IMG/VR virus record: IMGVR_UViG_3300025137_000144
Span: 1-33,283 of that record
Origin: a virus
DNA: 33,283 bases
Direction: 5' to 3' (one strand)
A program made the position numbers and the translations under genes. Every line of letters begins with the position of its first letter. Positions within the stretch are counted from its first letter, which is position 1. The notes under the pieces were generated by a model. The model was not told where the DNA came from and did not search any database. It saw only the letters and a list, made by a program, of their open reading frames with translations. Positions 1-33,283 of the stretch are shown piece by piece.

Positions 1-19
1 AACTTAGAGGAGAACTACA
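1..19 (+). repeat. Repeated early-gene leader, copy 1 (ribosome binding site)
   Basis: A 19-base leader, AACTTAGAGGAGAACTACA, contains the Shine-Dalgarno core GAGGAG and sits directly before the ATG at 21. An identical copy precedes the gene at 662, and a related form (CTAAGAGGAGAAG) precedes the gene at 438. The sharing suggests a reused translation-initiation module in the early region. Confidence 0.7.
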
Positions 20-20
20 A

Positions 21-173
21 ATGAAGTACGCAGAAAAAACAGTAGTAGAAGCAATGGATAATTTAGGATTTGAGACCACTCAAAAATTAACCTTTGCAGA
101 ATTTAGAGCTTATTTTTATAAGTCTTTGCTTTGGGAACAATCCAAAATTAACGACCAAAAAGAGGGGGCGTAA
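21..173 (+). CDS. Small early protein of unknown function (50 aa)
   Basis: A 50-codon frame opens with ATG at 21, just after a strong GAGGAG site, and stops at TAA 171-173. The next gene starts two bases later. The product (MKYAEKTVVEAMDNLGFETT at its N terminus) has mixed charge and looks helical, with an aromatic stretch (FRAYFYKSLLW) in the middle. I see no signal peptide, membrane segment or recognisable domain. Small early genes upstream of the RNA polymerase in T7-like phages are usually host-takeover or accessory genes and vary widely. The call rests on the ribosome binding site and tight packing; no function is proposed. Confidence 0.6.
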   Translation: MKYAEKTVVEAMDNLGFETTQKLTFAEFRAYFYKSLLWEQSKINDQKEGA

Positions 174-175
174 TC

Positions 176-423
176 ATGAGTATCATTAACAAAGCTAACA
201 CCAAGAAGGAGCTCTTACGACTAAGCGAACATCATCGTAATGGTAAGTTCACAAGAGTGTCAGGTAAGCTCTTAGACCATATCGAGATGCAACAGAAACA
301 ACTGCTCATTGATATCGTTAGGAGGCATCCGAGCTTAGGACAGACCTTAACAATATAGTTGCTCTGATGAAGGCTTCAATAGCCGAAACCGCAGAGATGC
401 GGTCAGCAACATTTTTAAACTAA
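176..423 (+). CDS. Small early protein, apparently encoded across a -1 frameshift (about 82 aa if joined)
   Basis: ATG at 176 follows a purine-rich site (AGAGGGGG) and the upstream stop by two bases. The zero frame ends at TAG 356-358 (60 aa). The -1 frame, open from 322 to TAA 421-423, reads like real protein (ASELRTDLNNIVALMKASIA) and continues the helical, coiled-coil-like character of the first part. Moving from zero to -1 after the AGG codon at 320-322 gives one protein of about 82 residues. Its stop then lies directly before the GAGGAG of the next gene, as elsewhere in this region, whereas the zero-frame stop leaves an unusual 79-base gap. A GGAGG sequence sits at the junction. It could be programmed frameshifting, a recent indel or a sequence error. 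Function unknown. Confidence 0.5.
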
Positions 424-437
424 GAGGAGAAGTAAAA

Positions 438-635
438 ATGAGAAACCGAATACAGTTTTGTAAAGAGGACGTATTTATACAGTTACAACTGCAAGACGCT
501 AGTGATGAAATCAATGACGTTTTGAAAAAGTTTGACCTCGTTTTGAGGGTTGATAGAGAGACCAACAAATACTCTAGCTTTGCTATTGAGAATCATGAAG
601 AGCAAGAGGTTTCAGTTAATTATTACCCACTTTAA
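438..635 (+). CDS. Small early protein of unknown function (65 aa)
   Basis: ATG at 438 lies behind a strong site (AAGAGGAGAAG). The 65-residue product begins MRNRIQFCKEDVFIQLQLQD and is rich in acidic residues, with alternating hydrophobic and charged positions that suggest a small alpha/beta or helical protein. No signal peptide, membrane helix or known motif is visible. A reverse-strand frame overlaps most of it but has no ribosome binding site and runs against every other gene here, so I treat it as a shadow. Function unknown. Confidence 0.65.
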   Translation: MRNRIQFCKEDVFIQLQLQDASDEINDVLKKFDLVLRVDRETNKYSSFAIENHEEQEVSVNYYPL

Positions 636-643
636 TATTTTTT

Positions 644-662
644 AACTTAGAGGAGAACTACA
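644..662 (+). repeat. Repeated early-gene leader, copy 2 (ribosome binding site)
   Basis: This copy is identical over 19 bases to positions 1-19. It provides GAGGAG just upstream of the ATG at 662, and its last base is the first base of that start codon. Confidence 0.7.
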
Positions 663-868
663 TGAACTGCGATAAAGAGTATGAGTACAGAGTAGAAGGT
701 TTAGTATTGGTTAAGGTTGATGCTGATACAGGAGAGGAAGTGCTGACTAAGGAGGGAGACATTCAGCTTTACATCCACCATAGCGATACCGTATCTAATG
801 AATATGGCGGAGCTATCTTTGAAGACCATGAAGTACAAAAGTTAAAAGGAGGATTTCAAGATGATTAA
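662..868 (+). CDS. Small acidic early protein of unknown function (68 aa)
   Basis: ATG at 662 follows the repeated leader. The 68-residue product is strongly acidic, with a valine-rich central part (YRVEGLVLVKVDADTGEE) that looks like beta strands. Acidic small early proteins are common in T7-like phages, and some are inhibitors of host enzymes, but nothing here identifies a target. Its stop overlaps the start of the next gene (GATGATTAA at 860-868), which points to translational coupling. Function unknown. Confidence 0.65.
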   Translation: MNCDKEYEYRVEGLVLVKVDADTGEEVLTKEGDIQLYIHHSDTVSNEYGGAIFEDHEVQKLKGGFQDD

Positions 869-1034
869 AACATACACGCTAACCTTGACCCACGCAGAAA
901 TGCGTGAGGTCGAGAACTCACTGCTTACTCAACAGCGTGAGCTCACAAACTACAACAATGACTTCAAAGAGTATCTTGAAATGGGTCAAAGGATTAGACA
1001 GCAAATTAAAAACACACTGGAGGGTAAGTCATGA
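861..1034 (+). CDS. Small helical early protein of unknown function (57 aa)
   Basis: ATG at 861 overlaps the end of the preceding gene by eight bases and has AAAGGAGG at 844-851 as ribosome binding site. The 57-residue product (MIKTYTLTLTHAEMREVENS, then a Gln/Glu-rich helix) looks like a short beta strand followed by a long amphipathic helix. The stop TGA at 1032-1034 overlaps the next ATG as ATGA. This tight coupling on both sides is the main support. Function unknown. Confidence 0.6.
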   Translation: MIKTYTLTLTHAEMREVENSLLTQQRELTNYNNDFKEYLEMGQRIRQQIKNTLEGKS

Positions 1035-1222
1035 TATGCAAAATTCAAAAAGCTTATAGAAAAGGAAAACTAATAAAAGAAATATGTCATCGACAACTGG
1101 ACAATAACTTTTTTAGTCTTGATAATAGGCACACTGTAGGAGTAATTAATAATCAGACCATTGACCGCTTGTGGGAAGAAGACGAAGAAGGACTTAAAAA
1201 AATATTGAAGGAGGTGAGCTGA
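1031..1222 (+). CDS. Small early protein of unknown function (63 aa)
   Basis: The start is coupled to the preceding stop through ATGA at 1031-1034, with GGAGGG at 1019-1024 as ribosome binding site. The 63-residue product has a basic N-terminal half (KIQKAYRKGKLIKEICHRQL) and an acidic C-terminal half (EEDEEGLKKILKEV). No known domain is visible. It is the last gene before the hairpin and first candidate phage promoter, so it may belong to the earliest, host-transcribed set; that is inference. Function unknown. Confidence 0.6.
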   Translation: MICKIQKAYRKGKLIKEICHRQLDNNFFSLDNRHTVGVINNQTIDRLWEEDEEGLKKILKEVS

Positions 1223-1240
1223 TAAAACTAAGTGTTACTT

Positions 1241-1268
1241 CATAGTGTGGCAAAATAGCCATACTATG
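1241..1268 (+). promoter_or_regulatory. Strong RNA hairpin upstream of the first phage promoter
   Basis: CATAGTGTGGC (1241-1251) pairs with GCCATACTATG (1258-1268) across a 6-base loop. This gives an 11-pair stem with one G-U wobble. No T-run follows, so it is not a classical terminator. It lies 12 bases before the candidate phage promoter at 1281. It could be an RNase processing site, a transcript-end stabiliser or a protein-binding palindrome. Confidence 0.6.
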
Positions 1269-1280
1269 GAATTAACATTT

Positions 1281-1303
1281 AATAAAGTACCCGTAGTAGA
1301 GTC
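1281..1303 (+). promoter_or_regulatory. Candidate phage RNA polymerase promoter 1
   Basis: The sequence holds TAAAGTACCC followed by GTAG and TAGA. It shares the pattern TAAAGTRCCC-N5-TAGA with three other intergenic sites (5743, 14153, 28868). The site is intergenic and just upstream of the gene at 1321. Assignment to the phage polymerase rests on recurrence and position; no transcript is known. Confidence 0.65.
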
Positions 1304-1320
1304 AAAAGGAGATTTTAGAC

Positions 1321-1470
1321 ATGACCATCATTAATACTAAAAAAGCAATATGCTGTAAATGCTCTAAAAGAGCGAGATTGTATTACAAAAAAAAATGGTG
1401 GTGTTCGATAGAGTCAGACTTTGGCACTATGAATATGACGGGATATTGTAAAAACGTAAAAAAAAAATAA
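1321..1470 (+). CDS. Small basic cysteine-rich protein, possible zinc ribbon (49 aa)
   Basis: ATG at 1321 is preceded by AAAGGAG at 1306-1312. The 49-residue product is basic and carries cysteines at 11, 12, 14, 28 and 43. The spacing (CCKC near residue 12, then single cysteines later) could bind one zinc ion as a minimal ribbon, though no standard family is recognisable. The C terminus is lysine-rich. It is the first gene after candidate promoter 1. A nucleic-acid-binding role is possible but only inferred from charge and cysteines. Confidence 0.55.
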   Translation: MTIINTKKAICCKCSKRARLYYKKKWWCSIESDFGTMNMTGYCKNVKKK

Positions 1471-1477
1471 AAAGTGA

Positions 1478-1693
1478 TTGACACTAAAACAGCTATCCGA
1501 TACTGCTTACAATGTATATATGGCTAAGTATAATTGCACTAACTCAACCCAGTTAAAGTACGAGTTGCTTGAAGCACTCAATAAATTGGCTGTTATGTAT
1601 TTAGAATTAAAAACAGCAGTTGCAGGGAAAGAGAAGTTAGAGCATGAAGAAACAGTAATTTATGCGAAGAAATTAAAACAACCAAAAGGGTAG
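1478..1693 (+). CDS. Small helical protein of unknown function (71 aa), TTG start uncertain
   Basis: The frame opens with TTG at 1478, eight bases after the previous stop, with no good ribosome binding site. An ATG at 1520 is the alternative and also lacks one. The product is helical (QLKYELLEALNKLAVMYLEL in the centre) with a lysine-rich end. The frame fills the space between two better-supported genes, which favours real coding, but the start is weakly supported. No domain recognised. Confidence 0.45.
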   Translation: MTLKQLSDTAYNVYMAKYNCTNSTQLKYELLEALNKLAVMYLELKTAVAGKEKLEHEETVIYAKKLKQPKG

Positions 1694-1710
1694 AGAAAGC
1701 AGGGGGTTTT

Positions 1711-1866
1711 ATGATGGTTTGCGGTTGTAAGCGAGTTGTTGTAGAAAAGTATAAGAAAACAGCATATAGTGTTAAAAGAACCAAGCATGAATTTATTATT
1801 GATTTTGCGTACTACCGTATTTATCTAGTAACTAAATGTAGAGGGGAACATGAAGAACAAAGTTGA
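1711..1866 (+). CDS. Small basic protein of unknown function (51 aa)
   Basis: ATG at 1711 follows AGGGGG at 1701-1706. The 51-residue product begins MMVCGCKRVVVEKYKK, with a CxC pair near the N terminus and a third cysteine near residue 43, and an aromatic beta-like stretch between (EFIIDFAYYRIYLV). It overlaps the start of the winged-helix gene by 17 bases, indicating coupling. Function unknown; the few cysteines could bind metal, but this is not demonstrable. Confidence 0.5.
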   Translation: MMVCGCKRVVVEKYKKTAYSVKRTKHEFIIDFAYYRIYLVTKCRGEHEEQS

Positions 1867-2182
1867 CTTACTTGAAGTAATTGAGCAGATAAGAAAACTT
1901 GATAATCAGTTGGAGAGTCAAACCATAGCAGTGTTTTTTGCTGTATGTGAACACGAAGGCAAAGATGGTATTAGTATGCAAGAGTTAGCATCTTTACTAC
2001 ATATTGCTCAATCATCAATATCACGAAATGTTTATAAACTTTCACAAGTTAATAGGCATAGAGTAAAAGGCTTAGGACTCGTTGAGTCTTATGAAGACCC
2101 GTTAGAACGTAGACGGAAACTTGTAACAACAACACTAAAAGGTCGGAAGCTGTACACTAAGCTTTCATCTTTGGTGAAATAA
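1850..2182 (+). CDS. MarR-like winged-helix transcriptional regulator (110 aa)
   Basis: ATG at 1850 follows AGAGGGGAA. The 110-residue product has the MarR-type layout: an N-terminal helix, a helix-turn-helix around residues 41-64 (ISMQELASLLHIAQSSISRN), and a wing with a D-P-L-E-R-R-R pattern at 83-89 followed by T93-T95. MarR proteins act as dimers on palindromic operators and are often ligand-responsive. Here the gene lies 16 bases before the integrase. That makes it a candidate regulator of integration or of the lytic-lysogenic choice; no CI-type repressor is visible in the window. The family call is fairly secure; the role is inference. Confidence 0.75.
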   Translation: MKNKVDLLEVIEQIRKLDNQLESQTIAVFFAVCEHEGKDGISMQELASLLHIAQSSISRNVYKLSQVNRHRVKGLGLVESYEDPLERRRKLVTTTLKGRKLYTKLSSLVK

Positions 2183-2198
2183 CAGAGGAGGCAACACA

Positions 2199-3086
2199 TT
2201 GAAGAACAACAAATTATTAACTGAGATACACTCCAAGCTAGTAAGCAAGGGGTGGGAGAAGGTTCAGGCTAGTCGAGCTGAGAAAGTTATAGCTTTACTA
2301 GGTAGTGACCTACTCATAACTCAAGTTAATGAAACACATGTCGAACAGCTTACTGAAACACTGCTAGGAAAAAACCTACAGCCTTCAACGGTCAACAGGT
2401 ATTTAGCGGCACTCAGCAAAATGTTGACGTATGCTCATAAAAGACAGGCTATTTATAATTTAGAAAGAATGCCTTTTATTGAGTGGTTAGAAGAAAGTGA
2501 AGGACGAGAACGATACCTCCAACTTGAAGAAGAACAGAAGATGATAAAGCTGTTAAAAGAATGGGACGAAGAATCCTATTTAGAACTTTATTTGTTTTTG
2601 TTAGATTCAGGTATGAGGCTAGGCGAGGCTTTATCTTTTAAGAAGTCTAACGTGGATAATACACACGGTAATTTAGTAGTGAACCTCAAAGGCTCACAAA
2701 CTAAGAACGGACACCGTAGGTCTATCCCTTTGACAAAAAGAGCCACTGCTATCGTTGAGTCTAAACTAGATGGTTTACAATCTACCGATAATGTTTTTAG
2801 TCATCTTGACTATTGGAGAGCTGAGAACTTATGGCGTAAGCTTCGCAAAGGTATGAACTTACAACTGGATAAAGATTTTGTTATCCACTCGTTACGTCAT
2901 ACTTGTGCGACAAGACTTGCACAATCTGGTAAAATTGAGCTTCATTTAGTTGGACAAATGCTAGGACATAGAAGTTGGGCAATGATACAACGCTACTCAC
3001 ATCTTGTCCCTAGTAACTTGATGGGTGCTATTGATGTTTTAAATAAGCACAACGAGCAAGCGGACATTAGTCCTCTTGTAAAATAA
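2199..3086 (+). CDS. int: Tyrosine-recombinase integrase (295 aa)
   Basis: The start is TTG at 2199, chosen because AGAGGAGG at 2184-2191 is correctly spaced and no in-frame ATG lies near. Residues 1-95 form the SAM-like core-binding domain. The catalytic domain has the full active-site set: R140 (SGMRLGEALS), K169, H230 and R233 (HSLRHTCATRL), H257 (LGHRS) and nucleophile Y266 (IQRYSHL). The enzyme recombines phage attP with host attB. The attP is directly downstream at 3099-3232 and overlaps a tRNA-Leu half. Integrase-bearing T7-like podoviruses are known from marine Alphaproteobacteria. Length is usual for the family and no damage is seen. Confidence 0.96.
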   Translation: MKNNKLLTEIHSKLVSKGWEKVQASRAEKVIALLGSDLLITQVNETHVEQLTETLLGKNLQPSTVNRYLAALSKMLTYAHKRQAIYNLERMPFIEWLEESEGRERYLQLEEEQKMIKLLKEWDEESYLELYLFLLDSGMRLGEALSFKKSNVDNTHGNLVVNLKGSQTKNGHRRSIPLTKRATAIVESKLDGLQSTDNVFSHLDYWRAENLWRKLRKGMNLQLDKDFVIHSLRHTCATRLAQSGKIELHLVGQMLGHRSWAMIQRYSHLVPSNLMGAIDVLNKHNEQADISPLVK

Positions 3087-3093
3087 AAATGAC

Positions 3094-3123
3094 TTGTGGT
3101 AGGGGAAAGTTACGTTATATATG
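3094..3123 (+). promoter_or_regulatory. Possible sigma70-type promoter that would drive the rebuilt host tRNA-Leu
   Basis: TTGTGG at 3094-3099 and TATATG at 3118-3123, separated by 18 bases (TATATA at 3116-3121 gives 16), lie just before the tRNA half beginning at 3136. A start about seven bases past the -10 would fall shortly before the tRNA 5' end. In a prophage this phage DNA would be upstream of the reconstituted tRNA, so a promoter here makes sense. Both boxes are imperfect. Confidence 0.35.
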
Positions 3124-3232
3124 ATGTTTTTGTATGCCCTCGTGGTGAAATTGGTAGACACAAAGGACTTAAAATCCATATAGGAATTAAGCCACCAATA
3201 CAACTCATACGTTAGCGGAACTAATCCCCTAC
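3099..3232 (+). other. attP: tRNA-Leu(UAA) 5' half flanked by inverted arm repeats
   Basis: Positions 3136-3177 read as the 5' half of a tRNA-Leu: acceptor strand GCCCTCG, D-arm GAAATTGGTAGAC, and anticodon loop CTTAAAA with anticodon TAA inside GGA/TCC. The sequence then leaves the tRNA, and no matching CGAGGGC follows, so it is not a functional tRNA. GTAGGGGA at 3099-3106 and TCCCCTAC at 3225-3232 are perfect inverted repeats on either side, extended by AGTT/AACT, and could be integrase arm-type sites. The GGA/TCC stem halves around the loop would be core sites. The position immediately downstream of the integrase fits a phage attachment site. Confidence 0.85.
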
Positions 3233-3265
3233 TGCATAGAACACAACACTTAAATAGGAGTTTCT

Positions 3266-5713
3266 ATGTCAAAGATTATTGAGTCAATGCCAACTTACAG
3301 CAGTGAGCTGTCTCATGAAAAAGAGATGGTTGAACTAGGTAAGCAAAGAACTAACAAAAGAAGATTGAGCCACATACAACGTGGAGAGGAATCAGTTACT
3401 AACTATGGCAAGATTTTAGTAAGTGAAACTATCCGCCCTCTTGCATATGGTATTGTAAATTTTTTAGAACAGTGTGCAAAACAAACTACAGGACAGCCTC
3501 CAGTTGCATTTATGTTTCTGTCAGGTATTGACCCTGAGGTAACAGCGTTGATAACAGCGAAGCACATCATTAACACAATCACAAACCACAGACCATTAAC
3601 TGCTACTTGCATTGCACTGGGCGGTAAGATTGAAACTGAAGAACAATTAAAAAACTTTAAGAACCTGAACCCAGAACTTTACGAAACTGTAAAAATGGAT
3701 TTAGATAAACGGTCATGGAACTATGCTTACAAAAGAAGGAAGCTTAGGGAGTCAGCCAAAAGAGGTGAGGTTGCATGGGAAGAGTGGACGACACCCCAAA
3801 AGCTACATGTTGGCATACGTTTAGTTGATTTAATGGTTGCTACTACAGGCATGATTGAAGTAGGCACGGAAACTATTAATCGTAAGAAAACTAAAATACT
3901 TAAACAGACCCAAAAGACAAAGGACTGGATAGCGGACAGAAACTCCTTTAATGAATTGCTTAACCCTGAGTACCTGCCTTTGGTTATGTTTCCGAAACAA
4001 TGGGAAGCTCCAGTTGGTGGTGGCTATTGGACATCAGAAATGCCAGAGCTTGATTTAGTCAAGGTAAGAAACAATAATTTTAAAAAAGAATTAGAAAACT
4101 TTGACTTATCAAAAATATACTCAGCAGTTAATGCGATGCAGAACACACCCTTCAAAATTAATCAGTATATTTTAAAGGTGATGCAAGAAGCTTGGGATAA
4201 TGAGATACCTATTGGTGGAGTACCGCCTGCAAATGATTTACCAGTACCCAATAAACCTCACGATATAGAGACTAATGAAGAAGCAAGGAAAGAGTGGAAG
4301 AAACAGGCAGTCATAACACACACTGAAAATGCCCGTATGTTTAGTAAGCGTTTACTGTATGCAAAAATTTTATGGACAGCTCATAAATTTGAAAAATATA
4401 AAACTTTATACTTTCCTTTACAGCTCGATTTTAGAGGCAGAGCTTATTGTGTTCCTGCATTTTTAAACTATCAAGCAGTCTCAGGAGCTAAGGCTTTACT
4501 TAACTTTAGCAATGGCAAAGCTATCACTAAAGAAAACAAGGGAGAGTTTTGGCTTGCTGTACACGGTGCAAACATGTGGGGTGAAGATAAAATCTCATTA
4601 AAAGACCGAGTGCAATGGGTGCAAGACAACGAAGCAATGATAATAAAATGTGCTCAAGAACCGTTAGTAAATAAAGAATGGGAAAGCACATCGTCAGCTT
4701 TTCAAACACTAGCATGGTGTGAAGAGTGGCGACAATATAAAGAACATGGTGAAGGTTTTGTTTCTACACTTCCTATATCCATAGATGGTACATGCAACGG
4801 ACTTCAGTTATATAGTTTGATGTTGAAAGATGAAGAAGCAGGCAAGCTTGTTAATGTTGTCCCGTCTGCTACACCGCAAGACATATATCAAATTGTTGCT
4901 GATGCAGTTATTCTTAAATTACATGAGCATGTGGCGGAGGGTGGCTATCCATATGCACAGCTATGGCTTAACTATGGAGTCAAACGAAGCACAACAAAGC
5001 GAAGCATCATGACTATATGCTATGGGTCAACACGATACTCATGCACAGACTTTGTTGTTGAAGAGCTTACTAAAAGAAAAGACAAGGGTGAGCAACATCC
5101 TTTTGGTAATGATATTTTTAAACCAAGCACGTACTTAGCAGGTGTGATTTGGGAAAGCATTGGTAATAATTTAAACAGTGCAAGAGAAGGTATGGATTAC
5201 TTACAAGCGTGTGCAAGAATACTGGCTAAAGAACAGCTACCGATACACTGGCTGTCGCCAATAGGTTTTCCCGTCTATCAAAGTTATCCTGAAATGAAAT
5301 CTAAAAGAGTTAAAGCTATGTTAGCAGGTGAAATTATAAAGCCTAGAATTAACACTGAGACAGACAAGACGGACAAACTTAGAATGAGTAATGGCATTGC
5401 ACCTAACCTTGTCCATTCACTTGACTCAGCTTGTATGATGCAGACAGTAAACATTGCATACAGCAAGGGATTAAAAAGTTTTGCAAACGTGCATGATAGT
5501 TTTGGCACAACAGCAGGTGACATGGAATGTTTAACTGAGTGTTTAAAAGAAGCTTTCACAGAAATTTTTACACAACACAATGTCTTACAAGAATTTAAAG
5601 ATGACATTTATTATCAAGTGCCTGAACATCTTAGAGACGACTTACCTGATGTCCCTGACTTTGGACAGTTAGATGTAAATGAATTAAAAAATTGTGAATT
5701 CTTTTTTAGTTAA
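3266..5713 (+). CDS. Single-subunit DNA-dependent RNA polymerase, T7 type (815 aa)
   Basis: ATG at 3266 follows ATAGGAG. The 815-residue product, somewhat shorter than T7 RNA polymerase (883), has all the catalytic motifs: LDFRGRAY near 387, motif A DGTCNG with D507 (T7 D537), motif B KRSTTKRSIMTICYG with R574, K578 and Y586 (T7 R627, K631, Y639), and motif C HDSF with D744 (T7 D812). It transcribes the middle and late phage genes from phage-specific promoters, probably the TAAAGTRCCC sites described here. It lies directly after attP, so in a prophage it would be the first gene downstream of the host tRNA promoter. Confidence 0.98.
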   Translation: MSKIIESMPTYSSELSHEKEMVELGKQRTNKRRLSHIQRGEESVTNYGKILVSETIRPLAYGIVNFLEQCAKQTTGQPPVAFMFLSGIDPEVTALITAKHIINTITNHRPLTATCIALGGKIETEEQLKNFKNLNPELYETVKMDLDKRSWNYAYKRRKLRESAKRGEVAWEEWTTPQKLHVGIRLVDLMVATTGMIEVGTETINRKKTKILKQTQKTKDWIADRNSFNELLNPEYLPLVMFPKQWEAPVGGGYWTSEMPELDLVKVRNNNFKKELENFDLSKIYSAVNAMQNTPFKINQYILKVMQEAWDNEIPIGGVPPANDLPVPNKPHDIETNEEARKEWKKQAVITHTENARMFSKRLLYAKILWTAHKFEKYKTLYFPLQLDFRGRAYCVPAFLNYQAVSGAKALLNFSNGKAITKENKGEFWLAVHGANMWGEDKISLKDRVQWVQDNEAMIIKCAQEPLVNKEWESTSSAFQTLAWCEEWRQYKEHGEGFVSTLPISIDGTCNGLQLYSLMLKDEEAGKLVNVVPSATPQDIYQIVADAVILKLHEHVAEGGYPYAQLWLNYGVKRSTTKRSIMTICYGSTRYSCTDFVVEELTKRKDKGEQHPFGNDIFKPSTYLAGVIWESIGNNLNSAREGMDYLQACARILAKEQLPIHWLSPIGFPVYQSYPEMKSKRVKAMLAGEIIKPRINTETDKTDKLRMSNGIAPNLVHSLDSACMMQTVNIAYSKGLKSFANVHDSFGTTAGDMECLTECLKEAFTEIFTQHNVLQEFKDDIYYQVPEHLRDDLPDVPDFGQLDVNELKNCEFFFS

Positions 5714-5719
5714 TCCGTT

Positions 5720-5736
5720 AGTGCATACAATGTACT
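5720..5736 (+). promoter_or_regulatory. Small hairpin upstream of promoter 2
   Basis: AGTGCAT (5720-5726) pairs with ATGTACT (5730-5736) over a three-base loop: seven pairs including one G-U. It lies between the polymerase gene and candidate promoter 2, the same relation to a promoter as the hairpin at 1241. No T-run follows. Confidence 0.4.
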
Positions 5737-5742
5737 GTCGGC

Positions 5743-5765
5743 AATAAAGTGCCCGTAGTAGATAT
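5743..5765 (+). promoter_or_regulatory. Candidate phage RNA polymerase promoter 2
   Basis: The 18 bases AATAAAGTGCCCGTAGTA, followed by GA, differ from the site at 1281 by a single base over the shared 20-base core. It occupies the gap before the single-stranded DNA-binding protein gene and would drive the replication block. Confidence 0.7.
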
Positions 5766-5795
5766 ACCAAAATAAATTAATGGAGATTAAAAATC

Positions 5796-6437
5796 ATGGC
5801 AACTAAGAATCAAAATGTAAGAGTAGTTTCACCAGTAGGCATTAGTCAATACGCTTGGCTTACACAGCCAGACACAGCGTTTGACCCTGATGGTCATTAC
5901 AAAACTAATTTACTTGTAAAGACTGATGAGGCACAAGCATTAATAAAACAGATTGATGCTGAAATAGCTAACAGCGTAAAGCTTGCACAAGAAAGTAGTA
6001 AGAGCAAAGCACCAGTAAAAAAATCTAATGCTCCCTACATGGAAGAGGTAAATGATGACGGGAATGAAACTGGCTTTACTGTTTTTAAATTTAAAACCAA
6101 AGCAAAAATACACGCTAAAGATGGGACAATCATTCCAAACAAAGTGGCTATCTTTGATAGTAAAGGTAAACCACTTACTGACACCAATGTTTGGTCAGGG
6201 TCAGAAATGAAAGTTAGTGCAGAGCTCATTAAATATCATACCGCAGTTGCAGGAGCAGGTGTAAGTATGAGATTGCGAGCAGTGCAAATTACTAAGCTTG
6301 TCGAAGGCGGTGATGGTAATGCAAAAGGGTACGGCTTCAATGAAGTTGACGGGGGGTACGAAAATACTGAGGACACCTCAACAACACAGGAAGACGTAAA
6401 TGAAAACACGGAGATTCACGAAGAAGCTGACTTCTAA
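5796..6437 (+). CDS. Single-stranded DNA-binding protein, T7 gp2.5-like (213 aa)
   Basis: ATG at 5796 follows TGGAGATT. The protein is close to the length of T7 gp2.5 (232). It has an OB-fold-like body (NVRVVSPVGISQYAWLTQPD near the N terminus, and a later strand-rich region near residues 100-170). The tail is highly acidic and ends in a terminal phenylalanine (EIHEEADF), the feature by which gp2.5 contacts polymerase and helicase. It coats single-stranded DNA at the replication fork and helps recombination. The first gene after candidate promoter 2 and adjacent to endonuclease I, as in T7. The coding end overlaps the next gene by 38 bases. Confidence 0.9.
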   Translation: MATKNQNVRVVSPVGISQYAWLTQPDTAFDPDGHYKTNLLVKTDEAQALIKQIDAEIANSVKLAQESSKSKAPVKKSNAPYMEEVNDDGNETGFTVFKFKTKAKIHAKDGTIIPNKVAIFDSKGKPLTDTNVWSGSEMKVSAELIKYHTAVAGAGVSMRLRAVQITKLVEGGDGNAKGYGFNEVDGGYENTEDTSTTQEDVNENTEIHEEADF

Positions 6438-6822
6438 ACAAGTTGGTATAAGACACGGCTTTCGCTCTGGGTTAGAAGAGCGAGTAGCTGAACAACTAAA
6501 AACTGAAGGTGTGAAGTATCAGTTTGAACAAACTAAACTACAGTATGTTAAGCCAGAAAAAATACATACATACACACCTGATTTTTTTCTTCCGATTCAA
6601 AACATATTTATTGAAAGCAAAGGATTGTTTGCTACGGCTGATAGACAGAAAATGATATTAGTCAAAGCACAACATCCTGACTTAGATATTCGATTTGTTT
6701 TTTCTAATGCAAAGGCACGTATAAGTAAAAAAAGTAAAACAACTTATGCTATGTGGGCAGAGAGAAACAAGTTTCAATGGAGTGACAAAGTTATTCCGCA
6801 GGAGTGGCTCAATGAGAAATGA
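6400..6822 (+). CDS. Endonuclease I, Holliday-junction resolvase, T7 gp3-like (140 aa)
   Basis: The start is ATG at 6400, inside the end of the ssDNA-binding gene. The 140-residue length matches T7 endonuclease I (149). The family motifs are present: FRSGLEERVAEQL with E26, TPDFFLP with D61, and FIESKG with E72 and K74, the PD-(D/E)XK-type metal site. The enzyme cuts branched DNA, helping resolve replication intermediates and degrade host DNA. The N terminus is very basic (MKTRRFTKKL), while the overlapped frame codes the acidic tail of the DNA-binding protein. Its last 11 bases overlap the lysozyme homologue. Confidence 0.93.
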   Translation: MKTRRFTKKLTSKQVGIRHGFRSGLEERVAEQLKTEGVKYQFEQTKLQYVKPEKIHTYTPDFFLPIQNIFIESKGLFATADRQKMILVKAQHPDLDIRFVFSNAKARISKKSKTTYAMWAERNKFQWSDKVIPQEWLNEK

Positions 6823-7246
6823 AAGACAAAAAACTAAATACATCATTGTACATTCTACTAATACAACACCTGATAAGAACATAGGTGCAAAAGAAATTAC
6901 ATCACAAGACAGGAAAGATGGATGGCTGACTTGTCGCTTTCATAAAATTATTACAAGAGATGGAAGCGTAGAAGATGGACGAGACATTCGCATAGCAGGC
7001 ACACATGTTGATAGCGTTACTGAGGTTTACGATGTAACAAATGCTAACAGTATAGGTATCTGCTTAGTCGGAGGTGCAGGTAGTAATGACACACCTGACT
7101 GTAATTTTACTTTGAAGCAATACAATAAACTTTCTGAGTTAGTTGTATCTTTAAAGCAAGAGTACAGTGAAGCTGTTATACTAGGACACAGAGATGTGGC
7201 TAATGTAAAATCTCCTCAATTCAATGTAGCTGAATTGTTGAGCTGA
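6812..7246 (+). CDS. T7-lysozyme (N-acetylmuramoyl-L-alanine amidase) homologue with altered active site (144 aa)
   Basis: ATG at 6812, with AGGAG upstream, gives a 144-residue protein that aligns with T7 gp3.5 from its first strand. A longer frame from 6746 lacks support. Shared features: IIVHSTNTTP with H14 (T7 zinc ligand H17), RDGSVEDGRD, SIGICLVGG, and LGHRD with H126 (T7 H122). Comparing with the T7 sequence from memory, Y46 is replaced by F43, K128 by V132 and zinc ligand C130 by S134. Loss of these residues predicts weak or absent amidase activity. T7 lysozyme also binds and inhibits the phage RNA polymerase, a role that needs no catalysis. The gene sits in the T7 position, next to endonuclease I and before primase-helicase. 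Confidence 0.88.
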   Translation: MRNERQKTKYIIVHSTNTTPDKNIGAKEITSQDRKDGWLTCRFHKIITRDGSVEDGRDIRIAGTHVDSVTEVYDVTNANSIGICLVGGAGSNDTPDCNFTLKQYNKLSELVVSLKQEYSEAVILGHRDVANVKSPQFNVAELLS

Positions 7247-7256
7247 CCTTTGTTGT

Positions 7257-7285
7257 AACCCCACTGGGAAACTGGTGGGGTTTTT
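7257..7285 (+). terminator. Rho-independent-type terminator after the lysozyme homologue
   Basis: ACCCCAC (7258-7264) pairs with GTGGGGT (7275-7281 region) around a 10-base loop and is followed by a run of T at 7281-7285. The GC-rich stem stands out in this AT-rich DNA. It lies between the lysozyme homologue and primase-helicase. Confidence 0.85.
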
Positions 7286-7308
7286 AATCTAATTTAATCG
7301 GGGGAAAC

Positions 7309-8895
7309 ATGGATAACACAGAAAGTAATTTTCTATATCATAGTAGCTGTCAAGCTTGCGGGTCATCCGATGCTAACTCAGTATATGATGATGGGCATGC
7401 CTATTGTTTTTCATGTGGTGTAACAACCAGAGAGGAGAATCAAAAAATGCAGAATATTCAAGACCAAAAATTTATTGACGGAACAGTCAAGCCACTTACC
7501 AAAAGAAACCTCGATAAAGATACACTTCAAAAATTTAATTATCAAACAGGCATCCACAAAGGACGACCAGTTCAAATAGCAAACTACTATAATAAAGACA
7601 GACAACTAGTAGCACAAAAACTAAGACACACTGACAAAACTTTTCAATGGATAGGCGAGAGCCGAGAGTCAGGTTTATTTGGACAACACTTGTGGCGTGA
7701 CAAAGGACGTATGTGTGTTGTAACTGAAGGCGAGCTAGATGCAATGTCACTATCTAAGGTACAACAAAATAAGTTTCCAGTTGTAAGTGTAAAGTCAGGA
7801 GCACAGGGAGCAAAGCGAGATGTCATAAAAGCACTAGAGTGGTTAGAAGGATTTGAGTCAGTCATATTTTTATTTGACCAAGATGATGCAGGTAAAGCAG
7901 GTGCTCTTGAATGTGCAAAAGTGTTATCACCCAACAAAGCAAAGATAGCTACCATGCCATTAAAAGATGCTAACGAAATGTTGCTTGCAGGTAAAACAAA
8001 AGAATTAATAGACTGCGTGTGGTCAGCTAAAGCTTATCAACCAGATGGTATTATTTTAGGTAAGGATATGTGGGAAGAAATATCTAAAGAAGATAAATAC
8101 ATTACTGCTCAATATCCATTTGACTATCTTAATGCAAAGACACATGGTCTAAGAAAAGGTGAACTAGTAACTGTTACTGCAGGGTCGGGTGTAGGTAAGT
8201 CTAGTTTTTGTAGACACGTAGCACTCAGCTTATTAGAACAAAATTTTAAAGTTGGGTACATAGCTTTAGAAGAGTCTGTAAAACACACGGCTTTAGGTAT
8301 TATGAGTATAGCTCTAAAGAAGCCTTTGAATTTATCAAGAGAAGGAGTAAGTGAAGATGAACTTCTACACACGTTTAATGATACTGTCGGTAATGGTAGC
8401 TTTTATTTATACAACCACTTTGGCTCAACCGCTTCTGACAATTTAATATCTAAGATAAGATACTTAGCTAAAGCATGTGAGGTAGACTACGTTATTCTTG
8501 ACCACTTACATATGGCACTATCAGCAGTTGGAGATGAAACAACTAATGATGAAAGAAAGTTAATTGATTACACGGTAAGTAAACTACGGACTTTAGTTGA
8601 AGAGACAGGCATTGGGTTAATACTTGTATCACATTTAAAAAGACCTGAAGGAAACAAAGGGTATGAAGATGGAGTTGAAGTATCAATGAATAGCCTTAGA
8701 GGTTCAGCAAGTATCGGACAATTAAGTAACATGTTAATATCTTTAAATAGAGATTTAAAGTCAGATGAAAACACTACACAAGTAAACGTATTAAAGAATA
8801 GGTTCAGTGGGGAAACAGGACAAGCAGGAATGTTATATTTTAATCTTGAAACTGGAAGTCTTAATGAAATCAAAGAAACCACCAACGACTTTTGA
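7309..8895 (+). CDS. DNA primase-helicase, T7 gp4-like (528 aa)
   Basis: ATG at 7309 follows CGGGGGAAAC. Domain order matches T7 gp4 (566 aa). An N-terminal zinc ribbon has C14, C17, C33 and C36. A Toprim primase centre has E140 (VTEGELDAMS) and D190/D192 (LFDQDDAGKAGA). The C-terminal RecA-like helicase has Walker A AGSGVGKSS with K297 and a Walker-B-like LDHLH with D398. It unwinds DNA 5'-3' as a ring and lays primers for the polymerase. Unlike T7, I see no sign of the internal start that makes a helicase-only form, though I did not test this. Its end overlaps the next small gene by 32 bases. Confidence 0.96.
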   Translation: MDNTESNFLYHSSCQACGSSDANSVYDDGHAYCFSCGVTTREENQKMQNIQDQKFIDGTVKPLTKRNLDKDTLQKFNYQTGIHKGRPVQIANYYNKDRQLVAQKLRHTDKTFQWIGESRESGLFGQHLWRDKGRMCVVTEGELDAMSLSKVQQNKFPVVSVKSGAQGAKRDVIKALEWLEGFESVIFLFDQDDAGKAGALECAKVLSPNKAKIATMPLKDANEMLLAGKTKELIDCVWSAKAYQPDGIILGKDMWEEISKEDKYITAQYPFDYLNAKTHGLRKGELVTVTAGSGVGKSSFCRHVALSLLEQNFKVGYIALEESVKHTALGIMSIALKKPLNLSREGVSEDELLHTFNDTVGNGSFYLYNHFGSTASDNLISKIRYLAKACEVDYVILDHLHMALSAVGDETTNDERKLIDYTVSKLRTLVEETGIGLILVSHLKRPEGNKGYEDGVEVSMNSLRGSASIGQLSNMLISLNRDLKSDENTTQVNVLKNRFSGETGQAGMLYFNLETGSLNEIKETTNDF

Positions 8896-9133
8896 AATTG
8901 AATTTACACCAGATGCAGAAGATAAGTTTATTGACACAGCTTCTTATCCATCTTGGAGTTCATTAATATCAGTTGCTATTTTAACTGCACGCTCACATCC
9001 CAATGAAATTATTTATATAGATGTTGGTAAACAAGAGTCAGCCAAACACATTGATGATGCTCTTTTAAGTCTTGCAGAAGAAGGTGAGATAGCTGCTTTA
9101 CAAATAGAAGTTAGATGCAATTCATTACATTAA
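8864..9133 (+). CDS. Hypothetical protein between helicase and DNA polymerase (89 aa)
   Basis: I chose ATG at 8864 because GGAAG lies six bases upstream; the frame is open further back to 8807 only as part of the helicase overlap. The 89-residue product starts MKSKKPPTTFEIEFTPDAED and is acidic after its basic first residues, with a predicted alpha/beta pattern (helix around ISVAILTARSHP, strand IIYIDVG). I do not recognise it. Its position between helicase and polymerase, overlapping the former and ten bases from the latter, suggests a replication-linked role, which is inference. Confidence 0.65.
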   Translation: MKSKKPPTTFEIEFTPDAEDKFIDTASYPSWSSLISVAILTARSHPNEIIYIDVGKQESAKHIDDALLSLAEEGEIAALQIEVRCNSLH

Positions 9134-9143
9134 AGGAGAGAAA

Positions 9144-10877
9144 ATGAGATATTGTTTTGATATAGAAACAGACGGCTTTGTTGAAGCATGCACAAAAATA
9201 CATTGCATTGTTCTTAAAGATATTGATAAGCAAGAAATCTTAACTGTCTCCAATGATGAAGCTGTTAAACTTTTAAGTAAGGCTGAATTAATTACAGGTC
9301 ATAACATAGTTAAATTTGATATACCAGTTATACAAAAGTTTTACCCTGAGTTTAAAACTACAGCAAAAATTTTTGACACGCTCATAGCAACCCGATTACT
9401 TTTCCCTGATATTAGAGATAGTGATTTTAAAAGATTAGATTTTCCTACTAACTGTATTGGAAGGCATAGTCTTAAAGCATGGGGGTATCGTATTGGTACG
9501 TATAAAGAACAGATAGATACAGACTGGAGTGTGTTTACTTCTGAGATGTTAGAGTATTGTAAGCAAGACGTAGAAGTAACCTTTCAGTTATTTAATAAAA
9601 TACAAAAGATTGATTACTCAAAAGAAGCTATGGATTTAGAGCATGAAGTAGCTACATTGATATATGAACAAGAACAATACGGAATTAAGTTTAATGTAAA
9701 CAAAGCTACTAAATTATATGGTAAACTTAGTGCAAGAAGATTAGAACTTGAAGACGAGTTCCAAAAAATATTTAAACCAATAACTGTTAAGACTCCTTTT
9801 ATTCCTAAAGTTAATAATAAAAGTAAAGGGTATGTAAAAGGGGAAGTTTTTTATAAAGAGAATACAGTTATATTTAATCCATCTAGCAGGCAACATATAG
9901 CTGACCGTTTAATTGAACGGTACAAATGGAAGCCAACAGTTTTTACTCCTGATGGTAAGCCTAAGCTAGATGAAACAGTTTTAAGCAAGCTAGATTTTCC
10001 TGAAGCATCTTTGTTATGCGAACATTTTCTCCTCGATAAGCGTATAGCTCAGGTAGCAACAGGTAATCAGGCTTGGTTAAAAGTCGAAAAGGACGGAAGA
10101 ATACACGGGAGTTGCAATACTAACTCTACGGTTACGGCAAGGGCGACCCATAGTTCCCCCAACTTGGCTCAAATTCCTAGCTGTTCCGTCCCTTTTGGCA
10201 CTGATTGTAGGTCATTATTCTGTGTCGACAAAGGTAATAAATTAGTTGGCATTGATATATCAGGTTTAGAAATTAGATTGCTTTGTCATTACATGGCTAA
10301 GTATGACAATGGGGAATATAGTAAAGTAGTTCTTGAAGGAGACATACACACCGAAACACAAAAGCTTGCAGGTTTAGAGACAAGAGATTTAGCTAAGAGA
10401 TTTTACTATTGCTTTTTATATGGTGGTGGTGTCAAACGAATAGCTGAAGTAACTGGCAAGAAAGTCAAAGAAGCATCTCAAATTAAAAAAAGATTTTTAA
10501 ATAACTTACCTGCTCTTAACAAATTAATAGAGCAAGTACAGAAAGCCTCGTCAAGAGGTTACTTAATAGGATTAGATAAACGACAGGTTAAGGTGCGGTC
10601 AGAACATGCCGCATTAAATACATTACTACAATGTGCAGGAGCACTTGTGTGTAAGCAATGGCTTGTTGAGTTTAATAAAGTAGTACACAAAATTCCAAAC
10701 GCACAACAAGTTGTTTGGGTGCATGACGAAATACAAGTTGAGTGTCGTGAAAGCGATGCTGAAACTATTGGACGTTTAGCTGTCGAGTGTATTGAACGAG
10801 CAGGCAAGCATTTCCAACTGAGGATTCCATTAACGGGGGAATACAATATTGGAGACAACTGGAGTGAAACTCACTAA
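9144..10877 (+). CDS. Family A DNA polymerase with 3'-5' exonuclease, T7 gp5-like (577 aa)
   Basis: ATG at 9144 follows AAGGAGAG. The protein is shorter than T7 gp5 (704). The exonuclease domain is intact: Exo I CFDIETDG with D6 and E8, and Exo III YCKQDVEVT. The polymerase domain has motif A VGIDISGLEIR with D371 (T7 D475), motif B RDLAKRFYYCFLYG with R414, K418 and Y422 (T7 R518, K522, Y526), and motif C WVHDEIQVE with D528 and E529. Tyrosine at the motif B position is that of T7 and predicts poor discrimination against dideoxynucleotides. The enzyme replicates the phage genome with the primase-helicase and DNA-binding protein. It overlaps the following gene by 29 bases. Confidence 0.97.
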   Translation: MRYCFDIETDGFVEACTKIHCIVLKDIDKQEILTVSNDEAVKLLSKAELITGHNIVKFDIPVIQKFYPEFKTTAKIFDTLIATRLLFPDIRDSDFKRLDFPTNCIGRHSLKAWGYRIGTYKEQIDTDWSVFTSEMLEYCKQDVEVTFQLFNKIQKIDYSKEAMDLEHEVATLIYEQEQYGIKFNVNKATKLYGKLSARRLELEDEFQKIFKPITVKTPFIPKVNNKSKGYVKGEVFYKENTVIFNPSSRQHIADRLIERYKWKPTVFTPDGKPKLDETVLSKLDFPEASLLCEHFLLDKRIAQVATGNQAWLKVEKDGRIHGSCNTNSTVTARATHSSPNLAQIPSCSVPFGTDCRSLFCVDKGNKLVGIDISGLEIRLLCHYMAKYDNGEYSKVVLEGDIHTETQKLAGLETRDLAKRFYYCFLYGGGVKRIAEVTGKKVKEASQIKKRFLNNLPALNKLIEQVQKASSRGYLIGLDKRQVKVRSEHAALNTLLQCAGALVCKQWLVEFNKVVHKIPNAQQVVWVHDEIQVECRESDAETIGRLAVECIERAGKHFQLRIPLTGEYNIGDNWSETH

Positions 10878-11301
10878 AAAAAATAGCAAGTTTGATTTAG
10901 ATTTAAAGTATGGACAACAGCGAGAACAACGTGTTGCTGACTTACTTGGTGCAGATAAAAATAAAATAGAAGTCAAAACAGAAAGAGACTGGTGGCATAA
11001 AACAGGTAACATTGTTATTGAAGTAGAATGCAATGGTAAGCCTAGTGGCATCAGTGTTACTGAAGCAGACTACTGGGTGCACATCCTTGCAATAGGTCAA
11101 GAAGATTATTGTAAATTATTTTTTGAAGTTCCTGTTTTAAAACAAATAGTAAAAAGATACGAAAGTAACTGGCGTATGCTAGGAGATAGGCGTGCCTCAA
11201 AATGTATTATCATTCCCTTAAAAGATTTATTCATAAACGTAAACGAAGTTTTAACTAGAGGAAAAAACAATGGCAAAGAAAAAAAGAACACTACTGATTG
11301 A
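10849..11301 (+). CDS. PD-(D/E)XK nuclease-like protein (about 150 aa)
   Basis: The frame can start at TTG 10849 (GGGGGA upstream) or GTG 10864 (GGAG upstream); both lie within the end of the polymerase gene. The product has a pattern typical of PD-(D/E)XK nucleases: an early helix with E26 (YGQQREQRVADLL), D36, then E41-V-K43 (IEVKTE) on a strand, followed by a further strand (GNIVIEVECNG). This suggests metal-dependent DNA cleavage, though the exact family is not recognised and no partner is visible. It lies between DNA polymerase and exonuclease and overlaps the latter by 32 bases, consistent with replication, recombination or host DNA breakdown. Confidence 0.7.
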   Translation: METTGVKLTKKNSKFDLDLKYGQQREQRVADLLGADKNKIEVKTERDWWHKTGNIVIEVECNGKPSGISVTEADYWVHILAIGQEDYCKLFFEVPVLKQIVKRYESNWRMLGDRRASKCIIIPLKDLFINVNEVLTRGKNNGKEKKNTTD

Positions 11302-12022
11302 TGGTGACATATTAATTTACAAAATAGCTATGGTAAACGAAGTCCCTACACATTGGGGAGACGGCTTGTGGACATTACATGTTGATGAAAACATTTGTAA
11401 AAATGCTGTTGATGACGGCATTCATAAACTGTTAGAAAATTTAGAAGCAGACAATTATGTAGTTGCTTTAACCGACTCTCATAATTTTAGAAAAGATGTT
11501 TTACCTTCATACAAAGATAATCGTAAGAATGTTAGAAAGCCTATGGTTCTTAAACAACTGCGTGAGTATGTTATGGAAAAACACAATGGTGTTGTCTTCC
11601 CTAACATAGAAGCGGATGATGTATTAGGCATTATGGCAACTGAGCCACACACTGATGAAAGAATTATTGTGACTATTGATAAAGACCTTAGACAAATTCC
11701 TGCATTAATTTCTACTGATGGAAAAGAAATAGAAAAGATAGACAAAGTAGAAGCTGACCACTGGTTTATGATACAGGTGTTAGCAGGTGATGCAGTGGAT
11801 GGGTACACAGGTGTGCCCAAAGTAGGAATAAAAACAGCAGAAAAAATATTAGATGGTGTTGGTACTACTCTTTCAGAGTTGTGGAGCACAGTCTTAAAAG
11901 CTTATGACAAAGCAGGCTACTCACAAAAAGAAGCAGAGCAACAAGCAAGAGTAGCACACATATTAACTGCTTCAGAATATAACCAAAAAACAGGAGAGGT
12001 AAAACTATGGCAGATAACGTAA
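11270..12022 (+). CDS. 5'-3' exonuclease, FEN/PolI N-domain type, T7 gp6-like (250 aa)
   Basis: ATG at 11270 follows AGAGGA. The acidic metal-binding residues of the flap-nuclease family are present in order: D11/D13 (LLIDGDILIY), E114/D116/D117 (IEADDVLGI), D137/D139 (TIDKDLRQIP) and D174/D177 (LAGDAVDGYTGVPK). The helix-three-turn-helix DNA-binding segment follows (GVPKVGIKTAEKIL). YKDNR at 81-85 matches the family's basic site. Length is a little below T7 gp6 (300). It removes RNA primers and degrades host DNA to feed nucleotides into phage synthesis, alongside the ribonucleotide reductase downstream. It overlaps the next gene by 16 bases. Confidence 0.93.
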   Translation: MAKKKRTLLIDGDILIYKIAMVNEVPTHWGDGLWTLHVDENICKNAVDDGIHKLLENLEADNYVVALTDSHNFRKDVLPSYKDNRKNVRKPMVLKQLREYVMEKHNGVVFPNIEADDVLGIMATEPHTDERIIVTIDKDLRQIPALISTDGKEIEKIDKVEADHWFMIQVLAGDAVDGYTGVPKVGIKTAEKILDGVGTTLSELWSTVLKAYDKAGYSQKEAEQQARVAHILTASEYNQKTGEVKLWQIT

Positions 12023-12270
12023 ATAAACCAGAGCATTACATGCAAGGAGAAGTCGAGTGTATTGATGCTATTGAGTCAGCAACAATGGGAGTAGGTGGTT
12101 TAGCAGCAGTCTGTGTTGCAAACGTGATTAAGTATGTGTGGCGTTTTTCTAAAAAGAATGGAATAGAAGATTTAGATAAAGCTGATTATTATTTACAGCG
12201 TTTACGAACTATTGTCAGATTTAAAACAGAACGTGATAATCAAAATTCATTTAACTTTAAAGGAGATTAG
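12007..12270 (+). CDS. DUF3310 protein, related to the T7 gp1.7 nucleotide kinase region (87 aa)
   Basis: ATG at 12007 follows GGAGAGG. The short protein carries the DUF3310 signature: KPEHYMQGEVECIDAIESA at the start, then NVIKYVWRFSKKNG and DLDKADYYLQRL. In T7 this domain is part of gp1.7, a nucleotide kinase acting on dTMP and dGMP. The domain alone is common in phages and its isolated activity is not well established. Its location directly before the ribonucleotide reductase, overlapping the exonuclease, fits a nucleotide-metabolism role. Confidence 0.85.
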   Translation: MADNVNKPEHYMQGEVECIDAIESATMGVGGLAAVCVANVIKYVWRFSKKNGIEDLDKADYYLQRLRTIVRFKTERDNQNSFNFKGD

Positions 12271-12273
12271 AAA

Positions 12274-14151
12274 TTGAGTACAAGCTTACCCACCGTTTAT
12301 CAGGACGTTATTGCAATTAGTAGATACGCTAGGTACATACCTGAGAAACAACGCAGAGAAACATGGAGTGAAACAGTTGATAGACTTATTAACTACCTGT
12401 CATATAAAACACCACAGCTATTAAAAGAAATGCCTGCTATTAAAAAAGCAGTATTAAACCTAGAGGTTATGCCTTCGATGCGTTTATTAATGACAGCAGG
12501 AGAAGCCTGTGAGCGAGATAACATCTCTGCTTACAACTGTTCCTACCTTGCAGTAAACAACAAACGAGCTTTTAGTGAAGCATTATATATTCTTATGAAT
12601 GGGACAGGTGTAGGGTTTAGTTGTGAACGAGAAGAAACAGACCAGTTGCCGTTGATACCTGACACATTGGAAGAAGTAGATGATGTCATTGTGGTTGAAG
12701 ACAGTAAACTTGGATGGGCAAAAGCATTTAAAAAATTATTATCTAGTCTATGGGAAGGTGATATACCTACTGTAGATTATTCTAAAGTAAGACCTGCAGG
12801 TGCACGGTTAAAAACTTTTGGTGGTAGAGCATCAGGGCACGAACCTTTAAAACGATTGTTTGATTTTACATTAGATACTTTTAAAGAAGCAACAGGAAGA
12901 AATTTATATTCAATCGAAGTCCATGACATCATGTGTATGATTGGAGAGATAGTTGTAGTAGGCGGTGTAAGACGTAGTGCTCTAATATCCCTGTCTGATT
13001 TAACCGACAAGCGTATGCGTGAAGCCAAAATGGGTGCATGGTACAACGATAATTCATACAGAGGATTAGCTAACAACTCAGTTGCATACACAGAAAAACC
13101 TGACAGCGAAACATTTATGGAAGAATGGCTATCATTAGTTAAATCTAAATCAGGTGAAAGAGGAATGTTCAACAGAGAGGCAGCACAAAAGCAAGCTGCG
13201 TTATGGAAAAGACGTTCAGACTCTATGAGTTACGGAACAAACCCTTGCAGTGAAATAATATTACGTGATAAGCAGTTCTGTAATCTTTCAGAAGTTGTAG
13301 TGCGAGCAGGAGATACTGAAGCTTCTCTTAAAAAGAAAGTACAAATAGCAACTATACTTGGAACAATACAATCGACACTTACTAACTTTAAATTTATTTC
13401 ATCTGATTGGTCGAACAACACTCTTGAAGAAAGATTATTAGGTGTTTCTCTTACAGGTATTATGGATGCAGAAATTACCAGTAACCCTGACCCTAAAATG
13501 CTAGAACGATTAAGAGATGTTGCTAGAAGAACTAATGAAAAATTTGCAGACATTCTTGAAATACCACACAGTGCGTCAATAACTTGTGTAAAACCAAGCG
13601 GTACTGTAAGCCAATTAGTAGATGCTGCATCAGGCATTCACGCAAGACATTCAGATTATTATTATCGTAGAGTTAGAGTAGATAAAAAAGACCCTGTGTA
13701 TGACTTTCTAAAAGACAAAGGTGTTGAAGTAGAAGATGAAGCTTTTAGACCTGACAACACAGCCGTGTTTACTTTTCCAATGAAAGCTCCTGATGGAGCT
13801 GTTCTTCGTAATGATAAAACTGCTATTGAACAAATGGAAAACTGGTTAGTATATCAACGACATTGGTGTGAACATAAACCATCTGTTACTATCTCTGTTA
13901 AAGATGAAGAGTGGGTAGAAGCAGGTGCGTGGGTGTGGAAACATTTTGATGAAATATCAGGCATATCTTTCTTACCACACAGTGACCATACATACGTTCA
14001 AGCACCTTATGAAGACTGTACTAAAGAACAATATGAACAGTTATTTAAAACAACACCCCAAAATATAGACTGGTTAAAGTTTATTGAAGCGGATGACAAC
14101 ACAACTGCGGCACAGACACTAGCATGCACAGGCGGTTCTTGTGAAGTATAG
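12274..14151 (+). CDS. Adenosylcobalamin-dependent (class II, monomeric) ribonucleotide reductase (625 aa)
   Basis: Start is TTG at 12274, supported by AAGGAG eight bases upstream and no nearby ATG. The protein resembles the monomeric Lactobacillus-type ribonucleoside-triphosphate reductase. C89 (SAYNCSYL) and C336 (QFCNLSE) fit the redox-active pair. C325 in NPCSEI fits the thiyl-radical cysteine, and the 11-residue spacing to C336 equals C408-C419 of the Lactobacillus enzyme. The C-terminal CTGGSC (C618, C623) is the shuttle pair. It makes deoxynucleotides for phage replication and needs vitamin B12. It ends the replication block; candidate promoter 3 begins two bases after its stop. Confidence 0.95.
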   Translation: MSTSLPTVYQDVIAISRYARYIPEKQRRETWSETVDRLINYLSYKTPQLLKEMPAIKKAVLNLEVMPSMRLLMTAGEACERDNISAYNCSYLAVNNKRAFSEALYILMNGTGVGFSCEREETDQLPLIPDTLEEVDDVIVVEDSKLGWAKAFKKLLSSLWEGDIPTVDYSKVRPAGARLKTFGGRASGHEPLKRLFDFTLDTFKEATGRNLYSIEVHDIMCMIGEIVVVGGVRRSALISLSDLTDKRMREAKMGAWYNDNSYRGLANNSVAYTEKPDSETFMEEWLSLVKSKSGERGMFNREAAQKQAALWKRRSDSMSYGTNPCSEIILRDKQFCNLSEVVVRAGDTEASLKKKVQIATILGTIQSTLTNFKFISSDWSNNTLEERLLGVSLTGIMDAEITSNPDPKMLERLRDVARRTNEKFADILEIPHSASITCVKPSGTVSQLVDAASGIHARHSDYYYRRVRVDKKDPVYDFLKDKGVEVEDEAFRPDNTAVFTFPMKAPDGAVLRNDKTAIEQMENWLVYQRHWCEHKPSVTISVKDEEWVEAGAWVWKHFDEISGISFLPHSDHTYVQAPYEDCTKEQYEQLFKTTPQNIDWLKFIEADDNTTAAQTLACTGGSCEV

Positions 14152-14152
14152 T

Positions 14153-14175
14153 AGTAAAGTGCCCTTTTTAGAAGG
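14153..14175 (+). promoter_or_regulatory. Candidate phage RNA polymerase promoter 3
   Basis: TAAAGTGCCC (14155-14164) followed by TTTT and TAGAAGG matches the recurrent pattern. It begins one base after the reductase stop codon and precedes the morphogenesis genes, where a T7-like phage would place a late promoter. Confidence 0.7.
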
Positions 14176-14181
14176 ATAATT

Positions 14182-14385
14182 ATGAGCAAAACCCTAACTG
14201 AAGACGTAGCTCTGCCTTTAAAAGTATATGATTTAATTGATTTGTTAAATGAGGTGTTCCCTGAACAGTCTCCATTAATAACAGATGATACTAAAACTAT
14301 ATATTTTAAAGCAGGACAACGAGATGTGGTTAAATTTATTAATACTTTAAAAGAGAGGTCAGAAGACAATGTGCATGGGAAGTAG
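14182..14385 (+). CDS. Small protein of unknown function, first gene of the late block (67 aa)
   Basis: ATG at 14182 follows AAGGATAAT, seven bases after the candidate promoter. The 67-residue product (MSKTLTEDVALPLKVYDLID at its start) looks like a compact alpha/beta protein with two amphipathic helices around YDLIDLLNEVFPE and DVVKFINTLKER. No motif is recognised. It overlaps the next gene by 17 bases. The promoter-proximal position suggests high expression, but the role is unknown. Confidence 0.7.
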   Translation: MSKTLTEDVALPLKVYDLIDLLNEVFPEQSPLITDDTKTIYFKAGQRDVVKFINTLKERSEDNVHGK

Positions 14386-14581
14386 TAAAGCTCCAGTGAG
14401 ACCAGATGCAAATAGAAACTTTGTAGATGGAAATGCGTATGACCCTAAATCCTCTCCTTTTGATAATCCTGAAGCTTCTGAAATTGACGTAGGTGGTACA
14501 GAACCTAAGAAAATTAAGAAGCCTGATACATACGGTGCAGGAGGCATAGAAGGCTCTAGCACTGGATTAACCATTTTATAA
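14369..14581 (+). CDS. Small MCM-protein upstream of portal, possible T7 gp7.3-like (70 aa)
   Basis: ATG at 14369 follows AGAGAGG. The 70-residue product starts MCMGSSKAP, is Pro/Asn-rich and disordered-looking, and ends in a Gly/Ser-rich tail (GAGGIEGSSTGLTIL). The next gene also starts MCM, suggesting related or coupled products. In T7 the small gp7.3, with a Gly-rich end, sits just before the portal and is a virion and tail-assembly protein; position and tail composition fit, but similarity is too short to prove it. N-terminal MC might bind metal or form a disulphide, which is speculation. Confidence 0.6.
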   Translation: MCMGSSKAPVRPDANRNFVDGNAYDPKSSPFDNPEASEIDVGGTEPKKIKKPDTYGAGGIEGSSTGLTIL

Positions 14582-14597
14582 AAAGGAGATATACATT

Positions 14598-14822
14598 ATG
14601 TGTATGCCATCAAAAAGCAAACCACCTGCACCTGCACCTGCTCCAGTACGAAGCATGTCGCCTATAGGTGAAGATTTAGTACCAAAACTTAAAACTGCAG
14701 AAGAAGAAGTAGACATGAAGAAAAAGAAAAAGAAAGTTAAAAAAGCAGGTACATCATCTTTAATGACATCAGGATTAGGTATTCCTACTAAAACATCTAG
14801 TAGTGGAATAGCTACTTCTTAA
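14598..14822 (+). CDS. Second MCM-protein upstream of portal, possible T7 gp7.3-like (74 aa)
   Basis: ATG at 14598 follows AAAGGAG. The 74-residue product starts MCMPSKSKPPAPAPAP, has a lysine cluster (MKKKKKKVKKAG) in the middle and ends Ser/Gly/Thr-rich (SSLMTSGLGIPTKTSSSG). T7 gp7.3, the tail-assembly protein, has the same layout: basic lysine-rich regions and a Ser/Gly-rich end, located before the portal gene. It is low complexity, so homology is uncertain. Its stop lies three bases before the portal ATG. Confidence 0.6.
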   Translation: MCMPSKSKPPAPAPAPVRSMSPIGEDLVPKLKTAEEEVDMKKKKKKVKKAGTSSLMTSGLGIPTKTSSSGIATS

Positions 14823-14825
14823 TTC

Positions 14826-16382
14826 ATGGATTACAATAGCGGACAATCAACAGCAAAAGAGCGATACGAAAAGCTAAAACAAGACAGGCAATATTTCCTA
14901 GATAGAGCTAGAGAGTGTTCAGAACTCACTATTCCATCTTTAATACCTGATGAAAGTTTTACAAAATCATCAGATTTATATTCACCATATCAATCAGTAG
15001 GTGCTAGAGGCGTAAACAATTTAGCATCTAAACTTCTATTACTTTTACTCCCACCAAACTCTCCATTTTTTAGGTTACAAGTAAGTGGTGATGCCAAGAA
15101 AGAAATGGCTGAACAACAAGGCGTTAAAACTGCTGTTGAAAAAGCATTGGCAGAAATTGAGCGTTCAGTAAGTAATAAAATAGAAGAGTTATCGTTAAGA
15201 GTTTCAGTCTTTGAAGCTTTAAAACATTTGATTGTTGGAGGGAATGTTCTTACTTATTTACCAAAAGACGGCAACATGCGTGTATATCCTCTTACACAAT
15301 TTGTTTGTAAAAGAGATTCATCTGGTGAATTATTAGAAATTATAATTAAAGAAAATATTGCACACAGTGCTTTAGACCCTGACATATTAGAACAAATAAA
15401 AAACAACGGTGATTACAAAGATGATGAAGAGTGTGAAATATATACTCATATCTATAAGCTAGACACTAAAAAGTTTTACATTTGCCAAGAAGTTATGGGT
15501 ATTAAAATACCATCTACAATAGGAACACTAATGGCAGACGCAATGCCTTATCAATCACTACGTATGATTAGAGTTGATAATGAAGATTATGGTAGAAGTT
15601 TTGTAGAAGAATTTATTGGAGACTTAAAAAGTCTTGAAGGATTATCACAGGCACTTGTTGAAAGTGCAGCAGCTTCTAGTAAAGTAGTATTCTTAGTTAG
15701 ACCAAATGCAGTTACTCGTAAAAAAGATTTAGCAGGCACAAGTAATGGAGATATTATTACAGGTTCAAAAGAAGATGTGTCTGTCTTACAAACTGATAAA
15801 CAATATGATTTACAAGTTGTTGAAAGAAGTATTCAAAAATTAGAAGAGCGTATGTCTTATGCGTTCTTACTACATACTGCAATACAAAGAAATGCAGAAA
15901 GAGTAACAGCTCAAGAAATTAGATACATGGCAGAACAGCTTGAAACAAGTATGGGTGGTGTGTACTCTTTACTATCACAAGAATTACAACTTCCTTTAGT
16001 AAGTGTTTTGATGAAACGCATGACACAAGCTAAAGAAATACCGTCTCTACCTAAGGGCACAGTGAAGCCAACAATTATAACTGGCATTGAGGCTCTCGGT
16101 AGAGGCAATGATTTACAAAAGCTACGAGAATTTATTGGAGAGATAGGAAATCTTGCACAAATAAATCCTCAAGTGGTACAATCTTTAAACACACAAGATT
16201 TAATAAACCGAATAGCTACAGGTCTAGGAATAGACACTGAAGGTTTACTAAAAAGCCAAGAAGAACTTATGGCTGAACAAGAAGCACAACAAGAGCAGGC
16301 TCAACAACAACAAATGATGGAGATGGCACAGAAAGCTGCCCCTCAAGTCGCTAATAACTTAACTAAAAACATGACTGAATGA
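14826..16382 (+). CDS. Portal (head-tail connector) protein, T7 gp8-like (518 aa)
   Basis: ATG at 14826 lies three bases after the preceding stop. There is no good ribosome binding site, so translation probably depends on the upstream gene. The 518 residues match T7 gp8 (536) in length and in key stretches: a helical N terminus (YEKLKQDRQYFLDRARECSE), a conserved GARGVNNLASKLLLLLLPP near 58-76, and a Gln-rich C-terminal tail (EAQQEQAQQQQMMEMA). Twelve copies would form the ring through which DNA enters and leaves the head. It is followed by scaffold and capsid genes, as in T7. Confidence 0.95.
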   Translation: MDYNSGQSTAKERYEKLKQDRQYFLDRARECSELTIPSLIPDESFTKSSDLYSPYQSVGARGVNNLASKLLLLLLPPNSPFFRLQVSGDAKKEMAEQQGVKTAVEKALAEIERSVSNKIEELSLRVSVFEALKHLIVGGNVLTYLPKDGNMRVYPLTQFVCKRDSSGELLEIIIKENIAHSALDPDILEQIKNNGDYKDDEECEIYTHIYKLDTKKFYICQEVMGIKIPSTIGTLMADAMPYQSLRMIRVDNEDYGRSFVEEFIGDLKSLEGLSQALVESAAASSKVVFLVRPNAVTRKKDLAGTSNGDIITGSKEDVSVLQTDKQYDLQVVERSIQKLEERMSYAFLLHTAIQRNAERVTAQEIRYMAEQLETSMGGVYSLLSQELQLPLVSVLMKRMTQAKEIPSLPKGTVKPTIITGIEALGRGNDLQKLREFIGEIGNLAQINPQVVQSLNTQDLINRIATGLGIDTEGLLKSQEELMAEQEAQQEQAQQQQMMEMAQKAAPQVANNLTKNMTE

Positions 16383-16391
16383 GGTAATTAA

Positions 16392-17129
16392 ATGGTAGAT
16401 AAAGTAGAAATTAGTGAAGCAGAAACGACAGAAGAAAAGCCAGTTGAAGAAACTGTAGCAGAACGTCCTGACGGACTTCCTGAAAAATTTAAAAATGTTG
16501 AAGAGATGGTAAAATCTTATTCTGAACTTGAGACTAAATTAGGTACAAAGTCTGAAGATACAGAAGCAGTTAAAGAAGAAACCAAAGATGATACAAGTGA
16601 TAATAATTTAGAAATTGCAGAAAAAGCTGTATCTGAAGCAGGCTTAGACATGACATCATTAGAAACAGAATATAAAGAAAATGGTGAATTAAATGAAAAA
16701 AGCTACACCGCTTTAGAAAAAGCAGGTATTCCTAAAGAGTATGTAGATGCCTTTATTAATGGACAAACTGCGTTACAACAGCAACAAGCTGCAGAAGTTA
16801 AAGGCTTAGTTGGAGGTGACGATGCTTATACACAAATGACAACGTGGGCAGGCGAAAATTTAACTGACGGTGAAAAACAAGCTTATAACGACAGTGTAAA
16901 CTCTAATAACATGGAGTCTATTAAATTAGCTGTTGCAGGTTTAAAAGCTAAGTTTGAATCAATGAATGGTTCTGAGCCTAGTTTACTTAATGGCAGACAA
17001 TCAACAACCACAGAAGCAGGCTATCAATCTTGGGCACAAGTAACAGAAGCAATGGCTGACCCTCGTTACACTAAGGATTCAGCTTACCAAGACGCAGTAA
17101 AATCTAAATTAGCTAACAGTAATTTATAG
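16392..17129 (+). CDS. Capsid assembly scaffolding protein, T7 gp9-like (245 aa)
   Basis: ATG at 16392 follows GAGGTAATTA. The 245-residue product is strongly acidic and Glu/Lys/Ala-rich, with a long low-complexity N-terminal third (ETTEEKPVEETVAE) followed by the scaffold pattern PDGLPEKFKNVEEMVKSYSE at about residues 26-45. Its length and gene order (portal, scaffold, capsid) match T7 gp9 (307, here shorter). Scaffold proteins fill the procapsid and leave before maturation. The C terminus is tryptophan-containing (YQSWAQVTEAMADPRY), common in podovirus scaffolds. Confidence 0.9.
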   Translation: MVDKVEISEAETTEEKPVEETVAERPDGLPEKFKNVEEMVKSYSELETKLGTKSEDTEAVKEETKDDTSDNNLEIAEKAVSEAGLDMTSLETEYKENGELNEKSYTALEKAGIPKEYVDAFINGQTALQQQQAAEVKGLVGGDDAYTQMTTWAGENLTDGEKQAYNDSVNSNNMESIKLAVAGLKAKFESMNGSEPSLLNGRQSTTTEAGYQSWAQVTEAMADPRYTKDSAYQDAVKSKLANSNL

Positions 17130-17137
17130 GAGTAAGT

Positions 17138-17263
17138 ATGTCTTTATATAAAAATATTAATAAACGTAAAAAAGCAGGAACAAGCAGACCTAAATCTAAA
17201 TCAACTGTATCTGCAAAATCATATGCAAATATGAAAGCAGGTTTTCCTAAAAAGAAAAAGTGA
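17138..17263 (+). CDS. Very small basic protein between scaffold and capsid (41 aa)
   Basis: ATG at 17138 follows TAGGAG. The 41-residue product is rich in lysine and serine: MSLYKNINKRKKAGTSRPKS, then ANMKAGFPKKKK at the end. Very small basic proteins ending in a lysine run occur in other tailed phages near structural genes, but I cannot name a function. A role as a head-associated or DNA-compaction protein is possible. The stop overlaps the GTG start of the next frame (GTGA). Confidence 0.6.
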   Translation: MSLYKNINKRKKAGTSRPKSKSTVSAKSYANMKAGFPKKKK

Positions 17264-17460
17264 TTTATTATGTGATGGTATTTAGTACCATGCTGACACC
17301 TATGGGTTCAAGTGATTGGACATATGCGGGGCATTTTACTAACTGCACTCAAGCTTATCAATTCGTAAAAAAAAATCATCCTGAAGCAACATCAACACGT
17401 TGTATGTTGGAAGAATATATTTATATGCCAAAAGATTTAGAATATAAATATCACATTTAA
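17260..17460 (+). CDS. Small protein with hydrophobic N terminus, function unknown (66 aa)
   Basis: The frame opens at GTG 17260, overlapping the previous stop; ATG at 17275 is an alternative. The product begins MIYYVMVFSTMLTPMG, a moderately hydrophobic stretch that could be a weak signal or membrane segment, followed by SSDWTYAGHFTNCTQAYQFV and two cysteines (about residues 29 and 48). Such an arrangement could be a small exported or disulphide-containing protein. No ribosome binding site is clear, so coupling to the upstream gene is likely. Function unknown. Confidence 0.5.
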   Translation: MIYYVMVFSTMLTPMGSSDWTYAGHFTNCTQAYQFVKKNHPEATSTRCMLEEYIYMPKDLEYKYHI

Positions 17461-17471
17461 TTGGAAAATAA

Positions 17472-17708
17472 ATGACACTTAAAAAACATCAAAGTCCTAG
17501 TGGCGGTTTAAATGCAGCAGGACGAGCTCATTTTAAAAAGAAAGGACATAACCTTAAACCACCTGTAACAGGCAAGCCAAAAGCAGGTTCAAAGGATGCA
17601 AATCGCAAAAAGAGTTTCTGTGCTCGCATGAGCGGTGTTAAAGGAGCAATGAAAAAAAATGGTAAACCTACCAGAAAAGCTTTAGCTTTAAGAAAATGGA
17701 AATGTTAA
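17472..17708 (+). CDS. Small basic DUF6321-like phage protein (78 aa)
   Basis: ATG at 17472 has only a weak site (TTGGAAAATAA). The 78 residues are very basic and match a small conserved phage family: GGLNAAGRAHFKKKGHNLKP, then KAGSKDANRKKSFCARMSGV and a Lys/Arg-rich end (GKPTRKALALRKWKC). I recall this as DUF6321, common near phage head genes, with no established function; a nucleic-acid-binding role is suggested by charge. It is the last gene before the long capsid leader. Confidence 0.75.
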   Translation: MTLKKHQSPSGGLNAAGRAHFKKKGHNLKPPVTGKPKAGSKDANRKKSFCARMSGVKGAMKKNGKPTRKALALRKWKC

Positions 17709-17709
17709 T

Positions 17710-17732
17710 AGTTGTGCGACCTTTTTAGGTGG
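17710..17732 (+). promoter_or_regulatory. Diverged candidate promoter upstream of capsid gene
   Basis: AGTTGTGCGACCTTTTTAGG, with two further G within three bases, aligns without gaps to the promoter-3 sequence with 16 of 23 positions the same by hand count. It sits at the start of the 149-base capsid leader, where T7 carries its strong gene-10 promoter. The CTTTTTAG half is well kept, but the TAAAGTRCCC half is poor. Confidence 0.35.
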
Positions 17733-17781
17733 CAACTGCCCTAACATAATTAGGAAAGTAACATGACCTTTCTGCGGAAAG
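17711..17781 (+). promoter_or_regulatory. Structured leader before the capsid gene: three short hairpins
   Basis: Three stem-loops can be drawn in order. ACCT/AGGT around TTTT (17719-17730) lies within an outer GTTG/CAAC. CCTAA/TTAGG encloses CATAA (17740-17754). CTTTC/GAAAG encloses TGCG (17768-17781). The whole 17709-17857 leader is non-coding. It may hold RNA processing or stabilising elements for capsid mRNA; T7 has an RNase III site near its capsid gene. Confidence 0.45.
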
Positions 17782-17857
17782 ACAATCTTGATTATAGCAC
17801 TGAAAATGTAAGGCTTTTTAATTAACACTAACATTAACTTAACGATAGGAGTATGAT

Positions 17858-18841
17858 ATGGCAGCAGCAGCACCAGTATCAGTCGGTAGAGTCGATGCCA
17901 GTGGTTCTGAAGATGCTTTATTTCTGAAAGTTTTTGCAGGAGAAGTTTTAACTTCTTTTGAAAGAGCCTCAGTAACAGCAGGTGCGGAAATGGTGAGAGC
18001 CATTGCTAACGGTAAGTCAGCAACCTTCCCAGTTATGGGTAGAATTGCAGCAGCTTATCACACCGCAGGTGCAGAAATCACAGGTAGTGACGTAAACCAC
18101 AGCGAGAAAGTCATCACAATTAATGACTTACTTTTAAGCTCAGTTTTCTTGAGCAACATCGAAGAGGCTAAAAACCACTGGGATGTAAGAAGTGCATATT
18201 CAGCAGAAATTGGCAGAGCATTAGCTTTCCAAAAAGATAAGCACATTTTACAAACTATTGGTCAAGCTTCATTAGCGTCTGCAAACGTAGCTGATTCAGG
18301 CTATGGTGCAGGTACTACAATTACAGATGCAGGCATAGCGTCAGCAACAGATGCAACAGCAGCTAACGCAATGATTGACTCTCTGTTTGATGCAGCAAAA
18401 GCACTAGATAATAACTTTGTGCCTAAAGAAGGACGTAAGTGCTTCCTTAGAACAGAGGAATATTACAAAATGGCTAATGCTACAAACGCAGTAAACATCG
18501 ACTTTTCAGGCGGTGCTAACGGTGGCGTAGCAGATGGTAAGGTTATGAAAGTAGCAGGTATTGAATTAGTACCTACACCACATTTTGTAGCTTCTAACAT
18601 TACAACTGGCGTAGATGCAGGTTCAGCAACAGCAGGTGGTTCAACACCACAAGCTGTGAACTTGACTAACTACGTTGCTTTAGTGTGTCATCCATCTGCA
18701 GCAGGTACAGTAAAACTTATGGACTTGGCGGTTGAGTCAGAATATGACATCAGACGACAAGGTACACTCATGGTAGCTAAGTATGCTATGGGTCATGGAG
18801 TTCTACGTCCTGAAGCAGCAGTAGGCATTAAAGAAGCGTAA
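17858..18841 (+). CDS. Major capsid protein, T7 gp10-like (327 aa)
   Basis: ATG at 17858 follows GATAGGAG. The 327 residues are near T7 gp10A (345) and align in the HK97-fold shell region: TFPVMGRIAAAYHTAGAE (57-73), SEKVITINDLLLSS (82-95), AKNHWDVRSAYSAEIG (104-119) and a C-terminal MVAKYAMGHGVLRPEA. Codon use is richer in GC and Ala/Gly than in flanking genes, as often in highly expressed capsid genes. A strong terminator follows at 18867. No frameshift signal for a longer gp10B-type product was noticed. Confidence 0.97.
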   Translation: MAAAAPVSVGRVDASGSEDALFLKVFAGEVLTSFERASVTAGAEMVRAIANGKSATFPVMGRIAAAYHTAGAEITGSDVNHSEKVITINDLLLSSVFLSNIEEAKNHWDVRSAYSAEIGRALAFQKDKHILQTIGQASLASANVADSGYGAGTTITDAGIASATDATAANAMIDSLFDAAKALDNNFVPKEGRKCFLRTEEYYKMANATNAVNIDFSGGANGGVADGKVMKVAGIELVPTPHFVASNITTGVDAGSATAGGSTPQAVNLTNYVALVCHPSAAGTVKLMDLAVESEYDIRRQGTLMVAKYAMGHGVLRPEAAVGIKEA

Positions 18842-18866
18842 TACTAGCTTCTTAGTAGTTTGGATT

Positions 18867-18897
18867 AGGGAGGCTTCGGTCTCCCTTTTCTATTTTT
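18867..18897 (+). terminator. Rho-independent-type terminator after capsid gene
   Basis: AGGGAGGC (18867-18874), a TTCG loop, and GTCTCCCT (18879-18886) form an eight-pair stem with one G-U. The T-rich run TTTTCTATTTTTT follows. The stable UUCG loop closed by C-G is characteristic. It corresponds in position to T7's major late terminator after gene 10. Confidence 0.93.
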
Positions 18898-18924
18898 TAT
18901 TTTCATAACATATAAAGGAAAAGT

Positions 18925-19521
18925 ATGGCAACCAGAATAACTCCTACAACAGAGCTAGAGGCTGTCAACATTATGCTTTCCGTTATCGGGGAAGCTCCCG
19001 TAAACACAATCACGGGAACAAACAGCGTTGACGTATCTGTCGCTAAAAATGTTCTTGATGAAACTTCAATGAGCATACAGAGCATGGGATGGAATTTTAA
19101 CATCCATGACAATTATCCCCTTTCATTAGATTCCGACAATAAAATCCCTCTTCCTGCAAATGCAGTACAAGCAGATGCCGATGATAAATCTTTTAACATT
19201 ACTATAAGAAATGGTTTTATATTTGATTTAGAAAAACACACAGACATATTTACAAAAATACCAGAAATTAATTTAGTGTTAGTTCAACAGTTTGAACATT
19301 TGCCTGAATATGCAAGACGCTATATTAATATGAAAGCAGCTAGAAGATTTGCTTCAAGATTCTTAGCTGAAGCAGAAATAGTCCAACTAATAGGACAAGA
19401 CGAACAAGAAGCTATGGTATCATTTCATCAAGCAGACAGCAGAGAAGCTGATGAAAACATCTTAAAAGGAGATGCAAACACGTTTTCAATGATTAATAGA
19501 CCTACTAGAAGGACATATTAA
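18925..19521 (+). CDS. Tail tubular protein A (gatekeeper), T7 gp11-like (198 aa)
   Basis: ATG at 18925 follows AAAGGAAAAG. The 198 residues equal T7 gp11 (196). Characteristic pieces are ELEAVNIMLSVIGEAPVNTI at 10-29, SIQSMGWNFN at 50-59 and ARRYINMKAARRFASRF near 130-147. Twelve copies would form the ring joining portal to nozzle. Its stop overlaps the next start as TAATG at 19519-19523, suggesting coupling with tail tubular protein B. Confidence 0.94.
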   Translation: MATRITPTTELEAVNIMLSVIGEAPVNTITGTNSVDVSVAKNVLDETSMSIQSMGWNFNIHDNYPLSLDSDNKIPLPANAVQADADDKSFNITIRNGFIFDLEKHTDIFTKIPEINLVLVQQFEHLPEYARRYINMKAARRFASRFLAEAEIVQLIGQDEQEAMVSFHQADSREADENILKGDANTFSMINRPTRRTY

Positions 19522-22034
19522 TGCCATATAATAAAGCGGCTCAATCATTAGTAGCTCAAAGTATCCCAAATTTTATTAACGGAGTAAGCCAACAAACCGC
19601 TACTCAAAGAGGTATTAATCAAGGACAAGAACAAATAAATTGTCAAAACAATATTGTTGACGGTTTATCAAGAAGACCTCCTTTAGAATACATTGCTACT
19701 TTAAATTCTTCCCAAATTTTTCCTAACAAAACTAAATTATGGAGCATTCAAAAAGATGCAAACCAACAATATTTTGCAGCGTTTTTCAATGGCGGCATTA
19801 AAGTCTTTGACATTCATGGGGTTGAAAAAACTGTTACGATTGAGTCAGGAAGTTCTTATCTTACTACTGCTAATCCTAAAGACGATTTTAAGCTTGTTAA
19901 TATTGCTGATTTTACTTTTGTTGCTAATAAGTCTATTGTTCCCACTGTTAGCGGTTCTACATCTGCTGCAAAAGTACAAGAGTTTTTAATCTATATAAAA
20001 GCTACAAACTATGGGCGTGAGTACACAGTTACATTAACACACCCTGATATGTCTTTTGGACATAAAGTTGTTTTCCAACTACCTTCAGGTAGTGACGCAA
20101 CAACAGACAGTGCTTTTAGAGATACAAATAAGATTAAAGATATATTACTTTATGGAACATCGAGTGAGTATTGGAACGCTTCAGCTACACAGATAGGTTT
20201 TAAAACTGTTCGTACAGACACAGGAGCAACTTTATCAACCTCACAAGGTTTAGCTAATTATGCAGGTATTACTGCTCATTTTACTTTTGAATCTTATGAT
20301 AATGTTATTTACGGAAAACCTACTGATGGAGATTTGGGTTACACAATAAGCACTAGTGATGGTTCTGGTAACACAGGTATGTACCATGTTAGAGACGAAA
20401 TACAAGATTTTACAAAGCTCCCTTTTAATTCAAAACTTGGTGTTATTATAAAAATTACAGGTGATGAAGGTGACACATTATCTGATTACTTTGTTAATTA
20501 TACAGGTGATGGTGTGTGGTCAGAAACACTTGCTCCTTCAACAAGTACAGGATTAGACACCTCTAAGATGCCTCATGCTTTAGTTGATAACAACGATGGG
20601 ACATTTACTTTTAAAGAATTACAATATACACAAAGAACTTGTGGGGATATAGACACTAACCCTAACCCTTCTTTTGTTAATAAAACAATTCAAAATTTAA
20701 CTTTTTATAAAAATAGATTAGGCATAATTGCAGGTGAAAATTTAGTATTAACTGAAAATGCTAGTTTCTTTAATTTCTTTGCAACTACTGTAACGCAAGT
20801 TTTAGATACTGACCCTATTGATATAGCAGCGTCAGGCACAAACGTAACAACATTAAAAAACACTGTATCATTTAATGAAACATTATTAATATTTTCTAAC
20901 ACAGCACAATACAAACTTGACCACACAGGTGCAGAGGTAAGTCCTACAACTGCAATATTAAATGAAGTATCAAGTTTTGAACATGAACCTTCAGTAGCTC
21001 CTGTTGCAGCAGGTAAGTTTGCATATTTTGCACAAAGCCGAAACAACAACACAGCTATAAGAGAATACTTTGCCGATGATGATACATTAACAAACGATGG
21101 TTTAGATATAACTGTGTCAGTACAAAGTTTATTACCTACAAATCCTTATCACATTATTAGTAACACCGTTGAAGATACTCTTATCTTTTTACATGCGGAT
21201 GAAGCAGATAGTGAATCAGCTCCGTTTACACCGTCATCTGATGTTACAGCTACTAATGCTACAACTATGTATGTTTACAAATACTTTTTTGATAGAGGTG
21301 AAAAAGTACAAACAGCATGGTCTCGATGGGTGTTTGATAAAGTAAAAATATTAGGTGGTTTATCAACAGAAAGTCATGTGTATATATTTGCAACAGAAAA
21401 AAGAGATACCAAATTATTTAGAATTGATTTAAGAAATTTAGAAGATACTGGATTAGGTTTTAATGTTCATATAGATTTAAAAAAATCTGTTACAGGAACA
21501 TTTAGCAGCTCAACAGGTTTAACTACATTAACTACTCCTTACGGAGAAAAAACAGGGTTAATGGCTGTAGATGCAGTAAACGGTACAGATTATGAATTAA
21601 CTTATGTCTCAGGTTCAAACTACACTTTAGTTGGTAATCACACTAATTTATTTATAGGCGTACCTTATGAATCTTTATATACTTTAAGTCCTCAATATGT
21701 CAGAGAAAACACAGGTAAAGGATTGCTTGCTGTAACTTCTGGACGTTATCAACTTAGAACAATTTCTTTTGAATATGAAAATTCTGGTTTTTTTAAAATA
21801 CAAACAGATTTATTAAATAGAGATTCATTTACTAAAACAATGACAGGTTATGTTATTGGTTTTACTGGAACACCTGATGCTGTACCACTAAGCACAGGAA
21901 CATTTAGAGTTCCAATACAATGTAAAAACACAGATACTACAGTACATATTAAAAGTGGGACATCTCATTTACCGTTCCATATTTTAAGTGCTGAGATTGA
22001 AGGTTATTACCAAAGAAGGTCACAACGAATTTAA
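19521..22034 (+). CDS. Tail tubular protein B (nozzle), T7 gp12-like (837 aa)
   Basis: ATG at 19521 is coupled to the upstream stop. The 837 residues are close to T7 gp12 (794). The N terminus has the family signature SIPNFINGVSQQTATQRG at 14-31 and DGLSRRPPLEYIA near 47-59. The rest is strand-rich with a propeller-like character. Six copies would form the conical nozzle, to which tail fibres attach at the interface with gp11. Its stop overlaps the next ATG by one base. I see no inserted lysin domain. Confidence 0.94.
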   Translation: MPYNKAAQSLVAQSIPNFINGVSQQTATQRGINQGQEQINCQNNIVDGLSRRPPLEYIATLNSSQIFPNKTKLWSIQKDANQQYFAAFFNGGIKVFDIHGVEKTVTIESGSSYLTTANPKDDFKLVNIADFTFVANKSIVPTVSGSTSAAKVQEFLIYIKATNYGREYTVTLTHPDMSFGHKVVFQLPSGSDATTDSAFRDTNKIKDILLYGTSSEYWNASATQIGFKTVRTDTGATLSTSQGLANYAGITAHFTFESYDNVIYGKPTDGDLGYTISTSDGSGNTGMYHVRDEIQDFTKLPFNSKLGVIIKITGDEGDTLSDYFVNYTGDGVWSETLAPSTSTGLDTSKMPHALVDNNDGTFTFKELQYTQRTCGDIDTNPNPSFVNKTIQNLTFYKNRLGIIAGENLVLTENASFFNFFATTVTQVLDTDPIDIAASGTNVTTLKNTVSFNETLLIFSNTAQYKLDHTGAEVSPTTAILNEVSSFEHEPSVAPVAAGKFAYFAQSRNNNTAIREYFADDDTLTNDGLDITVSVQSLLPTNPYHIISNTVEDTLIFLHADEADSESAPFTPSSDVTATNATTMYVYKYFFDRGEKVQTAWSRWVFDKVKILGGLSTESHVYIFATEKRDTKLFRIDLRNLEDTGLGFNVHIDLKKSVTGTFSSSTGLTTLTTPYGEKTGLMAVDAVNGTDYELTYVSGSNYTLVGNHTNLFIGVPYESLYTLSPQYVRENTGKGLLAVTSGRYQLRTISFEYENSGFFKIQTDLLNRDSFTKTMTGYVIGFTGTPDAVPLSTGTFRVPIQCKNTDTTVHIKSGTSHLPFHILSAEIEGYYQRRSQRI

Positions 22035-22558
22035 TGACCAACAAACAAGCTTATGTAAGATTAGCAAAGATTAAAGATGCTGTAGAACTCGCCCCTAAAA
22101 TAAGAGAAGCAGATGTTAAAGAAATTAAAGCATCTGATAATGCAACACCTTTAGAAGCTTTAGTATTACCTTTTACTTATGAAAATAATAATAAAGTTAA
22201 AACTTTTAGTATTATTGGAACAGGTGAAGAAGGTGTTATCGGCATGTTTGGCGTAGTGCCAAGTGATGTAGAACATCATGGTGTTGCGTGGATGTTAGCT
22301 TCTGATTTACTTTTTAACCATACTCTTCGTTTTTTAAAAGAGTGCCCATTTTGGGTAGAAGAGATGGGTAAAGATTACAAAGTTCTTTATAATTTTGTAG
22401 ATAAAGAAAATGAGTATGCAGTTCGTTGGTTAAAATTTTTAGGATTTAAAATAACGGCTGAAGAGCCTCAATATGGATATGGAAAAATTCCATTTTTATT
22501 AATGACAAAGGAGATGATATGTGCGGATTCGCTGAAGCCAGTGCCATCCTCAGTATAG
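22034..22558 (+). CDS. Internal virion protein A, T7 gp13-like, acetyltransferase-type fold (174 aa)
   Basis: ATG at 22034 is coupled to the preceding stop. The 174 residues are longer than T7 gp13 (138). Sequence character fits the gp13 group, which resembles GNAT acyltransferases: KIREADVKEIKASD at the start, GVIGMFGVVPSD in the middle, and ENEYAVRWLKFLGFKI in the last third, a typical GNAT C-terminal pattern. The acetyl-CoA-binding loop is not clear, so catalysis is doubtful. In T7 gp13 is needed for proper virion assembly. It overlaps the next gene by 40 bases. Confidence 0.85.
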   Translation: MTNKQAYVRLAKIKDAVELAPKIREADVKEIKASDNATPLEALVLPFTYENNNKVKTFSIIGTGEEGVIGMFGVVPSDVEHHGVAWMLASDLLFNHTLRFLKECPFWVEEMGKDYKVLYNFVDKENEYAVRWLKFLGFKITAEEPQYGYGKIPFLLMTKEMICADSLKPVPSSV

Positions 22559-23064
22559 TTGGGAAAGTAGCTGAATATCAAGCTGCACAACAACAAGCTG
22601 ATTACGATGAAGCCGCTAATGAACAAACAAGGCGTAATGCTGACCAAGCATATCTTGAAGACTTGAGTAGAATAGAAGTAGAAAGAGGCGATGCAGCTAG
22701 AGAAAAAAGCATTGAACAATTAAAAGAAAACCAAAAACGTAAGGGAGACCAAGCAACAGGATTAAACTTAGGGTTTGGTAATCCAACTAGAGTGGTTCAG
22801 AACATAGGCACAGTAATGGATTTAGATTATAACGATATTAACAGAGGCTTTGAAAGAGACATGAACACACTAAACAATCAGCGTAATGATTCTTATGCTA
22901 ATTTACAACGTACATATAACTCGTTGTCACCTATTACTCGTCCAAGTCTTTTAGGTTTAGGATTAGAGGTTGCAGGAGCAGGTAGTTCTTACATGGCAAC
23001 ACCAAGAGATGAAAGAAGGTTCTTCAAAGATTATGGAGCTAAATCAAAAGGAGACACAGCATAA
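22519..23064 (+). CDS. Internal virion protein B, T7 gp14-like (181 aa)
   Basis: ATG at 22519 lies within the end of the previous gene and follows AAAGGAG. The 181 residues are near T7 gp14 (196). It has a short hydrophobic N terminus (MCGFAEASAILSIVGKV), a long charged helical middle (YLEDLSRIEVERGDAAREKS) and a Gly-rich C terminus (LLGLGLEVAGAGSSYMA). In T7 gp14 is ejected into the outer membrane as part of the DNA-ejection channel. The stop overlaps the next ATG as TAATG. Confidence 0.9.
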   Translation: MCGFAEASAILSIVGKVAEYQAAQQQADYDEAANEQTRRNADQAYLEDLSRIEVERGDAAREKSIEQLKENQKRKGDQATGLNLGFGNPTRVVQNIGTVMDLDYNDINRGFERDMNTLNNQRNDSYANLQRTYNSLSPITRPSLLGLGLEVAGAGSSYMATPRDERRFFKDYGAKSKGDTA

Positions 23065-25088
23065 TGGCATACGAATCTAAAGTTTCAAGAAAATACTTTG
23101 GCTCTACATTTGCGGGCAGAGTGCAGCCTGAAAAAGAAACCCAATTAAAACAGTTATCAAAATCATTAGCTTCTGTTTCACCTCAACTTGCAAACATGGG
23201 TACTAACTATGCACTAGGTAAAAAACAAGATGCCGTAAATGAACTTAACTTATTAAGAGCTCAAGGTAAATCTGCAGAAGAAATAAATGCAATAATATTA
23301 AAAGGTGATAATACTGCTCTTTCTAACATGTATTCTGAAAGTGTAGTTCAAGCACATAATGGCAAGTTTGCGGCAGCAGATGTATTGAATGACATTAAGA
23401 TGGACATGGAAAATAATTATGATTACACCACACAAAATTTACAAGAATACTTTGCTCCTTTTTTAGAAAAATATCAATTAGACAACCAAAGCACAAATTA
23501 TCAAACAGGTTTTGCAGCAGTGTTTAATGAGCAAGCCTCTAAATTAAAAATAAAAGATGCAGAAGATAAAGGTAAATATTATAAAGAACAAAAATTAATA
23601 AATTCTGAAAAATTAATAAGTAAAGATATAGTGGCTTATGAAGACATAGACGACCCTGAAACGGGTATCGTAGCACGCTTAAGAAGTTTAACAACACCTT
23701 TACCTAATGTAGATGGTAGTACCGCATCGTATTTAAGTCCGTCAGAAATGAACCAAGTTCAGTTTTCTTATATTCAAAACCTTTTCAAAACAGCACCTAG
23801 AGGGAAAGAAGGTATTAAACAACTTGAATGGGCAAAGAAAGCTCTAAAGGTAGATTTAGGAGTTGGTAAAGGAGGAAATAAACTAGGAACACTGGTAGAC
23901 CGTAACGATAATGCTCAAACATTGTTAAAAAATATTAATGAAAAACTAGTAGCATTAGAAAACCAACAAAGAGTAGATGACAACAAAATAGAGCAAGAGG
24001 AACAAGATAAATTCTTCACTGACTTTTTAAATTTAAAAGAGCCAACTTACAGTAATTTACAAGATTTAGAAAGCAACCTTACTCAATATGGTGAAGAAGG
24101 TGTAGAGTTAATTGATGCTGCTAGGAAAATATTTGCAGTCAACAGATTTACTAATACTGACCCTTCTGTTTCAGATGCCTTTATAACCAGAGCAATGTTA
24201 AATGAATTTGCAACTGTAAATGACCTTGTGAAAGAAGCTGAAGCACTAGATATACCACAAACTACACTTAAATCAGCTTTACAATATCATAGAAATGCAA
24301 AATCAGATGCTCGTAATGGTGTTACTAGCCCTATATTTGAAACTAATGTTATTTATTCAAATTCTAAGCGTGGACTTGTTTTGGCTGTTAAAGAAACAAT
24401 GAAAAATCAAACAACTGGTAATTATGATAGAGGAGCAGACCTCGCTGCATATAACGCAACTACCTTTATGAATAGGTCAATTATGGAATATGAACGTGAA
24501 AATCCAAATGTAACTGACCCGCAGCGAATGAAATTTATGAATGAACTAGGGGCAATGGTAAAACAAGCGTTTAATATAACAGACACACCACAAACAAATC
24601 CTTCTCAGCTACAAGGTAAAACTGCACTAGGAATAGTTCAAGAACAAAAAGAACAACGAAACAATAATGTTGCTATTGAAACTGATAAGCAGCAAGTCAT
24701 TGATGGTGTCATGGATAATATTAATACTTTTGAAGTTCCTAATGATTTTGTTTATCCACAATTTGAACGAGATGTAGCAGAAGAAGAAAATCCAAATGTA
24801 GTAAGAGCAAAAATGTCTGAGCGTTATAAGAAAATTAGAGAAAAATTAAAAACAGACCAAAGAGCTAAATTTAGAGAAGAAGAATACATACCTGCTATTG
24901 AAAATTTAGTAAGTCAAATGATTGATAGACCTTCAGTTGGTACTTTAACAGAGAACATGACAAACATTCAGTATGCTTCATTTGTAGAAAGTATTGCTAA
25001 TGCAGCAGGAATAAGCAAAGAAGACGCTAATCAAGTATTAATAAATTTTGGAGTTTCTAATATAGGAGGTGCATTGAATGGCAACTAA
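23064..25088 (+). CDS. Internal virion protein C, T7 gp15-like (674 aa)
   Basis: ATG at 23064 is coupled to the upstream stop and preceded by AAAGGAG. The 674 residues are mostly helical, rich in Gln, Asn, Lys and Glu, with no membrane segment, and close to T7 gp15 (747) in length and position. In T7 gp15 and gp16 form the inner core and the periplasmic ejection channel that drives DNA entry. The call rests mainly on gene order, size and helical composition. It overlaps the next gene by 11 bases. Confidence 0.87.
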   Translation: MAYESKVSRKYFGSTFAGRVQPEKETQLKQLSKSLASVSPQLANMGTNYALGKKQDAVNELNLLRAQGKSAEEINAIILKGDNTALSNMYSESVVQAHNGKFAAADVLNDIKMDMENNYDYTTQNLQEYFAPFLEKYQLDNQSTNYQTGFAAVFNEQASKLKIKDAEDKGKYYKEQKLINSEKLISKDIVAYEDIDDPETGIVARLRSLTTPLPNVDGSTASYLSPSEMNQVQFSYIQNLFKTAPRGKEGIKQLEWAKKALKVDLGVGKGGNKLGTLVDRNDNAQTLLKNINEKLVALENQQRVDDNKIEQEEQDKFFTDFLNLKEPTYSNLQDLESNLTQYGEEGVELIDAARKIFAVNRFTNTDPSVSDAFITRAMLNEFATVNDLVKEAEALDIPQTTLKSALQYHRNAKSDARNGVTSPIFETNVIYSNSKRGLVLAVKETMKNQTTGNYDRGADLAAYNATTFMNRSIMEYERENPNVTDPQRMKFMNELGAMVKQAFNITDTPQTNPSQLQGKTALGIVQEQKEQRNNNVAIETDKQQVIDGVMDNINTFEVPNDFVYPQFERDVAEEENPNVVRAKMSERYKKIREKLKTDQRAKFREEEYIPAIENLVSQMIDRPSVGTLTENMTNIQYASFVESIANAAGISKEDANQVLINFGVSNIGGALNGN

Positions 25089-28000
25089 TGCAGCAGACAT
25101 TAAGTTTGATGAAAATGGAAACATGATATTTCCATCACAGCAACAACCTGCAGAGCAACCTATTACTGAAATACAAACAAAAATAGAACCAGACCAAGCG
25201 TTAGATTCTTTATTAGATGAAAACTTTTACAAAACTGCACAAAGTTATTATGCGTGGGCAGAAAAAGATGAAACATTTTTAAGCATGTCACATGAAGACA
25301 TTTTAGAAAAATTTTATAACGACAGAGCTTGGGGAAATAACAATACGCTAGGAATGGGTGAAGATTTAATAAATATTAAAAAGGCTGACAGTCAAAGAAT
25401 TAAAGAGTTTGCATTAATACAATCTACTTATGATGCTTTACCGAGCTTTTGGAATGACCCAAATAGAAGTTTTGGTGACTGGTTAATAGATAATGGTGGT
25501 GCAGTGTTAGCTGACCCTATTAATTTAGTAGGTGTTGGTATTGGAGGACAAGCTGCAAAACAAGCTTATAAACAATCATTAACAGCCGCATTAAAAAATA
25601 AAATAGCAAAAGATGTTAGTGCAGATTTAATAGAAGAAGTTGCTAAAACAGGAACAAACCAAGCCATGAAAGCAGCTATAAAAAAAGGTGCAATACGAGA
25701 AGGGCAAATTGGTGCAGGAGCGGCAGTATTGCATGATGGTCTATTACAATCAACAAGAATAGAAGCAGACATGCAAGATGAATTTAGTTTAAAAAGGTCT
25801 GCAATGTCTGGTGCAGCAGGGTTTGGATTAGGCACAGTTTTTGGCGGGTTATTCTCTGCAGGTGCTTTTAAAGTTAGCATGAGAGGAAGTAAAAACAAAT
25901 CTTTAAAACAACTTGAAGATTTACAAAATTATGGAAGAGATGAAATTACAGGAGATAGATTATTTAATGATTTATATGTAAAAAAAGAAACTCCTGAACT
26001 TTATAAAAACATGACAGATGAAGAGATAAACAATATCTCAAGACGGTTTGGAGTCAATGGCAGAACAATGAATAAACAAATCCAAAACCTTAGAAACGTA
26101 CAAGGTCAAGGAAAACCACCAGATAAAAATTTTAACTATGATAAGTTTAGAGACAAAGAAAAAGGCAGTAATTTTGTTGCTAAATATATAGAATCAAGAG
26201 GGGAACAAATAAATTGGGATAAAAGAAGTTTTGCAGATGTAGAAGCAGCAGCATCACAGCTTGGTTTAGACCCTAAAGAATTAGTAAGAAAAGCAAAATC
26301 TACTTCAAAAGATGTAAGAAAACTTCCTGAAACTGTGTTAGCACTAAGTGATTCTATTGCAGCTAATTCATATAAACTTAGAGAAATAGCAACAATTTTT
26401 ACAGACCAAAAGAAAACTTTAAACCCTGACCAAAAACAAAAACTTATAGCAGAATTTTATGGTTATCAAGATATAGTTGACAATCATCTTATTGTAGCAA
26501 AAGACCTTCAATATAGTGCAGCGTTGACTACAGCAGTAGGTAGAATTAGACCAGATAAAAGAAGGGCAGCAGAATTATTATCTTCTCCTGAAAATCCTAA
26601 ATACGCAAAACTTAAACAAGAAAATCCTGAAGAGTTTTTAGAAGCTATTGCTAAACTACCAGACGATAGTCAAATTATCTTAGCTTTGCAAAATGCAAAA
26701 AAAGTAGACGGATGGGCACTTGCTGCAGAATATGTAAACAATAACTTGTTATCTTCACCTGACACACACCTTCTAAATATACTATCAGGTCTTACACAAA
26801 CACAGTGGAAACCTTTTGTTATGCTTTTAAAATCAGCAAACATGGGTATTAGAGGGCAAGAAGGAGCAGCAAGGACAGCTAGAGAAGCCTTAGAAACATA
26901 CGTCTACACTATTACATCTATAAAAACTGCACTACAAAGAGCAGGCAGAAGCATTATAGAAGGAAGACCTTTGTTAGATTCACAACAAATGAAAGTAGAC
27001 AACAACATAAGGCAAGGTCAACTACAATCTTTTATTAATAGTATAGGAGAAACTTTAACTGAACCTATGGGTATTGTTGGGAAAGCAATACAAAAAGGTA
27101 TTGTTAATCCAGTTGCTTTTGGAGCAACATTTCCTTTAAGAGTTTTATCCGCAGGTGATGAACTGTTAAAACAAATGATGTTTAGAGGAAGAATGACCGC
27201 ACAAATAAACAGTAGAATTTTTGAAGGCACAAGCAACACTAAACAGTTAATGAATAAACTAGACGTGTTTTCAGATAAAACTGCATATAAAAAAAGATTT
27301 AAAGAGTTAGAAGCAGAATACATTGATGAAAATGGTGCAGCTAAAGACCGTACCGAGTTTTCTAAAAACCTTGACCAATTATATAGTGACCCTTTACATT
27401 ATGCTAGAGAAGGTTCTTACACACAGCCTGCTTATACAACTAATCCTGAAACTGGTGAATTAGAAGGAGGATTAACAGGTGAAATTCTATCTACTGCACA
27501 AAAACATAAATGGTTAAGAGTTGCAGGGTTACACTTTATTAATACACCTTCAAACTTACTTCGTTTTACAATGCAACATACACCAATACTAGGGCGGTAT
27601 CAGCTACAAATGAGACACATGTTAAAGAAAAGTGCAGATGGTAAATATTTAAATCCTGAAGCAGCAATGGAAGCTCAAGCACGATTAAATACAGGTTGGT
27701 TAATTTGGTCAGCAGCAGTTTTTGCAGCAATGTCAGGAAAAATAACACACGGTGGCTCAAGAGATTACAGAGAAAATAGAGAACGTGAAAACACTACAGG
27801 ATGGCAACCATATGCCCTTAAAAAAGAAGATGGCACTTATATAGATTTAAATCGTCTTGACCCAATAATGATGCCTTTTATGATAGCCGCAGACCTTTTA
27901 CACGCTGTAGATATGTGGGAACAAACAGGAAAAGGCATGCCACAAGAGGTTGAGAATCAGTGGACTGAAGCTTCTATAGGTGTTGTACAAGCTCTTGTAA

Positions 28001-28866
28001 GAAATTTAACTTCTAAGTTTTATACTACAAATATTATAGAAACCGCAGATGCTATATTAGGAGGCAATATGGCTATGTCTCGTGACCCTGAACAAGCAGG
28101 AGCAAGAGAGTTATCTAAATTTGTTTATAAAGCAGTTCCTTTAAGTGGAGGTTTAAGATATTTAAACAGAGTTCAAGACCCTGTTCAAAGAGAAATATTT
28201 GAGTTTACGGATAGATTAAATCGTTTGAATCCAACGGGTGATAACACAGGAATAATGCCTAGAAGAAATATGTTTGGTGAAGTAGTTAAAAAGCAAAATG
28301 GTTGGATGTTTGGATTAGGTGGTGAGGATGGCATAATATCTTCTCCATTTGCTCAAACTAAATTAAGTGATGAAGCTGTTAAAATGTTTTTAGCTGACAG
28401 AGATACGTTTGATTACACAGCTCCAAGTAAAAAAGAACCAAAAACAAAAATAGATTTAAGAACACTTAAAGATGAAAATGGACAAACTGCGTATGATTAT
28501 ATGATAGAACAAAAACAAAATGCTGAATTTAATTATAAAGGTAAAAAACTTAAATTACTAGATTATCTTAATACAATGGTTTCTGATAAAAATAGTAAAT
28601 TGTATAAATTTCCTAAAGGGTTAAATTCTAACGGTAAAGATGTAAGGCAAGCATTTATATTACAAGTAATTAACTTTTCAGAAAAATATGCTTATCATAA
28701 AATGTGGCAAAAATTTCCTGTGATAGAACAAACTTTAAAAGAAAACAATACATTTGATAAAGACTTATTTACAAAACAACAAGAGTCCTTTTTACAACAA
28801 GAACAAACCTACATAAAACCTAATAAAGAACAGTATGAATTTTTAGAAAGCCTCTTAGACGACTAA
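25078..28866 (+). CDS. Internal virion protein D, T7 gp16-like, no visible transglycosylase domain (1262 aa)
   Basis: ATG at 25078 follows TAGGAGG. The 1262 residues are close to T7 gp16 (1318). The protein is largely helical, with hydrophobic stretches such as AAGFGLGTVFGGLFSAGAF near residue 245 and WLIWSAAVFAAMSG near 880 that could enter the membrane during ejection. T7 gp16 begins with a lytic transglycosylase domain; I do not see its catalytic glutamate motif here. The N terminus is instead acidic and Gln/Pro-rich. Role by position and size is DNA ejection across the inner membrane. Confidence 0.88.
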   Translation: MATNAADIKFDENGNMIFPSQQQPAEQPITEIQTKIEPDQALDSLLDENFYKTAQSYYAWAEKDETFLSMSHEDILEKFYNDRAWGNNNTLGMGEDLINIKKADSQRIKEFALIQSTYDALPSFWNDPNRSFGDWLIDNGGAVLADPINLVGVGIGGQAAKQAYKQSLTAALKNKIAKDVSADLIEEVAKTGTNQAMKAAIKKGAIREGQIGAGAAVLHDGLLQSTRIEADMQDEFSLKRSAMSGAAGFGLGTVFGGLFSAGAFKVSMRGSKNKSLKQLEDLQNYGRDEITGDRLFNDLYVKKETPELYKNMTDEEINNISRRFGVNGRTMNKQIQNLRNVQGQGKPPDKNFNYDKFRDKEKGSNFVAKYIESRGEQINWDKRSFADVEAAASQLGLDPKELVRKAKSTSKDVRKLPETVLALSDSIAANSYKLREIATIFTDQKKTLNPDQKQKLIAEFYGYQDIVDNHLIVAKDLQYSAALTTAVGRIRPDKRRAAELLSSPENPKYAKLKQENPEEFLEAIAKLPDDSQIILALQNAKKVDGWALAAEYVNNNLLSSPDTHLLNILSGLTQTQWKPFVMLLKSANMGIRGQEGAARTAREALETYVYTITSIKTALQRAGRSIIEGRPLLDSQQMKVDNNIRQGQLQSFINSIGETLTEPMGIVGKAIQKGIVNPVAFGATFPLRVLSAGDELLKQMMFRGRMTAQINSRIFEGTSNTKQLMNKLDVFSDKTAYKKRFKELEAEYIDENGAAKDRTEFSKNLDQLYSDPLHYAREGSYTQPAYTTNPETGELEGGLTGEILSTAQKHKWLRVAGLHFINTPSNLLRFTMQHTPILGRYQLQMRHMLKKSADGKYLNPEAAMEAQARLNTGWLIWSAAVFAAMSGKITHGGSRDYRENRERENTTGWQPYALKKEDGTYIDLNRLDPIMMPFMIAADLLHAVDMWEQTGKGMPQEVENQWTEASIGVVQALVRNLTSKFYTTNIIETADAILGGNMAMSRDPEQAGARELSKFVYKAVPLSGGLRYLNRVQDPVQREIFEFTDRLNRLNPTGDNTGIMPRRNMFGEVVKKQNGWMFGLGGEDGIISSPFAQTKLSDEAVKMFLADRDTFDYTAPSKKEPKTKIDLRTLKDENGQTAYDYMIEQKQNAEFNYKGKKLKLLDYLNTMVSDKNSKLYKFPKGLNSNGKDVRQAFILQVINFSEKYAYHKMWQKFPVIEQTLKENNTFDKDLFTKQQESFLQQEQTYIKPNKEQYEFLESLLDD

Positions 28867-28867
28867 T

Positions 28868-28890
28868 TATAAAGTACCCCTTTTAGAAGA
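28868..28890 (+). promoter_or_regulatory. Candidate phage RNA polymerase promoter 4
   Basis: TAAAGTACCC (28870-28879) followed by CTTT and TAGAAGA matches the recurrent pattern and is close to promoter 3. It starts two bases after the internal virion protein D stop and lies upstream of the tail fibre gene. Confidence 0.7.
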
Positions 28891-28924
28891 GTTTTACCCA
28901 AATCACAACATTTAAGGAAATAAT

Positions 28925-30976
28925 ATGGCTAACAGTTTTGTCCGATATACAGGCGATGGAACAACTACTGCTTATTCTATCCCTTTTAGCTATCGTGTAG
29001 CCACAGATTTAACAGTAACACTAGCAGGTGTAACTAGTACAGCGTTTACTATTAATGCTGCAGGCACTACATTAACTTTTAGTTCTGCTCCTGCAGGTTC
29101 GGCAGCTATTGAAATACGAAGAAAAACCAGTCAAACATCTCGATTAACAGATTATGAATCAGGGTCTATACTTACAGAAACAGACTTAGACACTGACTCT
29201 ACACAAGCTTTCTTTATGTCACAAGAAGCTATTGATGATGCTAATGATGTTATTAAAATATCTAATACAAACTTTCAATGGGATGGTCTTAATAAAAGAT
29301 TAACTAATATTGCAGACCCAACAGGTGCTCAAGACTTAGCTACAAAGAGTTATGTAGATACAGGAGCTACTTCCGCATCCTCTAGTGCTACAGCAGCCGC
29401 AAGTTCTGCCACCGCAGCAGCTTCGAGTGCTACAAGTGCTACCAGTTCTGCAACCAGTGCTACCAGTTCTGCAACAAGTGCTACCGCTTCAGCGTCAACT
29501 GCAACTACAAAAGCAGGCGAAGCATCTACAAGTGCTACCGCAGCAGCTTCGAGTGCTACGAGTGCAGCTTCGAGTGCAACTACAGCAACGACTAAAGCTA
29601 CCGAAGGTGTGAGTTCGGCAACTGCAGCAGCTACTTCTGCAACCGCAGCATCAACTTCGGCAACCGCAGCAGCGTCCAGTGCTACTACAGCCTCGACAGC
29701 AGCTACAAATGCAGGGACATCTGAAACCAATGCAGCTACTTCAGCAACCGCAGCAGCCGCAAGTGCGACAGCAGCCGAAGGTTATACCGATGCGTTTGAT
29801 GATAAATACTTAGGTTCTAAATCTTCTGACCCTGCAACAGACAATGATGGCGATGCACTAACAGACGGTGCACTATATTTTAATACTACAGCTAATACAA
29901 TGAAGGTTTATGATTTAGGCACAACTGCGTGGTTAAACATGGCGTTGTCTAGTTCTGACCAAACAAATGTAAACACAGTTGCAACTAACATAACTAATGT
30001 AAATAGTGTTGGAAGTAACATTTCTAATGTAAATTCAGTTGCAGGCAACTCAACAAACATTAATGCAGTGGCAGCAGATTCTAGTGATATTGGTACTGTC
30101 TCTACAAACATTGCAAGTGTTAATACCGTAGCTTCTAATGTTACTAATGTAAATTCATTTGCTAACTTATATACTATTTCAGCAGGAGCACCATCATCTC
30201 CATCATCAGGAGACCTTTGGTATGACTCTACTAACAATGTTCTTAAAAGTTATAATGGTAGTTCTTGGGCAGCAGTAACTTCTGCAACCAGTGGTATTAC
30301 AAATGTTGTAGATGATACATCACCTCAATTAGGTGGCGATTTAGATGCTAATGGTAATGATATTGACATGGGTACTAATGTTATTACTGACACTAAAGTC
30401 GGTCAATGGGATACTACCTACGGTTATGGCAATCATGCTTCAGCAGGTTATGTAGTTGCTTCTAATAATTTATCAGATGTAACTGCAACAACAGCTCGAA
30501 CTAACTTAGGACTAGGTGCTTTATCTACTCTAGGTACTGTAGGCACTGCACAGATTGACAATGATGCTGTAACAGTAGACAAACTAAATTTAATAGCTAC
30601 TAGCTCTGTTCCTAGTTTAGAAGCTAAGGGTGATGGAGTATCACAAGATGGTTACATACAATTAAATTGTTTTGCTAACTCTCATGGTATTAAACTTAAA
30701 AGTCCACCACATAGTGCAGGAGCAACATACACATTAACATTTCCTAACACAGACGGAAATGCAGATGAGTTTCTGCAGACAGATGGGTCTGGTGTATTAA
30801 CATGGGCAGAAGCAGGCGGTGCATCAGCAGATGGCACTATATATGAAAACGCAACAACAATATCTAGTGATTATACTTTAACTACTGGAAAGAATGGCAT
30901 GTCTGTAGGAGCTATAACTTTAGCAACAGGCGTTACAGTAACTATTCCCACAGGACAACGATGGGTAATTTTATAA
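28925..30976 (+). CDS. Tail fibre protein with T7 gp17-type N-terminal domain (683 aa)
   Basis: ATG at 28925 follows TAAGGAAA. Residues 1-145 match the virion-attachment domain of T7 gp17 (FVRYTGDGTTTAYSIPFSYR, IEIRRKTSQTSRLTDYESGS, ATKSYVDTGA). Then come about 135 residues of Ala/Ser/Thr repeats likely to form a trimeric helical shaft, a FDDKYLGSKSSDPATDNDGD segment near 289, and seven 10-residue repeats of the type TNVNTVATNI at about 346-414. Later modules follow: GDLWYDSTNN, PQLGGDLDANGNDI, ASNNLSDVTATTARTNLGLG. Three copies would form each fibre, attached at the tail nozzle. The C terminus probably interacts with downstream fibre or tip proteins. Confidence 0.93.
   Translation: MANSFVRYTGDGTTTAYSIPFSYRVATDLTVTLAGVTSTAFTINAAGTTLTFSSAPAGSAAIEIRRKTSQTSRLTDYESGSILTETDLDTDSTQAFFMSQEAIDDANDVIKISNTNFQWDGLNKRLTNIADPTGAQDLATKSYVDTGATSASSSATAAASSATAAASSATSATSSATSATSSATSATASASTATTKAGEASTSATAAASSATSAASSATTATTKATEGVSSATAAATSATAASTSATAAASSATTASTAATNAGTSETNAATSATAAAASATAAEGYTDAFDDKYLGSKSSDPATDNDGDALTDGALYFNTTANTMKVYDLGTTAWLNMALSSSDQTNVNTVATNITNVNSVGSNISNVNSVAGNSTNINAVAADSSDIGTVSTNIASVNTVASNVTNVNSFANLYTISAGAPSSPSSGDLWYDSTNNVLKSYNGSSWAAVTSATSGITNVVDDTSPQLGGDLDANGNDIDMGTNVITDTKVGQWDTTYGYGNHASAGYVVASNNLSDVTATTARTNLGLGALSTLGTVGTAQIDNDAVTVDKLNLIATSSVPSLEAKGDGVSQDGYIQLNCFANSHGIKLKSPPHSAGATYTLTFPNTDGNADEFLQTDGSGVLTWAEAGGASADGTIYENATTISSDYTLTTGKNGMSVGAITLATGVTVTIPTGQRWVIL
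29411..29559 (+). repeat. Internal DNA repeats in the tail fibre shaft
   Basis: A 21-base unit beginning AGTGCTACCAGTTCTGCAAC occurs in tandem at 29435-29455 and 29456-29476 (last base differs). A 23-base unit beginning ACCGCAGCAGCTTCGAGTGC occurs at 29411-29433 and again, identical, at 29537-29559. They encode Ala/Ser/Thr shaft repeats. The direct repeats are possible sites of slippage or recombination that change fibre length. Confidence 0.8.
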
Positions 30977-30985
30977 GGAAAAATT

Positions 30986-31420
30986 ATGGCAGCTAAACTT
31001 AATGCAGACACCAGTAGTGGATTAAAATTAGAATCAGATACTACAGGTATTTTAGAACTACAATCAGGAGCTTCTACTAAAGCAACAATAAATAGTAATG
31101 GTTTAACTTTAAATGACACAATGGTTGTTGGCTCGGTAACAGAGACACAAACAACTAAATCAGCAAGCTTTACTCCCAACCTAACTACAGAAGGCACAGT
31201 GTATTCATGTACAGGAACAATGACTATTACTATGCCTGCTGTAGCGGCAGGTAAATCATTTACTATTGTCCATGCAACAGGCGACAGTATTACATGGGGC
31301 GGAACTATAAAATGGAATGGTGGGGCAGAACCCGCTAAAGGAACAGCAATAGATATGTATGTGTTTTATTCAGACGGTACTAACTGGTATGGTATGCAGT
31401 CTGGAACTGGATTTGCTTAA
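30986..31420 (+). CDS. Tail-fibre-associated protein (144 aa)
   Basis: ATG at 30986 follows TAAGGAAAA. The 144 residues are strand-rich: MAAKLNADTSSGLKLESDTT, STKATINSNGLTLNDTM, then a C-terminal block with FTIVHATGDSITWGGTIKW. This pattern of short beta repeats is typical of phage fibre and baseplate proteins, especially those of marine phages. Its stop codon overlaps the next ATG by one base, so it is translated with the glycine-rich protein. A structural or chaperone role in the receptor-binding apparatus is likely. Confidence 0.7.
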   Translation: MAAKLNADTSSGLKLESDTTGILELQSGASTKATINSNGLTLNDTMVVGSVTETQTTKSASFTPNLTTEGTVYSCTGTMTITMPAVAAGKSFTIVHATGDSITWGGTIKWNGGAEPAKGTAIDMYVFYSDGTNWYGMQSGTGFA

Positions 31421-32205
31421 TGTTTAATCGACTAAGAGCAATGAAAGCTGCAGGAGCAGGTGGAGTTGTTGAGATTGCTTTAACTATTTCTGGTGACACG
31501 CATAACTATAATATTTATTCTAATAGAGGTAGTGATTACGATGCAGGTAATACTATTCTTACTCTTACTATTAACTCTGGAATATATGTAGGTTCAACTT
31601 CTACAGGAACAGCAGGATTAATTATACCAAGTGACTTTCATGCAGACGACCAAATATTTATTATTAATAATGGATTTATTGTTGGCATGGGTGGAGCAGG
31701 TGGAACTGGTGCTAATGGTACTGGCTCTAATTCTAATGGTTTTGCAGGCGGTTCTGGTGGTACTGCTATTTCAGCATCACGAGCTGTAAGTATTGCTAAC
31801 AATGGCACAGTCGCAGGAGGCGGAGGTGGCGGAGGTGGCACAGGCAGAAGACTTATTTGTTTGTCTGCAGGTTATTGTGGTTGTTCTGCTATTGGTATTT
31901 ATCGTGGTAATGGTGGTGGCGGAGGTGCAGGCTACAATGGTGGTGCAGCTGGTCCTCACGGTTATGCGGTACACGGTGGAGGAGCATATGGTTCTGCAGG
32001 TTCTAAAACAGGCGGTGGAGCAGGAGGAAGTAACAGCAACATGCCATCAGCAGGTGGTGCAGGTGGTGGATTAGGAGGTGCAGGAAATACAGGTGCTAGT
32101 TATGATGGTAGTGGAGGTTCTGGAGGTTCGGCAGGTAACTATGCTACAGGTAACTCTAATATTACATGGACAACAACAGGAACACGTTTAGGTGGAGTAA
32201 GTTAA
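31420..32205 (+). CDS. Glycine-rich fibre or adhesin-like protein (261 aa)
   Basis: ATG at 31420 overlaps the upstream stop. After a strand-rich N-terminal part (residues 1-90, ending GFIVGMG), the protein becomes very glycine-rich: AGGTGANGTGSNSNGFAGG, an eight-glycine run near 133-140, and many GGAG and GNGG units to the end. Between these lies a three-cysteine segment (LICLSAGYCGCSA). Long glycine repeats of this kind can pack as a polyglycine-II bundle, as in the gp38-type adhesin tip of T-even-like phages; intervening variable loops bind the receptor. That comparison is structural reasoning only. Position beside the tail fibre supports host recognition. Confidence 0.7.
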   Translation: MFNRLRAMKAAGAGGVVEIALTISGDTHNYNIYSNRGSDYDAGNTILTLTINSGIYVGSTSTGTAGLIIPSDFHADDQIFIINNGFIVGMGGAGGTGANGTGSNSNGFAGGSGGTAISASRAVSIANNGTVAGGGGGGGGTGRRLICLSAGYCGCSAIGIYRGNGGGGGAGYNGGAAGPHGYAVHGGGAYGSAGSKTGGGAGGSNSNMPSAGGAGGGLGGAGNTGASYDGSGGSGGSAGNYATGNSNITWTTTGTRLGGVS

Positions 32206-32225
32206 TTTTAATTTAAGGAAAAATT

Positions 32226-32588
32226 ATGGCAACAATTTATACAAAGATACATGAATACAATAATGAGACTCAGACTATTGTAGCTAGTTTTGCTTCTAAT
32301 AAAACTAAATCACAAAATCCTGATGACCATGAAAAACTTAATTTTGACATAGCAGCACTTGTAGAAGAAGGTGCTAGTGAGCAAGATTTAAAAGATGCTT
32401 TGGCATTATCAGGACTAGGATGGTGCGAAACATATTGTAAAAAAGAAATGTTAGATAATAAACCCGAAAAACAAACAGAAGTAGAAAACTTAGTAGGAAC
32501 AACTTGGTCACAAGAAGCATCACTACAACCTCCTCCTGCTCCTGCTCAACTTGATATTGATAAGCTAAAAGTAGACTTAGGTTTATAA
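32226..32588 (+). CDS. Hypothetical protein in the tail-fibre cluster (120 aa)
   Basis: ATG at 32226 follows TAAGGAAAAA. The 120 residues begin with strands (MATIYTKIHEYNNETQTIVA) and continue as acidic helices (DIAALVEEGASEQDLKDALA) with a WCETYCKKEM segment and a proline-rich stretch (LQPPPAPAQL) before the C terminus. The proline linker suggests two parts. I do not recognise a family. Location between the glycine-rich protein and the methyltransferase-like gene suggests a fibre accessory or chaperone role, but this is weak. The stop TAA abuts the next ATG. Confidence 0.6.
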   Translation: MATIYTKIHEYNNETQTIVASFASNKTKSQNPDDHEKLNFDIAALVEEGASEQDLKDALALSGLGWCETYCKKEMLDNKPEKQTEVENLVGTTWSQEASLQPPPAPAQLDIDKLKVDLGL

Positions 32589-33101
32589 ATGTTAAAAGAT
32601 TATGGTGCAACAAATAGCCATAAACTTTCTTTTGCATTTACACACTTAAACAAAGAGGGCGTATTTAAAAAAGGTAGCGTTAATATTGACATTGGTGGTG
32701 GTATATATAACGAAGCTGAAAAATTACTTAAAAAATCTAATGCTATTAATTTAGTATATGACCCACACAATAGGACTGAAGAACACAATGATAAAGTTCT
32801 TAATATAGTTTCTAATAAAAAAGCTGACACGGCTACAATTAATAGTGTGTTAAATGTTATAGATAACGAAGTAACTCAACTTAAAGTATTAAACCAAGCT
32901 AAAAACACAGTTAAACCAAACGGAAAGATATTTATAAGCGTATATCAAGGTGACAAGGATGGGGTAGGTAAAGATACAATAGAGGGATTTCAACAAAACA
33001 AAAAAACTTCTGAATACTTAGATTTAATAAGAAGAGTATTTCCAGATGCTATGATTAACAAAGAAATAATAAGAGCAACAAACAAATTGGAGAATAAATA
33101 A
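32589..33101 (+). CDS. SAM-dependent methyltransferase-like protein (170 aa)
   Basis: ATG at 32589 directly follows the preceding stop, without a clear ribosome binding site. The 170 residues fit the class I methyltransferase plan: motif I as NIDIGGGIYNEA (32-43), an acidic residue at the end of strand 2 in LVYDPHN (D58), NSVLNVI (85-91) as the strand-4 region, and VKPNGKIFISVY (108-119) as the post-motif. It is small for the class, and no substrate-binding domain is seen. It lies between two fibre-type genes, unusual for a DNA methylase, so it may modify a virion or cell-surface component. Substrate unknown; the stop overlaps the next ATG. Confidence 0.7.
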   Translation: MLKDYGATNSHKLSFAFTHLNKEGVFKKGSVNIDIGGGIYNEAEKLLKKSNAINLVYDPHNRTEEHNDKVLNIVSNKKADTATINSVLNVIDNEVTQLKVLNQAKNTVKPNGKIFISVYQGDKDGVGKDTIEGFQQNKKTSEYLDLIRRVFPDAMINKEIIRATNKLENK

Positions 33102-33283
33102 TGGCAGTTACAGTCAACGGAACTAATGGTATTACATTTAACGATGGAAGCGTTCAACCGACTGCTCCTGCAGGTAAAAATATAATCATCAATGGAGATA
33201 TGAGCATAGCTCAAAGAGCAACTTCGGTATCTTCTGTAAATACTACAGGATATTACACTTGTGATAGATTTCAATGGTTAGCT
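33101..33283 (+). CDS. Tail fibre-like structural protein, N-terminal part only (61 codons, cut by window end)
   Basis: ATG at 33101 overlaps the preceding stop as TAATG and follows TTGGAGAATAA. The visible 61 residues start MAVTVNGTNGITFNDGSVQP and contain NIIINGDMSIAQRATS and TTGYYTCDRFQW. This 'NGDMSIAQR...YYTCDRF' pattern is common in tail-fibre and receptor-binding structural proteins of marine phages. The frame runs off the window, so length and C-terminal domains are unknown. Confidence 0.8.
   Translation, partial: MAVTVNGTNGITFNDGSVQPTAPAGKNIIINGDMSIAQRATSVSSVNTTGYYTCDRFQWLA

Follow-up and report, generated by a model that had tools for sequence, protein, structure and literature searches.

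The window analyzed here is the whole of IMG/VR record IMGVR_UViG_3300025137_000144, a virus fragment of 33,283 bases from a pelagiphage-like member of the Autographiviridae. It comes from a T7-like phage that infects marine bacteria of the SAR11 type. The gene order, which runs from a MarR-like regulator and an integrase through the RNA polymerase, the single-stranded DNA-binding protein (SSB), endonuclease I, a homologue of T7 lysozyme (gp3.5) and the primase to the DNA polymerase, is the same as in Pelagibacter phages such as HTVC109P. All features of the central block lie on the + strand: the phage RNA polymerase (815 aa; 3266..5713), which we propose below as the partner of gp3.5, the T7 gp2.5-like SSB (5796..6437), and the endonuclease I homologue (T7 gp3; 6400..6822), within the 3' end of which gp3.5 begins, an arrangement shared with T7-like phages. 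These are followed by the gp3.5 homologue itself, a 144 aa member of the T7 lysozyme family with a damaged active site (6812..7246), and by its downstream neighbor, a T7 gp4-like DNA primase/helicase (7309..8895). Directly 3' of gp3.5 there is a terminator-like hairpin with a T-tract (7257..7282, + strand); most Pelagivirus relatives have a hairpin there too, with an altered sequence and a preserved stem. Elsewhere in the window, a ribonucleotide reductase encoded at 12274-14151 is similar to the adenosylcobalamin-dependent type (its 311 bits to TIGR02505 fall just short of the cut-off of 340), whereas class I alpha and beta subunits are encoded by HTVC109P and by the other complete pelagiphage genomes of this genus that were examined. 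A methyltransferase-like ORF (32589-33101) follows the tail fibre genes at the right end of the window.

The translation of the ORF at 6812-7246 agreed with that in a preliminary description of this DNA, which had regarded the product as a T7 lysozyme homologue retaining both fold and gene position. Both aspects were borne out. The protein shares 39% identity with T7 lysozyme, matches PF01510 (Amidase_2) with 48 bits against a curated cut-off of 26 and phrog_822 (PHROG 822) with an e-value of 2.5e-42, and has T7 lysozyme as its best match among solved structures (e-value 4e-25). The predicted model (pLDDT 88.9) superimposes on 1lba with a Z-score of 23.1 and an rmsd of 1.1 over 136 residues, and also matches peptidoglycan recognition proteins (PGRPs) with Z-scores of about 15. 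The gene lies between endonuclease I and the primase, which is the position of gp3.5 in T7. Thus, the protein resembles T7 lysozyme (PDB 1lba, 1aro_L) in fold, size and gene order, and both phages possess a single-subunit RNA polymerase. It differs from T7 lysozyme in its active site, in having an N terminus shorter by about 4 residues and in an insert of 7 residues around residues 66-76.

To assign the active-site positions we aligned the protein with T7 lysozyme in MAFFT and phmmer, numbering the latter protein without its initial methionine; apart from the two differences in length just mentioned, these alignments were gap-free around both active-site motifs. Two zinc ligands are preserved, namely H14 (T7 H17; codon 6851..6853) and H126 (T7 H122; codon 7187..7189), whereas the third, C130, is replaced by S134 (codon 7211..7213), leaving the ligand set H17, H122 and C130 incomplete. 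The catalytic pair is absent altogether, with F43 (codon 6938..6940) in place of Y46 and V132 (codon 7205..7207) in place of K128. These three replacements and the two retained histidines had been proposed earlier from an ungapped comparison, and the alignments confirmed every one of the residue numbers. A sequencing error or a misalignment as the source of this pattern is ruled out, as eight other distinct sequences display the same five-site state (HFHVS) and the motifs align without gaps.

The preliminary description had also suggested a survey of the lost sites in relatives, and among the homologues that we gathered from viral contigs and phage records the losses proved to be clade-wide. 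Of the homologues from outside the SAR11-phage clade, 121 distinct ones show the constellation H-Y-H-K-C at the five sites and three others depart from it, at K128 only (HYHPC twice and HYHNC once), a count that is somewhat biased in that part of this outgroup was fetched with patterns favoring intact motifs, one locus set being free of this. No SAR11-phage homologue that we recovered has all five sites intact. The strong conservation outside the clade indicates that the pattern within it is more than chance. On the side of the clade that includes HTVC031P and HTVC109P, K128 is lost in all members, phenylalanine replaces Y46 in nearly all, and C130 is often serine or alanine. On the HTVC019P side H122 has become cysteine and most members have phenylalanine for Y46. 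Among clade members with states other than HFHVS, a change of H122 to tyrosine or cysteine, or of C130 to alanine, also occurs, and the residues at the five sites vary even between close relatives. In a few members of the clade the site is largely intact: HTVC168P lacks only K128, and L310 only H122 (cysteine instead). The closest isolate homologue, gp15 of Pelagibacter phage HTVC109P, is annotated as a lysozyme, is 68% identical, occurs in the same gene order and has the same F, V and S at the three lost sites, but differs in additionally having tyrosine for the zinc ligand H122. In the tree, a branch with support 88 has every Pelagivirus sequence on the same side, and the sequence from the window clusters with an HTVC109P-like group (eight rows, support 100). 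A minimum of 10 changes at K128, 3 each at C130 and Y46, and 2 at H122 is required on this tree.

A more drastic version of the same protein is found in HTVC119P and HTVC200P (Votkovvirus), which encode a short gp3.5 at the same locus. In all members of this lineage H17 is replaced by aspartate and the loop on which H122, K128 and C130 lie is absent. H68 becomes isoleucine or asparagine in this lineage, as it also does on the HTVC019P side. When the predicted structure of the loop-less protein was compared with solved structures, T7 lysozyme entries ranked first. The Pelagivirus and loop-less sequences lie together on one side of a branch with support 96, which suggests that the two are joined, a placement that depends on long branches. 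The annotated start codons of these short genes are too late (L316 4000-4398, HTVC200P gp12; L317 4150-4561, HTVC119P gp14). The frame upstream of them encodes the first strand of the fold; in relatives the annotated ATG is GTA, ACA or ATA, and all differences in the codons before it are synonymous, which indicates that the true start lies upstream. The short protein is similar to that of the window in its locus, retained fold, purifying selection (see below) and the presence of a separate lysozyme in the genome, and differs in having aspartate at H17, in the missing zinc-site loop and in its overly late annotated start.

The consequence of these changes for catalysis can be gauged from mutants of the equivalent residues in related enzymes. 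The Y58F mutant of the Ts2631 endolysin retains 10% of activity and its C139S mutant 12% (PMC4573324); in T7 lysozyme the Y46F change abolishes amidase activity, and the C160S mutant of PGRP-LB is without zinc (PMC8124813). The protein from the window combines both the tyrosine to phenylalanine and the cysteine to serine changes with the loss of K128. Together, the clade-wide residue losses, the sister lineage devoid of the zinc loop and the inactive published mutants strongly support a loss of amidase activity, and judging from the sequence the protein is very probably no longer an amidase. It is improbable that it is still one, with C97, C41 or K133 standing in for C130 and K128, or with a weak activity that is nonetheless sufficient. 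Such a proposal could appeal to the retained H14 and H126, to the fixation of C97 and C41 throughout the 43-member subclade, to the location of K133 next to V132, one position off T7 K128, and to zinc-ligand mutants of PGRP-LB that are partly active on some substrates (PMC8124813). However, the tyrosine to phenylalanine change (Y78F) was by itself sufficient to render PGRP-LB inactive on every substrate (PMC8124813), and other relatives have lost other ligands, up to the entire loop in the sister lineage. C97 (codon 7100..7102), which the preliminary description had singled out as an alternative ligand that might complete the zinc site, is present in 43 of 43 subclade members irrespective of whether position 134 is serine (28), cysteine (13) or alanine (2), and hence did not originate as a substitute for C130. 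This is true of C41 as well, since relatives with an intact site, CRP-125 and LUZ100 among them, also have a cysteine at its place. The presence of either cysteine is thus unconnected with whether C130 was lost, and both are unlikely replacement ligands.

If gp3.5 no longer cuts the wall, as the preliminary description had recognized, another protein is needed for lysis, and a separate lysozyme, pesticin-like or glucosaminidase gene is indeed present in every complete relative with a damaged gp3.5 that we tested. Nine complete Pelagivirus isolates encode, near the terminase, a second wall hydrolase unrelated to gp3.5, which is a GH24-type lysozyme in 8 of the 9 and a pesticin-like protein in HTVC031P; in HTVC109P an extra glucosaminidase accompanies the GH24-type lysozyme, both adjoining the terminase. 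In L005 and L038, long contigs that are close to the window, a lysozyme occurs together with a glucosaminidase, and a lysozyme is also present in HTVC119P and HTVC200P. In all, a second wall hydrolase was detected in 13 of 13 genomes with a damaged gp3.5 versus none of 26 with an intact one, the latter comprising 24 genomes plus CRP-125 and LUZ100, which were counted without a search for the pesticin family. Fisher's test gives a p-value of about 1e-10, but these phages are related and the association reflects one or two evolutionary events rather than 13. Two clade contigs of about 36 kb (L018 and L075) had no match and, being likely fragments, were left out of this count. Absences from the genome-wide PF00959 scan are not absolute, as it missed the Eistla lysozyme that was found by a direct protein scan. 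Among the ORFs scanned in the 33 kb window, which ends before the terminase region, there was no second hydrolase. The replacement lysin is well supported for the clade, and from the complete relatives we infer that the phage of the window also possesses one. This also sets it apart from T7, as its relatives encode a lysozyme separate from gp3.5.

One might suppose that a gene relieved of its enzymatic role is decaying and on its way out, and in the HTVC120P group, which retains a related polymerase, gp3.5 is already gone from between endonuclease I and the primase; the variability of the active-site residues between close relatives could be read in the same way. In HTVC120P itself (L315) there was also no match to the GH24 or glucosaminidase families, and its scanned ORFs included no lysis family other than an internal virion protein family named with an endolysin domain. 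However, the median dN/dS of gp3.5 in the clade of the window is 0.178 over 521 pairs, which is well under 1 and on a par with its replication neighbors (SSB 0.171, endonuclease I 0.153, primase 0.165, DNA polymerase 0.154, with RNA polymerase at 0.093), and values of 0-0.24 were obtained in the loop-less lineage. None of the recovered relatives showed a disrupted copy, in a search that could miss such copies. On the dN/dS values we reject decay, which is very improbable: gp3.5, which nearly all relatives of this phage still carry, is under purifying selection and is retained for a function.

The preliminary description had proposed that the protein might survive as a regulator of the phage RNA polymerase. 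In T7, the Y46F and K128T mutants retain inhibition of RNA polymerase (PMC4573324), and this inhibition is independent of zinc (PMC5445346). The conservation of the gene, whose predicted fold, position and constraint are all preserved, taken with the dispensability of zinc for inhibition in T7, makes polymerase regulation the best remaining explanation, and we infer that this is the most likely retained job of gp3.5. Several observations count against it. The N-terminal region is important to the inhibitory action of T7-like lysozymes (R3S in T7, G3 in phi15; PMC10138996); relative to T7 lysozyme, the proteins of the clade are short of three to four residues there, the T7 inhibitory ones included. 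HTVC120P dispenses with gp3.5 while keeping its polymerase, and HTVC168P and L310 preserve much of the active site. On the RNA polymerase side, 4 of the 17 T7 contact positions are as in T7, which is not above the 33% background, but phages with an intact gp3.5 fare no better, so that this comparison is without power.

A different function, unrelated to RNA polymerase, would be that of a peptidoglycan-binding pseudoenzyme comparable to the non-catalytic animal PGRPs, which would hold wall fragments or assist the late lysozyme. Non-catalytic PGRPs such as PGRP-SA share the fold, have serine for the zinc cysteine and do not catalyze; the zinc-site and Y78F mutants of PGRP-LB still bind peptidoglycan (PMC8124813); the predicted fold matches that of PGRPs; and retention of gp3.5 alongside a separate lysozyme would be accounted for. 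Yet the HTVC119P/HTVC200P lineage has dispensed with the C-terminal loop that bears half of the active site, H68 is altered both there and on the HTVC019P side, and the gene is part of the replication block and overlaps that of endonuclease I, all of which makes such a role unlikely. Non-catalytic PGRPs are animal peptidoglycan receptors with no link to a phage RNA polymerase, and the tyrosine that is invariant in PGRPs (PMC8124813) is phenylalanine in the protein from the window.

Returning to polymerase regulation, the gp3.5 homologue would then be a pseudoenzyme derived from a T7-type lysozyme, which keeps the amidase fold but would neither bind zinc properly nor cleave peptidoglycan. Lysis would have been handed over to the unrelated late lysozyme encoded near the terminase, and gp3.5 would be kept for binding the phage single-subunit RNA polymerase, thereby tuning transcription, replication or packaging. 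We assign a probability of roughly 0.6 to this explanation in full, i.e. a dead amidase, a separate lysin and retention of gp3.5 for RNA polymerase binding. The broader proposition, that SAR11 podoviruses have split the dual-function T7 lysozyme by moving wall cutting to late lysozymes and turning gp3.5 into a dedicated polymerase regulator, with one lineage getting there by point changes and another by losing the zinc loop, has in our estimate an even chance of being correct.

T7 lysozyme is a classic example of a protein with two jobs, and one of these has apparently been removed by nature in abundant phages of the ocean. The clade-wide pseudoenzyme version of T7 lysozyme is real: the case for its catalytic loss is convincing, and its retained function is a probable one, suggested by the conservation of the gene and by T7. 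In the literature that we searched, we found no report of an inactive gp3.5 or of pelagiphage lysis enzymes. The gp3.5 genes of SAR11 phages are annotated as lysozymes or amidases, and this label should not imply a function in lysis. The toxicity of T7 lysozyme to the wall is a known nuisance in expression hosts (PMC10138996), and if the role in RNA polymerase regulation is true, the proteins of this clade would be polymerase brakes free of such toxicity. They would, furthermore, be natural separation-of-function variants, showing which parts of the protein regulation needs.
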